This document shows, one piece after another, positions 1-64,000 of a stretch of 64,000 nt of DNA. Location of the stretch: assembly GCF_003337435.1 (NCBI RefSeq), contig NZ_QPJS01000001.1, positions 450,513-514,512 on the forward strand, given 5' to 3'. Numbering within the stretch: the stretch's first letter is position 1; each line of letters starts with the position of its first letter. Both the position numbers and the translations under genes were made by a program. The notes beneath the pieces are model-generated. The model was not told where the DNA came from. It ran no database searches and saw only the letters and a list, made by a program, of their open reading frames with translations. This DNA comes from Schleiferia thermophila (lineage in GTDB: Bacteria > Bacteroidota > Bacteroidia > Flavobacteriales > Schleiferiaceae).

Positions 1-154
1 AAAAGATGTAACGGCTAAGTGCTACGGCGGTGATATCACCAGAAAACGGAAGCTTCTCGAAAAACAAAAGGAGGGCAAAAAGCGAATGAAGCAAATCGGA
101 AGTGTGGAAATTCCACAGAAAGCCTTCCTGGCGGTACTCAAGCTCAATGATTAA
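1..154 (+). CDS. lepA: Elongation factor 4 (LepA), C-terminal end only
   Basis: The reading frame starting at base 2 gives 50 residues and a TAA at 152-154. It contains [20 protein letters not shown] and [15 protein letters not shown], the characteristic end of LepA/EF4, the ribosome-bound GTPase that back-translocates stalled ribosomes. The YGGD..RK.KLL..QK.GK.RMK block is the conserved C-terminal domain specific to LepA. The rest of the gene lies upstream of the window. It converges on the UDP-glucuronate decarboxylase gene and shares a hairpin terminator with it. Confidence 0.93.
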
Positions 155-156
155 AA

Positions 157-182
157 GAAGCCCCGTATTGAAGGGGCTTAAT
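157..182. terminator. Bidirectional hairpin terminator between lepA and the decarboxylase gene
   Basis: AAGCCCC (158-164) pairs with GGGGCTT (173-179) around an 8-base loop. It lies between two convergent stop codons. An AT-rich tract follows on the plus side and CTTTTAA on the minus side, so it could serve both genes. Confidence 0.75.
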
Positions 183-1172
183 TTATTTACGGATGTATTG
201 TTTAAAGTCGCGGTGCTCCTGCTTATAAAGTTCTTCTGTGGGCAGGGACTTGAAGTATTCATATGTGATTTTTAACCCTTCAGCGCGGCCGACTTTTGGT
301 TCCCATCCGAGGATTTTCTTTGCTTTCGTAATGTCAGGCCTTCGTTGCATGGGGTCGTCTTTAGGCAGGGGTTTAAATACTATTTTTTGGGTGGTTCCTG
401 TCAGTTTGATGATTTCCTCGGCAAATTCGAGTATGGTGATTTCATCGGGATTGCCAATGTTGACGGGATAGGGATAGTCGCTGAGCAACAGGCGATAGAT
501 GCCTTCGATCAGGTCATCGACATAACAGAAGGACCTGGTCTGGCTGCCATCGCCAAAGACGGTAAGGTCTTCGCCTCTGAGCGCCTGGCCTATGAATGCG
601 GGTAGTACGCGACCGTCGTTTAGGCGCATGCGGGGGCCGTAGGTGTTGAATATGCGGACGATTCTGGTTTCCAGACCGTGGTAGGTGTGATAGGCCATGG
701 TCATAGCTTCCTGGAATCGCTTGGCTTCGTCGTATACGCCTCTGGGCCCGATGGGATTTACATTTCCCCAGTATTCTTCGGTCTGGGGGTGTACGAGTGG
801 GTCTCCATAGACTTCAGAGGTGCTGGCTATAAGTATTCTGGCTCTTTTAGCCATAGCAAGGCCGAGACAGTTGTGCACACCCAGGGAGCCTACTTTCAGG
901 GTTTGGATGGGTATTTTCAGGTAATCGATCGGGCTGGCTGGTGAGGCAAAGTGCAGTATGTAATCCAGAGGCCCGGGAACGTGAATAAATTTTGAAACGT
1001 CGTGATGATAGAATTCGAATTCTTTGTATTTGAACAGGTGTTCGATGTTTTTCAAATCGCCTGTGATCAGATTGTCCATGCCTACTACATCATATCCTTC
1101 TTGTATGAATCTGTCGCAGAGGTGTGAACCGAGAAAGCCGGCTGCTCCGGTGATTAATACCCTTTTGTTCAT
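183..1172 (-). CDS. UDP-glucuronic acid decarboxylase (extended SDR family)
   Basis: 329 residues. It should convert UDP-glucuronate to UDP-xylose using bound NAD+, supplying pentose for surface polysaccharide. The N-terminal Rossmann motif is [12 protein letters not shown] (7-18). The catalytic region has STSEVYGDP with Glu120 and the YxxxK pair in YDEAK (Tyr147, Lys151). The SDR signature [10 protein letters not shown] and the end motif [16 protein letters not shown] are typical of the UXS branch. The gene starts with ATG and converges on lepA. About 480 bp of GC-rich non-coding DNA separates it from the peptidase gene upstream of it on the same strand, so it is probably transcribed alone. 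Epimerases are the nearest alternative, but Glu120 and the overall match favour UXS. Confidence 0.88.
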
Positions 1173-1480
1173 CGCTTGAATTTTGTGTAAAGGTATTCTG
1201 CCAATGGATTATATGGATTGACTGCGGGAAAAAATAACTTTTGCGGTGGGGTAGAGGAGTGTTGCCTGAGGGTGAGGAGGATGTGGATTCTGGGTGCAGT
1301 CAGGTTATGGGGTATGTAGGGTGTTTTTATGGGGGGGGTGAATGGTGTTTAGGGCGGATTGGTCGTGGAAGGGGTTTTAGGAGTAGGTAAAGAATGGGTG
1401 GGATTGGTGAGCCGGGAGGGTTGGAGAAGGGTTGGGTACTGGTTTTTGAGGCGGATGCGCCAGGGCGGAGGCGGATATGA
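1173..1480. other. Gene-free G-rich stretch
   Basis: No convincing gene. The plus strand is strongly G-rich, with a run of eight G at 1331-1338 and several GGGG runs. Short open frames here overlap on both strands and look like composition artefacts. The part nearest 1172 should hold the promoter of the decarboxylase gene; TACCTTTA (minus strand, near 1190) resembles the -7 box TAnnTTTG with one mismatch. Confidence 0.4.
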
Positions 1481-1640
1481 GCCGCGGCAGGCGGGCGATG
1501 TGGCTCACGGGCGAGGAGGCGGAGCGGGAGCGAGCCACCGCAGCCCGATGAGTCACGCCCGATCTGCAAGGGGAATAGGAGCCGCAGACCGGCCCCCGGC
1601 CGCCCGGTAGGGAGCGGCCGGGGGAGGCGCCCAAACGGAA
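1481..1640 (-). repeat. GC-rich palindromic non-coding element after the DPP11 gene
   Basis: About 160 bp of very GC-rich non-coding DNA starts just after the stop of the S46 peptidase gene. It has a perfect 11-bp inverted repeat (1593-1603 with 1614-1624, CCCCCGGCCGC/GCGGCCGGGGG, 10-base loop). It also has a 7-bp inverted repeat GTGGCTC/GAGCCAC (1500-1506 with 1532-1538) and a direct repeat GCCCGAT (1543-1549 and 1557-1563). On the minus strand the order is hairpin, then CCGGTCTGCGGCTCC, then CATCGGGCTGCGG. From memory this resembles dispersed REP-like palindromes of other Bacteroidota genomes, usually found just after genes. Only one copy lies in this window, so calling it a repeat is inference. 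Confidence 0.45.
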
Positions 1641-1653
1641 TTGCAACAGGGGA

Positions 1654-3825
1654 TTACAGGATGATGTCCATCTCGTCGAGCAGGTAGCCGGCTCCGGCGT
1701 AGATGTCGGTAACCCAGAGGATGTAGCGGATGTCGACCATGATGTTTCGGCAGCGGGTGATGTCGTAGTTGATGTCGCTCATGGTGCCTTCCCAGAGGCG
1801 GTCGAAGTTGAGTCCGATGAGGTAGCCGTCGGCGTTGAGGGCGGGGCTGCCGGAGTTGCCGCCGGTGGTGTGGTTGCTGGCGATGAAGCATACGGGCAGG
1901 CGGCCGTCGGAGTCGGCATATCGGCCGAAGTGGCGCTGTTGATAGAGATCGATGAAGCGCTGTGGCAGGTCGAATTCGTAATCGCCGGGGATGTATTTCT
2001 GCAGGACTCCTTCGGCGAAGGTTTGGTGGTGGTAGCGGATGCCGTCGCGTGGCATCATGCCTTCGACCTGGCCGTAGCTGACGCGGAGGGTGCCGTTGGC
2101 GTCGGGGTAGAAACGCCGGTCGGGGAATGTGGCCATGAGGGCGCGCATGTAGTCGGCTTGCAATGTTTGTGCGATGAGGCTGAGGCTATCATAGGGGCGG
2201 TTGATGTGGGTGAGGAAGTGCTGGTACATGTCTTTGGAGAGGGTAAAGAGGGGGTCGCGAGCGAGCTTGCGGAGTGCGGTGGCCCACTGGGCATCGGTGA
2301 GGTTGGGAGCCTGCTGCAGGATGGTGTGGAGGTAAGAGCGGTCGTAGATGCGCTGACGGAAGCGCTGGCGGTCGCGGAGGATGTGTTTTTGGTGGCGGGT
2401 GAGGGCAGGAGCAGGGGCTATTTGCAGGTTGGCGGTCAGGTAGAGATGGAGGAGGCGTTCGAAGGCTTCTCCGTCGGCGTTGGGGTCGAAGTCTTTGGTG
2501 AAGTCGGCAATGGTAGAGAGGATTCGGTCTTTGTTTTGTTTGATTCGGTTGATTCGGGCGGTGTCGGGCAGGTCGATGAGGGGGATGAAGTTGCGGGCGA
2601 AGTTCATCAGTTCGATTCCTTGTATGGCGATTTCGATGTAATAGTCGCGGGCGAGCTGGTAGGGGATGAGGTCGTCGTAAGCTTTTTGGAGGGCCGGGAG
2701 TGTGTGCTCATATTGGCTGAGGAGGTCGGGGTTTTGCCGGAGGCGGTTGGTAAACTCTGTTTCGAAGGTTCGCCTGCGGTCGACGGCGTTGGTTTCGCGG
2801 AGGCCTTGTGATTCGCCGATCCACTTTTTCCAGGCGTTGGCGATGCGGGCGTACTTGGCTGCGTACTGGATCCGAACCTGGTCGCTGGTGCGCATCCGGC
2901 GGTCGAGCAGGGAGAGGAGGGTGTCGCGAATTTGGATTTTGGCGGGGTTGTAGATGTTGGCGATGTTGTGAATTTCGTTGGAGGGCAGGTATTGATTGGT
3001 ACGTCCGGGAAAGCCAAAAATCATGGTAAAGTCGCCGGGTTGTACACCGCCGAGGTATATTTTCAGAAAGTTGCGTGGGGTGAGGGGTTTATTGTTGTCG
3101 GATATGTCGGCGGGTTTATTGTTGTGGTCGGCATATACGCGGAAGAGTGCGAAGTCGCCGGTGTGGCGGGGCCAGACCCAGTTGTCGGTGTCGGCTCCGT
3201 ATTTTCCAATGGAGGAGGGGGGTGCACCTACGAGCCGGATGTCTTTATAGGTTTCGGTGGCAAAAAGGATGTATTGATTGCCGTGGTAGAAGGGTCTGAT
3301 GATGTAGTCATAGCCTTCCTGTGCTTTCTTTTTTCGGATGAGTGTCTGGATGTTTTCCTGGATTTTTTGTTGCTTGTCGGCGGCTGGAAGTTGGTGAGTG
3401 CCGCGGAGGATGTCGTTGGTTACGTCTTCCATGTAGCGGACAAACATGGCGGTGAGGCCCGGGTTTTTGAGTTCTTCGGTTTGGGACATGGCCCAGAAGC
3501 CGTTTTTGAGCAGGTCGCGTTCTACGGTGCTGTGGTATTGGATTTGTCCGTATCCGCAGTGGTGATTGGTAAGGAGGAGTCCTTTTGAGGAGATGATTTC
3601 TCCGGTGCATCCTCCGCCAAACTGTACGATGGCGTCTTTTAGAGAGGCTTGATTGACGGAGTAGATGTCGTGAGCTGAGATGCGCATGCCGAGGGTTTTC
3701 ATTTCGCTTTCGTTGAGCTGGGCAAGGAGCATAGGGAGCCACATGCCTTCGACTGCGCGGGTGGTATGAGCAATGAGCAGGGCCAGAGTGAGGAGTTGGG
3801 TTTTGAGGTTTGCCTTCAGGTTCAT
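1654..3825 (-). CDS. S46 family serine dipeptidyl-peptidase, DPP11 type
   Basis: 723 residues from the ATG at 3825. A TTG nine codons upstream is less likely because the signal peptide (MNLKANLKTQLLTLALLIA) begins at the ATG. The enzyme removes dipeptides from peptide N-termini in the periplasm. Catalytic His is in LLTNHHCGY (88/89), Asp in the DNWVWPRHTGDFALFR block, and Ser658 in TGGNSGSP. At Ser+18 the residue is Arg (FDRLWEG). In characterised S46 enzymes Arg or Ser there marks DPP11 (Asp/Glu at P1) and Gly marks DPP7. The 3' half is clearly more GC-rich than neighbouring genes (67% in 1861-1920). It begins 57 bp after the end of ppc on the same strand, and the palindromic element follows its stop. 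Confidence 0.92.
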   Translation of the reverse strand: MNLKANLKTQLLTLALLIAHTTRAVEGMWLPMLLAQLNESEMKTLGMRISAHDIYSVNQASLKDAIVQFGGGCTGEIISSKGLLLTNHHCGYGQIQYHSTVERDLLKNGFWAMSQTEELKNPGLTAMFVRYMEDVTNDILRGTHQLPAADKQQKIQENIQTLIRKKKAQEGYDYIIRPFYHGNQYILFATETYKDIRLVGAPPSSIGKYGADTDNWVWPRHTGDFALFRVYADHNNKPADISDNNKPLTPRNFLKIYLGGVQPGDFTMIFGFPGRTNQYLPSNEIHNIANIYNPAKIQIRDTLLSLLDRRMRTSDQVRIQYAAKYARIANAWKKWIGESQGLRETNAVDRRRTFETEFTNRLRQNPDLLSQYEHTLPALQKAYDDLIPYQLARDYYIEIAIQGIELMNFARNFIPLIDLPDTARINRIKQNKDRILSTIADFTKDFDPNADGEAFERLLHLYLTANLQIAPAPALTRHQKHILRDRQRFRQRIYDRSYLHTILQQAPNLTDAQWATALRKLARDPLFTLSKDMYQHFLTHINRPYDSLSLIAQTLQADYMRALMATFPDRRFYPDANGTLRVSYGQVEGMMPRDGIRYHHQTFAEGVLQKYIPGDYEFDLPQRFIDLYQQRHFGRYADSDGRLPVCFIASNHTTGGNSGSPALNADGYLIGLNFDRLWEGTMSDINYDITRCRNIMVDIRYILWVTDIYAGAGYLLDEMDIIL

Positions 3826-3882
3826 CGGTTTGGAAGATTTTAGGGTGTGCAATGATAGGAAAGGATGGGGTAATGGGGATGG

Positions 3883-6438
3883 TCAGGCGCTGTTTCGGCC
3901 TGCGTTGATATTGCCAAAGAAGCAGCGTACGATGAGTTTTTTGTAGGCTGGCAGTGTGGGGTCATCGGGTGGTAGGGTTCTGGTTTTATGCAGGGCATAT
4001 TGCTGGATGACGGCCAGTGGCAGAATCATCTCTTCGCGTATGGCTATGGATTTTCGATTGGTGGGGGCTTCCTGAAGCAGTTGAGAGTAACCGGTTATTT
4101 TGAGGAGCATTTCTTTGGTGAGGTCGGCTTCGGCTTTGAGGTCTTGCCAGATGGTTCCGTATGTAGGGTCCTGGGAGAGATGGGCGGTGAGTTTGAAGTT
4201 GGTTTTGGCCAGGGACTGCATGCTATTGAGTACCAGTGCGCGGAAGAATTTTGATTGGTGGAAGGCTGATTTCAGCTGGTCGAGGTATCCCTGGTCAATG
4301 GCATGTTTCAGGGCTGTTCCGAAGCCGTAGTAGCCGGGGACGTTTTGTTTCATTTGTGCCCAGGTGCCGACGAAAGGTATGGCGCGCAGGTCGTCGAGGG
4401 AGAGTTTTTCGGTGCGGCCTCGTTTAGCGGGTCTGGAGCTAATGTTGGTTTCTGCGTAGTAGGGCAAAGGGGTGGCATGAAGTAGATAATCGGTGAATGA
4501 GGGGTGATTTTTCAGGTTGAGATACTTTTGGTAGGCGATTTCGGCCAGTTGTGAGAAGAGTTCTTTGTTGGCGGGTTGGATGGTGGGGATGTTGTTTCGG
4601 AACAGATGCCGTCCGATACCGGCGGTAAGGAGTTGTTCGAGGTTGAAGCGGGCGGCTTGATGGTTTCCAAATTTGCTGGATATGGTTTGGCCTTGAATGG
4701 TGATTTGGATTTCGGAGCAAGCAATATCGGCTCCTTGTGCTGCGTAGTAGAGGTGTGTATCGCCACCTCCGCGAGCGGGGGGACCTCCACGACCGTCAAA
4801 GAAGATGGGCTCGATGCCAAATTGGCGGCAAAGGGATGTAAGGCGGACTTTGGCCTGGTGAATGGCTATATTGGCCATGAGATATCCACCATCCTTGGTG
4901 CCATCGCTAAAGCCGAGCATCACGGTCTGCCGATGGTGATGGGAGGAAATCCAATGGTAGTATTTTGGATTGGAAAATAGTGTTGTAAGGGTATCGACGG
5001 AGTTTTCGAGGTCATTGATGGTTTCAAACAGGGGTATGGGCTTAATATTCAGATAAAAATCGGGTCCGGCAGCTGAGAGGAGAAATTTCAATATTGCAAG
5101 GTCTTCAGCTTTTTGGGTATTGGAGATGATGTAGCGTTCGATGGCTTTTGGCCCGTTTTGAATATTTATCATCTGAATGGCTCTGACCAGGCGGACAGCA
5201 TCGGCCATCTCGGGAGAGAGAAAGAGAAGCTCATCTGAGGTGGGATTGAAAGGGGTGTTCCACCAGAAGTTGATTTTTTCGTCCTCTGTGACGAGGGAAT
5301 CGTAGTGGGTTTTAAGTCCTTTGTATTCCAGGTATTCGAGGGCCCAGGAGCGATGTACGCGGGAGTCCTGCCGGATGTCAAGGGGGGCGAAATGAAAGCC
5401 GAAGGTTTCGATTTGGCGGAGGAGTGTATCTACTTCTTCCCGGTGAATGGAGAGAAAGTCTCTCTCGAGGATTTGAGCGATTTCTTTCAGGTCGGAGGAG
5501 AGCTCCTGTGGGGTGTTGTAGTAGCGGTCGTCGTGACGATAGATGGTGGATTGGACGCGCAGTTCGATTAGTCTGAGTTTCTAGTCAACTCCGGGAAAGG
5601 TGAGCTTGCGTTTCAGAGCTCGGATATCTTTCAGGTAACAGCGCAGGATACTTTCTTTTAGGCGTTTGCAAGTTTCGATGGTGGTATTGGAATTAACGGT
5701 GGGATTTCCGTCGCGATCGCCACCGGGCCAGAAACCTGTCGTGATGAGATGGGGATTAAAAGTGTAATTGGGTACTTTTTCCACGAGAAAGGTGTGGATT
5801 TGAGCGTTTACGTCGTAAAAGATGTTTTCCAGATACCAGATGAGGGAGATGGCTTCTTCCAACGGTGTTGGCTTGCTGCGCCTATACATGGCGGTGAGTC
5901 CGAGCTGGCGCAGCAGCGTGGTGACTTCGGATGGGCTGCCTTTTCGTATGGCTTGCTCCATGTCGGTGATGATGCTCAAGATATGGCCTGGGTAGAATTG
6001 TGTAGGATGTGCCGTAAGGACTACTCGTATGCCAAACCTGCTGAGCTCATGGCCTAGTTGCTCCAGAAGATTTTCGGCTTTGGCTTCCTGGATCAGAAAG
6101 GCCAGTGAGCCTTTTCCCTGGGGGTCGTGGAGTTTTTCAAAGGCAGCGTCTTCTACGGCATCAAAGAGTACGACCTGGCGCTCAATATACTGGACTACGC
6201 GAAAGAGGAAGTCGATTTTGTCGTTTTCGGAAGCGACCGGGTAGTGGTCATGGAAAAAACTGTGGATGATCTCTTCCGGAGATATTTGATTTTCAAGACC
6301 TTCTGAAGATTTTTTGTGCAATATGGGGATGTAGGGGCCTGCTGTTTGGATTCCTTTGTATGGGATGGTGAGAAAAAGACTGTTGTAAAGGTGGTAGGTT
6401 AGGGTGACATGTTTGTCGAAGGGATTGTCAAAATTCAT
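3883..6438 (-). pseudogene. ppc: Phosphoenolpyruvate carboxylase gene split by one in-frame TAG
   Basis: PEP carboxylase makes oxaloacetate from PEP and bicarbonate to refill the TCA cycle. The ATG at 6438 opens a 285-codon frame with the catalytic-His motif VLTAHPTQ (His144) and GFWPGGDRDGNP (235-246). Codon 286 is TAG (5581-5583). The same frame then continues for 565 codons with homologous PEPC sequence, including GFHFAPLDIRQDSR, LGFSDGTKDGGYL, FFDGRGGPPARGGGDT, LRAIPFVGTWAQMKQ and the C-terminus NINAGRNSA. Together this makes about 851 residues, a normal size for this phylum. No frameshift exists and every catalytic motif I know is kept. This is a recent nonsense mutation, a sequence error, or readthrough. 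A -7 box TATTTTTG lies at 6468-6461 on the minus strand. Confidence 0.9.
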
Positions 6439-6460
6439 AAGAGCAGATGTGTATTTCTGC

Positions 6461-6468
6461 CAAAAATA
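6461..6468 (-). promoter_or_regulatory. Putative -7 box upstream of ppc
   Basis: On the minus strand these bases read TATTTTTG, matching the Bacteroidota -7 consensus TAnnTTTG. The box ends 22 bases before the ppc ATG. I see no clean TTTG at the expected upstream distance, so confidence is moderate. Confidence 0.5.
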
Positions 6469-6563
6469 AAAAACCCTGCTTGAAAGTACAGGCGGAAGTG
6501 CAGGTGTTTTTCGGAAATTTAATGACGAACGAACGCAGGTTGGAGCATTGGCTGATATGGATG

Positions 6564-7802
6564 CTATCGGAGCATTTGGATGGCCCGTTCGAGTTTGGCA
6601 ATGAAATAATCAATTTCTTCCTTTGTGTTGTAAAATGCAAATGAAGCTCTGACTGTGCCTGGAATGCCGTAATAATCCATAATCGGCTGAGCGCAGTGGT
6701 GACCTGTGCGCACGGCAATTCCCTGCTGGTCGAGGAGGGTGCCGATGTCATACGGGTGGCAACCATCAGGAATAAAGCTTATTACAGGGGCTTTACCGGG
6801 GGCTTGTCCGTAGATATGCAGGCCATCGAGGTTGTTAAGGGCATCGGTGGCATAGCTCAGCAGTTCATTTTCGTAAGCTGCTATTTGTTCCAGGCCGATG
6901 TTCCGGAGATATCGGATGGCTTCTTTAAGGCCGATGGTGCCGGCAATATCAGGGGTGCCCGCTTCGAATTTAAACGGAAGGTCGGCCCAGGTGCTCTTTT
7001 GGTAAGTGACGGTCTTGATCATTTCACCACCGCCCATATAGGGAGGCATACTGTCAAGCAATTCTTCCCGACCATACAAGATACCAATACCGGTAGGGCC
7101 ATACGCTTTGTGACCTGAGAAGGCATAGAAATCGGCTCCTATGGCCTGTACGTCGACTTCCATGTGCGGAATGCTCTGTGCTCCGTCTATGAAGATGACC
7201 GCTCCTGCCCGATGGGCCATTTCGGCCATTTGTCTGACAGGATTGATGGTGCCAAGAGCATTGGAGATATGATTTACGGCTACCAGGGCAGTCGGACGCG
7301 CTGTGAGGATGTCTTCATATGCCTGCAGGTCGAGTGTGCCGTCGTGGTTCATAGGGATTACATTCAAATGAAGGCCGTAACGCTCTGCGGCCAGTTGCCA
7401 GGGAACTATGTTGGAGTGGTGTTCCAATGCTGAAAAGACTACCTGCTGGTCTTTTGGCACTGTGCTGAGGTAGCTGTTTGCTACCAGATTGGCTGCTTCG
7501 GTCACACCACGTACAAAGAGGATTTCGTGAGCAAATCGGGCATTCAGATGTAGGCGAATGTATTCCCGAGCTGCTTCCATGGCTTCTGTAGCCAATTGGC
7601 TCAACGCGTGCACACCGCGATGCACGTTGCTGTTGTAGTGATTGTAGTATTCTGATATGGAGTTAATAACCTGAAGGGGTTTTTGTGATGTAGCCGCATT
7701 GTCAAAATATACCAATGGCTTGTTGTGATGTATTCTGGTGGAAAGGATTGGAAAGTCCCTGCGGATATCTTCTACGGAAAAAACAGCTGTGTTCATCTTC
7801 AT
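6564..7802 (-). CDS. sufS: Cysteine desulfurase SufS
   Basis: About 412 residues. This PLP enzyme takes sulfur from cysteine for iron-sulfur cluster assembly by the SUF system. FDNAATSQKP is the N-terminal signature. The PLP lysine is in SGHKAYGPTGIG and the persulfide cysteine in RTGHHCAQP, with the short loop typical of group II (SufS/CsdA) enzymes. The end of the protein (FYNTKEEIDYFI) is also family-typical. In-frame ATGs lie at 7802 and 7796, and a TTG at 7817 falls inside the -7 box, so one of the ATGs is the start. Other suf genes are absent nearby, so its partner SufE or SufU must be encoded elsewhere. Confidence 0.93.
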   Translation of the reverse strand: MKMNTAVFSVEDIRRDFPILSTRIHHNKPLVYFDNAATSQKPLQVINSISEYYNHYNSNVHRGVHALSQLATEAMEAAREYIRLHLNARFAHEILFVRGVTEAANLVANSYLSTVPKDQQVVFSALEHHSNIVPWQLAAERYGLHLNVIPMNHDGTLDLQAYEDILTARPTALVAVNHISNALGTINPVRQMAEMAHRAGAVIFIDGAQSIPHMEVDVQAIGADFYAFSGHKAYGPTGIGILYGREELLDSMPPYMGGGEMIKTVTYQKSTWADLPFKFEAGTPDIAGTIGLKEAIRYLRNIGLEQIAAYENELLSYATDALNNLDGLHIYGQAPGKAPVISFIPDGCHPYDIGTLLDQQGIAVRTGHHCAQPIMDYYGIPGTVRASFAFYNTKEEIDYFIAKLERAIQMLR

Positions 7803-7814
7803 TTTTGACGATAA

Positions 7815-7822
7815 CAAAAATA
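7815..7822 (-). promoter_or_regulatory. Putative -7 box of sufS
   Basis: The minus strand reads TATTTTTG, a full match to TAnnTTTG, ending 12 bases before the ATG at 7802. This would give a very short leader and argues against the TTG at 7817 as the start. Confidence 0.5.
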
Positions 7823-7856
7823 TAGTTTAGAATGATTAAAAAGAACTTGTTTTTTT

Positions 7857-7883
7857 AAAAAAAAACCCGGCGAATGCCGGGTC
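7857..7883 (-). terminator. Rho-independent terminator of the DPP7-type gene
   Basis: On the minus strand, CCCGGC-ATTC-GCCGGG (7881-7876 and 7871-7866) is followed by nine T (7865-7857). It lies 26 bp beyond the stop of the S46 gene that ends at 7910 and separates it from sufS. Confidence 0.88.
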
Positions 7884-7909
7884 TTAAAAGGGGTACGTAA
7901 AGCTGGAAG

Positions 7910-10063
7910 TTATCGTCTGATTTCCATCTCTTCGAGCAGGTGACCGGCGTTGGCAAATTTGTCGATGATAAACAGCACATAGCGAATGTCCACATTGATG
8001 GTTCGCTGAAGTTTATTGTCGAATATCACATCGCCGGCCATGGCTTCAATGTTTCCGTCAAAGGCGCATCCGATCAGCTCACCTTTACCGTTGAGGACGG
8101 GAGAGCCTGAGTTGCCTCCTGTGATGTCGTTGTCCGTCAGGAAATTAACAGGCATGAACCCGGCTTTATCGGCGTAAGGGCCGAAGTCGCCTGCATTATA
8201 TAAATCGATAAGGCGCTGTGGGAGGTCAAATTCTTCATCGCCGGGTTTATACTTGGCAATGGTACCGCGCAGGGTGGTGTAATAGTTTTTGGCCGCATCG
8301 TTTCTGGGATCTTTTGGTAGGGAACGCACTGTGCCGTAGGTGAGTCGCAGGGTGCTGTTGGCATCTGGATAAAACGCTTTTTTAGGGTTGGCTTTTCGTG
8401 TACCATCTACCAGCAATCTGAAAGCCCTTCTGTATTTGGCGTCCAGTTCTTTTTGTTCCGGAGTTTCTTCTCGGTATTTTTCGAAAAGTGCATTGGAAAT
8501 TCGGTAAATCGGATCGCTTTCGATCACCGTTGGATCTTCAAGTTCAATAGCAGCTTTAAGCCTTTCGGCAGAAGCGAAAATGCTGATTTTCATCGCATTG
8601 GCGATATAGGGGTGGAAGTTGTCTCCGACTTTTTTGTTCAGGTCGGCGATGTAGGGAGCTATCGGGTAAGGCTTTGATTTTGAACTGTATAAAGCCAATT
8701 GTGCTGCCAGAACATCCTCTTCCAAAGGCATGTGCATTGAAGCATATTGCTCGTCGATGGTGGCAAGGATTCTGTCCTTAACCAAAGCTCTGCGGTCGCC
8801 ATCGGCTTTAAGCATGGCATCAACAGAATTTTTGATCCGCACAGGCAAGATTGCGAGTGAGGCTGTACGCAGGGTGGTCAGCAGATAATTATCATGCCGT
8901 GCCTTGTGGTTTGTAGCTTCGTAGTAGGCCTGGATATCGGACAGTACATTGCCGTATAGTTCCCGGTTTTCAGCTCTGTTGGCCCAACGTTGAAAGTCTC
9001 TTTCTTGCTTGGCGCGGGTAGCCACGGTGCGATGCTTGGTTAGTGCATCAATCATTCCCTGGCGATTTTTCCAGTAGTTGGCTACTTGGGAGTATTTGGT
9101 GGCATACATTAGCCTTATGGCGTCTTCTTTGTCCATGTATTTTTTCATTACATCCATTCCGAGTTTAGAGCCTTCGACCCAAGCCGGGTAGGCGTAGGAA
9201 ATGTTTTGCTGCACGCCGGCTGATGGCAGCCATCGGTTGGTACGTCCCGGATAGCCTAAAATCATGGCAAAGTCGCCTTCTTTAAAACCGGCCAGCGATA
9301 TGGGAAAATAATGTTTGGGCTTGAAGGGAACATTGGCTTTGCTGTAGGCAGCCGGTTGATTGTCGGCGCCTGCATAAACTCTGAAGAGTGAAAAATCTCC
9401 GGTGTGGCGGGGCCACTCCCAATTGTCGGTATCGCCTCCGAATTTTCCGATGCTTTCAGGTGGTGTACCTACCAGGCGCACATCGGTATAGTCTTGATAG
9501 ACAAAGTAATAAAATTCGTTGCCTTCATAAAATGAACGAACGGATACTATGTATTTGCCACCTTCGCTGTTTTCTTTTTCAATTAATGCAGACTCTTCGC
9601 GAATGATTTTTTCTCTCTCTTGTTCGGTCATGAAGTTGTTTACCTTGCTGAGGATTCGGTCGGTTACGTCGTCCATGCGGATAAAAAATCTCACAAAGAG
9701 CGACTTGGGTTTGAGTTCTTGTTCTCTGGTTTGGGCCCAGAATCCATCACGGAGGTAGTTGTTTTCCGGAGTGGAGAGCTCGGCAATGGCACCATATCCG
9801 CAATGATGGTTGGTGAGCAGGAGACCATCATTGGAAATGAGTTCGGCTGTACAGCCTCCGTTGAATTGTACGACTGCATCTTTAAGGCTGGTATTGTTGA
9901 TGGAATAAATTTCCTCAGCGGTCAGTTGCAGACCTAACTTTTGCATATCGCGATAGTTGAGCCTGGCAATGTGCATGAGAAACCACATGCCTTCGTTGGC
10001 TTTGAGTGCCGGTGGAAAGATGAGCCCAAGGGCCAATCCGAGGATTAACAGATTTTTTTTCAT
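7910..10063 (-). CDS. S46 family serine dipeptidyl-peptidase, DPP7 type
   Basis: 717 residues with a clear signal peptide (MKKNLLILGLALGLIFPPAL). It is periplasmic and releases dipeptides from peptide N-termini. Catalytic His is in LLTNHHCGY (86/87), Asp in DNWEWPRHTGDFSLFR, and Ser652 in TGGNSGSP. Ser+18 is Gly670 (AFDGNIEA), the residue reported for DPP7, which prefers hydrophobic P1. It is therefore complementary to the DPP11-type enzyme at 1654-3825. The length fits the family. It has its own terminator and a divergent 387-bp upstream region shared with obgE, so it is a single-gene unit. Confidence 0.93.
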   Translation of the reverse strand: MKKNLLILGLALGLIFPPALKANEGMWFLMHIARLNYRDMQKLGLQLTAEEIYSINNTSLKDAVVQFNGGCTAELISNDGLLLTNHHCGYGAIAELSTPENNYLRDGFWAQTREQELKPKSLFVRFFIRMDDVTDRILSKVNNFMTEQEREKIIREESALIEKENSEGGKYIVSVRSFYEGNEFYYFVYQDYTDVRLVGTPPESIGKFGGDTDNWEWPRHTGDFSLFRVYAGADNQPAAYSKANVPFKPKHYFPISLAGFKEGDFAMILGYPGRTNRWLPSAGVQQNISYAYPAWVEGSKLGMDVMKKYMDKEDAIRLMYATKYSQVANYWKNRQGMIDALTKHRTVATRAKQERDFQRWANRAENRELYGNVLSDIQAYYEATNHKARHDNYLLTTLRTASLAILPVRIKNSVDAMLKADGDRRALVKDRILATIDEQYASMHMPLEEDVLAAQLALYSSKSKPYPIAPYIADLNKKVGDNFHPYIANAMKISIFASAERLKAAIELEDPTVIESDPIYRISNALFEKYREETPEQKELDAKYRRAFRLLVDGTRKANPKKAFYPDANSTLRLTYGTVRSLPKDPRNDAAKNYYTTLRGTIAKYKPGDEEFDLPQRLIDLYNAGDFGPYADKAGFMPVNFLTDNDITGGNSGSPVLNGKGELIGCAFDGNIEAMAGDVIFDNKLQRTINVDIRYVLFIIDKFANAGHLLEEMEIRR

Positions 10064-10376
10064 TCTTTACAATGGGTTTTTGATTTGCGAATGTGCGAAT
10101 GTAAAGTTCACATGTCAAAAAAATGGCGTGAATTTTAGCCTGTCCTTTGGATTAAAAAATTTCTGGAAAGTCACACAATTGACAAATAAAATACTCAAGC
10201 ACAGTAAGCTCTCCTCTAATTTTGACACGGGACGATACCTAGATTTTCAATTTATTGGAGCGGGGCAGCCGGTGTGAGGTTCACGAGTAAAATGACCAGA
10301 TTACTAGTACTGCAGGGGGCACGATGGTTCGGATAGAGGTTGAGTTTCAGGCCATCATATTATCAGTGATTTAGGA
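10064..10376. other. Divergent intergenic region between the DPP7-type gene and obgE
   Basis: No gene is visible. It must hold the minus-strand promoter of the peptidase: TACATTCG lies about 40 bases upstream of its ATG and is one mismatch from TAnnTTTG. I see no strong hairpin, tRNA or small reading frame. Confidence 0.5.
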
Positions 10377-10405
10377 TTGTAGAACTGCTACGGCGGGTAT
10401 ATTTG
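10377..10405 (+). promoter_or_regulatory. Promoter of the obgE operon
   Basis: TTG at 10377-10379, an 18-base spacer and TATATTTG at 10398-10405. The -7 box is a full match to TAnnTTTG. It lies 45 bases before the obgE ATG. The secDF promoter has the same box with nearly the same geometry. Confidence 0.7.
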
Positions 10406-10450
10406 CAGGCCTTTTTTCAATTAAAATTAAAAACTGATTTTCAATACTTT

Positions 10451-11443
10451 ATGTCAGGGTCTAACTTTGTGGACTATGTAAAGATATGGTTTGCCAGCGG
10501 CAAGGGCGGAGCCGGATCAGCGCACCTCCGCAGGGCAAAGTATGTGCCCAAAGGCGGTCCTGACGGAGGTGATGGCGGAAGAGGAGGCCATGTGATCTTA
10601 CGTGCCAATCCACAAATGTGGACCTTGCTGCACTTGAAATATCAGAAACACATCAAAGCTGAAGCAGGCGAAAACGGCTCAGCCAACAACTGCACGGGTC
10701 GCCAGGGTAAAGATGTGGTGGTGGAAGTACCTCTAGGCACAGTAGTGAAAAACCCCGATACCGGTGAAGTAGAGTGTGAACTTACAGAACCTGGACAGGA
10801 ATACATCCTGATGCGAGGAGGCAGAGGAGGACTTGGAAACACACACTTTAAATCGCCGACCAATCAGACTCCGCGTTATGCACAGCCTGGTGAGCCGGGC
10901 GAAGAGGGTTGGAGAGTGCTCGAATTGAAAGTACTGGCTGATGTGGGGCTGGTGGGATTTCCAAATGCTGGAAAATCCACACTTCTGGCCACCATCACAG
11001 CTGCAAAACCTGAAATAGCAGATTATCCCTTCACCACACTGGTGCCCAATCTTGGAATTGTGCCCTACAGGGATTTTCAATCGTTTGTCATGGCCGATAT
11101 TCCGGGGATCATTGAAGGAGCTGCTGATGGTCGTGGACTTGGACACCGATTTCTCCGTCACATAGAGCGAAACAGTGTGTTGCTCTTTATGATTCCGGCA
11201 ACTAGCGAAAGCATTTCAAAAGAATACAAAATCCTGGTCAATGAACTGCGCAAATACAATCCCGAGCTCCTGGACAAGCGTCGGCTGTTGGCCGTAACAA
11301 AGTGTGACCTGCTCGATGCGCAAAGTATGCAAAACATGCATCGAAAAATTCCAAAAGATATCGATTATGTGCTGATATCTTCAGTGGCACAAATGAATCT
11401 CGACGTACTCAAAGACAAATTGTGGAAGCTGATCAATGAGTGA
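10451..11443 (+). CDS. obgE: GTPase Obg/CgtA
   Basis: 330 residues. Essential GTPase of late 50S ribosome assembly and stress control. The Obg fold is at 1-155 ([15 protein letters not shown], then [17 protein letters not shown], then GGRGGLGN). The G domain has G1 [13 protein letters not shown]3 [10 protein letters not shown] and G4 TKCD. I chose the ATG at 10451. A TTG 48 bases upstream would add residues not found in the family and overlaps the -7 box. It lacks a long C-terminal tail. It is first in an operon with a PAP2 protein (overlap 8 bp), trmD and rimO. Confidence 0.96.
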
Positions 11444-12005
11444 TTTCTGGACATGGTTTATTGAAAACGACACAAACCTTCTGCTCTACATCAACGGCAC
11501 AGGCAGTGAACGGATGGATGCCTTTTGGCTGTTGGTAACTGGCAGGTGGACCTGGATGCCCCTCTACGGTTTTTTGCTATGGTGGGTTTGGAAAAAGTCG
11601 GGCCGGAGAGGCCTTGTCGGCGTACTAGTGCTTTTGGCCATTGGACTGGTGCTTAGTGATGCTGGTTCGGTATGGGTGTTCAAAAACACGATCAAGCGTC
11701 TTAGGCCTTGCCATGTAGAAGAGTTGCAGGAAGTGTTGCGATTGCCAGCGGGTTGTGGAGGTCTCTATGGTTTTATTTCCAGTCACGCAGCCAATTCCTT
11801 TATGCTAGCCGGAATGTTTTCGGCACTGGTCTTCAGGCGAAACAAATTACTACCCTTGCTGCTAGTGGTGTGGGCTACATTTGTTTCATACAGTCGAATG
11901 TATCTTGGAGTGCATTACCCTACCGATGTACTCTTTGGTGCCGTGTATGGTGGCAGTATTGGCTTGTTTTTAGGATTGAGAGGCCGGCATTTGATTAATC
12001 TGTGA
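11436..12005 (+). CDS. PAP2-family membrane phosphatase
   Basis: 189 residues and several membrane helices. The three motifs of the PAP2 acid phosphatase family are present: KNTIKRLRP (KxxxxxxRP), SSHAANS (a variant of PSGH) and [12 protein letters not shown] (SRxxxxxHxxxD). Family members hydrolyse lipid phosphates such as undecaprenyl diphosphate or phosphatidylglycerol phosphate at the outer face of the inner membrane. The substrate cannot be read from sequence. The gene overlaps the end of obgE and lies 7 bp before trmD, so it is co-transcribed with both. Confidence 0.85.
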
Positions 12006-12012
12006 TTTGCCG

Positions 12013-12723
12013 ATGAGAATAGACATCATCACCGTTCACCCGGAATTGCTCTCAGGACCCTTTAGCCACAGCATTTTAAAGAGAGCACAGGAAAGAGGTT
12101 TGGCTCAGGTGGTAGTGCACGACCTGAGGCCATGGGGCCTTGGCCGGCACCAGCAGGTGGATGACTATCAGTATGGTGGTGGAGCCGGAATGGTAATGAT
12201 GATAGAACCCATTTACAATGTTGTTCAGCATCTCAAAGAAGAGCGCCATTACGACGAAATCATCTACATGACCCCTGATGGTAAGCGCTTCGACCAACCG
12301 ATGGCCAATCGGCTGTCACTACAGGAAAATTTGATGATGATTTGCGGTCATTACAAAGGAATCGATCAAAGGCTGCGCGACATGCTTGTCACTCTGGAAA
12401 TTTCCATTGGCGATTATGTCATTTCCGGTGGAGAGCTTGCAGCTGCCGTCGTAGCCGATGCCGTCATTCGCCTCATTCCGGGTGTACTCAATGACGAGAC
12501 TTCGGCTCTGACAGATACGTTTCAAGATGGCTTATTGGCACCTCCGGTGTATACCAGGCCGCCGGATTTTATGGGATGGAAAGTTCCGGATGTCCTTCTG
12601 AGCGGTCACCAGGCAAAAATTGAGCAGTGGAGATTAGACCAATCCCTTCAAAGAACCAAAGAAAGAAGACCAGATTTATACAAAAAATTTATCGAAAACG
12701 ACCATGCGAACCAAAAGCCTTAA
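12013..12723 (+). CDS. trmD: tRNA (guanine-N1)-methyltransferase TrmD
   Basis: 236 residues. It methylates G37 of tRNAs reading CUN, CCN and CGG, which prevents frameshifting. Signature blocks are [13 protein letters not shown] at the start, [36 protein letters not shown] (the SAM-binding trefoil knot) and APPVYTRP. The ATG at 12013 is the start; a TTG two codons earlier adds nothing conserved. The 3' end overlaps rimO by 20 bp, so the two are translationally coupled. Confidence 0.96.
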
Positions 12724-14014
12724 AAAGAAAACCATAAATGTAATAACCCTCGGCTGCTCAAAAAATCTCTACGACAGCGAAGTGCTGATGGGGCAATTGA
12801 GAGCCAATGGCAAAGAGGTAGTGGCCGAAGCACCCGCGGGTGATATTGTGGTGATTAATACCTGCGGATTTATCAACAATGCAAAGCAGGAGAGCATCGA
12901 TACGATACTGCATTATGTGGACCTAAAAGAGAGAGGCAAGGTAGAAAAAGTCTATGTGACCGGCTGTCTGAGCGAGCGCTATAAGCCCGATCTGGAAAAG
13001 GAAATTCCGGAAGTGGACCAATATTTTGGCACCAGAGATCTGCCGCGCCTGCTCAAGGTGCTCGGTGCCGACTACAAACATGAGCTTGTGGGCGAGAGGC
13101 TGCTCACTACACCATCCCATTATGCCTATTTAAAAATTTCTGAAGGCTGTGACAGGCCTTGTTCCTTCTGTGCCATACCGCTGATGCGGGGCGGCCATAA
13201 AAGCACTCCCATCGAAGAACTGGTAAATCAAGCCAATAAACTGGCTGCCAAAGGGGTAAAAGAGCTCATCCTCATAGCTCAGGACCTGACCTATTACGGG
13301 CTTGATCTCTACAAAAAGCGCGAGCTGGCCAGACTACTGAGAGAATTGGTGAAGGTAGAAGGGATCGAGTGGATTCGCTTGCATTATCTGTATCCGGCGG
13401 GGTTCCCGGAAGAGGTTTTGGATGTAATAGCAACAGAACCAAAGATTTGCAACTATGTCGATATACCACTTCAGCACATCAGTGACCCCATCTTGAAAAG
13501 CATGCGTCGAGGCACCACACGCGAAAAAACAGACCGCCTGCTGGCGCTTATGCGGCAAAAAGTGCCCGGAATAGCCATCCGTACCACCTTGATTGTTGGA
13601 TATCCCGGTGAATCCGAAGAAGATTTTCAAGTTCTCAAAGATTGGGTGCGTGAAACCCGTTTTGACCGCCTTGGTTGTTTTACGTATTCTCACGAAGAAA
13701 ATACGCATGCTCACCAGCTTTCAGATGATGTACCGGAAGAAGTAAAGCAATATAGGGCTAATGAAATTATGGCCGTCCAGCAAAAAATATCCGAAGAGCT
13801 CAATCAGACAAAAGTAGGACAAACTTTTAAGGTGCTCTTTGATCGGACAGAGGCCGGATATTATGTAGGACGCACCGAATTTGACTCCCCAGATGTGGAC
13901 AATGAGGTCCTCGTACCGATGGAATCAGACACGTATTTGAGACTGGGTGAGTTTTATAATGTGAAAATCACCGAGAGCACTGAATACGACCTGATTGGAG
14001 AAATAGTAGAATAG
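12704..14014 (+). CDS. rimO: Ribosomal protein S12 methylthiotransferase RimO
   Basis: 436 residues. Radical-SAM enzyme that adds a methylthio group to an Asp of S12. The N-terminal UPF0004 domain carries Cys18 ([11 protein letters not shown]), Cys54 (INTCGF) and Cys88 (VTGCLSERY) for one 4Fe-4S cluster. The radical-SAM cluster motif CDRPCSFC has Cys149, Cys153 and Cys156. A TRAM domain follows at about 370-436. The opening [12 protein letters not shown] identifies RimO rather than MiaB. It is last in the obgE operon and ends with TAG, two bases before the convergent glycosyltransferase gene. Confidence 0.95.
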
Positions 14015-14016
14015 CT

Positions 14017-15063
14017 TTACCAGGTGTTTTCTGCCACATTTGCTTCCAAAGGGATTATTTGATCGATTCCCTGCCCGTCGATGATTGAGTAGATAAGGTC
14101 GGGAATTTTTTCTGTCAGCCGGCCAGCCATGCTTCGTTCGGGCCAATCCGCAGAGCTTCCTTCTATAAGCCAATTCTGTACAGCCTTTGTCGAAAGTTTG
14201 TCAAGCACTTTTACATTCAGCTGCCTGAGAGCTTCTGCATTGCAATATTGTTCGTATTGTCCTTTTATGGGAATACAGAGCAGCTTTTTCCTCAGGTATA
14301 AAGCTTCGGCTGGCGTTTCAAAACCTGCCCCAGTAATGACACCGCTGCATGAAATCAGCCTTCGGCTGAACTCTTTTGCATTGGCAGGCTCAAAGGTTAC
14401 ATTTCCCTTTTTGTACCAAAAAGCCGCATATTTTGAAAAGACTCTGAAGGGGGCATCAATTTTTGAAAGTATTTTCCATAAAACAGAGTCGCCGTAAGCA
14501 GGTAAATACACTACAAACTCGCCCGAATCAACAGGATTTGATTCTAAAATCTCCGGCCTGATGACAGGAGGCAAAATCCACTTTTCATATCTGCGAAAGT
14601 GAAGTCCTATCGAATGGCTGCAGGGTGCGTAATGCTTCAAAATAAATTCGCCTACCAGACTTTTCCTCGAAGGTCTTGGAGTGTTCTTGCTTAAAAAAGA
14701 TGCTTGATGACTGAAAGCCAGGGATGGCACACCTCTTAACTTTGCTGCATAGGCACTAATGGGTTCAAAGTCGTTGATGATCAAATCATATTGATGGACC
14801 GGCAGACTTTTAATTTCTCTGACAATCTTCCCTAAATTATTTTCCAGCAGTGTCTTTGAATAACTCAGGCCGCCCGATTTATCATATACAAAGCTTAGCC
14901 CCGAGCACCTGAACTGAATCTCAAAGGGCGGTGACAGATTGCTTTGTCTTCCGCTGATGAGCACATCTACTTTAAAATATTTTTTCAAAAGAGGCAGGAG
15001 CACCAGTGCTCTGGCCATGTGGCCGTTGCCTGTGCCTTGGATGGCATAGAGAATCCGCTTCAT
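14017..15063 (-). CDS. GT28-like glycosyltransferase family protein
   Basis: 348 residues. The N-terminus IQGTGNGHMARALVLLP resembles the first Rossmann domain of MurG-type GT-B enzymes. The C-terminal half has ITGAGFETPAEALYL and PIKGQYEQYCNA, matching the nucleotide-sugar binding region of a family of uncharacterised transferases often annotated as MJ1255/VC2487-like. The donor and acceptor are unknown. Its start overlaps the end of the metallophosphoesterase gene by 4 bp (ATGA), so the two form an operon, possibly making or trimming an envelope glycolipid. Confidence 0.75.
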   Translation of the reverse strand: MKRILYAIQGTGNGHMARALVLLPLLKKYFKVDVLISGRQSNLSPPFEIQFRCSGLSFVYDKSGGLSYSKTLLENNLGKIVREIKSLPVHQYDLIINDFEPISAYAAKLRGVPSLAFSHQASFLSKNTPRPSRKSLVGEFILKHYAPCSHSIGLHFRRYEKWILPPVIRPEILESNPVDSGEFVVYLPAYGDSVLWKILSKIDAPFRVFSKYAAFWYKKGNVTFEPANAKEFSRRLISCSGVITGAGFETPAEALYLRKKLLCIPIKGQYEQYCNAEALRQLNVKVLDKLSTKAVQNWLIEGSSADWPERSMAGRLTEKIPDLIYSIIDGQGIDQIIPLEANVAENTW

Positions 15064-15908
15064 CGAACTTCTGGTTGAAAGGCTGCAATTCTCAACCAGA
15101 GCCTGTCCAGGTCTATGGGATCAAGGTCTGGCTCATCTGTGGAATTTTCTTCCTCGCAAAATTCTTCCTCAAATCTGAAGATATGCCACTCACCCTCGCG
15201 ATATTCAAGAGAAGTGAGATTTTCTACCCAGTCGCCTGAATTGAGGTATATGGTTTTTCCTTTCTTGTTGATCACTTCTCTCATCTGAGGCTGATGAATA
15301 TGCCCGCAGATTACATAGTCCATACCATTGTCTATAGCCAGTTCAGCTGCTGTTCGCTCAAAGTCCGTAATGTATTTTACGGCTTTTTTCACGCTGTTTT
15401 TGATTTTTTTAGAGAGCGAATATTTTTCCCTTCCCATTTTTTCCAGCAGGTAATTTACAAGGCTGTTGATCATAATCAATACATCATAGCCCCAACCTCC
15501 GAGTTTGGCCAGCCACTTGGCATTTTGAATGCTTGCATCAAAGACATCACCGTGAAAGATCCAGGCTTTCCTGCCACCGTCCAGGTCAATCACCAGTTTG
15601 TCGGCCAATGTGAAGTTTCCCATGGAAAACTCACTGAATTTTCTCAACATTTCATCGTGGTTGCCTGTGAGGTAGTACACATTTGTTCCTTTGCTCATGA
15701 GATTTATTACCTGCTTGATTACTTTCAGGTGTGAGGCCGGGAAATAACTCTTTCTGAAATTCCAGATATCGATGATGTCACCATTCAGCACTAGTATTTG
15801 AGGCCTTATGCTTTTCAGATATTTATGCAACTCCTTTGCCCGGCAACCATAGGTACCCAGATGTACATCCGATAGTACTACCAGACTGACTTCTCTTCGT
15901 TTTTCCAA
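15060..15908 (-). CDS. LpxH-like metallophosphoesterase (UDP-2,3-diacylglucosamine diphosphatase family)
   Basis: 282 residues. The calcineurin-like metal motifs are complete and in order: DVHLG (14-18), GDIID (about 44), GNHDE, HGDVFD and GHIHQP. This arrangement is that of the LpxH/YbbF-like group, which cleaves UDP-diacylglucosamine in lipid A synthesis. Some members are longer, as here, and their substrate is unproven. A basic helical segment (residues about 150-185) may touch the membrane. It ends with a short acidic tail. It is transcribed with the overlapping glycosyltransferase gene downstream. Confidence 0.8.
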   Translation of the reverse strand: MEKRREVSLVVLSDVHLGTYGCRAKELHKYLKSIRPQILVLNGDIIDIWNFRKSYFPASHLKVIKQVINLMSKGTNVYYLTGNHDEMLRKFSEFSMGNFTLADKLVIDLDGGRKAWIFHGDVFDASIQNAKWLAKLGGWGYDVLIMINSLVNYLLEKMGREKYSLSKKIKNSVKKAVKYITDFERTAAELAIDNGMDYVICGHIHQPQMREVINKKGKTIYLNSGDWVENLTSLEYREGEWHIFRFEEEFCEEENSTDEPDLDPIDLDRLWLRIAAFQPEVR

Positions 15909-16033
15909 TGGCGTGTTTTTGCAAATTTCATGTAAGGTGTATTAAGTGTGCGTTAATCTATTGTAAATCAATAGTATTTTATCACCAATTGTTTGTTTAT
16001 ATCATTTATTCCTTTCTATAAGCAGCCATTAAA

Positions 16034-16041
16034 TACTTTCG
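16034..16041 (+). promoter_or_regulatory. Possible -7 box before the exosortase F-associated gene
   Basis: TACTTTCG, one mismatch from TAnnTTTG, preceded by TTTC with a 17-base spacer. It lies 20 bases before the ATG at 16062. Weak evidence, but it is the only candidate in the 153-bp gap. Confidence 0.35.
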
Positions 16042-16061
16042 TGACTCAAATGTAAAGTTTC

Positions 16062-16493
16062 ATGTCTGACCTGCAAATCAGGCGATACCTCGTCGGCACC
16101 GCCTGTCTGATTGTCCTTGTATTGGTATACTTGTTTCAGAGAGAATGGTTCTATTCCGGCTTTTATGACACAGGTGCTTCCTCCGATAAGGTACCGGACT
16201 TCGATCCCCTAAAATTTTTCATATCCAAATACGCCCGATTTTTGATCAACGACACGATGGCTTTGGGAATCCTTTGGTCGCTGTTTTATGAAAAAAAATA
16301 TATGAATTTTGCATTTGCCGTATTTCTTGTTGAGGCCATAGTATTGATGCCATTTTATATAACAGGCGTTATCTGGTTTTGGGATTCGCTTCGCTGGTTT
16401 CTCAGCCATCTGCACCGTTTGGTAGTCAATCCTTTCTTTATGATGCTGCTCATACCGGCATTTTATTATCAGAAAAATTCTTCCGCCCGATGA
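16062..16493 (+). CDS. Exosortase F system-associated membrane protein
   Basis: 143 residues with about four hydrophobic helices (near 8-24, 62-76, 80-105 and 120-137). The pattern of an N-terminal helix, a REWFYSGFYD-like loop, a PDFDPLKFF segment and the final LLIPAFYYQ matches the small protein normally encoded beside exosortase F (XrtF) in Flavobacteriia. Its role there is unproven but it is taken to help XrtF sort small C-terminal-tagged proteins. No XrtF gene is next to it here. Instead its stop codon overlaps the dnaG start (ATGA). A candidate substrate, a PID-CTERM microprotein, occurs at 45228-45386. Confidence 0.72.
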   Translation: MSDLQIRRYLVGTACLIVLVLVYLFQREWFYSGFYDTGASSDKVPDFDPLKFFISKYARFLINDTMALGILWSLFYEKKYMNFAFAVFLVEAIVLMPFYITGVIWFWDSLRWFLSHLHRLVVNPFFMMLLIPAFYYQKNSSAR

Positions 16494-18433
16494 TTAGCAA
16501 GAGCACCATCGATCAGATCTATGAAACAATGCGGATTGAAGAAGTCATTGGCGACTTCGTACACTTGAAGAAAGCCGGTTCCAATTACAAGGCCCTTTCC
16601 CCCTTTACCAATGAAAAAACGCCCTCCTTTTATGTAAGTCCTTCCAAACAGATATTCAAATGCTTTTCGTCGGGCATTGGCGGCAATGCCATCACCTTCC
16701 TGATGGAATACGAAAAAATGACGTATCAGGAAGCACTGCGCTACATAGCCAAAAAGTATGGTATTCCCATTGAGGAGCGTGAACTAACAACTGAGGAAAT
16801 CTCCCAAAAAACCCGGGAAGAAAGTCTTTACATCGTCAACGATTGGGCGCGCCGATGGTTTGAAGAGCAGCTTTGGCAGACTGAAGAAGGGCGCGCCGTA
16901 GGTTTGGTATATTTCAGAGAGCGCAGTTTCACGGATGCTACCATACGAAAGTTTCAGCTTGGATATTCTCCTACCAACCCACAGGCACTTTTGAATGCAG
17001 CCAACCAGGCAGGCCACAATCTCGAATACCTCCTCGAACTTGGCCTTGTAAAGCGTTCAGAGAAGGGCGAACTTTACGATGCTTTTCGCGAGCGAGTCAT
17101 TTTTCCAATTGTGGACCGTGCAGGACGTGTGGCCGGATTTGCCGGTCGCATCATGAACTCACAAGCTAAAGCTGCCAAATACATCAATTCTCCCGAATGC
17201 CCCATCTACAACAAGAGCAAAATCCTCTATGGCCTCTACCATGCTCGTAAATCAATAGCAAAGGCGGATATGTGCTTTTTGGCTGAAGGCTACACGGATG
17301 TCATTTCGCTTTATCAGGCAGGTATCGAAAATGTGGTTGCTTCCAGCGGTACATCGCTCACTGAAAGCCAGATTCGACTCATCCGTCAGCTCACGGGTCG
17401 CGTAGCCATCCTTTTCGATGGAGATCCTGCAGGCATCAAGGCCTCACAGCGCGGCATTGATATGTTTCTCAGAGAAGATTTCGATGTCAGAGTACTGCTT
17501 TTCCCCGAAGGTCACGATCCTGACTCCTTCGCCCGGCAGCACTCATCATCAGTAGTCCAGGAATATATTTCGGAAAATCTCCAGGATTTCATCCGATTCA
17601 AAGCTCAGTTTTTAGCGACCGGCCCCGAAGCTACCCCAACCCAAAAAGTTCAGGCTGCACGTGAATTACTCGAAAGCATTGCCCATCTAAGAGGCGAGCT
17701 CAAGCAATCCATCTATCTCCGGGACACTGCCCAGATTTTAGGTATCGATCAAACCATCCTATCCACGGAGCTTCGAACCATTCAGGCGCGCCTGCAAAAA
17801 GAACTCCTGAAAGATGAACAAAACCGGCAGCGCACAACTGCACCCAAACTTCAGGTGGTCGAAAATCCCAAATCTGAGCCCCGAAATTCAAAGCTCTACT
17901 ACATCGAGCGGCAGCTGCTCTGGCTGCTGGTCAATTTTGCAAACCGTGAGGACAACTTCACCAATCCCTTTGACCACAGTCAGAAATTTTCTGCCCGCAT
18001 TGGCGAACTTATTTATGATAGTCTCCTCGAAGACCAGCTTGCTTTTACACACCCCGAGCACAACGTCTTGGCAGATATGATTTTTAAATATTTTAGAAAT
18101 CATAATAAATTCCCTGAAAGCCAGGACTTTATACGTCATCAATCCATCGACTCCCTGTATGCAGAGCTCTCATCCATCACTTACAAGATCAGTCCAAATT
18201 GGGAAAATAAAGGAATCTATGTCACCGATTTTAACCAACTCCTCGAAATCGATACCATAGAAACCATCCTACGCTTCAAAGACCAGCATTTGGCGCTCAA
18301 TATTGGCGAACTGACCAATGCCCTTTCACAAACTGAAGACGAATCCCAGCGCCTTCAGATAAATAGACTCATCCTCAATAAAATTCAGCTGCGTCAGAAG
18401 CTCAACAATCTCCTTCGACGTGTAGTAGGCTGA
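16490..18433 (+). CDS. dnaG: DNA primase DnaG with degenerate zinc finger
   Basis: 647 residues from the ATG at 16490. It makes RNA primers at the replication fork. The N-terminal zinc-binding domain keeps EKTPSF and KQIFKCF, but of the usual ligands Cys-His-Cys-Cys three are replaced (Ser37, Thr40, Cys58, Ser61). The RNA polymerase core follows with RERVIFPIVDRAGRVAGFAGR and the TOPRIM motifs LAEGYTDV and FDGDPAG. The C-terminal region (from about 440) is the variable helicase-interaction domain. Its start overlaps the stop of the exosortase F-associated gene. Confidence 0.95.
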   Translation: MISKSTIDQIYETMRIEEVIGDFVHLKKAGSNYKALSPFTNEKTPSFYVSPSKQIFKCFSSGIGGNAITFLMEYEKMTYQEALRYIAKKYGIPIEERELTTEEISQKTREESLYIVNDWARRWFEEQLWQTEEGRAVGLVYFRERSFTDATIRKFQLGYSPTNPQALLNAANQAGHNLEYLLELGLVKRSEKGELYDAFRERVIFPIVDRAGRVAGFAGRIMNSQAKAAKYINSPECPIYNKSKILYGLYHARKSIAKADMCFLAEGYTDVISLYQAGIENVVASSGTSLTESQIRLIRQLTGRVAILFDGDPAGIKASQRGIDMFLREDFDVRVLLFPEGHDPDSFARQHSSSVVQEYISENLQDFIRFKAQFLATGPEATPTQKVQAARELLESIAHLRGELKQSIYLRDTAQILGIDQTILSTELRTIQARLQKELLKDEQNRQRTTAPKLQVVENPKSEPRNSKLYYIERQLLWLLVNFANREDNFTNPFDHSQKFSARIGELIYDSLLEDQLAFTHPEHNVLADMIFKYFRNHNKFPESQDFIRHQSIDSLYAELSSITYKISPNWENKGIYVTDFNQLLEIDTIETILRFKDQHLALNIGELTNALSQTEDESQRLQINRLILNKIQLRQKLNNLLRRVVG

Positions 18434-18564
18434 AAATTTGCAACAGTTTTTCAGCAAATTTGAAGGGTATTGCTAATGGATCGGCAGCCTGGATTAGAAA
18501 ATTTCAGGTTTATTGGGCTGGTGATAGGTATTTTCGCAGCCGTTTTTACAAGATTTTTGAAAGA

Positions 18565-21500
18565 ATGTCAGAAAAATTCAAAGAATATCAGCAGCTCAAT
18601 CTGACAGCTGTTCACAAGGAGATCATTGAATTCTGGAAGGAAAATAAAATTTTTGAGCGAAGTGTGGAAGAGCGCGAAGGGGCCCCTGAATTTGTCTTTT
18701 ACGAAGGTCCCCCAAGTGCTAATGGGATGCCGGGAATTCACCACGTAATGGCACGTACCATCAAAGATCTCTTCTGCCGGTATAAAACCCAACGCGGCTA
18801 CAAAGTCATACGCAAAGCAGGCTGGGATACACACGGTTTACCCATTGAATTAAGTGTAGAAAAGACGCTCGGCATCACCAAAGAAGACATAGGAAAAAAA
18901 ATATCGATTGAAGAATACAATGCTGCATGCCGGCGTGAAGTAATGAAATATACTGACGCGTGGAATGAGCTGACCGAGTTAATTGGTTACTGGGTTGATT
19001 TGAAAAATCCCTACATCACATACGAAACTGCCTACATCGAATCTGTCTGGTGGTTGCTCAAAAAGATTTACGACAAAGGCCTGCTGTACAAAGGATATAC
19101 CATACAGCCTTATTCACCCAAGGCTGGCACCGGGTTGTCTTCGCATGAGCTCAATCAGCCCGGATGCTACCGCAACATAAAGGATACTTCAGTGGTGGCG
19201 ATTTTCCAACTGCGCGATCAGCCGTCCAACAGGGAAATTTTTGCCCGTGCATTCGGCACCGAATTTCTTCCAGGGGATGGAATTCTGGCCTGGACTACCA
19301 CACCATGGACCCTGCCTTCCAATACCGCGCTCACCGTAGGGCCGGCCATCCAATACGCACTGATAGAAACATTCAACCCATACACCCATCAACCACAACG
19401 CGTAATACAGGCCAGTGATTTGATCGAAAAGAATTTCGGAAAGCAGTTCATTCAGGTATTTACATCTGAAGAAATTGGCACCTACTCCGGCGATCCAAAA
19501 GCTAAAATCCCCTACCGTATTATCAGCACCTGTACTGGTGAGGCCCTGTGCGGTTTACAGTATCATCAATTGTTGCCTTATGCTTTGCCATATAAAGATG
19601 CCGAAAAAGCATTTGTGGTGATTTCTGGCGACTTTGTCACTACAGAAGATGGTACCGGTATCGTGCATACCGCTCCTACTTTCGGGGCAGACGATGCCAA
19701 AGTTGCCGCTGATTGGGGAGTACCGCCCATGCTCGTACCGGATCGTGATGGCCGTCCTGTGCCTCTTGTAGACCTACAAGGCCGGTTTACTCACCACGTT
19801 TCAGATCCACAGTTTGGGTTTGCCGGAGAATATGTAAAGACCGAATACTATACAGACGAGGAACTTAAAGCTGAATACGAAAAGCAAAAAATTTGTCTTA
19901 AACCCATAATTCCCGAGCTGAAGCATTATCTTTCTGTAGATGAGCGCATTGCTTTGAAACTAAAAATGGAAGGACATGCCTTTAAAATTGAAAAATATGA
20001 ACACAGTTATCCACACTGCTGGCGTACCGATAAGCCTGTTCTGTATTATCCATTGGACAGCTGGTTTATCAATGTAAGAGCTGTAAAAGATCGCCTGGTA
20101 GAAAACAACCGCCGTATCCGCTGGAAACCGCAATCTACCGGAACAGGCCGTTTTGCAAATTGGCTCGAAAATATCAACGACTGGAACCTCTCCCGGTCGC
20201 GCTTTTGGGGCATTCCATTGCCTATTTGGCGCACCGAAGACGGCTCCGAAGAAAAGTGCATAGGGTCACTGGCAGAGCTAAAAGCTGAAATAGAGCGCTC
20301 TGTGGCACTTGGAAACATGACCCACAACCCGCTAAAAGACTTTAATCCGGAAGATACTTCAAAACAGAACTACGAAAAATTTGACCTTCATAAACCATAC
20401 ATCGACGGTATTGTGCTGACCTCTTCGGACGGGAGGCCTATGTACCGCGAAAACGATCTGATCGATGTGTGGTTTGATTCTGGAGCCATGCCGTTTGCCC
20501 AGTATCACTACCCGTTTGCTACTGGCGAAAACCTCAGCGCACTTCCCTATCCTGCTGATTTTATCGCCGAAGGAGTGGATCAGACCAGAGGATGGTTTTA
20601 TACCCTCCATGCCATCAGCACCCTGGTTTACGATACCATCGCGTACAAGACTGTCATATCTAACGGACTCGTATTGGACAAAAACGGCCAAAAGATGTCC
20701 AAACGTCTCGGTAATGCCATTGACCCCTTTGATACCATCGAAAAATATGGCTCGGACACTTTACGCTGGTATATGATCACCAACGCACAGCCCTGGGACA
20801 ATCTGAAATTTGATTTTGAAGGCCTTGTCGAAGTACAGCGCAAATTTTTTGGCACCCTCCACAATACTTACAGCTTTTTTGCTCTCTATGCCAATGTGGA
20901 TGGATTCAAATGCACTGAGTCACCTGTACCCATGGCACAGCGCACCGAGCTCGATCTGTGGATACTCTCCGAGCTTCATACCCTGATCAAGCGCTGCACC
21001 GAGTGGTTCGACGACTACGAGCCCACACAGGCCGGCCGGGCTATTCAGTATTTTGTTACAGAAGATCTTTCCAACTGGTACGTCAGACTTTCACGGCGTA
21101 GATTCTGGAAGGGGGAATACAATGCCGACAAAATAGCGGCCTATCAGACCCTCTACGAATGCCTTCTCACTATTTCCAAACTAATGGCCCCCATAGCCCC
21201 CTTTTATGCTGAGCAATTGTATAGAAATTTGGTCATCACCACTGGTACCGAGCCTCATCCTTCTGTACACCTGGCTCCTTGGCCCAAGGCCGACGAAAGT
21301 CTAATCAACCCCGAGCTCGAAGCACAAACCCACCTGGCACAGCAGATCTGCAGTATGATACTCTCTCTGCGAAAGCGCCAGAAAATCCGAGTCCGCCAGC
21401 CCCTTCAAAAAGTGATGATACCCGCACTTCAACAGCAATTGGCTGAGCGCATTGCCCGTGTAGCTGACCTAATCAAGTCAGAAGTCAATGTCAAAGAAAT

Positions 21501-22050
21501 CGAAATCCTGACCAAAGACCAAGGCAAAATCGTAAAACGCGCCAAACCCGACTTCAAAAAACTGGGTGCACGCCTCGGAAAAGCCATGAAAGAAGCCGCA
21601 CAGGCCATTGCCAGCCTCAGTCCCTCCCAAATCGAAATGCTTGAAACCAATGGATCCATCACTCTTCAGCTCAGCTCTGGACCCGAAACCATAACAGCTG
21701 ATGAGGTCGAAATCTTTGCCGACAACATACCTGGTTGGCTAGTAGCCGTTGAAAAAGGCCTCACCGTAGCCCTCGATATTACTATCACACCTGACCTCTA
21801 CCGCGAAGGACTGGCGCGTGACCTGATAAACCGTGTCCAGAATTTACGCAAAGAGCACGGTCTGCAAGTCACCGACCGCATTCACCTATACCTTCAGCCA
21901 CATCCTGATCTGCAAGAGGCAGTCACACATCAATCGGACTACATCCGTGGAGAAATTCTGGCCAATGAAATTACCTTCACTGACTTGGCCGAAGGTGACC
22001 TGCTGGAGTTTGACGATTTCACAGCACTTAGCAGGATAGAAAAAATTTAA
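18565..22050 (+). CDS. ileS: Isoleucine-tRNA ligase (long, eukaryote-like type)
   Basis: 1161 residues. It charges tRNA-Ile and edits valine. The HIGH motif is GIHH (57-60) within GPPSANGMPGIHH, and KMSKR is at 710-714. Editing-domain blocks include WTTTPWTLPSNTAL and GTGIVHTAPTFGADD. The length and the PYSPKAGTGLSSHEL segment fit the type 2 IleS group that also contains eukaryotic enzymes. Members of that group are often insensitive to mupirocin, so intrinsic resistance is possible. I chose the ATG at 18565; an earlier in-frame ATG (18460) would add 35 unconserved residues. It follows dnaG by 131 bp. Confidence 0.95.
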   Translation: MSEKFKEYQQLNLTAVHKEIIEFWKENKIFERSVEEREGAPEFVFYEGPPSANGMPGIHHVMARTIKDLFCRYKTQRGYKVIRKAGWDTHGLPIELSVEKTLGITKEDIGKKISIEEYNAACRREVMKYTDAWNELTELIGYWVDLKNPYITYETAYIESVWWLLKKIYDKGLLYKGYTIQPYSPKAGTGLSSHELNQPGCYRNIKDTSVVAIFQLRDQPSNREIFARAFGTEFLPGDGILAWTTTPWTLPSNTALTVGPAIQYALIETFNPYTHQPQRVIQASDLIEKNFGKQFIQVFTSEEIGTYSGDPKAKIPYRIISTCTGEALCGLQYHQLLPYALPYKDAEKAFVVISGDFVTTEDGTGIVHTAPTFGADDAKVAADWGVPPMLVPDRDGRPVPLVDLQGRFTHHVSDPQFGFAGEYVKTEYYTDEELKAEYEKQKICLKPIIPELKHYLSVDERIALKLKMEGHAFKIEKYEHSYPHCWRTDKPVLYYPLDSWFINVRAVKDRLVENNRRIRWKPQSTGTGRFANWLENINDWNLSRSRFWGIPLPIWRTEDGSEEKCIGSLAELKAEIERSVALGNMTHNPLKDFNPEDTSKQNYEKFDLHKPYIDGIVLTSSDGRPMYRENDLIDVWFDSGAMPFAQYHYPFATGENLSALPYPADFIAEGVDQTRGWFYTLHAISTLVYDTIAYKTVISNGLVLDKNGQKMSKRLGNAIDPFDTIEKYGSDTLRWYMITNAQPWDNLKFDFEGLVEVQRKFFGTLHNTYSFFALYANVDGFKCTESPVPMAQRTELDLWILSELHTLIKRCTEWFDDYEPTQAGRAIQYFVTEDLSNWYVRLSRRRFWKGEYNADKIAAYQTLYECLLTISKLMAPIAPFYAEQLYRNLVITTGTEPHPSVHLAPWPKADESLINPELEAQTHLAQQICSMILSLRKRQKIRVRQPLQKVMIPALQQQLAERIARVADLIKSEVNVKEIEILTKDQGKIVKRAKPDFKKLGARLGKAMKEAAQAIASLSPSQIEMLETNGSITLQLSSGPETITADEVEIFADNIPGWLVAVEKGLTVALDITITPDLYREGLARDLINRVQNLRKEHGLQVTDRIHLYLQPHPDLQEAVTHQSDYIRGEILANEITFTDLAEGDLLEFDDFTALSRIEKI

Positions 22051-22252
22051 ATCTGAAATAAGCTAAAAAGCGAAATTTTACTATTTTTTTGAGTGTATAC
22101 ACTACACTCCTTTCTTTCATAAGCCGATGTATAACAAGCTATTAATGGCGTATTGCACATTTGTAAATCTACTGTTTTACCTGGCGGATGGATTTCTGCG
22201 AGGGTGCGGTTATTGTAGGGCACGAGGTGTATTTTAGCCGCTGAAATTTTTA
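22051..22252. other. Intergenic region before the peptidase-lipid operon
   Basis: About 200 bp without a gene. ATTGTAGGGCACGAGGTG followed by TATTTTAG just upstream of 22253 looks like a degenerate -33/-7 pair, one mismatch from TAnnTTTG, with a short spacer. I see no terminator hairpin after ileS. Confidence 0.35.
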
Positions 22253-24145
22253 ATGATGAAAAATAAATTTAAATTGTTACTCGGATTTTTTCTGTTGGTT
22301 GTAGTTGGGTTTGCTCAGCAGCGACCAGTAGCTAATAGAGCTCAGAATGCTGCATCCAAAAGAGTTTTGGCCGGGTATGAAGTGACCCTTAACTTAAATG
22401 AAGCCAGAGATGGATTGATTCCGGTAGAAATGAAGACTCCCATAGTGGAAGCAGATACAGCAGTATTTGGAATGCCGGCTATAGTGCCGGGCACTTACAA
22501 GATTTATGATTTTGGGAGGTTTATTTTTGATTTACAGGCATTTGATGCAGATGGTATGCCACTTTATGTCCAAAAACACGGGTTGAATCAGTGGAAGATT
22601 TATCCGGGTCGAAAACTGGCATCTCTACGCTACAAGGCTAAGGAAACCTACAGCGATGAAAGCGACCGAAGAATTTTCGAACCTGCCGGGTCAGATTATC
22701 AGGATTCTGTACATTTAATGAATTTGTTTACGTCGGTAGGATTTCTCATTGGACAGGAGCAGCGACCTTACAGGTTAGTCGTCGAGCGTCCGAAATGGCT
22801 GTATGGAGTTACCTCCTTGCCCGTGGTTAGCAGAGGTGAAGAGAAGGACGAATTCCGGGGGAGAAATTATTTTGAAATACACGATAACCCGATTTTGTAC
22901 AGCCGGCCTGATACGGCATCGCTTCAGGTAAAAAATACCCGTGTAATGGTGGGTGTGTATAGTCCTAACCGCGTGATCACAGCCCAAAAATCCCTCGAGC
23001 AAATGCAGGATATTTTTGAAGCCGCTGCACTTTACCTGGGAGGAAAACTGCCAACTGAACTGTATACCGTGCTGTTGTATCTTGCAGATCCTGAAGAAAT
23101 GAGAGGTTCAGGCTTCGGGGCATTAGAGCATGAAACCTCTACAGTCCTATACATGCCCGAGTACGATGGAGATGAGTTTTTCCAATACATGAACGATATC
23201 GTAGCGCATGAATTCCTGCACATAGTGACTCCATTGACCTTAAGAAGCCAATATGTACATCATTTTGATTTTAATACTCCGAGAATGTCAAAACACCTGT
23301 GGCTTTACGAAGGTGTGACGGAGTACACATCACACCTCATTCAGGTAAGGGCTGGTTTGATTAATGTCGATGAGTTTTTGAACAGAATGAGGGAAAAAAT
23401 CGTAGCAATGGTCAATTTCAATGCTTTTGTTCCGATGACCACAAGTTCGAAATACGCGTTGGATATCTATCAGGATGAATATCTGAATGTATATAACAAA
23501 GGTGCAGTATTGGGAATGTGTATTGACCTCAACCTAAGAGCTCTTTCCAATGGTGAAATGGGGCTGGGAGACGTAATCCGAAAATTACAGAATGTCTACG
23601 GAAGGGATACTTTTTTTGTAGATGAAGATTTTTTTGAGATTTTTACTTCACATTCACATCCGGCGATGAAAGAATTTTTTGCCAGATATGTGGAGTCTGC
23701 AGAGCCTCTACCCCTTGAGGATTTGCTCGGTAAGGCTGGAGTGAGGTATAAACCCGTATTTACGAGAAAATTTCCCTCTTTCGGAGGAATACGAATTGCA
23801 TACAATGAAGATCGTAAAGCCATCTATGTATCCGATGTATCAGATCTCGATGCTTTTGGAAAGGAAATGGGCCTGAAAGAGGGCGATGAAATTGTAACTA
23901 TTAAAGGTATGCCATTTTCGCTGGAGACATTTGAAAGCACTGTGGCCAATTACTTTCAGACGACTAAAGAGGGCGATGTGGTCGAATTTGAAATCAACCG
24001 CCCACAAAAAAAGAACAAATACAAGCGCCTGAAGCTCAAGGGAAAGGCAATATTGGTGAATGTAGAGCAGGAACATTTGCTGGAACTCGACCAAAACGCC
24101 AGTGAAAAAAACATAGCTTTGAGATTAAAATGGCTAAATCAATAA
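22253..24145 (+). CDS. M61 family metallopeptidase with C-terminal PDZ domain
   Basis: 630 residues with a signal peptide (MMKNKFKLLLGFFLLVVVGF). M61 enzymes are zinc aminopeptidases, several of them preferring N-terminal Gly or Ala. The zinc motif is HEFLH (319-323) followed by PLTLRS, and the downstream LWLYEGVTEY supplies the third ligand Glu. FGALEHETST is the substrate-recognition block. A PDZ domain is seen at about 515-590 (GLKEGDEIVTIKG). It is the first gene of a five-gene chain: its TAA overlaps the M13 start (TAATG). The start could be either of two adjacent ATGs. Confidence 0.88.
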   Translation: MMKNKFKLLLGFFLLVVVGFAQQRPVANRAQNAASKRVLAGYEVTLNLNEARDGLIPVEMKTPIVEADTAVFGMPAIVPGTYKIYDFGRFIFDLQAFDADGMPLYVQKHGLNQWKIYPGRKLASLRYKAKETYSDESDRRIFEPAGSDYQDSVHLMNLFTSVGFLIGQEQRPYRLVVERPKWLYGVTSLPVVSRGEEKDEFRGRNYFEIHDNPILYSRPDTASLQVKNTRVMVGVYSPNRVITAQKSLEQMQDIFEAAALYLGGKLPTELYTVLLYLADPEEMRGSGFGALEHETSTVLYMPEYDGDEFFQYMNDIVAHEFLHIVTPLTLRSQYVHHFDFNTPRMSKHLWLYEGVTEYTSHLIQVRAGLINVDEFLNRMREKIVAMVNFNAFVPMTTSSKYALDIYQDEYLNVYNKGAVLGMCIDLNLRALSNGEMGLGDVIRKLQNVYGRDTFFVDEDFFEIFTSHSHPAMKEFFARYVESAEPLPLEDLLGKAGVRYKPVFTRKFPSFGGIRIAYNEDRKAIYVSDVSDLDAFGKEMGLKEGDEIVTIKGMPFSLETFESTVANYFQTTKEGDVVEFEINRPQKKNKYKRLKLKGKAILVNVEQEHLLELDQNASEKNIALRLKWLNQ

Positions 24146-26205
24146 TGAGATACTGCGTTTTATTTTTAGCAAGCTGGCTAATCCTAGTCAGTTGCAGTTC
24201 GATCCGAAAAGAGACGTCACCATCGGTGAAAAAAGACGTAGAAGAGACCATTCCCGGATTTGATGTTTCGAATCTCAACCCTGCGATTTCACCTTGTGAA
24301 GATTTCTACATGTACACCACCGCCAACTGGATGAGAAAAAACCCTATCCCTGAAAGCGAATCGAGATGGGGGTCTTTTAACATATTGATAGAAAAAAACA
24401 ATGAAAGACTCTATGCCTTGCTGGAGGAGTTTGCACAATCAAACCAGACAGTAGAAAAATACTCGGCTCGGCAGTTGTGTACAGACTTTTACAAAGCTGC
24501 CATGGACAGTGCAGCACTCGAAAAAAAAGGATTGGAAGGCATCACACCGCTGGTAGCACTTGCCGAGCAAATCAAAGATATTAAGTCACTTACGGAATGG
24601 TTTCAGTATTCCATGGGTTTGGGAATCCGAATTCCCTTTTACATGGGAGTGCGCACAGATGCCAAAAATCCTGACCGTTATATCGTCTACTGGGGGCAGT
24701 CGGGACTTTCGCTACCGGATCGGGACAATTATCTGCGTACGGACAGCTTGAGCTCATTTCAGCAATCCGAATACAAGCGAATGCTCACAGACCTGCTCTC
24801 CATGGCCGGATATCAGATCGCAAAAGCACAAAAAATGGCAGAGGATATTTTCCATATTGAGCATGCCATGGCAAGGCTTCACATGGCCAGGCAGGACATG
24901 CGCAGGCCTGAACTGACCTTCAACAAAATGAAACTCTCCGAAGCAGATCAAATGACCCGGCATCTAAAGCCAGGTACCATGCTGCAAAATCTGAATGTAC
25001 AGACAGACTCTATAGTAATAACACATGTGGCATATCTGAGAGCCATGGATTCGCTGCTGGAGGCCTTCAGTCCTGAGCAGTGGAAAAGCTATGCTGTCTG
25101 GAAAACCTATGAGGCTTTTGTGGACGCTCTGCCGTATCCCTTTCTGAAAAGACATTTTGACTTTTTTTCAGGTGTGCTCTATGGCACAAAAACCATGAAA
25201 CCAAGATGGAAGCGTGTGCTTGCCAAAATGAATGAAGGCCTGTCAGAGCCCCTGGGCCGCTTGTTTGCTGAGCGGTATTTCTCACCGGAAGCCAAAGCAG
25301 ATGTGGAAGAAATGGTGGAAAACATTCGTGAAGTTTTCAGAGAGCGCATCCAAAGCAGAGACTGGATGACTCCTGAAACAAAGGCTAAAGCACTGGAAAA
25401 ACCCGATGCCTTTACCTACAAGATCGGCTATCCCGACAAGTGGAAAAGCTTCGAAACCCTCGAAATTACAGCAGACAATTACTTGCGAAATATTCAGGCA
25501 CTTCGTCAGTATCAATTCAGGGAAAACCTGAGCCGCCTGGGCAAGCCCGTCGATAAAGACGAATGGTTTATGGGGGCACATGTAGTAAATGCGTATTACA
25601 ATCCCACTTTTAATGAAATTGTTTTTCCAGCTGGAATACTACAACCACCATTTTATGACCCGAAAGCCGATGCTGCCATCAACTACGGAGCCATTGGAGG
25701 GGTTATAGGCCATGAATTCAGCCATGGATTTGACGACCAAGGCCGCAAATACAATGCTTTCGGACAATTGAGTAATTGGTGGAATGCTGTGGATTCAGCA
25801 CAGTTTGAAGAAAGGGCTCAACTGCTTGCCGAGCATTACAGCATGTATGAACCACTACCCGGATATACAATTAATGGCAAAATGACACTGGGGGAAAACA
25901 TAGCAGACTTGGGTGGTCTTACTCTTGCGTACTATGCCTTTCAGCGCTACAAGCAAAAACACCCCTCAAGTTCCATTGCCGGATTTACACCTGAACAGAG
26001 AGTATTTCTGGGGTGGGCACAGGTATGGCAAAGTAATGTAACAGATGGATTTCTTCGCATACAGCTTACAACCGATTATCATTCGCCAGCCCGTTACAGG
26101 GTTAATGGACCTGTGAGCATGATGAAGGAATTTAAGGAGGCCTGGGGATGTAAAGAAGGGGACCCCATGGTAAAACCGTCAGACAAGCGTGTGGTCATCT
26201 GGTAA
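24145..26205 (+). CDS. M13 family metallopeptidase (neprilysin/PepO-like), lipoprotein
   Basis: 686 residues from the ATG at 24145; an ATG five codons upstream is also in frame. The N-terminus MRYCVLFLASWLILVSCSS is a lipoprotein signal with lipobox LVSC. These zinc endopeptidases cut peptides of limited size. Family marks are PCEDFYMYTTANWM near the start, NAYYNPTFNEIVFPAGILQ, the zinc motif HEFSH (523-527) and ENIADLGG with ligand Glu584. The ending RVNGPVSMMKEFKEAWGC is also typical. It overlaps the M61 gene before and the DXS gene after by one base each, so the three are translated from one message. Confidence 0.93.
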   Translation: MRYCVLFLASWLILVSCSSIRKETSPSVKKDVEETIPGFDVSNLNPAISPCEDFYMYTTANWMRKNPIPESESRWGSFNILIEKNNERLYALLEEFAQSNQTVEKYSARQLCTDFYKAAMDSAALEKKGLEGITPLVALAEQIKDIKSLTEWFQYSMGLGIRIPFYMGVRTDAKNPDRYIVYWGQSGLSLPDRDNYLRTDSLSSFQQSEYKRMLTDLLSMAGYQIAKAQKMAEDIFHIEHAMARLHMARQDMRRPELTFNKMKLSEADQMTRHLKPGTMLQNLNVQTDSIVITHVAYLRAMDSLLEAFSPEQWKSYAVWKTYEAFVDALPYPFLKRHFDFFSGVLYGTKTMKPRWKRVLAKMNEGLSEPLGRLFAERYFSPEAKADVEEMVENIREVFRERIQSRDWMTPETKAKALEKPDAFTYKIGYPDKWKSFETLEITADNYLRNIQALRQYQFRENLSRLGKPVDKDEWFMGAHVVNAYYNPTFNEIVFPAGILQPPFYDPKADAAINYGAIGGVIGHEFSHGFDDQGRKYNAFGQLSNWWNAVDSAQFEERAQLLAEHYSMYEPLPGYTINGKMTLGENIADLGGLTLAYYAFQRYKQKHPSSSIAGFTPEQRVFLGWAQVWQSNVTDGFLRIQLTTDYHSPARYRVNGPVSMMKEFKEAWGCKEGDPMVKPSDKRVVIW

Positions 26206-27863
26206 TGAGCGAATTTCAATACAGAGGTTTTGCGATCAGATGTCCTTCTGACCTGAAGAAACTAGAACTTGAAGAGCTCCCTGATGTTTGCCTTGAGCTA
26301 AGAAAGTATATTGCCGGAATTCCAACCGATAAGCCTGCGCATCTGGAGAGTTCACTTGGAGTCACCGAACTGACAGTGGCTCTCCATTATCTGCTCAATA
26401 CTCCAAAAGATGCACTGATCTGGGATGTAGGTCATCAAACTGCAGTTCATAAGGTACTGACGGGTAGGGGAAATCAGATGTATCTGTCATTGAGAAGCCT
26501 GAATGGAATATCAGGCTTCCCACTACCTGAGGAAAGTGAACACGACTTGTTTCAGACAGGACACTCTTCCACGAGCATATCTATGGCTCTGGGACTGTGG
26601 TTGGCCGATAAAAATCGCCGAATCATTGCTGTAATTGGAGACGGGGCTCTCACAGGCGGACAAGCATATGAAGCCCTCAATATAGCGGGAGCTATGTGCG
26701 CCAATATTCTGGTGATTTTCAATGACAATCATTTTTCAATTGAACCTAATGTTGGCGCACTTAGTGTCCACAGCCGATACGAGGAGTTTTTTAAAGCATT
26801 AAATTTTCATTATTCAGGACCAATTGATGGAAATGATGTGGTCCGGCTCTTGACAGCATTAAAAGAAGAATTGGACCACAAAGGCCCTCGTGTACTGCAT
26901 ATCAAAACCAAGCCACAGCGTCTTCCTTCTCCACAAAAGACAACATCAATTTTACCTATCCGAAATTTGCTCAGACAAGTGCTTGGGGAGGCTTTTGAGA
27001 AGAATGAAAATTTGTATCTCCTCTCCCCGGCCATGCTTTCCGGAGGAGGCTTTCTTCAGTTAAGAGATAAATTTCCGGATAGGGTACTTGACACCGGCAT
27101 TACCGAGCAGGCCTGTGTCAGTATGGCAGCCGGTCTGTCAAAAGGTGGAAAAAAAACAATAGTTCACTTGTACAGTACGTTTCTGCAGAGAGCATATGAC
27201 CAGATCATACACGATGTAGCACTCCAAAAGTTACCTGTGCTTTTTTTGATAGACAGAGTCGGTCTTGTGGGCGAAGACGGACCCACGCATCATGGCTTGT
27301 TTGACGTGTCCGCTTTATGTAGTTTGCCTGATTTTGAAATTTACCAGCCAGCTGACCTCGAGGATATCCGAACCAGCCTGCAAAATTGGCTACAAAGTCC
27401 TCATTTAGCTGCCCTCAGATTCCCTCGAGACAGCTCGTTAATTTCTGGTGAGCAAATACCTGAAGAGCAATTCGATTATTCCAGTACATGCATTCTGGCC
27501 AATGGTTTTATTGCCCATATGGCTTATGATGCGTTCCAAAAACTCATAGGGCTTGGATATACGCTCGATTTCAGAATCCTAAAGAGAAAATCTCAGGTAT
27601 TTGATCCGTCATTTTTAAAAAGTTTAATGCAGTATGATACGCTCTTCTTAGTTGAAGAAGCTTATTTATCAGGTAGTTTTTCGCAAATGGTCATTGCAGA
27701 GATTTTTTTACACACTGAAAGAGAAAAAATCCCTAAGATTATCCCAATTGTGCTAAAACCAGGTTTTATCACGCATGGTCATCCAGATGAATTACTATTT
27801 TTGACGGGCCTGCATTCGGACCAGATTGTAAAGAAAATTTTATCCAACTTAGACTACAAATGA
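26205..27863 (+). CDS. dxs: 1-deoxy-D-xylulose-5-phosphate synthase, shortened form
   Basis: 552 residues, against about 620-640 in typical DXS. DXS joins pyruvate and glyceraldehyde 3-phosphate in the first step of the MEP isoprenoid pathway. Thiamine-diphosphate motifs are intact (IGDGALTGG 144-152 with Asn173), as are DVGHQ, catalytic Glu301 in GITEQ, and DRVGLVGEDGPTHHG. Against E. coli DXS, a stretch of about 48 residues after NVGAL is missing. The linker GRGYEPAEKDPITFHAV is replaced by a short PQRLPSPQKT, so a conserved His is lost. It may be an active compact DXS or a diverged paralogue. Coupled to the peptidase gene before and the desaturase after. Confidence 0.85.
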   Translation: MSEFQYRGFAIRCPSDLKKLELEELPDVCLELRKYIAGIPTDKPAHLESSLGVTELTVALHYLLNTPKDALIWDVGHQTAVHKVLTGRGNQMYLSLRSLNGISGFPLPEESEHDLFQTGHSSTSISMALGLWLADKNRRIIAVIGDGALTGGQAYEALNIAGAMCANILVIFNDNHFSIEPNVGALSVHSRYEEFFKALNFHYSGPIDGNDVVRLLTALKEELDHKGPRVLHIKTKPQRLPSPQKTTSILPIRNLLRQVLGEAFEKNENLYLLSPAMLSGGGFLQLRDKFPDRVLDTGITEQACVSMAAGLSKGGKKTIVHLYSTFLQRAYDQIIHDVALQKLPVLFLIDRVGLVGEDGPTHHGLFDVSALCSLPDFEIYQPADLEDIRTSLQNWLQSPHLAALRFPRDSSLISGEQIPEEQFDYSSTCILANGFIAHMAYDAFQKLIGLGYTLDFRILKRKSQVFDPSFLKSLMQYDTLFLVEEAYLSGSFSQMVIAEIFLHTEREKIPKIIPIVLKPGFITHGHPDELLFLTGLHSDQIVKKILSNLDYK

Positions 27864-28957
27864 AAAATAATTCCAATGTAAGTGTGAATAATGACGACAA
27901 AGAATTTCAGAAGTATTTTCACAAATTGCTCAATGAAAGAATTCACAAATACTTCCAGGAGCACAACCTGAGCCCCAAAGGCAATAAGGAACTTTACATA
28001 AAAGCAATCCTATTGCTAATGTCCTATTTTGTACCGTATATCGTGCTGCTTTTCGCAAATGTTTCTACCCCGGTATTTTACGGACTGTGGGTGTTGATGG
28101 GACTGGGCATGGCCGGAGTAGGTATGGGGGTGATGCACGATGGCAATCACGGTTCATTTTCAAAATATGATTTTATGAACCGAATGGCTGGCTTTACCAT
28201 GTTTTTGCTTTCGGGCAATGTCATCACTTGGAAAATCCAGCACAACATTCTGCATCATACGTACACAAATGTCTATGGAAAAGATGAAGATGTAGACACA
28301 GGTGGCCTTATCAGGCTGCACCCAGAGCAAAAGTGGCGGCCGATATATAGGTTACAACCCCTTTATGCACCGCTGTTGTATGGACTGCTTACGTTAAACT
28401 GGTTGCTTATCAAAGATTTTGTTCAGTTGTACAGATATCATAAAGAAGGCCTTTTGAAGCAAGCCGGAACCACCTACCGCAAAGAGCTTTTGATTCTGAT
28501 TATCACCAAACTTGTAAATTATTTTGTTTTTCTCATTCTGCCTTTTGTGCTGATAGACAGAGTATGGTATGAGATACTTACAGGCATCTTGGTGATGCAC
28601 TTTACAGCCGGGATCACATTGAGCTTCATCTTTCAGATGGCCCATGTGATGCCAGATGTAAAACAAATAGCAGACCTCAGTTCTAAAGAAAAAATCTGGA
28701 GCATTCACCAGCTGGCAACAACGGCCAATTTTGCCCGAAAAAACAAAATTTTGACGTGGTATCTTGGTGGACTCAACTTTCAGATTGAGCATCACCTCTT
28801 CCCTCATATCAGTCATATTCATTATCCTGAGATTTCAGAAATTGTGAAGCAAACGGCGGAAGAATTCAACATTAAATACATGGAATACAAACGCTTCAGC
28901 AGGGCACTGGTTGAGCATTTCCGATATCTCATCTATTTGAGCAAACAAACTTCCTGA
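27860..28957 (+). CDS. Membrane fatty acid (acyl-lipid) desaturase
   Basis: 365 residues. Di-iron membrane enzyme that places a double bond in acyl chains. The three His boxes are HDGNH (93-97), HNILHH (128-133) and QIEHHLFPHISH near residue 303. The Gln in place of His in the third box is typical of front-end (delta-5/delta-6-like) desaturases, and there is no fused cytochrome b5. Four or more hydrophobic helices flank the boxes. Regiospecificity cannot be read from sequence. ATGA overlap with the DXS gene and TGATG overlap with waaA show tight coupling, consistent with control of membrane and LPS composition. Confidence 0.9.
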   Translation: MKNNSNVSVNNDDKEFQKYFHKLLNERIHKYFQEHNLSPKGNKELYIKAILLLMSYFVPYIVLLFANVSTPVFYGLWVLMGLGMAGVGMGVMHDGNHGSFSKYDFMNRMAGFTMFLLSGNVITWKIQHNILHHTYTNVYGKDEDVDTGGLIRLHPEQKWRPIYRLQPLYAPLLYGLLTLNWLLIKDFVQLYRYHKEGLLKQAGTTYRKELLILIITKLVNYFVFLILPFVLIDRVWYEILTGILVMHFTAGITLSFIFQMAHVMPDVKQIADLSSKEKIWSIHQLATTANFARKNKILTWYLGGLNFQIEHHLFPHISHIHYPEISEIVKQTAEEFNIKYMEYKRFSRALVEHFRYLIYLSKQTS

Positions 28958-30213
28958 TGATTTACAGGCTGTTGTATGAAATAGCCATCCGAATCTATGG
29001 CAGCCTCATCTTGCTTGCCTCCATCAGTTCAGAGAAAGCCAAAAACTGGGTATCAGGAAGACGAAACTGGTCTCACAGACTTAGAACTTTAAGGCCCAGG
29101 GGCGAGCTGTTGTGGATTCACGCTTCATCGCTGGGCGAGTTTGAAATGGCCAAGCCGATTCTGGCAGCTTTAAAACAATCAGGTTCCAGGTTAAAGGTGG
29201 TCGTAAGTTTCTTCTCGCCTTCGGGGTTAAAGCATTTTGAAAGCGATGGTTTGACAGATGCAAGTTTTTATTTGCCGCTGGATACGGCTGCAAATGCAAA
29301 AAAATTAATTGAAATTTTAAATCCCACAGCTGTTTTATATATCAAATACGAATTCTGGCCAAACATTTTGCAAGCGGTAATAGACAGAAAAATTCCCTTG
29401 TTTTTCGCTGGGGTAGTTTTTCGAAGAGACCAATGGTTTTGGACCTTTCCGTTTAATCCTGTTAAGCCCATATTGCATCAATGCACCAAAATCATGGTAC
29501 AGAATCATCAGTCCTACCAAATTGCAGCGATCAATGGGCTGGCTTACAATACAGTATTGACCGGGGATATGCGCTTTGATCGGGCATGGGATATCCGAAG
29601 TACCCCTTATGAGAACGAGTTTATTAAAAAATTTACACATGATAGGTTTACCATTATAGCTGGCAGCAGTTGGCAAGCAGATGAAGAAAAGTATTTTCCA
29701 CTAATAGAAAAATATAAGCAATGGCGATGGATCATTGCACCGCACGATATTTCGATGGAAAATATTAAAAGAATTGTAAAGAATCTGCCATGCGCTCCTG
29801 TACTTTTCACGGAAATGAAAAATGATGTATCGGACAGTAATGTACTACTTGTCAACACCATTGGTCATCTGGCTAAGTTGTACAGATTTGGAAAAGTAGC
29901 GTTGATTGGGGGAGGGTTTGGCTCAGGATTGCACAACACTTTAGAAGCGTTGGCTTATGGCATTCCGGTGTGCTTCGGTCCAAAACATAAAAAATTCTGG
30001 GAAGCCAGCGAATTGTTGGAAAATGGGCTTGCATATTGCTACCGCACTACCGAAAATTTGGAAAATTACCTCCTCCGCCTTCAATCTCCCATTGATGCAC
30101 AAATTCTATCCGAAAAAATAATAAAGTGGTTTTATCAATACAGAAATGCAGGCAGTAAGGTGGCGGAAATACTGCTTCAATATCTTAATCGCACCACAAC
30201 TCAGGGAGCGTAA
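28957..30213 (+). CDS. waaA: 3-deoxy-D-manno-octulosonic acid (Kdo) transferase
   Basis: 418 residues. It adds Kdo to lipid A precursor at the inner membrane. An N-terminal hydrophobic anchor (6-24) is followed by HASSLGEFE with the catalytic Glu61, EFWPN, TGDMRFDR and AGSSWQADEE. The C-terminal part has NTIGHLAKLYRFGKVALIGG and GGFGSGLHNTLE, the CMP-Kdo binding half of the GT-B fold. It is the last gene of the operon beginning with the M61 peptidase. Its 3' end overlaps the convergent peroxidase gene by 13 bp. Confidence 0.95.
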   Translation: MIYRLLYEIAIRIYGSLILLASISSEKAKNWVSGRRNWSHRLRTLRPRGELLWIHASSLGEFEMAKPILAALKQSGSRLKVVVSFFSPSGLKHFESDGLTDASFYLPLDTAANAKKLIEILNPTAVLYIKYEFWPNILQAVIDRKIPLFFAGVVFRRDQWFWTFPFNPVKPILHQCTKIMVQNHQSYQIAAINGLAYNTVLTGDMRFDRAWDIRSTPYENEFIKKFTHDRFTIIAGSSWQADEEKYFPLIEKYKQWRWIIAPHDISMENIKRIVKNLPCAPVLFTEMKNDVSDSNVLLVNTIGHLAKLYRFGKVALIGGGFGSGLHNTLEALAYGIPVCFGPKHKKFWEASELLENGLAYCYRTTENLENYLLRLQSPIDAQILSEKIIKWFYQYRNAGSKVAEILLQYLNRTTTQGA

Positions 30214-31196
30214 AGTATGGTGTCTGAAAAGGATTTTAAAAGGGCAATTAAATCGGATTTTTCTTCATCAGACAACCTTAATGGCTTAAGCAAAGGCGAT
30301 TTGGCAAAATGATTTTTTCCTCCTTTATCATAGTGCTCGATTACTTCTTCCAGTGATTTGAGACTTCCGTCATGCATATAGGGAGCAGTGTACAGTAGAT
30401 TGCGCAATGTGGGGGTTTTCATCTTTCCAATATCAGATGAATCACGTGTCCGTCGAAAAAGTCCAACATCTGAATACTGCTCGTAAAGTCCAATGTTTTG
30501 AAATGAATAGTCGGTAAGGTCCGGGCCATTATGGCAGGCTATGCACCCTGCTTTTCCGGTGAAAAGTTTCCAACCCCTTAGTTCAGTAGAATCCAACACA
30601 TCATCCCCCAGGTAATACCATCTGTCCCAACGTGAATATCCCGAAATCAACGAACGTTCAAAAAGGGCTATCGCTCTGGCTAAATGATAGAAGTCTATCA
30701 CATCCGTATCAAAAGCCTCTTTAAACAAGTTCCTGTAATGTGAATTTTGGTTGATTCGGTCAATCAGGTTGGGAATGCTGTTGGCCATTTCTTCCCGATT
30801 TTCCAAAGGTCCAAGCATTTGCGATTCGAGTCGTGGATTACCTCCTTCGCGGAAGAAGTATGGATGCCAAGCAACATTGAGCAGGGTGGGAGCATTTCGC
30901 GCGGTTTCCATTCCTTGATGCCCAATACTTTTAGGCTTCCCATCGGTAAACGCAAGCTCTGGTAGATGGCATGTAGCGCAGCTTACCGTACTGTCCGCAG
31001 AGAGTCCTTTGTCAAAAAACAGTTTTTTCCCCAGCTGTATCCGAGAAGCTGTCGGTGGACTATCTTCTAAATACGGCACTGGAGGAAAACCTCTGTGCGG
31101 GGGCTTTATTTCAAAGCTCTCCCCTCGACAGGATGTGGTGATGAATAAAACCTTCAAGCATAATATTGGAATCCAAAGTCCAGATTTCCGGTTCAT
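30201..31196 (-). CDS. Di-haem cytochrome c peroxidase (CCP/MauG family), lipoprotein
   Basis: 331 residues. The start MNRKSGLWIPILCLKVLFIT with Cys23 in ITTSC looks like a lipoprotein signal. Two haem c sites are present, CATCH (73-77) and CIACH (about 218-222), in the order known for bacterial CCP/MauG proteins. The MHDGS motif near the end (PYMHDGSLKSLEEVIEHYD) supplies a distal ligand region. It probably detoxifies peroxide in the periplasm with electrons from small cytochromes, though MauG-like oxidation of another protein is possible. It follows queE by 12 bp and is likely co-transcribed. Confidence 0.9.
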   Translation of the reverse strand: MNRKSGLWIPILCLKVLFITTSCRGESFEIKPPHRGFPPVPYLEDSPPTASRIQLGKKLFFDKGLSADSTVSCATCHLPELAFTDGKPKSIGHQGMETARNAPTLLNVAWHPYFFREGGNPRLESQMLGPLENREEMANSIPNLIDRINQNSHYRNLFKEAFDTDVIDFYHLARAIALFERSLISGYSRWDRWYYLGDDVLDSTELRGWKLFTGKAGCIACHNGPDLTDYSFQNIGLYEQYSDVGLFRRTRDSSDIGKMKTPTLRNLLYTAPYMHDGSLKSLEEVIEHYDKGGKNHFAKSPLLKPLRLSDEEKSDLIALLKSFSDTILYAP

Positions 31197-31208
31197 CTCG
31201 CTTGCAGT

Positions 31209-31847
31209 TTATGGAATGCCGATGTATTTGTGCGTTTGCAGAGAGATTCTCCACTTTGGGTTCTCCAAAATATATTGTGTTATGATGGGCATTACTTCAT
31301 TTCGTTTGCTCCATTCAGGCTGTAGAAATAGGGCACAATCCTTTGAAACTCTTTCAGCATGCATTTCAGCCCACTTAAGGTCGTGTCTGTTGTATACGAT
31401 TATTTTTACTTCATTAGCTACCTGGTACCACTCATCGCGTGGAGGTTTTGTTTTTTTTGGTGAAAGACAAATCCAATCCCAGATTCCTGTAAGAGGATAA
31501 GCTCCAGAGGTTTCCAGGTGAATCTTCAACTTATATTGTTTTAAAGCTTTGGTGAGCGGTCCCATATTCCAGGTGAGCGGTTCACCTCCTGTGACCACTA
31601 CTGTGTCCGCATGGTTGCGGGCATTTTCTGCTATGGTATTAACATGGGTAGGCGGATGGAGGCTGGCATTCCAGCTTTCCTTCACATCACACCAGTGACA
31701 CCCCACATCGCACCCTCCAATTCGTATGAAATAAGCGGCCTTACCTGTGTGAAATCCTTCTCCCTGAATGGTGTAAAACTCTTCCATCAGTGGTACATAG
31801 TACCCATCGGAAACGAGTTCTAAATTTTTTACTTCCAATTCGTTCAT
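31209..31847 (-). CDS. queE: 7-carboxy-7-deazaguanine synthase QueE
   Basis: 212 residues. Radical-SAM enzyme that contracts carboxytetrahydropterin to 7-carboxy-7-deazaguanine on the way to queuosine in tRNA. FYTIQGEGFHTGKAAYFIR is the family opening. The cluster motif is CDVGCHWC (Cys46, Cys50, Cys53), and VVTGGEPL and HLETSG follow. The short length fits QueE rather than other activases. The gene lies directly before the peroxidase gene. Other queuosine genes are not in this window. Confidence 0.94.
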   Translation of the reverse strand: MNELEVKNLELVSDGYYVPLMEEFYTIQGEGFHTGKAAYFIRIGGCDVGCHWCDVKESWNASLHPPTHVNTIAENARNHADTVVVTGGEPLTWNMGPLTKALKQYKLKIHLETSGAYPLTGIWDWICLSPKKTKPPRDEWYQVANEVKIIVYNRHDLKWAEMHAERVSKDCALFLQPEWSKRNEVMPIITQYILENPKWRISLQTHKYIGIP

Positions 31848-31906
31848 GGCTTTACAAAGGTAAGGTTAATCTATACTTGAAAATGTGACGGAGATGGATT
31901 TAGGAT

Positions 31907-31936
31907 TTTGAAAAAAGAATTAGTGTATTAGTTTTG
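31907..31936 (+). promoter_or_regulatory. Promoter of the tRNA-Val/tRNA-Met unit
   Basis: TTTG (31907-31910), an 18-base spacer and TAGTTTTG (31929-31936), both full matches to the Bacteroidota consensus. The -7 box ends 16 bases before the mature 5' end of tRNA-Val. Confidence 0.8.
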
Positions 31937-31952
31937 CAGCCCGAATTTTAAA

Positions 31953-32027
31953 GCGCTTTTAGCTCAGCTGGTTTAGAGCGCTGCCTTGACAGGGCAGAGG
32001 TCACTGGTTCGAACCCAGTAAAGCGCA
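31953..32027 (+). tRNA. tRNA-Val (anticodon GAC)
   Basis: 75 nt. Acceptor stem GCGCTTT/AAAGCGC, D arm beginning GCTC, anticodon stem CTGCC/GGCAG around loop TTGACAG (anticodon GAC), T arm ACTGG-TTCGAAC-CCAGT and discriminator A. The 3' CCA is not encoded. Confidence 0.95.
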
Positions 32028-32093
32028 CAGAATACATAGGACTCTATTGATGGTTGAAAATAATGGATCAATCATACATAGAGGGCCTGATTT

Positions 32094-32167
32094 GGCGAGG
32101 TAGCTCAGTCGGTTAGAGCGCAGGATTCATAACCCTGAGGTCACGGGTTCAACTCCCGTCCTCGCTA
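32094..32167 (+). tRNA. tRNA-Met (anticodon CAT)
   Basis: 74 nt. Acceptor GGCGAGG/CCTCGCT with a G-T first pair, D arm GCTC/GAGC, loop TTCATAA with anticodon CAT, T arm ACGGG-TTCAACT-CCCGT and discriminator A. CCA is not encoded. It lacks the three G-C pairs of an initiator anticodon stem, so elongator Met is likely; tRNA-Ile2 with modified CAT is the alternative. The pair next to the anticodon loop is an A-C mismatch (CAGGA with CCCTG). Confidence 0.9.
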
Positions 32168-32176
32168 CTCTTGTCA

Positions 32177-32207
32177 AAACCGGTTTTATTCGACCGGTTT
32201 TTTTATT
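32177..32207 (+). terminator. Rho-independent terminator of the tRNA unit
   Basis: AAACCGGT (32177-32184) pairs with ACCGGTTT (32193-32200) around an 8-base loop and runs into a T tract. It starts 10 bases after tRNA-Met. Confidence 0.88.
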
Positions 32208-32365
32208 TCCAAATCAAAAAAATATTATTGAGAAAGGAAAATAAGACGTTTGTTCCGCACGATGAATAAGAACAAAAAATACTGTTGAGTCGAATTGGTC
32301 GGCAAGTCGCCAGCCATGAGCGATCATTTTTGGCTTTTTGTATAGAAATCTTTTTCGGAAAGTTA

Positions 32366-33133
32366 CTACGGCTCTCTGTGCAGAAGCTCATTTTCCATAT
32401 TTTTTTCCTTTTTTTTGCTCACGTCCAGGGCGTGTGTGACCCAAAAGACTGCTGTATGATAATAAGTTATACGTCCGGGAACACTGCCTTGAACCCACCT
32501 GAGCATATAGCCCAGCTGCAAGGTTAGACCAGGAAACTGATACCCGATATTTAACCAGGACCTGTTTTGGTCAAAATAATTCCAAATTATGTTATCTCCA
32601 AAATTGAACAAAATTTCATTGTTGATGGAAAAAAACGGATTGTAATCGCCCAACTGACTACCAAGAAGTGGAAACCGCAAACTTGACATAAAACGAAGTC
32701 GGTGATATGCTGTCCACTCATCATTTAAGATATCTCCTCCTCGCAGGACCTGTCGTATTCGGTAATCATATCGAATCCTGTGATTAAAAACAGCCCGAGC
32801 GCCAATTTTAAAATTAAAAACCAACTGCATCCAGGGTCTGTGCTCACTTCGGGCAAGAAGTCCGTTGGTTCGCGGTGAAGTATTCAAAAAAGCATACCCG
32901 GCAGTACCAGTGACTTGCGGAGTAAAATGCCAGGACAAACCGGTTCTGTAAATAAAAAATGAATTGGGCACATAGTGCAGATCATTCCATACAGAAACTT
33001 TTTCACTTACTCTTACACTGGAGATGTACCCGCCCCAAATGGCAGGGGAGTGTTCAATATCTTTAGAAATTTGTCCCTCTGCAAGAGTCAGATACACTAA
33101 TGAAAAACTACAAAACAAAAATCTCACGTTCAT
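32366..33133 (-). CDS. DUF2490-like outer-membrane protein
   Basis: About 255 residues from the ATG at 33133; an earlier in-frame codon lies outside the signal peptide MNVRFLFCSFSLVYLTLAEG. The mature part is rich in alternating aromatic and polar residues (WHFTPQVTGTAGYAF, RIRYDYRIRQVL, WLNIGYQFPGLTLQLGYML), as in a small beta-barrel. The pattern of a start with W..Y, a central RxRYDYRI and aromatic strands fits the DUF2490 family, whose function is unknown. It lies between the tRNA terminator and aroA on the minus strand. Family assignment is from pattern only. Confidence 0.65.
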   Translation of the reverse strand: MNVRFLFCSFSLVYLTLAEGQISKDIEHSPAIWGGYISSVRVSEKVSVWNDLHYVPNSFFIYRTGLSWHFTPQVTGTAGYAFLNTSPRTNGLLARSEHRPWMQLVFNFKIGARAVFNHRIRYDYRIRQVLRGGDILNDEWTAYHRLRFMSSLRFPLLGSQLGDYNPFFSINNEILFNFGDNIIWNYFDQNRSWLNIGYQFPGLTLQLGYMLRWVQGSVPGRITYYHTAVFWVTHALDVSKKKEKNMENELLHREP

Positions 33134-33225
33134 CAAATAATACAGCAAAACTGTCGCCAATTAATTAAAGAAAATGTAATGAAAATCATTATTCTACTCA
33201 ACAAAAGTGCTTTCAAACATCTGAT

Positions 33226-34485
33226 TCAGGTTTCCTGAATGAGAAATCCTGCATGTATCAGATCTGACCAAAAATTTGGATAGCTCTTTGACACAACACC
33301 CGGATGCTCGATAAAAATTTTTCCAAATATCCCTAAAGGCGCAAAGGCCATCGCCATTCGATGGTCTCCGTAGGTGTTAATTAACGTATTCTCTGCAAAA
33401 GTGAATCCTCCGCTCAAGCGAATACAATCGTTTCCAAATTCGCATTGAACGGAAAATTTTGAAAGTTCATTGACCAATGCTTCTATTCGGTTGGTTTCTT
33501 TAATTCGAAGCGTATTCAGTCCTGTCAGATATCCTTTAATGCCCGAAGCAGCAAGGGCCACAGCAATCGTTTGGGCAATGTCAGGTGTATCTATAAAATT
33601 GAGAAACAATGCTTCCGAATTGATTTCACGCATTGAATTCCTGAATAAACGGATACCTGAACCCAGATAAACCGTCTCTACTCCTAGCATATCAAAATAT
33701 CCCCTTAGAGCAGAATCCCCTTGCATGCTCGGTATCCTCAGACCAGGGAGAAAAATTTCTGCCTCTTTGCTCAGCAAAGCCACAAGGTACCAATACGATG
33801 CAGCAGACCAATCGGGCTCTACCCGTACCTTGCTCATTTTTATCGAAGCGGGCAGTATAGTAATATCGGGCAATTGAATTGACACATGAAACCCCAGACG
33901 CTGTAAAGTCGATGCAGTCAAATAAATATATGGCACTGATACCTGCCTGCCAGTTATCCGGATGTGCAGACCACTTTTCATTTTTGTCCCGATCAGCATC
34001 AGTGCACTGATAAACTGACTGCTGGTTGACCCATCAATTTCTACGTAATGCTCAGTCAAATCTTTGCCTTGAATCCTTACAGGAGGATAACCATCTTTCC
34101 CCAAATAAGTAATATCTGCACCCAAATTCCTAAGAGCAGCTACCAATGGACCTATAGGCCTTTCCAACATTCTCGGGGCACCAGTGAGCAGCACGTCACA
34201 GCCTGGCATGCTGGCAAAATATGCAAGCAAAAAACGGTATGAAGTGCCAGCCAATTGACAATCGACCACCCCTTCCTTTAGGTCATTATCGAGAATTTTC
34301 TGCAGCAATACCGTATCATCCGACTCCGACAGTCCCATAATATCTAATTCCCGGTTGTGCAATGCTTTTAGAATTAAAAGCCTGTTGGATTCACTCTTAG
34401 AACCGGGCAGTTCAATTTTGGCACGAATTACACCCGTTGGATGAAATATGGAAATGCTATCGTACTGCAAAAATTCATAGCTCAT
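33226..34485 (-). CDS. aroA: 3-phosphoshikimate 1-carboxyvinyltransferase (EPSP synthase)
   Basis: 419 residues from the ATG at 34485. It joins PEP and shikimate 3-phosphate in the aromatic amino acid pathway. LPGSKSESNRLLIL is the opening motif, and AGTSYRFLLAYFA matches the PEP-binding loop (NAGTAMRFL in others), with the usual Asn-Ala replaced by Leu-Ala. Further matches are GSTSSQFISALML, LRIKETNRI, GDHRMAMAFAPL and VVSKSYPNFWSDL. The Gly of the loop linked to glyphosate sensitivity is kept. It is divergent from the E1 fusion gene with a 74-bp gap and no other aro gene is near. Confidence 0.92.
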   Translation of the reverse strand: MSYEFLQYDSISIFHPTGVIRAKIELPGSKSESNRLLILKALHNRELDIMGLSESDDTVLLQKILDNDLKEGVVDCQLAGTSYRFLLAYFASMPGCDVLLTGAPRMLERPIGPLVAALRNLGADITYLGKDGYPPVRIQGKDLTEHYVEIDGSTSSQFISALMLIGTKMKSGLHIRITGRQVSVPYIYLTASTLQRLGFHVSIQLPDITILPASIKMSKVRVEPDWSAASYWYLVALLSKEAEIFLPGLRIPSMQGDSALRGYFDMLGVETVYLGSGIRLFRNSMREINSEALFLNFIDTPDIAQTIAVALAASGIKGYLTGLNTLRIKETNRIEALVNELSKFSVQCEFGNDCIRLSGGFTFAENTLINTYGDHRMAMAFAPLGIFGKIFIEHPGVVSKSYPNFWSDLIHAGFLIQET

Positions 34486-34522
34486 CACTGGCAAATATCC
34501 CTACTTTTCAACTCATAAAGGT

Positions 34523-34530
34523 TATTTTTG
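34523..34530 (+). promoter_or_regulatory. Putative -7 box of the E1 fusion gene
   Basis: TATTTTTG, full match to TAnnTTTG, 29 bases before the ATG at 34560. The region upstream has TTTTC but no clean TTTG. Confidence 0.5.
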
Positions 34531-34559
34531 CCCGTAATCACCCAAAAGAAAATCTTAAT

Positions 34560-36962
34560 ATGAACAACAGCACCGGACAGGAGCTCGAAACCGGCTTTGA
34601 AATACACAAAAATGAAGTTGTGAATGACTATGCTTTAGCTGTGGAGTCCAGAGAAGCAAGTCTGATTGGAAGAAGGGAGGTACTCACCGGAAAGGCAAAG
34701 TTCGGAATTTTTGGCGATGGCAAAGAAGTAGCACAAATAGCTTGGGCTAAAGCCTTCAAACCCGGAGACTTTAGATCGGGATACTACCGCGACCAAACCT
34801 TTATGATGGCCATAGGAGCACTTACTACACAGGAGTTTTTCGCCAGTCTGTACGCTGATACCGATTTAAATCATGAGCCTGCGTCCGGAGGTCGGCAGAT
34901 GAACGGCCATTTTGCTACCAGAAGCTTAAACTCCGATGGAAGTTGGAAAAATCTGTCAGAGATGAAAAATTCCTCTGCGGATATTTCGCCTACGGCCTCA
35001 CAAATGCCCCGATTGGTCGGACTGGCACAAGCGAGCAAAATTTATCGCCATATGGACCAATGGAGCGAAAAACAAAAGTTTTCAAACAATGGAAATGAAA
35101 TCGCCTGGGGCACCATCGGAAATGCATCTACCAGTGAGGGATTGTTTTTCGAGGCCATCAATGCAGCCGGGGTATTGCAGATACCAATGGTGGTAAGTGT
35201 ATGGGACGATGACTATGGAATTTCGGTTCACAGTAAACACCAGACCACTAAGGAAAGCATCAGCGAAATCCTCTCAGGCTTTCAGCGCGGAGAAAAACCC
35301 GGCTATGAAATATTTGTAGTCAAGGGATGGGACTATCCGGCATTGATCGAAACCTATAAAAAAGCGGAAAAAATAGCACGAGACGAACACGTGCCCGTAC
35401 TGATACATGTGGTGGAAATGACTCAGCCTCAGGGGCATTCCACTTCAGGCTCTCATGAGCGCTACAAAAGCAAAGAAAGACTTGAGTGGGAAAGAGAATT
35501 TGACTGCATTCGCCAGATGCGATTGTGGATAGAGGCTAATGGAATTGCTACACCGGATGAGCTCGACGAGATCGAAAAAGCAGCAAAAAAAGCGGCAAGA
35601 GAAGCGAGAGCCAAAGCCTGGAAGGATTATATAACTCCAATCTTGGACGAACGAGCTGAAGCCTTGCGACTTCTGCATGCATTGGCCCAACATTCCGTTG
35701 CCTCTGATGAAATCACCAGTCTCTCGACAAACCTGGAAAAAATCAGCGAACCACTCCGACGCGATATCATCACTGCCGTACGTAAGTCACTGAGATTGAC
35801 TTTACGGGAACCATCAAATCAAAGAGCAGCGCTCGAATATTGGCTGAACCAATATATTGAAAAATACCAGACCAAATACAGCAGCCATTTGTACAGCCAA
35901 AGCCAGTGGTCGGCCCTTAATATCAGAGAGGTCAAACCCACCTATAGCGAACAGTCGCCTGAGGTAGATGGCCGAATCGTATTAAGGGAAAATTTCGATC
36001 AACTTCTGTCTTCCAGGCCAGAAGTCTTAATCTTTGGCGAAGACAGCGGAAAAATTGGCGATGTAAACCAAGGTCTCGAAGGCTTGCAAAGCAAGCATGG
36101 GGAAATGCGGGTCTCCGATACGGGTATTCGTGAGGCTACTATCCTTGGACAAGGAATTGGACTTGCTATGAGGGGACTACGCCCAATAGCAGAAATTCAA
36201 TATCTCGATTATTTACTGTATGCATTGCAGATAATGAGTGACGATCTGGCTACCGTACAATATCGCACTGTGGGTGGTCAGAAGGCTCCCGTAATCGTTC
36301 GCACCCGAGGCCATAGACTGGAAGGCATCTGGCATTCAGGATCTCCAATGGGAGCAATCGTACACTCCATGCGCGGGATCTATGTGTTGGTGCCCCGAGA
36401 TATGACTAAAGCAGCTGGTTTTTACAACACCATGCTCGATAGCGATGACACCGCGCTCATCATCGAATGTCTGAATGGCTACCGCCTAAAAGAGCGCATC
36501 CCTGACAACTTATCCGAAATTAGAACACCGATCGGGGTGGTCGAAACCATACGAACGGGAAAAGACCTCACTGTAGTAACATATGGTTCGAACTGCCGAA
36601 TAGCTTTGGAGGCTGCAGAAGAACTCTCCCGGTTCGGCATTGAGATTGAGGTTATAGACGTTCAGTCGCTTATACCATTCGACATTCATCACGATATTGT
36701 GAAAAGCTTGAAAAAAACCAATCGAATCATATTCTTTGACGAGGATGTGCCGGGTGGAGCCTCTGCTTACATGATGCAGCAGGTGCTCGAAGTGCAAGGA
36801 GGTTATAGGTGGCTCGATTCAGCACCACGTACCCTTACCTCCAAAGATCACCGCCCCGCATATGGCTCTGATGGAGATTATTTCAGCAAACCATCGGCCG
36901 ATGACTTGTGCGATTTGGTCATTGAAGTGATCAAGGAGGCCGAACCGAGTAGATTTTCATAA
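34560..36962 (+). CDS. 2-oxoacid dehydrogenase E1, fused alpha and beta subunits
   Basis: 800 residues. It decarboxylates a 2-oxoacid, probably a branched-chain one or pyruvate, with thiamine diphosphate and passes the acyl group to an E2 lipoyl protein. Residues about 40-400 are the alpha part, with GYYRDQTFMMAIG, FATRSLNSDG and GNASTSEGLFFEAINAAG. Residues from about 465 are the beta part, with LIFGEDSGKIGDVNQGL, IREATILGQGIGLAMRG, AEIQYLDYLLYA and FFDEDVPGGASAYM. Such fused E1 proteins are common in Bacteroidota. I chose the ATG at 34560; a more upstream ATG overlaps aroA. E2 and E3 genes are not adjacent, so the substrate stays open. Confidence 0.9.
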   Translation: MNNSTGQELETGFEIHKNEVVNDYALAVESREASLIGRREVLTGKAKFGIFGDGKEVAQIAWAKAFKPGDFRSGYYRDQTFMMAIGALTTQEFFASLYADTDLNHEPASGGRQMNGHFATRSLNSDGSWKNLSEMKNSSADISPTASQMPRLVGLAQASKIYRHMDQWSEKQKFSNNGNEIAWGTIGNASTSEGLFFEAINAAGVLQIPMVVSVWDDDYGISVHSKHQTTKESISEILSGFQRGEKPGYEIFVVKGWDYPALIETYKKAEKIARDEHVPVLIHVVEMTQPQGHSTSGSHERYKSKERLEWEREFDCIRQMRLWIEANGIATPDELDEIEKAAKKAAREARAKAWKDYITPILDERAEALRLLHALAQHSVASDEITSLSTNLEKISEPLRRDIITAVRKSLRLTLREPSNQRAALEYWLNQYIEKYQTKYSSHLYSQSQWSALNIREVKPTYSEQSPEVDGRIVLRENFDQLLSSRPEVLIFGEDSGKIGDVNQGLEGLQSKHGEMRVSDTGIREATILGQGIGLAMRGLRPIAEIQYLDYLLYALQIMSDDLATVQYRTVGGQKAPVIVRTRGHRLEGIWHSGSPMGAIVHSMRGIYVLVPRDMTKAAGFYNTMLDSDDTALIIECLNGYRLKERIPDNLSEIRTPIGVVETIRTGKDLTVVTYGSNCRIALEAAEELSRFGIEIEVIDVQSLIPFDIHHDIVKSLKKTNRIIFFDEDVPGGASAYMMQQVLEVQGGYRWLDSAPRTLTSKDHRPAYGSDGDYFSKPSADDLCDLVIEVIKEAEPSRFS

Positions 36963-37024
36963 ATTCAATAATTCGGATTGGTATAGCATTTGGCCTTCCG
37001 GGAGATTTATCATACCAACATGTG

Positions 37025-38311
37025 ATGAAAATAAAATCAAAAATACCCAGGTTTTTTCTTTCGGTCTTTACGACGATTTTTTCCCTGCAATGTCAGGTAT
37101 TGATTGCACAGGATGTTATCTATGAAAATCGCATTTATAGTCCATCCGTACGAACCGTTTTGTTTCATCCTGTAGGAAACGAAACCGGTTTCCCGGCCAT
37201 CCGACTTCGCTCCAACGACCGCCTGATGATCCGATTCGACGATATGGACGAGGGAGTAAAAAATTACCAATACACCTTTGTACACTGCAATGCCGACTGG
37301 ACTCCCTCCCGCCTTTCAAAAAACGAATATCTAAGCGGGATGACGGACAACTTCATCCAAAATTACGAGTTTTCATTTAATACTTTTTTTCCATATACCC
37401 ATTTTTATCTGAGTTTTCCCAATCAAAATGTAGGATTTAAAATCTCGGGAAATTACCTGTTGATCATTTACGAAGACAATATCAACAAGCCTGTAATCAC
37501 ACGCCGATTTATCGTGTATGAAGAAATCACCAATGCAGGAATAGAAGTCAGAAGACCAACAGTGGTACAGCTCAACAATACTCATCAGGAGGTAGATGTT
37601 TTTCTCAGTCATCCGGGTTATGTAATTCCCGATCCTTACCAGGACCTGCATCTGACCATTTTGCAGAATCAACGTTGGGACAATGCCATAACCCACCTAA
37701 AACCGGTATTTGTACAAGCCGGAAGAGTCATCTACAACTTTGACAACGGTGAGAATACCTTCCCTGGAGGCAATGAATTCAGGGTATTTGATATGAAAAA
37801 CCTTCAAGTTCTGGGCATTGGAATGATGAAAACCGAGCTCAATGAAAACAACTGGAACGTATATCTCTTTCGCGAATCGCCACGAAACCGGGACCGGTAT
37901 GTTTTCTGGCAAGACATAAATGGCCAGATGGTAATCAGAAGGCAAAACTCCAACAACTCACACATCGAAGCAGACTATGCCTGGGTTGATTTTCAGCTAC
38001 TGGTACCAGAACCCTTCGCAGAAGGAAACGTGTATGTTTGGGGGCAGCTATCGGACTGGCAACTGCTCCCGGATTTTGTGATGAATTACGATTACGATGC
38101 CCGAGCATACAAAGCCAAAATTTTTTTGAAACAAGGATATTACAACTACTTGTACGCATTGCAAAATTTCTCCGGGATAGCAGACCCAGGCCCTATCGAA
38201 GGCAACTTCTGGGAAACTGAAAATGAATACACGGTTATATTCTATCACCGCGAAATAGGCATCCGGTATGATCGCATCATCGGTTTTGCCAGATTATCCT
38301 CCCGGAGATAA
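37025..38311 (+). CDS. Type IX secretion system plug protein (DUF5103 family)
   Basis: 428 residues from the ATG at 37025; the GTG just before is an alternative. The signal peptide is in KIPRFFLSVFTTIFSLQCQV. The mature part has the DUF5103 layout: an N-terminal domain with FHCNADW-like TFVHCNADWTPSRLSKNEYL, IQNYEFSFNTFFPYTHF and a C-terminal domain with VYVWGQLSDW and EGNFWETENEYTVIFYHR. The N-terminal domain is known as the plug that closes the periplasmic side or pore of the SprA translocon. A T9SS cargo gene lies 3.6 kb downstream, so the system is probably present. It follows the E1 gene by 62 bp. Confidence 0.88.
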   Translation: MKIKSKIPRFFLSVFTTIFSLQCQVLIAQDVIYENRIYSPSVRTVLFHPVGNETGFPAIRLRSNDRLMIRFDDMDEGVKNYQYTFVHCNADWTPSRLSKNEYLSGMTDNFIQNYEFSFNTFFPYTHFYLSFPNQNVGFKISGNYLLIIYEDNINKPVITRRFIVYEEITNAGIEVRRPTVVQLNNTHQEVDVFLSHPGYVIPDPYQDLHLTILQNQRWDNAITHLKPVFVQAGRVIYNFDNGENTFPGGNEFRVFDMKNLQVLGIGMMKTELNENNWNVYLFRESPRNRDRYVFWQDINGQMVIRRQNSNNSHIEADYAWVDFQLLVPEPFAEGNVYVWGQLSDWQLLPDFVMNYDYDARAYKAKIFLKQGYYNYLYALQNFSGIADPGPIEGNFWETENEYTVIFYHREIGIRYDRIIGFARLSSRR

Positions 38312-38332
38312 GACTCAAATTTACATCGTTCA

Positions 38333-38959
38333 ATGGCTAAACTACTGCATATTCACCCCGACAATCCCCCACAGCGATTGGTCACTGAAGTCTGTGAGGC
38401 ATTATCAGAAGGAGCTATCGTGATATACCCTACAGATACAGTCTATTCTTTTGGTTGTGACCTTAGAAAACAAAAAGCCATTGAAAAAATCGCTCGAATT
38501 AAGGGTATTAAACCAGAAAAAGCCGAATTTTCTATCATATTTGATGATCTTAGCCGACTTTCTGCGTTTACAAAAGCAGTAGACAATCGCACTTACAAAC
38601 TTCTCCGTAGAGCATTGCCAGGTCCATACACCATGATTCTGGAGGCCTCCAATGCAATACCCCGCTTTTTCAAGCACAATAAAAAAACCATTGGTATCCG
38701 TATTCCGGATCATAAAATTCCCAGATCGATTGTAAGTACTCTTGATTTTCCGATTATTGCAAGCTCAGTTCACGACCCGGAAGACCCCATACAGGAGTAT
38801 TTTACGGATCCTGAGCTCATCTATGAGCGTTACAAAAACGAGGTAGATCTGGTCATTGATGGTGGTATAGGCCAGTTGTATGCCTCTACCGTCATCGATC
38901 TGACCGGAGATGAGCCTTTGGTTGTAAGGGAAGGCATTGGTGTTTTAGATGTGCTTTGA
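38333..38959 (+). CDS. YrdC/Sua5/YciO-family protein (threonylcarbamoyl-AMP synthase family)
   Basis: 208 residues, a single YrdC domain. GAIVIYPTDTVYSFGCD, KIARIKGIKPEKAEFSI, RRALPGPYTMILEAS and KKTIGIRIPDHKI are the family blocks. TsaC members make threonylcarbamoyl-AMP for the t6A base of tRNA. YciO members share the fold, and their role is less clear. The EFSIIFDDLSRLSAF wording and length are close to YciO, so the exact role is unsettled. It starts 22 bp after the plug gene and ends 21 bp before the convergent M1 peptidase. Confidence 0.82.
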   Translation: MAKLLHIHPDNPPQRLVTEVCEALSEGAIVIYPTDTVYSFGCDLRKQKAIEKIARIKGIKPEKAEFSIIFDDLSRLSAFTKAVDNRTYKLLRRALPGPYTMILEASNAIPRFFKHNKKTIGIRIPDHKIPRSIVSTLDFPIIASSVHDPEDPIQEYFTDPELIYERYKNEVDLVIDGGIGQLYASTVIDLTGDEPLVVREGIGVLDVL

Positions 38960-38979
38960 ATTCTGAGCTATTTCATTGC

Positions 38980-40797
38980 TTATTTGGTAAAGGGCCAGAC
39001 CTGATTCTTGAATTCTACGCGTGCCAATCGGATGTATTTGTCTAAAACCACTCTGCGCACGTCTTCGAAGGGAATGTCCGTCTTTAGTTCATACACCGGC
39101 TTAACCCATGGCCAGGGAGAAGCTGTGATAAAACCGGGTCGATCTCCTATCTGATACATGAGGTCCAGGGGTATGAAGTAGGCATACTCACGGTCAGCCT
39201 CTACATAAATCTCTACAGGCATTACAGCCTTTCCGTAATTTTCAATTAAAATTACCGCTTTGCCATCTTCAGAGGGTTTTACTTCCTTAATGGCCAGTTT
39301 TAGTGTTTTGGTCGAATGAATCCATTGATGAAAGTACCAGTGGAGTTTTACGCCGGAAACTTTTTCAAGGCATCTGCGCAATTCGTCAGGTCCGGGATGT
39401 CTAAACTTGTATTGGTCATAAAACAATCGCAATCCTTCGATGACCTTGTCACGGCCAATCATCCCTTCTAACTGAGCCAGCAGAAGTGAGCCCATATAAT
39501 AAGCTGCTATAGTGTAGTTTCTATTGGTATGGAAGTGGTCGGCATGAATGCTCTTAGGTTCAAACGATCCTTCTCGGGCCAGGGATATATATCGATTCAA
39601 TGCCGGTACATGTGGGTTTAAGGCTTCCAATTCGTTAGTCGGTGGAAACAGTTCGCTCATAATCAGATTTTCCACATAAGTGGTAAATCCTTCATCCATA
39701 TAGTGGTGAAGGGATTCATTGAAGCCCAATATGCCGTAAAACCAACAGTGGGCAGCCTCGTGTACACATAAGCCGACCATACCTTTTAGTTCACCGCTAC
39801 CAAGTATCAGGGTTGCCATGGGATACTCCATCCCTCCGTCACCTCCTTGAATAAAGGAGTATACAGGGTACGGGTATTTTCCAACGTATTTTTCCATCAG
39901 TTTAAAAAACCGATTCATGTATTCAGGCAACTGTTCCCACACAGGAACATTGGCAGTGCGGGTTTTGTAGAAAAATCGCAGCAGAGGGCCATCCTCTATT
40001 TGAAAGGTGCGGTGAACGTATTCTGGGTCAGCAGCCCAAACAAAATCGTGTACATTTTCTGCCCTAAAATGCCACGTAAGCCGGTCATTAGGTCTGTGCT
40101 TGATGGGAGTTGAGGTATATCCGTGACCTATTTGCTCTGCATTCATCAGCTCACCTGTAGCTGCTACCACGTATTTTGCCGGAAGATTAATTTTTACATT
40201 CCAATCGCCAAAAATCCCATAAAACTCTCTACCTATGTAGGGATTGGGATGCCAACCCAGGTGGTCGTAGTTACAGAGTTTGGGATACCATTGGGCCATG
40301 GAATAAGCTACTCCTTCCGCATTGTAGCGCCCTGTCCGGCGAATCTGCACAGGTACCTGGCTATGATATGTCAGATGGATGACTGCACTATCACCGGGAT
40401 GAATTCTCACCGATGGTACATGCATGATGGTTTCCAGGATTCTGTATTCGACAGGGGCTCCGTCGATGCTTAAGGTTTTTATTTGATGAAAACCCGTCTC
40501 GTTTTCCTTCAGTTTACTGATTCGATCTCCTACTCTTCGGTCGGGGTCGGCTATGGTCCGCGATCGGATGTCCATCATGCTCCCCGGCTGAAATGCATTG
40601 TAATAGAGGTGAAAAAACAGCTCGGTCAGCGTGTCAGGACTTTGGTTGTAGAGCACCGTGGTCTGTGTGCCGTCGAATCGATGCGTTTTGTCGTCAAAAA
40701 CAATGGATATATCGTATTTTACCCGGAGTTGCCAATCTCTTGCATAACTGCAGATCGCATATAGCGAAAGTATTCCTGAAAAGACAATTTTTTTCAT
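38980..40797 (-). CDS. M1 family zinc aminopeptidase
   Basis: 605 residues from the ATG at 40797; a TTG nine codons upstream is rejected because the signal peptide MKKIVFSGILSLYAICSY begins at the ATG. It trims N-terminal residues in the periplasm or outside. The family marks are GGDGGMEYPMA (a GxMEN variant), the zinc motif HEAAH in VHEAAHCWFYG and the Glu ligand in YMDEGFTTYVEN. The N-terminal region (20-240) is the beta-rich domain. The C-terminal region lacks the large helical domain of long M1 enzymes, as in many Bacteroidota members. It lies just downstream of the tmRNA terminator. Confidence 0.9.
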   Translation of the reverse strand: MKKIVFSGILSLYAICSYARDWQLRVKYDISIVFDDKTHRFDGTQTTVLYNQSPDTLTELFFHLYYNAFQPGSMMDIRSRTIADPDRRVGDRISKLKENETGFHQIKTLSIDGAPVEYRILETIMHVPSVRIHPGDSAVIHLTYHSQVPVQIRRTGRYNAEGVAYSMAQWYPKLCNYDHLGWHPNPYIGREFYGIFGDWNVKINLPAKYVVAATGELMNAEQIGHGYTSTPIKHRPNDRLTWHFRAENVHDFVWAADPEYVHRTFQIEDGPLLRFFYKTRTANVPVWEQLPEYMNRFFKLMEKYVGKYPYPVYSFIQGGDGGMEYPMATLILGSGELKGMVGLCVHEAAHCWFYGILGFNESLHHYMDEGFTTYVENLIMSELFPPTNELEALNPHVPALNRYISLAREGSFEPKSIHADHFHTNRNYTIAAYYMGSLLLAQLEGMIGRDKVIEGLRLFYDQYKFRHPGPDELRRCLEKVSGVKLHWYFHQWIHSTKTLKLAIKEVKPSEDGKAVILIENYGKAVMPVEIYVEADREYAYFIPLDLMYQIGDRPGFITASPWPWVKPVYELKTDIPFEDVRRVVLDKYIRLARVEFKNQVWPFTK

Positions 40798-40828
40798 TGA
40801 AGCTGGATATTGACCGAACAGCAAAAAA

Positions 40829-40857
40829 ACAAAAAAGCCGGTAATAAGCCGGCTTGA
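40829..40857 (-). terminator. Terminator of the tmRNA gene
   Basis: On the minus strand AAGCCGG (40855-40849) and CCGGCTT (40841-40835) form a 7-bp stem with a 7-base loop, then TTTTTGTTTTTTT. It follows the tmRNA 3' end by about 25 bases and lies before the M1 gene. Confidence 0.82.
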
Positions 40858-40881
40858 AAAAAGAAAATGATCGCAGGTGAG

Positions 40882-41271
40882 TGGAGTTGGCGGGATTCGA
40901 ACCCGCGTCCAAACAAGGAATCAGCCAGCTTTCTACATGCTTAGTCTGTCGTTGGGTTTTCGACCAATGGATGGGGACAGACACCCTGCCATTGGCTTAG
41001 TTGCTTGCATTTCAGAAGGCAGCCGCAACTTCTGTCCTCCTATTCACCCTTTTCTGACACCCCGAAGTCCATCGCCGGGTGAACGGGCTATGGCGGGATG
41101 ACTTGCTCTGCCACCTGGTGGCAGATAAAGCTAACCAACCTGTGGTTGATTAAGCAGCAAGTGCGTAGTTAGTGTTGCCATTTATGGCTGTGACCAAGAT
41201 TTACGAGCTTCGTCACCTGGCTCGGCATGCTTACTGACCCATTCTGCTTGCTGTCAAAACCGGTCAACCCC
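40882..41271 (-). ncRNA. ssrA: tmRNA (ssrA), tag GNTNYALAA
   Basis: 390 nt. Together with SmpB it rescues stalled ribosomes and tags the unfinished protein for proteolysis. The 5' end GGGGTTG pairs with CAACTCC at the 3' end, including the G3-U70 pair that makes alanyl-tRNA synthetase charge it. The T arm is ACGCGGG-TTCGAAT-CCCGC. The tag frame GGC AAC ACT AAC TAC GCA CTT GCT GCT TAA lies at 41179-41150 and encodes GNTNYALAA, close to tags of other Bacteroidota. Pseudoknot-like GC stems occupy the rest. CCA is not encoded. It has its own promoter and terminator. Confidence 0.96.
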
Positions 41272-41287
41272 AAAGAACTTCAGGTAG

Positions 41288-41295
41288 CAAAACTA
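41288..41295 (-). promoter_or_regulatory. -7 box of the tmRNA promoter
   Basis: The minus strand reads TAGTTTTG, identical to the -7 box of the tRNA-Val promoter. It too ends 16 bases before the mature 5' end. A TTTAA lies about 19 bases further upstream. Confidence 0.72.
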
Positions 41296-41426
41296 CAAAC
41301 AACGTGCTAATTTTAAACTTCTGTATCTGATTGAAAAATAATCGGTGCGTCCTCTGCTATATTGACGGTTGTCATATTTTATTTCCTAAGTGAGTAAAAC
41401 CTTTACGGTGTAAAAATTACATCGAC

Positions 41427-41855
41427 ATGAACCTCAACATTCCCGTAAGAGCAATTATGACTTCCCAGGTCCACACCATAGAAGTAAATCAACATTTGGC
41501 TGAAGCAGAAAGGATAATAAAAAAACATAAAATCAGGCATTTACCCGTAGTTGAAAAAGGAAAAATCGTGGGCATGCTCAGCCTTACTGATTTACTACGC
41601 GTAAGCTTTGCCGATGCCGTGACGGGAAATGAGTTCAATCCGGAAGTATATGATTTGTTTACAATTGACCAGTTAATGAGCCGTCAATTATTGACTTTAA
41701 GGCCGGAGGATACTGTCAAAATTGCCGGAGAGATTTTTGTCAAAAATCAGGTGCATGCCCTTCCGGTGGTAGATGACAGTGGTAAAGTGGTGGGAATTCT
41801 TACTACGACTGACCTCATCAAATTTCTTCTTCTACAAGATTCAGACAGGCGCTAA
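41427..41855 (+). CDS. Protein of two CBS domains
   Basis: 142 residues. Two CBS motifs cover about 7-60 (IMTSQVHTIEVNQHLAEAE, IRHLPVVEKGKIVGMLSLTD) and 80-136 (LMSRQLLTLRPEDTV, VHALPVVDDSGKVVGILTTTD). Paired CBS domains form a Bateman module that binds adenine nucleotides and often controls another protein. Nothing else is fused to it, so the target is unknown. It stands alone, divergent from tmRNA and 96 bp before the T9SS cargo gene. Confidence 0.88.
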   Translation: MNLNIPVRAIMTSQVHTIEVNQHLAEAERIIKKHKIRHLPVVEKGKIVGMLSLTDLLRVSFADAVTGNEFNPEVYDLFTIDQLMSRQLLTLRPEDTVKIAGEIFVKNQVHALPVVDDSGKVVGILTTTDLIKFLLLQDSDRR

Positions 41856-41925
41856 AAAATATTTGCCTTTTACAAAGTAAATGTCCGTTTGCGAGGGTGG
41901 AGCAATTAAATTCTGATTGATAGTG

Positions 41926-41933
41926 TACTTTTG
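41926..41933 (+). promoter_or_regulatory. Putative -7 box of the T9SS cargo gene
   Basis: TACTTTTG, full match to TAnnTTTG, 18 bases before the ATG at 41952. No clear -33 TTTG is seen. Confidence 0.48.
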
Positions 41934-41951
41934 ACACTAAATCAGAATTTT

Positions 41952-44900
41952 ATGAAAAACAAATATCTTGTAGTTTTTGCATTATTAGGGCTAGTAGTTC
42001 ATGGGCAAATTTTTGCTCCTGAAGGTTTGAACATGCCCGGCAACTGGGATTCGTGGTCTAATCCACCTACAAACAATGCCTTACGTGGAGTACAGGGGGC
42101 ACCTGGAGGAAGAGTGCAAATCAAAACTGGACTGGGAACCAACATTTATCAAACTATTTTCAGTGTAGCTGCCTCTGGAGGAGATTTGGTTGGTGGTCCG
42201 TATCAATGGCTCTTTACCAGCGGACCCACAGGTGAATATTATAAAAATAAATGGGCCGGGGTTAATGTAAGTATGAATACATTTCAAACCTACACGCATA
42301 ATACTTGAGTTGACAATACGGTGCCCCTAACTAACGGAAAATGGTACACTGTAAATTTTCATAATATCGGGTATGTAAATACCAGTGCTATCTTTATGGA
42401 AACCAGCGGTGAGCCGCGAACCATTACATCTGTTACTACTTCCCAACCTCTTACGGATGTTTATCCCGGAAATCTAACCGTAACTATTAATTTGAGTGGA
42501 ACCCCGGCCTCTGACGAATACTATTATTTGCGTTGGACCACAGACAATTTTTTAACTAACAACATTGCTGCTTTTACGATCTTAGGAAGCACTGGCACCG
42601 CTACCATTGCGGTATTACCCAATCAAAACATTGATTTTTACATCTTCAGCTCTTCCATTAGTTCCATTAGTAGTGGAAAAAACAGTTTATTTTATGACTT
42701 ACGAACCATTCATTTTAACAACAATGGAGGATCAAACTACACATGTACAATAAAACCCGCTTACAGAACCGTTTCAACTGCAGGGACCTATAATTTTAAT
42801 ATGGCATCTGCATGGAGAGGAGGCGTCGTACCCCTGGCATCGGCAAGGATAGAAATTGAGCCAGGGGTATCCATTAATGCAAGCTATCAAACCTTGACGC
42901 TGGACTCTATTGAGCTATTAGGCTCGGGAGCATCCTTCGATGCTACAGGCACACAGATCACAATGGTGAACAATGCTGCCTTAATAGTGCCATCCGGAAC
43001 TTCATTTACCTCAGATTTCTCTACATCAATCGAATTTGCCGGCACCGGCAGGATACCAAATGCTCTGACTCTAAATGGCACAATCATCATCAACGATGAA
43101 CTCATTTTATCACCAGGAGTGGTCTTCAACGATGAACTCCAGATAAAAACCGGCGGTTTTGTCAGCTCTAATGCTCCTGTTTGGGGTTCTAACAGCACTT
43201 TGGCATACCATGCAACAACATATACACCCGGCCTTGAATGGAGTCATACCGGATCAGGAACTATAGGTACTACTCCCGGATACCCCAATAATGTAAACGT
43301 TGGAGATGGTTTAAACGCTACTACTGTTAACTTTAATAATCTGGACAGAGCCATGGAGGGTACTTTATTTGTCAACACCTCATCTACCTTCAATTTCAAC
43401 AATACAACCATTGCAGCTGACCTTTTAACAAAGGGATTAAATCTCTGGGGTACGATACACATGAACAACAGCAACAGAAAGATTATATCCATGGGTGATG
43501 TAGTAATCAATAGTGGAGGTGAATTAAATCTTTCATCTGTAATTGGAGGTGATTTAGAGATCAGAAGCGGGGGCATTATTTAGAATTGGAGGACTATTTA
43601 ATCCAAACAACAGGGCTTTAATATTCAAAGACAATTCCAGTGGAGGCATCAGTGGTTTCGGAATTTTTCAATTGCCATATTTGATCGTAGATAATTCACA
43701 TGTTATAACATATACGGACGTACTAATAGAAGAGACGGGATTTATCCAATTAATTAATTCTTCTACATTATTTACTGTAAATTCACCAGTCACCTTACGA
43801 GCTAACGCTACAAATTATGCAAAACTATTGGTGTGTGGAAGTTGTACTCTTTCAGGCTCATCAAACATAGTAAAGGAAACGTACTTCGCTGCCGGCGCAG
43901 CCAATACCAACATGGCATCACCTGATTTTAACGATGGCAAAAACGGCCGATGGTACTCCATAGGAATGCCCATGCCCGGTGTAGCGATGAATTCATTTGA
44001 CGGTGGAAGTCCGGCGTTTTTCTCTTCTGCGACACCTGGGCCGATTGCCCGATGGGATGCCAATACCGGTAATTATGTGTATCCGACCAATCTTCTGACA
44101 GACAATTTTATAGCCGGTCAGGGCTATGTAATCTATATGGGAGAAAACCAACACGGTATCATTACCCGTGACCTTTCGACCCAGAATTTAATAAGCTTGA
44201 CCATGGATGTGGCGAACCCTTCCGCTACTATTTCTTTAGGGTATACAAACTCTCCATTGTTGACAAACATTTTTGGATCCAATACCGACGGCTGGAATCT
44301 AGTGGTGAATCCATGTTTAGCCCCGCTCAATCTGCAAGGCACCAGCACTGTAAACGCCGATGCAACGGCCTATATTTACAATCCTACCACCGGTAATTTC
44401 ACCACGTTTAATTTTTCGGATCCTTCTCCGTTTTTTATTGCTCCGTTACAGGCCTTCTGGGTGAGAGCCACCACCACAGGAGGTAGCATCAGCGTGTTGC
44501 CTGCCAACCAATCCACCTCAGCAAATCCGGCTCAGGCCAAGCCACAGATTCAAATGGAACACGCCTGGCTGAAATTGGTACGACAAGACGGCAGTGAAGA
44601 CCTTCTCAAAATTTATTTCCGTCAGGAAGCTACTGATGGCTACGAAAATACTTACGATAGCGAGAAACTAACCGGCGACCCGACCCGAATAGGTCTTTTT
44701 TCTACTGCAAGCGGTAAACCTACTGCTGTCGATAGTCGCTCGCCCGTTACCGGTCACAAGCAAATACCGGTGTATGTGTATTGTGGAAGTTTCTCTGTTT
44801 TAACTATTTCAATCGAGTCATTGAATCTGCCAAGTGGTTACAAAGCATGGCTCGAAGATCACATTACCAACCAAATGGTGGAAATCGAAAACGGACCTTA

Positions 44901-45225
44901 TACTTTCTATCAATCCTTCATAGGAAATCATCACAGATTCACACTCCATATAGCTGAAAGTATGATTGGGGTAAATGAACAGGTTAAATCCTACGATAGT
45001 CAGGTATGGACCTCGGGCACAAACCTGCACATATTGCTCAGCGCTACTACCAATTCCGGAGACTTCAGCCTCTTTGACATGTCTGGTAAATGTATTTACA
45101 CTAAAAAATTTGAAGGCATTGCTGGTCAACATCTGACATTTGATCTGAGTCATCTGCGTAGCGGTGTGTATGTTGTGCGTACACGTATCAACGGATTAGA
45201 AAAATCAATTAAATTCATTCGATAA
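41952..45225 (+). pseudogene. Large secreted T9SS cargo protein gene with a nonsense codon and a frameshift
   Basis: About 1090 codons. It starts with a signal peptide (MKNKYLVVFALLGLVVHG) and ends with a type A T9SS sorting domain (FSLFDMSGKCIYTKKFEG, then LRSGVYVVRTRI). Between lie Thr/Ser/Asn-rich beta-repeat segments, as in surface adhesins. The frame is broken twice. An in-frame TGA at 42306-42308 sits in YTHNT*VDNTVP, where TGG (Trp) would restore it. Within the five G at 43569-43573 the frame shifts; removing one G gives IRSGALFRIGGLFNPNN and joins the rest. All parts share style and composition, so it was one gene. It is either decayed or contains sequence errors. Function is not recognisable. 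Confidence 0.82.
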
Positions 45226-45227
45226 TT

Positions 45228-45386
45228 ATGAAAAATTTACTGACTTTTGGCTTGTTGCTCCTTGGATTTGCTGTGGTGGCTCAACCTGGAATGCCTAACA
45301 ATCCTACTCCGATCGATGGTCTGACAGGCCTATTGGTGGTCGGTGGAGCCATCATTGGATTTCGGAACAGAAACAAAATAAGGTAA
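45228..45386 (+). CDS. PID-CTERM type small secreted protein
   Basis: 52 residues. A signal peptide (MKNLLTFGLLLLGFAVVA) is followed by a short spacer QPGMPNNPT, then PIDGLTGLLVVGGAIIGF and a basic end RNRNKIR. The layout of PID, hydrophobic helix and basic tail is that of the PID-CTERM sorting signal of Bacteroidota, a proposed exosortase substrate type. The ATG lies two bases after the stop of the T9SS cargo gene, so both share a message, and a strong hairpin follows. Almost nothing besides the two targeting signals is present, so its role is unknown. Confidence 0.7.
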   Translation: MKNLLTFGLLLLGFAVVAQPGMPNNPTPIDGLTGLLVVGGAIIGFRNRNKIR

Positions 45387-45406
45387 TCGATAATTGCAGG
45401 AAAAGA

Positions 45407-45440
45407 AAAATCCGGCTCTGTGAAAGAGCCGGATTTTCAG
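45407..45440. terminator. Strong bidirectional hairpin terminator
   Basis: AAAATCCGGCTCT (45407-45419) and AGAGCCGGATTTT (45425-45437) form a perfect 13-bp stem with a 5-base loop, with T on either 3' side. It lies between the PID-CTERM gene and the convergent guanylyltransferase gene and can serve both. Confidence 0.88.
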
Positions 45441-45502
45441 AAGTTGGCCGCATATTCTCAAAAAAAGGTGTTATTGATTCATACAACATCCTGCGTCTTT
45501 TT

Positions 45503-46588
45503 TTAAACAAATTGGTCTCCGGCCTTGATTTTTACTACGTTTACAAAGTTTTTGATCAGTTGCTCATTTTCACGGCGACAAATCAGCAATGCGTGGGGTG
45601 TATCCACTATAATGTATTCGTTTAATCCGTCAATCACAGCTACTTTGTTACCTTCTATGCTGATGATGTTTTTACAGGTGTCGTGGGTAAAGATGTGCTT
45701 GCCCACCCTGGCATTGCCGCAATCATCCCAGGCAAGGTGGTCGTACAGCGAGCCCCAGGTGCCCAGGTCGCTCCACGATAGATCGGCCGGAATCACATGT
45801 ACATTATCGGCTTTTTCCATGATCCCGTAATCAACGCTTTGATTTTCACAGGAGGGATACACCTTTGCAATATATTCTGTTTCTTTGTTGGTGTTAAAAT
45901 ACTGCAGTCCACGTTCGAAGGTCTGATGAATTTCAGGCAAATGCTTTTTAAATGCACTGCGACAAGCTTTTACTGACCAAATGAAAATGCCGGCATTCCA
46001 AAGGAAATCTCCGCTATCCAAAAACATTTTTGCCAGCTCCTTATTGGGTTTTTCAGTAAAGGTTTTAACTTTTCTGATTTCGGGATGTATGGAGGGGCCC
46101 GGCAGATATTGGATGTATCCATAGCCTGTATCAGGTCGGGTGGGCTTGATGCCAATGGTGAGCAGGACATCAGAAGTCTGCGATAGGGATAGTCCCAATC
46201 TGGCGATGCGCTCAAATTCCGCCTCTTTCAATATCAGGTGGTCACTTGGGCAGATCAGTACTGAAGCATCTGGATTTTTTGCAAAAATTTTATACACGGC
46301 ATACGCTATAGCCGGAGCAGTGTTTCTCCTGGCCGGCTCTGCCATGATGTTTGAAGGTGGAATTTCGGGCAGCTGGGTCTTTACCTCTTTGATGTAGTCG
46401 GCACTAGTGGAAATGAGTATGTTATCTGCAGGACATATTCTTTTGACACGGTCAAACGTTTGCTGTATCAAAGTTCGGCCGGTACCTAAAATATCGTGAA
46501 ACTGCTTGGGATGTGCTTGTGTGCTGGCTGGCCAGAATCTTGAACCAACTCCCCCGGCCAGAATCACGGAAAAAAAATTTGAATTCAT
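45503..46588 (-). CDS. Mannose-1-phosphate guanylyltransferase
   Basis: 361 residues. It makes GDP-mannose from GTP and mannose 1-phosphate for polysaccharide or GDP-fucose synthesis. The nucleotide-binding start is VILAGGVGSRFWPAS with PKQF, then NTAPAIAYA, CPSDHLI, FTEKPN, WNAGIFIW, DYGIMEK and LSWSDLGTWGSLY. It is the single-domain short form with no fused phosphomannose isomerase. The gene starts with ATG at 46588 and has a possible own promoter. It may work with the decarboxylase and O-antigen ligase genes of this window. Confidence 0.93.
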   Translation of the reverse strand: MNSNFFSVILAGGVGSRFWPASTQAHPKQFHDILGTGRTLIQQTFDRVKRICPADNILISTSADYIKEVKTQLPEIPPSNIMAEPARRNTAPAIAYAVYKIFAKNPDASVLICPSDHLILKEAEFERIARLGLSLSQTSDVLLTIGIKPTRPDTGYGYIQYLPGPSIHPEIRKVKTFTEKPNKELAKMFLDSGDFLWNAGIFIWSVKACRSAFKKHLPEIHQTFERGLQYFNTNKETEYIAKVYPSCENQSVDYGIMEKADNVHVIPADLSWSDLGTWGSLYDHLAWDDCGNARVGKHIFTHDTCKNIISIEGNKVAVIDGLNEYIIVDTPHALLICRRENEQLIKNFVNVVKIKAGDQFV

Positions 46589-46616
46589 CAGGATGTATGC
46601 TATTCTGGTTTATCGG

Positions 46617-46624
46617 CAAAGGTA
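46617..46624 (-). promoter_or_regulatory. Putative -7 box of the guanylyltransferase gene
   Basis: The minus strand reads TACCTTTG, full match to TAnnTTTG, 28 bases before the ATG at 46588, in the 117-bp gap after priA. Confidence 0.48.
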
Positions 46625-46705
46625 TCCAGAAAGCAAGAATAGGGTGGGGCAGTTTTCCTGAAAATTGAAGGTGAACAAAAGGTAGAAATCTCCTATTGGC
46701 TTATG

Positions 46706-49153
46706 CTAGGCATCTACCTCAAAGAAAAATTTCACCGTTTTGTATTCAGGATGCGTAAAAAAATCAAGGCAAACAGACCAGATCTGTCTCTTCGTTTTGA
46801 GGTAGGATTTGTTTCTGGGAATTTTCAGAAATATTCCCATCCGATAATAGTTGTTTACTCTGTTCACCGGTGGAAATTCAGGTCCGATGACCAAGATTTC
46901 GCTAACCGATTTGAGCATCGATGTCAACTCGATGGAAGCTTTTTGAAGCAACTTCAAATCTTTGTGCCTTAGCATCAGATGAATCATTCTGACAAAAGGA
47001 GGATACAAAAATGTTTTTCGCTCCTGGCTCTGCCACTCATAAAATGCCTTGTAATCATGCGTCTTAACAAATGTAAGTACTGGATGTCCGGTATTGTAAG
47101 TTTGAATAAAAACTTTTCCTACCTGTCCGCTGCGGCCGCTGCGGCCAGCTACCTGTTCCAGCAGTTGAAAAGCTCTTTCATGCGCTCTATATTCGGGAAA
47201 GTAGAGCAAATTGTCGGCATTGACCACACCAACCACTTCTACCTTGGTAAAATTCAAACCTTTGGTCACCATTTGTGTGCCTACCAGGATGTCTATTTGT
47301 CCAGACTCCATATCGGTCAGCATCTTGTTGTATCTTTTTTTGCTCTGGGCGGTATCCAGATCAAGTCGTTCTATCCGGGCTCCCGGAAACAGTGAGGACA
47401 ATTCATCTTCTATTTGTTCGGTGCCTGCACCCAGCATTTTCAGATGAATGCTTCCACATACCACGCACGCCGGTGGAATGCTTTTTTCCCTTCCACAATA
47501 GTGGCATTTAAGGCGGTGTACAGCTTTGTGGATGGTAAGGGAAATGTCGCATCGATCGCACATCTGAACTGTACCGCAATCTTCACATATCAGCTTAGGC
47601 GAGTATCCACGGCGGTTTTGAAAGATGATGGTTTGCTTTTTTCTGCGCAGTGCATCGTCGATAGCTTCGATGAGGGTCTGGCTGAAGTTGCCTTTCATGC
47701 GGTTTTTTTTCTTTTCTTCGCGGATGTTTATCAGGTGGACTTCGGGTAGTTGTAGGCCTTCGTACCGCTGGTGGAGCTCGATCAATCCATATTTGCCCTG
47801 GAGTGTATTGAAATAGCTTTCTACCGACGGGGTAGCCGTTCCCAGCAGTACATGAGCTCCAAAGAGTGTAGCCAGATAAATAGCTGAATCTCTTCCCTGA
47901 TATCGCGGATTTGGGGCATCTTGTCTATAGGAGGAGTCGTGCTCTTCATCAATGATGATAAGCTTTAGGTTGCTGAAGGGTAAAAAAATGGCACTCCTTG
48001 CTCCGACGACCAGTTGACTTCCCGGATCGTTTTTTCGTACTGATTCCCATACATCAGAGCGCTCCCGGTCCGTCATGCGGCTGTGGTATAAACTTACTCT
48101 CTCCCCAAAAAAATGCCTCAGACGGTTAATAAGCTGTGTGGTAAGTGCAATTTCGGGTACGAGCATAAGACATTGGCCCCCTGATTTTTCGATTTCTTTC
48201 ATAAGGTGTACATACAGCTCAGTTTTGCCACTGGATGTGATGCCATGCAGAAGAGCTATTTTGTTCTCAGCAAAGGTTTTTAGTATTTTTTCGTATGCCT
48301 CCTGCTGTGCCTCAGTGAGTTTAGCTGCTTGTACTCCACTTCTGGAAAACAATGCCGATTCTTTTATCTCCCGGATTTCCAGAATATTTTTTCGAACTAA
48401 TGCATCGAGCGCAGCTATGGTACTGGTTGATCTGTTCAGCAGCATTTCCCTGGTGATGAACAAATGTCCCTCAGCTTGAAGCTGGTAATAAGCCAATACG
48501 ATATTTTGTTGTGCCTTTGCTTTTGTTTTAGGGTGGAGGATGGCTTCAATTTCCTTTTTTTTATGCGCGTTTATGTGCACTACTTTAATCCACTTCTCAA
48601 GCGAATGATATTTAATGGATTCTTTAATGCCTAAGACGCCAATGTCAACCAGTTTTTTAGCGCGCTTTGCTGCTGCTGTGCCATATTGTTTTACAAGGTC
48701 GTTTAGTGTGGTTTCGGGTGAGTTCCTGGTGATGGTAAGTATTTCCCTGTCTTCTGCTTCCAGATTTTCATCCCAGTATTCTTCTTCAATCAAGCACTGA
48801 AGCTGTGTTTCACTTTCCAGCTTTAGTCGGGAGGGCAATGCTACATTCATCACCTCCCCGGGGGTACACATATAATACTCTGCCATCCATTGCCAGAACT
48901 GTAAGTTTCGAACATCGTCAATCACAGGGCCCAAAACTTCCAGAATTTGCTTTGGTTCATAGTTGTCCGGGGCATTGTTGTGTAATCGGATAACGATTGC
49001 AGAATAAATTTTTCGGGGGCCAAACTGCACAAGCACCCGTGTACCGATCCTGATGTGTGGACTCAACTCGGTGGGGATTTCGTAAGTAAATCCGTTGGCC
49101 AGTGGTCTGGGCAGTAAAACTTCAGCAAACCGAAACCCGACGAGGTGGCTCAA
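46706..49153 (-). CDS. priA: Primosomal replication helicase PriA
   Basis: 815 residues. It reloads the replisome at stalled forks. Order: DNA-binding domain (1-110, LPRPLANGFTYEIP), winged helix, Walker A HGITSSGKTELY, Walker B IIDEEHDSSY, GTATPSVES, zinc region CEDCGTVQMCDRCD and CHYCGREK...CVVCGS, and helicase motif VI QVAGRSGRSG. No ATG is available near the conserved start. A TTG at 49153 opens the family-like SHLVGFRFAEVLL; a stop lies five codons further up, so a non-ATG start is required. It follows recR by 5 bp. Confidence 0.94.
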   Translation of the reverse strand: MSHLVGFRFAEVLLPRPLANGFTYEIPTELSPHIRIGTRVLVQFGPRKIYSAIVIRLHNNAPDNYEPKQILEVLGPVIDDVRNLQFWQWMAEYYMCTPGEVMNVALPSRLKLESETQLQCLIEEEYWDENLEAEDREILTITRNSPETTLNDLVKQYGTAAAKRAKKLVDIGVLGIKESIKYHSLEKWIKVVHINAHKKKEIEAILHPKTKAKAQQNIVLAYYQLQAEGHLFITREMLLNRSTSTIAALDALVRKNILEIREIKESALFSRSGVQAAKLTEAQQEAYEKILKTFAENKIALLHGITSSGKTELYVHLMKEIEKSGGQCLMLVPEIALTTQLINRLRHFFGERVSLYHSRMTDRERSDVWESVRKNDPGSQLVVGARSAIFLPFSNLKLIIIDEEHDSSYRQDAPNPRYQGRDSAIYLATLFGAHVLLGTATPSVESYFNTLQGKYGLIELHQRYEGLQLPEVHLINIREEKKKNRMKGNFSQTLIEAIDDALRRKKQTIIFQNRRGYSPKLICEDCGTVQMCDRCDISLTIHKAVHRLKCHYCGREKSIPPACVVCGSIHLKMLGAGTEQIEDELSSLFPGARIERLDLDTAQSKKRYNKMLTDMESGQIDILVGTQMVTKGLNFTKVEVVGVVNADNLLYFPEYRAHERAFQLLEQVAGRSGRSGQVGKVFIQTYNTGHPVLTFVKTHDYKAFYEWQSQERKTFLYPPFVRMIHLMLRHKDLKLLQKASIELTSMLKSVSEILVIGPEFPPVNRVNNYYRMGIFLKIPRNKSYLKTKRQIWSVCLDFFTHPEYKTVKFFFEVDA

Positions 49154-49158
49154 GATGT

Positions 49159-49785
49159 TCAGATTTTAAGGGAATTTTCAAAAGGAACTCTGTTTAGAAT
49201 ACTTCTTCCCAGTGTGATTTCGTCGGCGTATTCCAACTCTTCACCTATGGCAACTCCTCGGGCTAATGCAGAGATTGTGATGGGTAAGTGTTTGAGCTTT
49301 TTGTATACATAAAAGGCAGTTGTATCGCCCTCAGCCGTGGCCGGCAGGGCTACGATTACTTCTTCACAGCCTGTTTTCTCCACTCTTTCGGGCAGGTCGG
49401 CTACATATAGGTCCTGTGGACCCACACCTGCCATTGGATTAATCACACCCCCCAGCACATGGTAATACCCTTTAAATTGGCCGGTGTTTTCTATAGCCAA
49501 TACATCTCTCACATCTTCTACCACACAAATCCTGGTGCTGTCTCTCCTCTCATCTGCACATATCTGGCATATATCGCTTTCGGATATGTTGTGACACCGT
49601 TGACACTGTTTAGTTTCGGTTGCCAGGCTGTGTATGGATTCGGCCAGACTCAGTCCAAACTCTGGTCCTTTGGCCAATATATGTAAAGCTAGTCTGATAG
49701 CACTTTTTCGTCCGATTCCCGGAAGCTTGGCCAATTCTCCTACGGCTCTTTCCAATGTACGGGAAGGCAGGCTTTGTTCGTTCAT
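49159..49785 (-). CDS. recR: Recombination mediator RecR
   Basis: 208 residues. With RecO it loads RecA on SSB-coated gaps. It has the N-terminal helix-hairpin-helix (ELAKLPGIGRKSAIRLALH), the zinc motif CQRCHNISESDICQIC, and the TOPRIM domain with CVVEDVRDVLAIE and YHVLGGVINPMAGVGP. The C-terminal Walker-like GVAIGEELEYADEITLGRS is typical. The gene is 5 bp before priA on the same strand, so two fork-repair genes share a message. Confidence 0.96.
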   Translation of the reverse strand: MNEQSLPSRTLERAVGELAKLPGIGRKSAIRLALHILAKGPEFGLSLAESIHSLATETKQCQRCHNISESDICQICADERRDSTRICVVEDVRDVLAIENTGQFKGYYHVLGGVINPMAGVGPQDLYVADLPERVEKTGCEEVIVALPATAEGDTTAFYVYKKLKHLPITISALARGVAIGEELEYADEITLGRSILNRVPFENSLKI

Positions 49786-50106
49786 CTGTTTTGATTGCGC
49801 AGGTTTATGACTGCAAATTACCGGATTTTTGACTACATCCCATCCTCTTATATTTCCAATTCAGAGATTGTGAAAATGTTTTTGGATTTTACACAGAAAA
49901 GAAAATCATCTGGAGCTGACTTAGTCTGTCCAAAAAGACGGATAGAAGCCTGATGCCTCCGGGATAATTTTGCTCGGTTTTGGTTTTGAGCTGGCCAGTT
50001 GTTTCGTATCATACTTATATATATTGAATGGGCTATTTTGCAAATTACTGATTTCAGTTCAACGACGATACGGGAAATTAGCTGTTCTAACCACAGCCTC
50101 CAGCAG
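49786..50106. other. Divergent intergenic region upstream of recR
   Basis: About 320 bp without a clear gene. TAATTTTG at 49965-49972 (plus) matches the -7 consensus and may drive the small membrane protein gene. No strong hairpin or RNA gene is seen. Confidence 0.45.
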
Positions 50107-50577
50107 ATGTATTATCGTGAAGTGCAGCGATTCAATCAATGGTATTTCATTGTACTGCATCTTCTCATTCTGGGGACTGGTATTTTGATTTTGTATTCAG
50201 AATACTTAGCTAAACCGGTAACCAATCCTACGGATCCCGAACCTTTCCTATTCTTTGTATTGTTGGTACTGATCAACATTTTTTTGATATGTATTCAACT
50301 GGAGGCGGTGTTAAGTGAAAAAGGGATGAGCGTTCGATATTTTCCTTTCGCTTCTGAATTTCACCCCTGGGAAAATATTCAGCAAGTTGAGGTTGTAACA
50401 CTGCCATTTAGTGGTCCGGGCATCCGGTGGTCTGATGATTACGGTTTGATATACAATGTAAGAGGAATTAAAGGTGTTTTTGTCATCTGCCACAACGGCG
50501 AAAAATACATCATTGGTTCTTCCAATCCGAAAAAACTGGCTATGGAAATTCGCAAAAGGCTAACAAGAGGAATGTGA
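50107..50577 (+). CDS. Unknown membrane protein with PH-like C-terminal domain
   Basis: 156 residues from the ATG at 50107. Two hydrophobic helices (about 14-31 and 46-66) are separated by TNPTDPEP. The soluble C-terminal part has PWENIQQVEVVTLPFSG and YIIGSSNPKKLAMEIRKRL, a pattern seen in bacterial PH-domain membrane proteins, which is inference from form only. I do not recognise a function. The frame is open further upstream to a TTG at 49999, but nothing there looks conserved. It ends 7 bp before the transporter gene, so the pair may form an operon. Confidence 0.62.
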   Translation: MYYREVQRFNQWYFIVLHLLILGTGILILYSEYLAKPVTNPTDPEPFLFFVLLVLINIFLICIQLEAVLSEKGMSVRYFPFASEFHPWENIQQVEVVTLPFSGPGIRWSDDYGLIYNVRGIKGVFVICHNGEKYIIGSSNPKKLAMEIRKRLTRGM

Positions 50578-50584
50578 TATTTCT

Positions 50585-51469
50585 TTGCCAAAAAATTTTA
50601 CCCAAGTGATTTGGTTTTTGCTAAGCGTATTCTGCTCCGTTTCAATTTTTTTGATTTTCAGGTTTTTTCCAAAATATGAGGTAAATACATTCCGAGCTAT
50701 AGTAGTCAACTATGTAGTGGCATTTACACTCGGGATGTGGATTTACCTGGGTAAGGGGCAACGCATTCCCGGCGACCTTGGGTATTGGCCTTTTGTGGTG
50801 TTGATTGGCTTTTTGTTCATAACGCTTTTTGGGTTGATGGCCAGCGTCACACAGATGTATGGAATTACGGTAGTTTCCATAACTGTGAAAATGTCACTGG
50901 CTATACCTGTATTGTTTTCCTTGTTGTATTTCGGCGAAAAATTAACGGTCTGGAATTTTGCCGGTATTGTTCTGGCTTTTCCTGCCCTTGTGCTTAGTAC
51001 GTATCAAAAGTCGTCCGATACCGGAAGATTTCGACTTGGCTGGATGCCGGTGGTCTTGTTTCTTGGCAGTGGTCTGCTGGACAGCTTGCTGAAGCTTGTG
51101 CAGCAGACCTATCTGACAGAGGCTACTTCATCGCTTTTTTCTGCATTGTGTTTTGGAAGTGCATTTGTATTTGGATTGGTCTATCTGGTGCACCAAAAGG
51201 TCAGTTTTGGCATGCCTTTGATGGATGTTCGCTCGTTAGTAGGTGGAATTGTATTGGGAATTCCCAATTACGGCTCTATTTACTTTCTGGTCAAGGCATT
51301 GCAGATACCCGGAATGGACGGTGCAAGGGCTTTTCCCATTAACAACATGGGAATTGTGATCGTATCTGCTTTGGTTTCGGTTTTATTTTTTGGAGAGCGT
51401 TTCACTTTGGCAAGAAGCACAGCTGTAGGTCTTGCTGTGGCAGCCATTCTGTTGATGAGCCTGTCCTGA
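50585..51469 (+). CDS. EamA/DMT-family transporter
   Basis: 294 residues, about ten membrane helices in two homologous halves, the fold of the drug/metabolite transporter superfamily. The helix-end motifs TVKMSLAIPVLFSLLYFGEKLTVW and AFPINNMGIVIVSALVSVLFFGERFT are the paired EamA repeats. The substrate is unknown. An upstream in-frame stop at 50561 and the absence of any ATG before residue 50 make TTG at 50585 the likely start. It follows the small membrane protein gene by 7 bp and converges on the sigma-54 regulator gene. Confidence 0.85.
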   Translation: MPKNFTQVIWFLLSVFCSVSIFLIFRFFPKYEVNTFRAIVVNYVVAFTLGMWIYLGKGQRIPGDLGYWPFVVLIGFLFITLFGLMASVTQMYGITVVSITVKMSLAIPVLFSLLYFGEKLTVWNFAGIVLAFPALVLSTYQKSSDTGRFRLGWMPVVLFLGSGLLDSLLKLVQQTYLTEATSSLFSALCFGSAFVFGLVYLVHQKVSFGMPLMDVRSLVGGIVLGIPNYGSIYFLVKALQIPGMDGARAFPINNMGIVIVSALVSVLFFGERFTLARSTAVGLAVAAILLMSLS

Positions 51470-51486
51470 GAGGTTGGATTGTGGTT

Positions 51487-52644
51487 TTATATGTATTTTT
51501 TAGCCTCTTCCAAGGTGATGGTACTGCTGCCAAGTATCATCAGGCGCTCTACTACATTTCGAAGCTCCCTTATGTTGCCTGTCCATGGCAGTTGCTGCAA
51601 ATAGCTGATGGTATCGGGTGCAAAGGTTTTCATGGGGAGGCCTTGTTCTTCAGCGATTTTTGCAGAAAAATGCTCTACCAGTAAGGGGATGTCATCGACT
51701 CTTTCCGAAAGTTTGGGCATTTTGACGATGATGACTGACAGACGATGGTAGAGGTCTTCTCTGAAGTTTCCTTTGGAAATTTCGTCTTGCAGATTTTTGT
51801 TGGTGGCAGCAATTACACGTACATCTACGGTGATGTCCTTATCACCTCCCACGGGAGTGATTTTATTTTCCTGGAGAGCGCGTAGCACTTTTGCCTGAGC
51901 GGAGAGGCTCATATCTCCTATTTCATCGAGAAAAAGGGTGCCACCATCGGCAAGTTCAAATTTGCCCTTTCGGTCTTTCACTGCCGAGGTAAAAGCTCCT
52001 TTTTTATGTCCGAAGAGTTCACTTTCAATGAGTTCAGAGGGTATGGCGGCACAGTTTACTTCTACAAAAGGTCCTGAATTTCGGTTGGATTTTTCATGGA
52101 TTTGACGGGCTACGAGCTCTTTGCCAGTTCCATTGGCACCGGTGATGAGTACCCGCGCATCCGTAGGAGCAATTTTGTCGATCATGTCGCGCACGCTATT
52201 TAGCGCTTCACTTTGTCCGACCATTTGATATTGCTTGCTGACCTTCTTTTTTAGGATTTTGTTTTCTGTCAGCAGGTTTTTCCGGTCGAGCGCATTGCGC
52301 ACCGTGTTGAGCAGGCGGTTCAGATCGGGTGGTTTTGACAGATAATCGTAAGCACCGGTTTTAATGCACTCTATGGCTGTATCCATATCGCCGTGGCCTG
52401 AAATCATCACTACTTGTGTGTCAGGTGAGTACTCGCGATAGTATTTCAACACTTCCACTCCATCGATGCCTGGCATTTTAATATCGCAAAGCAACAGGTC
52501 ATAAAAGTTGTCGCCGGCCATGTCAATGGCCTGCTGGCCGTTTTCAGCTTCGTCGATATGATATTTTTTGTTTTCGTTGAGCAGAATGTCGCGCAGGACT
52601 TTTCGGATTGCCTTTTCGTCTTCTACAATAAGGATTCTTGCCAT
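51487..52644 (-). CDS. Sigma-54 activator response regulator without DNA-binding domain
   Basis: 385 residues. Receiver domain 1-120 with phospho-site motif LLLCDIKMPGIDG and Lys in LSKPPD. AAA+ domain from about 140: Walker A GANGTGKE, GAFTSA in place of GAFTGA, Walker B GGTLFLDEIGDM and the Arg-finger region REDLYHRLSV. The protein ends with IRELRNVVERLMIL and a few more residues, so the C-terminal Fis-type helix-turn-helix of NtrC proteins is missing. Such short forms are common in Bacteroidota. It may activate RNA polymerase from solution or act with another DNA-binding partner. The ATG at 52644 overlaps the end of the Ppx gene by 22 bp. No histidine kinase is adjacent. Confidence 0.9.
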   Translation of the reverse strand: MARILIVEDEKAIRKVLRDILLNENKKYHIDEAENGQQAIDMAGDNFYDLLLCDIKMPGIDGVEVLKYYREYSPDTQVVMISGHGDMDTAIECIKTGAYDYLSKPPDLNRLLNTVRNALDRKNLLTENKILKKKVSKQYQMVGQSEALNSVRDMIDKIAPTDARVLITGANGTGKELVARQIHEKSNRNSGPFVEVNCAAIPSELIESELFGHKKGAFTSAVKDRKGKFELADGGTLFLDEIGDMSLSAQAKVLRALQENKITPVGGDKDITVDVRVIAATNKNLQDEISKGNFREDLYHRLSVIIVKMPKLSERVDDIPLLVEHFSAKIAEEQGLPMKTFAPDTISYLQQLPWTGNIRELRNVVERLMILGSSTITLEEAKKYI

Positions 52645-53564
52645 GGGCATTGGTTGTTAAGGATTTGATACATCACCCCTTCTTTAAGGGCAAAGGTCGA
52701 CAACATCACAGTAGGGACGGATACGTTGAGCAACACCATTTCCAGCTGCAAAGCAGACATGTGGATGGTGTCGGCCCGCATAGATTCCATACCGGGTATT
52801 TGCAGCCTGAACTGCTCGTTTTCTCTGATAAGCTGATGGATTAGCTCCAGGAGATCGCTCACCGGAAGAATAAAACCGTTGCCGGGTTTATCATAAATTT
52901 TTTGTTTGAAGGCCAGGATCTGGGCAAAAGTATCAAATGAGCCTGATGAACCCACCAATATCTGGGGCTTATGATGGGCACACACTTCAAACAAATCCTC
53001 CAACTCGTCGCGCAGATACTGCCGAATGGCGCCTAATTCATCGGCTTCGGGAGGATCGGCGGGCTTAAACATCTCAATTAATCTGCTTCCACCTATAGGA
53101 TAGCTCTTTTTCCAAAGCAACTGTGCGGGATCTGCCAGTATGAATTCGGTGCTTCCGCCACCGATGTCCATGATGAGGAATTTTTGATTGACCATTCCTC
53201 TGATGGAATTTTTTACTCCCTCATATATGATGGAAGCTTCCGTTTCTCCGTCGATTACATTTATTGTGATGCCGGTAGTGTTAAGTACGGCCTTCACAAA
53301 ATCAGCTCCGTTTTCGCTGGTTCTGACGGCTGAAGTTGCCAGGGCGTAGATCTTCTTAACCCCTAACTCCAGGCAGGTTCGCCGGTGCATTTGTATGGCT
53401 TCTACTCCTCGGGAAAATGCATCGGGTTGTATGACGCGTTTTCCTAAACCACCTTTGCCAAGTTTTACAGGTATTTTGGTATTGTATAAAATTTTTCCCT
53501 CAGGTACTTCGAAAATTAATAAGTTAAAGGTATTGGTTCCCAGGTCTATGACTGCCACATTCAT
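52623..53564 (-). CDS. Ppx/GppA family phosphatase
   Basis: 313 residues. The actin-like ATPase fold has AVIDLGTNTFNLLIFE (phosphate 1), LATSAVRTSENG, LIMDIGGGSTEFI (phosphate 2) and VGSSGSFDTFAQIL. Members hydrolyse polyphosphate from the end or convert pppGpp to ppGpp; the short single-domain form here is not decisive for either. The C-terminal HD-like domain of long Ppx is absent. It overlaps MscS (4 bp) before it and the sigma-54 regulator after it, which places phosphate-stress chemistry and regulation in one message. Confidence 0.9.
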   Translation of the reverse strand: MNVAVIDLGTNTFNLLIFEVPEGKILYNTKIPVKLGKGGLGKRVIQPDAFSRGVEAIQMHRRTCLELGVKKIYALATSAVRTSENGADFVKAVLNTTGITINVIDGETEASIIYEGVKNSIRGMVNQKFLIMDIGGGSTEFILADPAQLLWKKSYPIGGSRLIEMFKPADPPEADELGAIRQYLRDELEDLFEVCAHHKPQILVGSSGSFDTFAQILAFKQKIYDKPGNGFILPVSDLLELIHQLIRENEQFRLQIPGMESMRADTIHMSALQLEMVLLNVSVPTVMLSTFALKEGVMYQILNNQCPWQESLL

Positions 53565-54400
53565 TGTTTTGTGTTTGAGGAGTGGAGAAAAACTTCATTC
53601 TGTGGAATGGCAAAACGCAGGTTTTTGTCTCTGAAAAGCTTTTCAATTTCCATTCTGATCTGGCTTTTTACCATAGGTATGCCAAAGAGGTTGTTGGAAT
53701 AAAAATACAGGTCAAAGACAAAACCCCGAGTTCCAAAGTCATTGAGCATTACGCGGGGATGGGGTTTTTTCAGCACATCTTTGTGGGTAGAGGCAGCCTG
53801 GAGCAGCAGTTTTTCGACCAGTTGTGCATCAGAGCCAAACTCTGCCGTAACGGTGATATTGAAGCGGGTTGGTTTCTGATTTTGACTCCAGTTTATTATC
53901 GGGAAATTCGTCAGTCTGGTATTTGGAATTACCACGGCAATATCGTCAAGTGTATTTACAATGGTCGCACGCAGGCCTATTTCAGACACTTTGCATACCA
54001 TTCCGTTTACTTCTATTACATCTCCTATAGCTACAGATCTCTCAGATAGTAAAATAAGACCGGCTACAAGGTCTTTGAAAAAATCCTGTAACCCCAATCC
54101 AATACCTACCAGTATGGCCGTAGAGCCTGCCAACAAGACCGTGATTTTCGCTCCTGTCGTCTCGATGGCCAGCACTATCCCAATGACATAGGCCAGATAC
54201 ACAATGATTTGATACAGGGCGTGAGCCTTGCCGGATTCAATCTTTCCATTGGATACCAGGCGATCAAAATATTTCTTGATGGCATATATCGAAAGCCGGA
54301 CTATAGCAAAAATCAGTAGTATCAGCAGGATATTTATTACCCGGAAATGAATCGTACCGATGCTGAAAAGCTCAAATTCAATGAAATTTTTTAAATTCAT
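53561..54400 (-). CDS. MscS-type mechanosensitive channel
   Basis: 279 residues. Three hydrophobic helices (about 20-38, 62-82, 88-110), the last with the Gly/Ala-rich pore segment LLAGSTAILVGIGLGLQDFFKDLVAG. The beta domain follows with VNGMVCKVSEIGLRATIVNTLD and IPNTRLTNFPIINWSQ, and the C-terminal mixed domain ends at LRFAIPQNEV. It opens under membrane tension and releases solutes on osmotic downshock. It is 11 bp or so after the O-antigen ligase gene and overlaps the Ppx gene by 4 bp. Confidence 0.92.
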   Translation of the reverse strand: MNLKNFIEFELFSIGTIHFRVINILLILLIFAIVRLSIYAIKKYFDRLVSNGKIESGKAHALYQIIVYLAYVIGIVLAIETTGAKITVLLAGSTAILVGIGLGLQDFFKDLVAGLILLSERSVAIGDVIEVNGMVCKVSEIGLRATIVNTLDDIAVVIPNTRLTNFPIINWSQNQKPTRFNITVTAEFGSDAQLVEKLLLQAASTHKDVLKKPHPRVMLNDFGTRGFVFDLYFYSNNLFGIPMVKSQIRMEIEKLFRDKNLRFAIPQNEVFLHSSNTKQ

Positions 54401-54411
54401 AGTGTATCGCT

Positions 54412-56394
54412 TTAAGGGTTGGACTTGGATCTTTCGCGGGTTCTTCTCTGTGCGAGGAATGCGATGTAGTGTTGTATCAGCAATTGGTCGTTTTCCAGGA
54501 TGTGAGGCGGGGTATTTTGAAAGAAAGGTATAAGTCCTTTCGGATAGCTGCCAGAGGCGTGTATGGCTCTCAGACTGTATTTGATGATTTTATGAATCTT
54601 TGGTTGATACTGAGGCATTTCCCATTTTGGCTCATATACGAGGTTAAGGGTGTTCAGAGCGTCGTTGTGTAGGCCAAGTTTGTGCTCTATTTCTGCTTTG
54701 TTGAGCAATGCTGCGGTATATCTGGGGGCAATCTTCAGTGCACGTAGGTACCACTCACGGGCGAGCAACAGGTCTCCTGTCGCCTTGTAATAATTGCCCA
54801 TCTGATTCATGCTGATGAAGTGATACGGTGTCAACTCAAGGCTCTTCTCAAACATTTCTTTCATTTTGGGCCAGTTTTGCTGAGCCATGTATCCAAGTCC
54901 CATGTAATAGTACATATTGTTGCTCACTCGGTCTACTATGAAATAATTGCTGATGGCGCTTTGGGCCAGCGGTATAATTTGTCGGGCATCCTGTCGTGCA
55001 TTGGCTTGCAGTACTTTTACGCTGATTTTTTCGCTCTTCAGCTTTTGAAAGGCCGTATAGCTGCTCAGCAAGGCAATTCCCGAGAATATCAAAATAAGCC
55101 AACCTGGTAGTTTGACAAATCCCGATCTGCTCTCGGCGAGAACTAAGGCTGCTCCGGTCATTAAAAGCATTTGTAGCTCAGGTCGTTCCATTGGAAAATC
55201 AAAAAAGCTGAAGCCCAGGTAGGCTGTGAAACTCAATAGAGCGACTCGCATTTTAATGGTATTGATGTTTTCGTGGCTTTTTCGAATGTTTTGAATAGCA
55301 CTGTAATAAACTAAAAACCAAAAACTTATAAAAAATAAAAAACCGATACATCCGCTTTCGGTAAGCACCCAAAGAAAATCGTTGTGGGGTTGGGGCAATA
55401 CCGTTTCTCCGTCCATCACTGAGGTGTTCATACCTTCTACTCCATATTTCGGAAACCAAAACTGCCAGTTACCGGCACCTACTCCGAAAGGATTTTCTTT
55501 AAACATTTCAATGCTGTTGCTCCAGAATTTCAACCGATGGTTGAGATTGGTAGGATCGATTATCTGATGGCGTGAAACATAAATGCTACCCGCCAGGGTC
55601 AATACTACCAGCGTTAATGGGATAAGTCGCTTGTAGTTGAGCTCCATTTGTTTTTTGCTCTTCAACCATTGTGCAGCAGCTGGAATCAGAATCACCAGGG
55701 CCAGCAGCAGACCTATCCATGCAGCCCGGGTGCGAAGCAAACCAATGATGACCAACGACAGCCAAAAGCCGGCTATTGCAAAGATTTTAGTGCCCAGGTC
55801 GGCAAATCTGATCAGATAATACATCCAAGGCAAAGTAATGAGCAATGCACCGGATACCAAATTCTTGTGACCGATGACGGATTGGACACCATAAATCTGC
55901 ATCATAAAATCTTCTTTTTTCAGCAACATGAGGATTTGAAATATGGCTACAGATGAAATAATCAATACCGATGAAAGGTATAAGCTTGCCAGATGATCTT
56001 CTGAAAAAATTTTTTTTCTAAAGAGCGAAGTAGCAACAACCAAATACGATACCGTGAGACCATGACGAATAAATTCGACCCTCGCATCGACCTCCACGAG
56101 AGCCCCCGGAATTAAAAAAGCCATCGTGATCCACCAGCCAAAGAGAGCTATGGCAGCAACGTGCAATTCAAAGGTCTGGCCTCTGTTTTTAATATAATAC
56201 AACACCCCGAGACCAGCGGTGGCCAGTCCTATGGCAATTTGCCTCGGCAGTTGAGAAGGGTCAGGTAAACTCTTGTCAAAGTACAGAAAAAAGAGCAGAA
56301 TTGAAAATAAAGTCCATATGAAAACTGGAAAATAATACTGTTTTTCAGAGGTTTGCTTTGAGTTGGGGGCCACTTTGGATTTTTGAGAACTCAT
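54412..56394 (-). CDS. O-antigen ligase-like membrane protein with TPR repeats
   Basis: 660 residues from the ATG at 56394; a TTG four codons earlier is also open. About ten or more membrane helices, with the Wzy/WaaL signature region around IGHKNLVSGALLITLPWMYY and, after a large loop, ENPFGVGAGNWQFWFPKYG and LPQPHNDFLWVLTESG, which carries the His seen in O-antigen ligases. The C-terminal 200 residues are TPR-like helices (YYYMGLGYMAQQNWPKMKEM, MNQMGNYYKATGDLLLAREW, YTAALLNKAEIEHKLG). It probably ligates or polymerises a surface glycan on the periplasmic side. It is first in the operon leading to mscS. Confidence 0.85.
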   Translation of the reverse strand: MSSQKSKVAPNSKQTSEKQYYFPVFIWTLFSILLFFLYFDKSLPDPSQLPRQIAIGLATAGLGVLYYIKNRGQTFELHVAAIALFGWWITMAFLIPGALVEVDARVEFIRHGLTVSYLVVATSLFRKKIFSEDHLASLYLSSVLIISSVAIFQILMLLKKEDFMMQIYGVQSVIGHKNLVSGALLITLPWMYYLIRFADLGTKIFAIAGFWLSLVIIGLLRTRAAWIGLLLALVILIPAAAQWLKSKKQMELNYKRLIPLTLVVLTLAGSIYVSRHQIIDPTNLNHRLKFWSNSIEMFKENPFGVGAGNWQFWFPKYGVEGMNTSVMDGETVLPQPHNDFLWVLTESGCIGFLFFISFWFLVYYSAIQNIRKSHENINTIKMRVALLSFTAYLGFSFFDFPMERPELQMLLMTGAALVLAESRSGFVKLPGWLILIFSGIALLSSYTAFQKLKSEKISVKVLQANARQDARQIIPLAQSAISNYFIVDRVSNNMYYYMGLGYMAQQNWPKMKEMFEKSLELTPYHFISMNQMGNYYKATGDLLLAREWYLRALKIAPRYTAALLNKAEIEHKLGLHNDALNTLNLVYEPKWEMPQYQPKIHKIIKYSLRAIHASGSYPKGLIPFFQNTPPHILENDQLLIQHYIAFLAQRRTRERSKSNP

Positions 56395-56406
56395 GATTTT
56401 AATCAA

Positions 56407-57103
56407 GCGTTGCAGCTGTCAGACAATGGTATTTTTAAAATTCAAATTCTGCTGCTAATGTAAATGCTATCGGACCAACCTACGTCATGATATGCGACGG
56501 AGCCAGGGCGCAAAAGAGCCGAAAGCTCCCTTTTATCCTTTTGCGGTTTTGTATCTTCTTCTCATTTCGCTTTTTTTGTCAGAAATACGATTTTAATCAA
56601 ACAAAACAACTTTTTTGTCCAAGTCTTTTTTACCTTGCTGGTATTGAAATGGATTCTTTGTAAACCTCTTCTCCATTTCTCATGAATACTCACGGGGACT
56701 TTGGCAGTTTAGCTTTTGTCTTAGGAGGAGGATTAATTTATCAGGCTCTAACCGTTTGACAAGGCAAACGAAGGGTTTTAAGTCCATATTCGCACGGATA
56801 ATATTGTATCCATATACGTTTGTATATGTCAAAACAAAGGCAGCTGAAACAAACCGCCTGCAGCATTCCGGATTGGCATTTGAAAAGGTAATCTGGGGTT
56901 TTACACGTCTTTCAGAGTTGCAATTGCCCTTCTATGCAAATCCAGCCGGATATTGAATGACCACTTTACATTTAATCAAAGTCAGAAGCTGCAGGTGTAT
57001 TGTTTTTTGTGTGGTTGAAGTTTGATTTACAGTGGAGTACATATATATGCCGCGCACCGTCACATACCTCTACCGCTCAAACGCGATTAAGAGTAAAATT
57101 TTA
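56407..57103. other. Long intergenic region between O-antigen ligase and accA genes
   Basis: About 730 bp without a gene I can support. A 66-codon TTG frame (56756-56956) and a 25-codon ATG frame near 56684 show no known motif. GAGCCGAAAGCTCCC near 56525 is a small hairpin. TACATTTC at 57104-57111, near TAnnTTTG, may be the accA promoter. The region could hold a small RNA or leader, but I see no clear structure for one. Confidence 0.45.
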
Positions 57104-57139
57104 TACATTTCGCCACTCTATCAGTGAAGAAAAAATTTT

Positions 57140-58096
57140 ATGGAATATCTTGATTTTGAAGCTCCTATCAAAGAAATTGAAGAGCAAATTGCCAAAGCAA
57201 AACAGCTGCAGGAAGAAACAAAAGTGGACATGACGTCCACACTCGAGGAGCTCCACCACCGGCTGAATCAAACCAGAAAACACATATATGAAAATCTAAC
57301 GGCTTGGCAAAGAGTACAGCTCAGTCGCCATCCAAACAGACCCTATACTTTGGCATACATCAATTACCTGACCAATGGGCAGTTTCTGGAGCTCCATGGC
57401 GATAGAAATGTAAAAGACGACAAGGCCATGGTTGGTGGTTGGGGGTTATTGGATGGAAGAGGAGTCATGTTCATCGGCCAGCAAAAGGGCATTAACACCA
57501 AAATGCGCCAATACCGCAACTTTGGGATGGCCAATCCTGAAGGCTATCGCAAAGCGCTCAGACTGATGAAAATGGCCGAAAAGTTCAACAAACCGGTGGT
57601 CACCCTGATTGATACTCCGGGGGCATATCCCGGCCTGGAGGCCGAAGAGCGAGGCCAGGGAGAAGCCATAGCGCGCAATCTTTTGGAGATGAGCGTACTG
57701 AAAGTACCTATCATATGCATCATCATCGGCGAAGGAGCATCTGGTGGAGCGCTCGGCATTGGAGTAGGGGATAGGGTGTACATGCTTGAAAATACCTGGT
57801 ATTCGGTAATATCGCCCGAAAGCTGTTCGTCCATTCTCTGGCGAAGCTGGAATTTCAAAGAAAAGGCAGCAGAAGCCCTTAAGCTGACCGCAAAAGATAT
57901 GCTCGAACATGGATTGATCGACGGCATCATTCCCGAGCCTCTAGGCGGTGCACATACCGATCATGAAACCACCTTCAAAACTGTAAAACAATACATTATC
58001 AAGGCCCTTGAAGAGCTAGAGCCCATGAAGCCTGAGGAGCGTATCGACCAACGCATTGCCAAATTCACTTCGATGGGAGTATATGCTGAAGATTGA
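57140..58096 (+). CDS. accA: Acetyl-CoA carboxylase carboxyltransferase subunit alpha
   Basis: 318 residues. With AccD it transfers the carboxyl from biotin to acetyl-CoA, giving malonyl-CoA for fatty acids. The N-terminal coiled region (1-60) is followed by [79 protein letters not shown] and [14 protein letters not shown]. This is the normal length and order of AccA. The neighbouring accD gene is not in the window. It is followed at 8 bp by the cyanophycinase-like gene. Confidence 0.96.
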
Positions 58097-58104
58097 TTCA
58101 GAAA

Positions 58105-58971
58105 ATGCATAGACCGCTTACAACATTCGTATGGTTTTTCTGGCTGGCAGGAGCGGTTGTATGCGGATGCAAACCAACACCAGAGCCGACACAGGACAAA
58201 CCTCAAAGTCATACCGCTGGATGGATCATCCCCATCGGTGGCGGACCAAGGACGGAAAAACTTATTTCAGACCTGATCGACTATTGCCAACTGAAGCAAG
58301 GCGATACCATCCTGGTAGCTCCAATGGCAAGTGAAGAACCAGACTCGGCCTATGAATATGTAGCCCGGGACTTTGAAAAATTTGGTCTGTTCTGCAAGAA
58401 ATATTATTTCACCCGAGAAGATGAATACATACCTGTTTCGCATCTGAATGCTAAAGTGATTTTTTTTACCGGAGGCGATCAAAACAAGCTGATGCAGGCA
58501 TTATCCCTGCCGGGCGTGGCCGATGATCTTCAAAAATTTCATATCACCGGTGGTCATATTGCAGGTACAAGTGCCGGAGCTGCAGTGCTTAGCCGGTATA
58601 TGATTACAGGAAATCAACTTAAATACTCCCAATACGAACCTACCTTTAGTCGGTTGATCACCGATAATATCGAATTGGCAACAGGGCTTGGGTTGATCCG
58701 AACAGCCATCGTCGATCAGCACTTCATCGTGCGGAGTCGATACAACAGACTTTTTTCTGCGCTCTTTGAGCTACCTGACTTACAGGGGATCGGGATAGAT
58801 GAATCGACGGGTATAGTTACCGACGACAGTCTTGCAATTGTGATCGGATCGGCTCAGGTAGTTCAAATGATACCCGGCAGACCTATGCGTAGCGGTGAGC
58901 TTATAGGTGTGCGCAGTTGTATGGTGAACATCTATCTCCCCGGTGATACGTTTTATTTAAAAACAAGATAG
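58105..58971 (+). CDS. Cyanophycinase-like S51 peptidase, probable lipoprotein
   Basis: 288 residues from the ATG at 58105. The N-terminus MHRPLTTFVWFFWLAGAVVC ends in a lipobox-like VCGC, so an exported lipid-anchored form is likely. GWIIPIGGGPRTEKLI, FFTGGDQNKLMQAL and GHIAGTSAGAAVLS with the S51 nucleophile Ser in GTSAGA identify the cyanophycinase group. ATGLGLIRTAIVDQHFIVRSR carries the conserved His. True cyanophycinases cut the Arg-Asp storage polymer cyanophycin; others of the family have unknown substrates. No cyanophycin synthetase is near. It lies 8 bp after accA. Confidence 0.86.
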   Translation: MHRPLTTFVWFFWLAGAVVCGCKPTPEPTQDKPQSHTAGWIIPIGGGPRTEKLISDLIDYCQLKQGDTILVAPMASEEPDSAYEYVARDFEKFGLFCKKYYFTREDEYIPVSHLNAKVIFFTGGDQNKLMQALSLPGVADDLQKFHITGGHIAGTSAGAAVLSRYMITGNQLKYSQYEPTFSRLITDNIELATGLGLIRTAIVDQHFIVRSRYNRLFSALFELPDLQGIGIDESTGIVTDDSLAIVIGSAQVVQMIPGRPMRSGELIGVRSCMVNIYLPGDTFYLKTR

Positions 58972-59100
58972 CATATACCCGACCCAAAAACATTGTCCCG
59001 AAGGAAACTTAAAGCGAAAATTTGCAGTACAGCTTCTGAATATGTAAATTCATTGAAAATCAGGTTGTAACGAAGGAGAAAAAAGATAGGGTGTATAAAA
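58972..59100. other. Short intergenic region before the secDF promoter
   Basis: About 130 bp with no gene and no strong terminator hairpin after the cyanophycinase-like gene. Confidence 0.4.
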
Positions 59101-59128
59101 TTGTTTTAAAACTGTCTGTCTATATTTG
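59101..59128 (+). promoter_or_regulatory. Promoter of secDF
   Basis: TTG (59101-59103), a 17-base spacer and TATATTTG (59121-59128). The same -7 box and near-identical distance to the ATG (44 bases) are seen at obgE. Confidence 0.72.
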
Positions 59129-59172
59129 CGGCCTCATATTCCAAACCATTCTCATTTAATTTTTGAAAAAGA

Positions 59173-62100
59173 ATGCAGAACAAAGGACTTATTAAAGGTT
59201 TTGCCATCGCATTTGCCATCGCTTGCTTGTATCAGTTGACATTTACTTTCACCTCCAACAGGATAGAACGCAAGGCCCGCGAATTTGCTCAGGGTGATAA
59301 AGCTCTGGAACAGCGTTACCTGGATTCAATGGCCTCCGAAAAGGTGTTGAATCTTCTGGTGAGAAAATACACATATGCTGAAGTAAAGCAAAAAGAACTC
59401 AACCTGGGTCTCGACCTCAAAGGTGGGATGAACGTAATCCTGGAAGTACAGGTGAGAGAAATCATCAGAAATCTGGCAGGCGATCCCAATAATCCAATCA
59501 TCATAGAGGCGCTTAACAATACAGACAAAAAACTCAGAAGCACACAGGACAACTATGCTAATCTCTTTTTCAATGAGTTAGATGCAATAATTCGGCAGAG
59601 AGGTTTATCGCTACGGTATTCCGATCCTACGTTGTTTGGCACCAAAATGCTTAATGATCGCGTCGGTTTTAATGCACCGGATGAAAAAATCAAAGAAGAA
59701 ATCCGCCTGGAAGTACAGGGAGCTATAGACAATGTATACACAGTGCTCAGAGCGCGTATAGACCAATTTGGCGTGGTTCAGCCCAACATTCAGAAGCTCG
59801 AAAACAGCGGAAGAATCCTGATCGAGTTGCCAGGGGTGAAGGAACCCGAACGCGTAAAAAAACTCCTGCAAAGCACTGCTCAGCTCGAATTCTGGAATCT
59901 GTACGAAGGGGCCGAATTTCTCGATTTTCTAGGAGATGCCAACGAAAGACTCAGAATACTCTTTCCAAAAGAGACCTCAAAACAAGAATCAGTCGCTGCT
60001 GAGAAAAAAGAGCCATCTGCGATACTCGACATTAAAAGCGTAGAAGACGTAGATGATACAACCTCTGATGCCATGGAGGCAAAAGATACAGCAAGCACAG
60101 ATGCTTCCGACACATTGTCGCTCGAGAATCAATACAACCCCTTGTTTGAAATATTTGCTCCTTACTATGACTTTCAAAACAATAGAGCTATTCCCGGTCC
60201 TATTGTAGGCATAGCGCTGGTAAAAGATACGGCCAAGGTTAACCGCTATCTCAATCACCCTCAGATTAGAGCTCTTCTGCCCGGCGATAAGCGCTATGTG
60301 AAATTTCTCTGGTCCGCCAAGCCCGAAGGTAGTTCACAGCAGCTTTATTTGCTTGCCATAAAAGGCAACAGAGACAATAAGCCTGATCTTTCTGGAGATG
60401 TAGTGATCGATGCCCGTCAGGATTTTGACGAACGCAACAGACCCATCGTCACGATGACGATGAATGCAGTTGGAGCCCAGAAATGGCAAAAAATCACCCG
60501 TGAAGCAGCCAGCCAGGAGCCCAAGCGCTCAGTGGCAGTGGTACTTGACAATTTGGTATATTCCTTTCCGCAGGTGCAAAACGAAATTCCCGGAGGTCGT
60601 ACACAGATCACCGGCAACTTCACCATTCAGGAGGCTCAGGATCTTGCCAATATCCTTCGAGCTGGCAAGCTGGCTGCACCCGCGCGCATCGTTCAAGCTG
60701 ATGTGGTAGGTCCGTCTCTTGGCAAAGAATCGGTCAGAGCCGGCATCTGGTCGTTTGTCATCGCATTGATTATCGTGCTTATCTACATGATCTTTTATTA
60801 TCAAAATGCGGGTATTGCGGCCAATGTGGCATTGCTTGTCAATATGTTTTTTATCTTCGGACTCTTGGCCTCGCTTGGTGCAGTGCTCACACTGCCGGGT
60901 ATCGCCGGTATAGTCCTTACCATTGGTATGTCTGTGGATGCCAATGTGATCATTTACGAGCGCATTCGCGAGGAAATCAGGGCAGGCAAAGGTTTGAAAT
61001 TAGCTATAGCGGATGGGTACAAGGCTGCTTACTCATCGATCATCGATGCCAATGTGACCACATTGCTCACCGGTATAATTCTTTACATCTTTGGTACCGG
61101 TCCGATTCGTGGATTTGCCACCACATTGGTAATAGGAATTTTTACCTCTCTATTCAGTGCAATTTTCATTACAAGGCTGATTTTTGAAGCGCGACTTGAG
61201 AAGAAGAAAAATGTAACCTTCTCTACGAAGTTTACCGACCGGTTGTTTGCCAATGTCAAGCTGGATTTTCTAAGTCAGCGGAAAAAGGCGTACATCATCT
61301 CAGGAACCATCATCACAGCTGGTCTTATTTCGCTGTTTACCAGAGGCTTGGATTTTGGGGTTGACTTTGTCGGAGGCCGCTCCTATCAAATTCGATTTGA
61401 TCAACCGGTAAATACAGTGAAACTGGCTACTACACTAGGTGACTACTTCATCGATGAGTCCGGTAAAAAAATAATCCCCACCGTCAAGACCATCGGCTCG
61501 GCCAATCAGGTGATAGTGACTACCAAATACAAAATTGGTCAGACGGGGCTGGAAGTCGAAGACGAAATCAAAGAGAAATTGTTTGAAGCTTCCAAATCGT
61601 TTTTCGCCAATGAAATCAACAAAGAAATGTTTCTTGACAACGACAGTGGTATTGGCATTGTGGCTGAGCGACAAGTGGGTCCGACTATTGCCGACGATAT
61701 TAAAGAGTCTGCCGTGTGGGCAATCGTTTTGTCGCTAATCATCATTTTTCTCTACATTCTGGTCAGATTCAGTCGTTGGCAATTTAGTTTAGGTGCTGTA
61801 GTTGCGGCTTTTCACGATGTGATCGTAGTGATATCTCTGTTTTCCCTGCTCTATGGAGTGGTTCCTTTCAGCCTGGAGATCGATCAGGCGTTTATAGCCG
61901 CCTTGCTGACTGTAATAGGGTATTCGCTCAACGATACAGTGATAGTATTTGACCGTATACGGGAGTACTTTGCTACCCACAGTCGCCGTAAGCCAATACA
62001 TGAGGTCATCAACGAAGCGGTATCCAGCACGCTGGGCCGGACCATTAACACATCGTTGACCACTTTATTTGTATTGGTGATCATTTTCATATTTGGAGGG

Positions 62101-62253
62101 GAGGTGATCCGAGGCTTTATGTTTGCCTTGATGATGGGCATCATCGTAGGAACCTATTCGTCACTTTTCATTGCTACGCCGGTGGTTTATGATACCTTTA
62201 GCGAAGAAGACAGGGTAAAGCTTCAGGAAGCCCACAAAGCAGCCAATGTTTAA
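59173..62253 (+). CDS. secDF: Protein-export membrane proteins SecD and SecF, fused
   Basis: 1026 residues. It assists the Sec translocase from the periplasmic side with proton motive force. SecD part: N-terminal helix, LGLDLKGGMNVILEV, a periplasmic domain with LIELPGVKEPERVKKLL, then helices with PGIAGIVLTIGMSVDANVII. SecF part begins near 690: FTRGLDFGVDFVGGRSYQI, RQVGPTIADDIKESAVWAI and VIGYSLNDTVIVFDRIRE. Between them the SecD domain carries an unusual acidic insertion (about residues 277-320, rich in Asp, Ser, Ala and Thr). Fused SecDF is usual in Bacteroidota. It has its own promoter and a strong terminator. Confidence 0.96.
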   Translation: MQNKGLIKGFAIAFAIACLYQLTFTFTSNRIERKAREFAQGDKALEQRYLDSMASEKVLNLLVRKYTYAEVKQKELNLGLDLKGGMNVILEVQVREIIRNLAGDPNNPIIIEALNNTDKKLRSTQDNYANLFFNELDAIIRQRGLSLRYSDPTLFGTKMLNDRVGFNAPDEKIKEEIRLEVQGAIDNVYTVLRARIDQFGVVQPNIQKLENSGRILIELPGVKEPERVKKLLQSTAQLEFWNLYEGAEFLDFLGDANERLRILFPKETSKQESVAAEKKEPSAILDIKSVEDVDDTTSDAMEAKDTASTDASDTLSLENQYNPLFEIFAPYYDFQNNRAIPGPIVGIALVKDTAKVNRYLNHPQIRALLPGDKRYVKFLWSAKPEGSSQQLYLLAIKGNRDNKPDLSGDVVIDARQDFDERNRPIVTMTMNAVGAQKWQKITREAASQEPKRSVAVVLDNLVYSFPQVQNEIPGGRTQITGNFTIQEAQDLANILRAGKLAAPARIVQADVVGPSLGKESVRAGIWSFVIALIIVLIYMIFYYQNAGIAANVALLVNMFFIFGLLASLGAVLTLPGIAGIVLTIGMSVDANVIIYERIREEIRAGKGLKLAIADGYKAAYSSIIDANVTTLLTGIILYIFGTGPIRGFATTLVIGIFTSLFSAIFITRLIFEARLEKKKNVTFSTKFTDRLFANVKLDFLSQRKKAYIISGTIITAGLISLFTRGLDFGVDFVGGRSYQIRFDQPVNTVKLATTLGDYFIDESGKKIIPTVKTIGSANQVIVTTKYKIGQTGLEVEDEIKEKLFEASKSFFANEINKEMFLDNDSGIGIVAERQVGPTIADDIKESAVWAIVLSLIIIFLYILVRFSRWQFSLGAVVAAFHDVIVVISLFSLLYGVVPFSLEIDQAFIAALLTVIGYSLNDTVIVFDRIREYFATHSRRKPIHEVINEAVSSTLGRTINTSLTTLFVLVIIFIFGGEVIRGFMFALMMGIIVGTYSSLFIATPVVYDTFSEEDRVKLQEAHKAANV

Positions 62254-62276
62254 TTCCTGATTAAAATACTCAGTTG

Positions 62277-62300
62277 GCCGGGAAGATTCCCGGCTTTTTT
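62277..62300 (+). terminator. Terminator of secDF
   Basis: GCCGGGAA (62277-62284), two-base loop GA, TTCCCGGC (62287-62294), then six T. It begins 24 bases after the secDF stop. Confidence 0.92.
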
Positions 62301-62312
62301 CGTTTTAGCATA

Positions 62313-62320
62313 TACTTTTG
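62313..62320 (+). promoter_or_regulatory. -7 box of tatA
   Basis: TACTTTTG, full match to TAnnTTTG, 15 bases before the ATG at 62336. A T-rich tract upstream belongs to the secDF terminator. Confidence 0.55.
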
Positions 62321-62335
62321 TTACGCAAAGTGTTG

Positions 62336-62599
62336 ATGATGTTTCTGTTTATAGGTGCCAGTGAGATTTTTTTTATTCTGCTGATTGTCTTGCTTTTTTT
62401 CGGAGCGGATTCCATTCCTGAAATTGCAAGAGGGCTGGGAAGAGGTATCTATGAAATCAGGCGTGCCACTCAGGATATCAAAAATGAAATCACCAAATCG
62501 GCACAAGAGGTTATTGAAAAAGAGGAAATTGCAGAACAGGCCGAAACCATCCGGAAATTGAAGGATGAAATAGAGGGGACCATCAGCAGGAAAAGGTGA
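62336..62599 (+). CDS. tatA: Twin-arginine translocase TatA-family protein
   Basis: 87 residues from the ATG at 62336 (62339 also possible; a TTG at 62318 lies inside the promoter). One N-terminal helix with GASEIFFILLIVLLFFGADS, the following amphipathic helix IPEIARGLGRGIYEIRRATQD, and a charged tail. The FG motif between helices is present. TatA forms the protein-conducting patch for folded twin-arginine substrates. TatB of other bacteria has the same form, but the short tail fits TatA. No tatC is next to it. The stop lies 4 bp before the exchanger gene, so both share a message. Confidence 0.9.
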   Translation: MMFLFIGASEIFFILLIVLLFFGADSIPEIARGLGRGIYEIRRATQDIKNEITKSAQEVIEKEEIAEQAETIRKLKDEIEGTISRKR

Positions 62600-62603
62600 T
62601 CAG

Positions 62604-63563
62604 ATGTGGTTTGTTTTTCTCATCCTTTCAATTTTTTCCATCGCGTACGGATTTTGGAATCTATTCAATTCTTTGAGCGGGTTTTTGTCGCGCTGGCAGA
62701 TAAAGCCGGTTATAGCCGGATTCATTGTTTTTTCGGCCATTACTTCCCTTCCAGAAGTATTTGCTGCTGCATATAGCCTCAACCGCCAGTACACCTTGGT
62801 GCCTTTGCCCATGGTGATGGGAAGTAATTTGTTTAACTACACAGTTTTGTTGGCTGTAGTGGTTGTGCTGAAAAGAGTTCGGATCAATGCCACGGCCAGG
62901 GACGAAGATTTTTGGGCAGAAATACTCATTTCCATCGTTTTGTTTTTCAATTTTCTCGAAACACCGGCCATTCATTCTCTTTCTTTGCTGTCGGTGGTGT
63001 TGCTCTTTATCGTGTATGGGTTTCTGGTGCGTAAAAGCAAGTTGAGAAACAGGGAAAAAATGGCTTTTTCGTCGATGGAATTACCACGGCAGCACCACTG
63101 GTGGTTTCTCTTTGCCAAGGGGTTGGTTTTTACGATAGCGGGAGCCATCTTATTGGTTGAGGGTTCGCTCTCTCTTTCGGCCGTTACAGGGATTACTTCC
63201 ATGGTATGGTCCTATGCAGTAAACGGTGCTATTGTAAGCATTCCCGAAATTTTGTTACTTATTTATCTGATCAATGACAATCAGATTTCTGCATCGCTAT
63301 CCACCATAGCAGGTTCAGGGGTGTTTAATTGGGTCATGGGTTTTGCTGTGCCTCAATATTTTTCTGGTCTGGTACTGGATGAAACCTTACATGTACGGAG
63401 CTTGTTTGGTATCTATTATGCCACAATATTTATTGTATTTCTATGGCTTCGCTATAAAGGCAATAAAGAGCTGAAAAAAACGGAAGCCATTGCTTTGATT
63501 TCGCTGTTTTGTCTTTCGGTTTTGGCGGTTTTTTTAGAAGTTAATTTTTGCCAAAACGGGTAG
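62604..63563 (+). CDS. Cation exchanger of the CaCA (sodium/calcium) family
   Basis: 319 residues with about ten helices in two halves. Each half has an alpha repeat: GFIVFSAITSLPEVFAAAYS with MGSNLFNY, and NGAIVSIPEILLLIYLI with STIAGSGVFNWVMG. These carry the acidic residues (Glu in SLPEV and SIPEI) and the GSN/GSG motifs that bind the cation. The expected role is Ca2+ or related cation export driven by Na+ or H+. The first repeat lacks an early helix, so the protein is slightly short. Its 3' end overlaps the convergent kinase gene by 30 bp. Confidence 0.82.
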   Translation: MWFVFLILSIFSIAYGFWNLFNSLSGFLSRWQIKPVIAGFIVFSAITSLPEVFAAAYSLNRQYTLVPLPMVMGSNLFNYTVLLAVVVVLKRVRINATARDEDFWAEILISIVLFFNFLETPAIHSLSLLSVVLLFIVYGFLVRKSKLRNREKMAFSSMELPRQHHWWFLFAKGLVFTIAGAILLVEGSLSLSAVTGITSMVWSYAVNGAIVSIPEILLLIYLINDNQISASLSTIAGSGVFNWVMGFAVPQYFSGLVLDETLHVRSLFGIYYATIFIVFLWLRYKGNKELKKTEAIALISLFCLSVLAVFLEVNFCQNG

Positions 63564-64000
63564 ATATACTTTGAATGTAGAGCCTTTGCCGAGTTCGCTT
63601 TCCAGCTCTACAAATCCATTGTTGAGTTCGGTGTAATTTTTTACGATATACAGTCCGATTCCTGTGGAGCTTTCTCCTTTGGTTGGCTTGGCAGAGAGCC
63701 TTTGGAAGAGGCCAAACATTTTTTGCTTGTCATCTTCTGTAAATCCGGGACCCTGATCCGAAATGCTTATGACTGCATACTCCCTTCCTTTTTTTACGGC
63801 CGATGAAATCACGACCTTCACATTTGAATTTTCAGGGCTATATTTAATGGCATTTGACATCAAATTTTGAAAGACTTCACCCATTTTTCTGGCATCGATG
63901 GTAACCAGATATTTTCCGTCGGTATGATAAGTCATCTGAATGTTTTTTTGCCTGGCGTAGTTGTTCATCAGCTGGTAGTGTTCTTCTACCAATCCGGATA
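63534..64000 (-). CDS. Histidine kinase, C-terminal ATPase part (cut by the window edge)
   Basis: The frame is open to the end of the window, so the N-terminal part is missing. About 155 residues are seen: MGEVFQNLMSNAIKYSP (N box), ISISDQGPGFTEDD (G1), STGIGLYIVKNYTEL (G2-like) and ELGKGSTFKVYLPV. This is the catalytic HATPase_c domain of a two-component sensor kinase; the dimerisation His box lies off the edge. It ends with ...LAKINF, overlapping the end of the convergent exchanger gene. Its partner regulator cannot be told. Confidence 0.88.
   Translation of the reverse strand, partial: SGLVEEHYQLMNNYARQKNIQMTYHTDGKYLVTIDARKMGEVFQNLMSNAIKYSPENSNVKVVISSAVKKGREYAVISISDQGPGFTEDDKQKMFGLFQRLSAKPTKGESSTGIGLYIVKNYTELNNGFVELESELGKGSTFKVYLPVLAKINF

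Follow-up and report, generated by a model that had tools for sequence, protein, structure and literature searches.

A full-length Bacteroidota PEP carboxylase (PEPC) gene, ppc, cut by one in-frame TAG, occupies positions 3883-6438 of the minus strand of the window, i.e. the 64,000 nucleotides of DNA from the hot-spring-type bacterium Schleiferia thermophila (family Schleiferiaceae) that we analysed (contig NZ_QPJS01000001.1, positions 450,513 to 514,512). We propose that this TAG is probably a very recent nonsense (amber, null) allele of the single ppc gene. The features on which this proposal rests are as follows:

3883-6438, minus strand: ppc (PEP carboxylase), 851 codons interrupted once by TAG (frame reading, Pfam PEPcase, NCBIfam PEPC).
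5581-5583, minus strand: in-frame TAG, codon 286 of ppc (sequence reading).
5581-6438, minus strand: 5' part of ppc, 285 codons plus the TAG, the expected product of ordinary translation.
3883-5580, minus strand: 3' part of ppc, codons 287-851, with most of the catalytic motifs and no further stop.
5206-5208, minus strand: codon 411 of ppc, the first in-frame ATG, GTG or TTG after the TAG.

The position of the TAG, and the fact that a single frame runs on both of its sides, had been given in a preliminary description of this DNA and were confirmed by direct reading: the cta found at 5581-5583 on the plus strand is TAG on the minus strand, and 3883-6438 read on the latter strand with the TAG as X gives 851 residues, with X at residue 286 and no other stop. 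The accompanying claim that the sequence 3' of the TAG keeps its motifs and is free of further stops was borne out as well (one stop in 851 codons). Conserved PEPC motifs were found both 5' and 3' of the TAG, and their clade-invariant residues are retained on either side. The protein matches the Pfam PEPcase family (PF00311, E 7e-140), and its two parts match the NCBIfam PEPC model in successive ranges (93-287, then 345-872). Its score lies under the NF000584 equivalog cut-off, thereby pointing to a divergent Bacteroidota clade of PEPC. The gene is single copy: the search covered the entire genome, 2.6 Mb in 23 contigs and 99.8% complete, and no second ppc is present there.

The nearest ortholog, the ppc gene of Thermaurantimonas aggregans (NZ_BHZE01000002.1, loci L002 and L022), is identical to the window ppc at 631 of 852 positions (74%), and resembles it in its length, its gapless alignment and its C-terminus. 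Its frame is uninterrupted and, unlike the window ppc with its TAG, it has an open codon 286. The alignment of relatives at this codon, which had been suggested as a check, displayed a variable residue (12 residue types in 40 aligned relatives) and no stop in any of the fully aligned relatives, the frames of which are all uninterrupted; loci L008 and L011 were left out of the aligned set, and the search lists both of their frames as open. In this alignment, codon 286 reads as a freely varying position, neither catalytic nor special. In the literature searched, no disrupted ppc is described for this group.

As regards the age of the lesion, synonymous divergence between the window ppc and the Thermaurantimonas ortholog is near or beyond saturation, thereby making dN/dS against this sole close ortholog unusable, and a rate comparison and a count of conserved columns were used in its place. 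Columns were counted as constrained when their conservation reached 95% or more among 39 relatives and Thermaurantimonas also retained the residue. None of the 93 such columns located after the TAG was changed, while one of the 51 located before it was changed, conservatively. If the 3' part is unselected, the absence of changes sets an upper limit (95%) of about 0.015 neutral substitutions per site on the age of the stop. In a vote over all outgroups, the changes assigned to the window ppc and to the Thermaurantimonas ortholog were 24:26 before the TAG and 71:69 after it, i.e. the rate is not raised in the window ppc on either side. An apparently faster window lineage after the TAG, obtained with single outgroups (e.g. 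40:19), was gone in the all-outgroup vote. From the intact constrained columns and the unraised rate, it follows that the stop is extremely young, or is an error, or that the protein is still made; the absence of decay fits a base-call error or continued protein production equally well.

The window together with 360 kb of flanking stretches (424 kb) was surveyed for in-frame stops only. The 287 stops ending coding-like frames comprise 142 TAA, 106 TGA and 39 TAG, in agreement with the earlier claim that TAG is a normal stop elsewhere in this DNA. Among all these stops, the ppc TAG has the highest coding score 3' of the stop and lies by far the farthest from a start codon (124 codons versus at most 37 elsewhere). 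The ppc interruption exceeds chance. When read by eye, the 18 other candidates were ordinary gene ends, after which came either a further gene or no recognizable one, with the exception of a T9SS-type surface gene; the own end of ppc was also flagged by the stop scan. The only strongly coding stop-interrupted frames in the 424 kb are ppc and this T9SS-type gene. The latter (41952-45225, plus strand) codes for a surface protein whose start resembles a signal peptide and which bears a T9SS C-terminal sorting domain (PF18962). It is broken twice, by an in-frame TGA at 42306-42308 and, next to five consecutive G, by a frameshift near 43575-43583.

From these findings, a very recent nonsense allele is most likely the most economical reading of the ppc TAG. 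Like a young pseudogene, ppc carries one disabling lesion in an otherwise undecayed sequence, and its sister-genus ortholog is uninterrupted. Provided that the cells truly carry this base change, translation would end after residue 285, where RF1 would free the peptide. This product is presumably inactive, and active PEPC would thus be absent beyond background leakage. A comparable allele occurs in the rpoS gene of some E. coli K-12 strains, which harbors an amber codon at position 33 (PMC2700278). Similarly to the case of ppc, a single TAG lies in an otherwise intact conserved gene, but the rpoS allele varies between strains of one species, whereas the present analysis of ppc covered one strain. 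Furthermore, supE44, a tRNA that suppresses amber codons, is present in some K-12 cloning strains (PMC11148124), whereas no suppressor was found in the window's genome. Counting against the null-allele reading, PEPC has been reported, along with PEPCK, in Schleiferia thermophila strain Yellowstone, where both are recorded by presence (PMC4148732). That genome measures 2.62 Mb and has 37 tRNAs, versus 2.60 Mb and 36 tRNAs for the window's genome, and it is a different assembly (35 contigs versus 23).

It had been argued that the loss of PEPC should cost the cell. This argument is weakened in that a PEPC of this type is without a match in 24 of the 40 genomes searched, and in that the window's genome possesses both a glyoxylate shunt, whose genes for malate synthase and isocitrate lyase lie side by side (aceB-aceA) in open frames, and a GTP-type PEPCK (608 aa, open frame; locus L158, G000:C1:48383-49438 and flanks). 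This GTP-type PEPCK, which occurs in the window's genome only among the 40 genomes searched, was possibly gained by horizontal transfer. Judging from known pathway chemistry, the TCA cycle could be refilled by the glyoxylate shunt, and maybe also by the GTP-PEPCK operating in reverse, which is how the cell would tolerate the loss of PEPC. Part of the argument nevertheless stands. ATP-PEPCK, present in 36 of the 40 genomes searched, full-length pyruvate carboxylase, present in 8 of the 40, and malic enzyme were not found in the window's genome, so the loss of PEPC should not be free. In a genome of the same family (G001, whose contig C2 matches Thermaurantimonas aggregans), no ATP-PEPCK, GTP-PEPCK or malic enzyme was found that would supply PEP to gluconeogenesis.

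The preliminary description offered four options, of which the recent mutation is retained, sequence error is retained as less likely, and readthrough and two separately translated halves are disfavored. A sequence or assembly error, which would mean that the cells have a sense codon at this place and an intact ppc, is in our opinion unlikely. It would account for the lack of decay 3' of the TAG and sits well with a site that tolerates many residues, and the in-frame TGA and the frameshift by the run of G in the T9SS-type gene make base-call faults possible in this draft. However, just two stop-interrupted genes were found in 424 kb, the window lies within a 1.19 Mb contig of an assembly that is 99.8% complete, and lone substitution errors are rare in modern short-read consensus sequences.

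If the TAG were read through, whether by leakage or by programming, some full-length PEPC would be made and the 3' part of the gene would stay under selection. This reading agrees with the undecayed 3' half, with a tolerant site at which nearly any inserted residue would be acceptable, and with the fact that, besides the GTP-PEPCK, no other complete carboxylating anaplerotic enzyme was found. Yet we consider it improbable, for the following reasons. First, RF1 is present, with prfA above the cut-off. Second, the search for a suppressor tRNA, also suggested at the outset, found the anticodon CTA in none of the 36 tRNA genes above the Rfam cut-off, an unassembled or unusual tRNA being still possible. 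Third, the sole PylS match was weak and under the cut-off, as in most control genomes, and a pyrrolysine system was rejected on this ground. Fourth, a recoding RNA structure was not found, the sequence following the TAG having no more stable a fold than its shuffled versions (z = 0.09). Fifth, the ppc TAG is an isolated case in the 424 kb, where TAG is an ordinary stop, and no aligned relative has a stop at position 286. General recoding of TAG was likewise rejected, from the presence of RF1, the lack of a CTA tRNA and the use of TAG to end 39 of the 287 coding-like frames; the ppc TAG leaves the genetic code untouched. A more particular version appears still more doubtful: a leaky TAG at this tolerant position would act as a throttle on anaplerosis, allowing low and adjustable production of full-length PEPC in a cell whose RF1 is standard and which lacks a suppressor tRNA.

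The least probable option, a split gene whose halves would be translated separately and then assemble into an active enzyme, finds in its favor the conservation of the two halves and the frame that they share, but it is very unlikely and was rejected, because the second half lacks a start codon (no in-frame ATG, GTG or TTG for 124 codons, codons 287-410), a product started at codon 411 would be devoid of the conserved LDIRQDS region (353-359), and no split occurs in the fully aligned relatives.

Returning to the very recent nonsense allele, if it is real, a carbon-fixing, anaplerotic enzyme would have been caught at the moment of its loss, in a genome endowed with a GTP-type PEPCK where relatives usually have the ATP-type enzyme, and the annotation "PEPC present" may be wrong for such genomes. 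The ppc TAG could also exert polarity on the gene at 1654-3852, about 30 bases downstream of ppc, which we take to encode an S46-like peptidase.

With respect to the protein itself, residue 548 of ppc is an Asp, in the motif FDGRGG, at the place where plant PEPC has a His (FHGRGG). This Asp is invariant in the 40 relatives, i.e. in the whole Bacteroidota PEPC clade.
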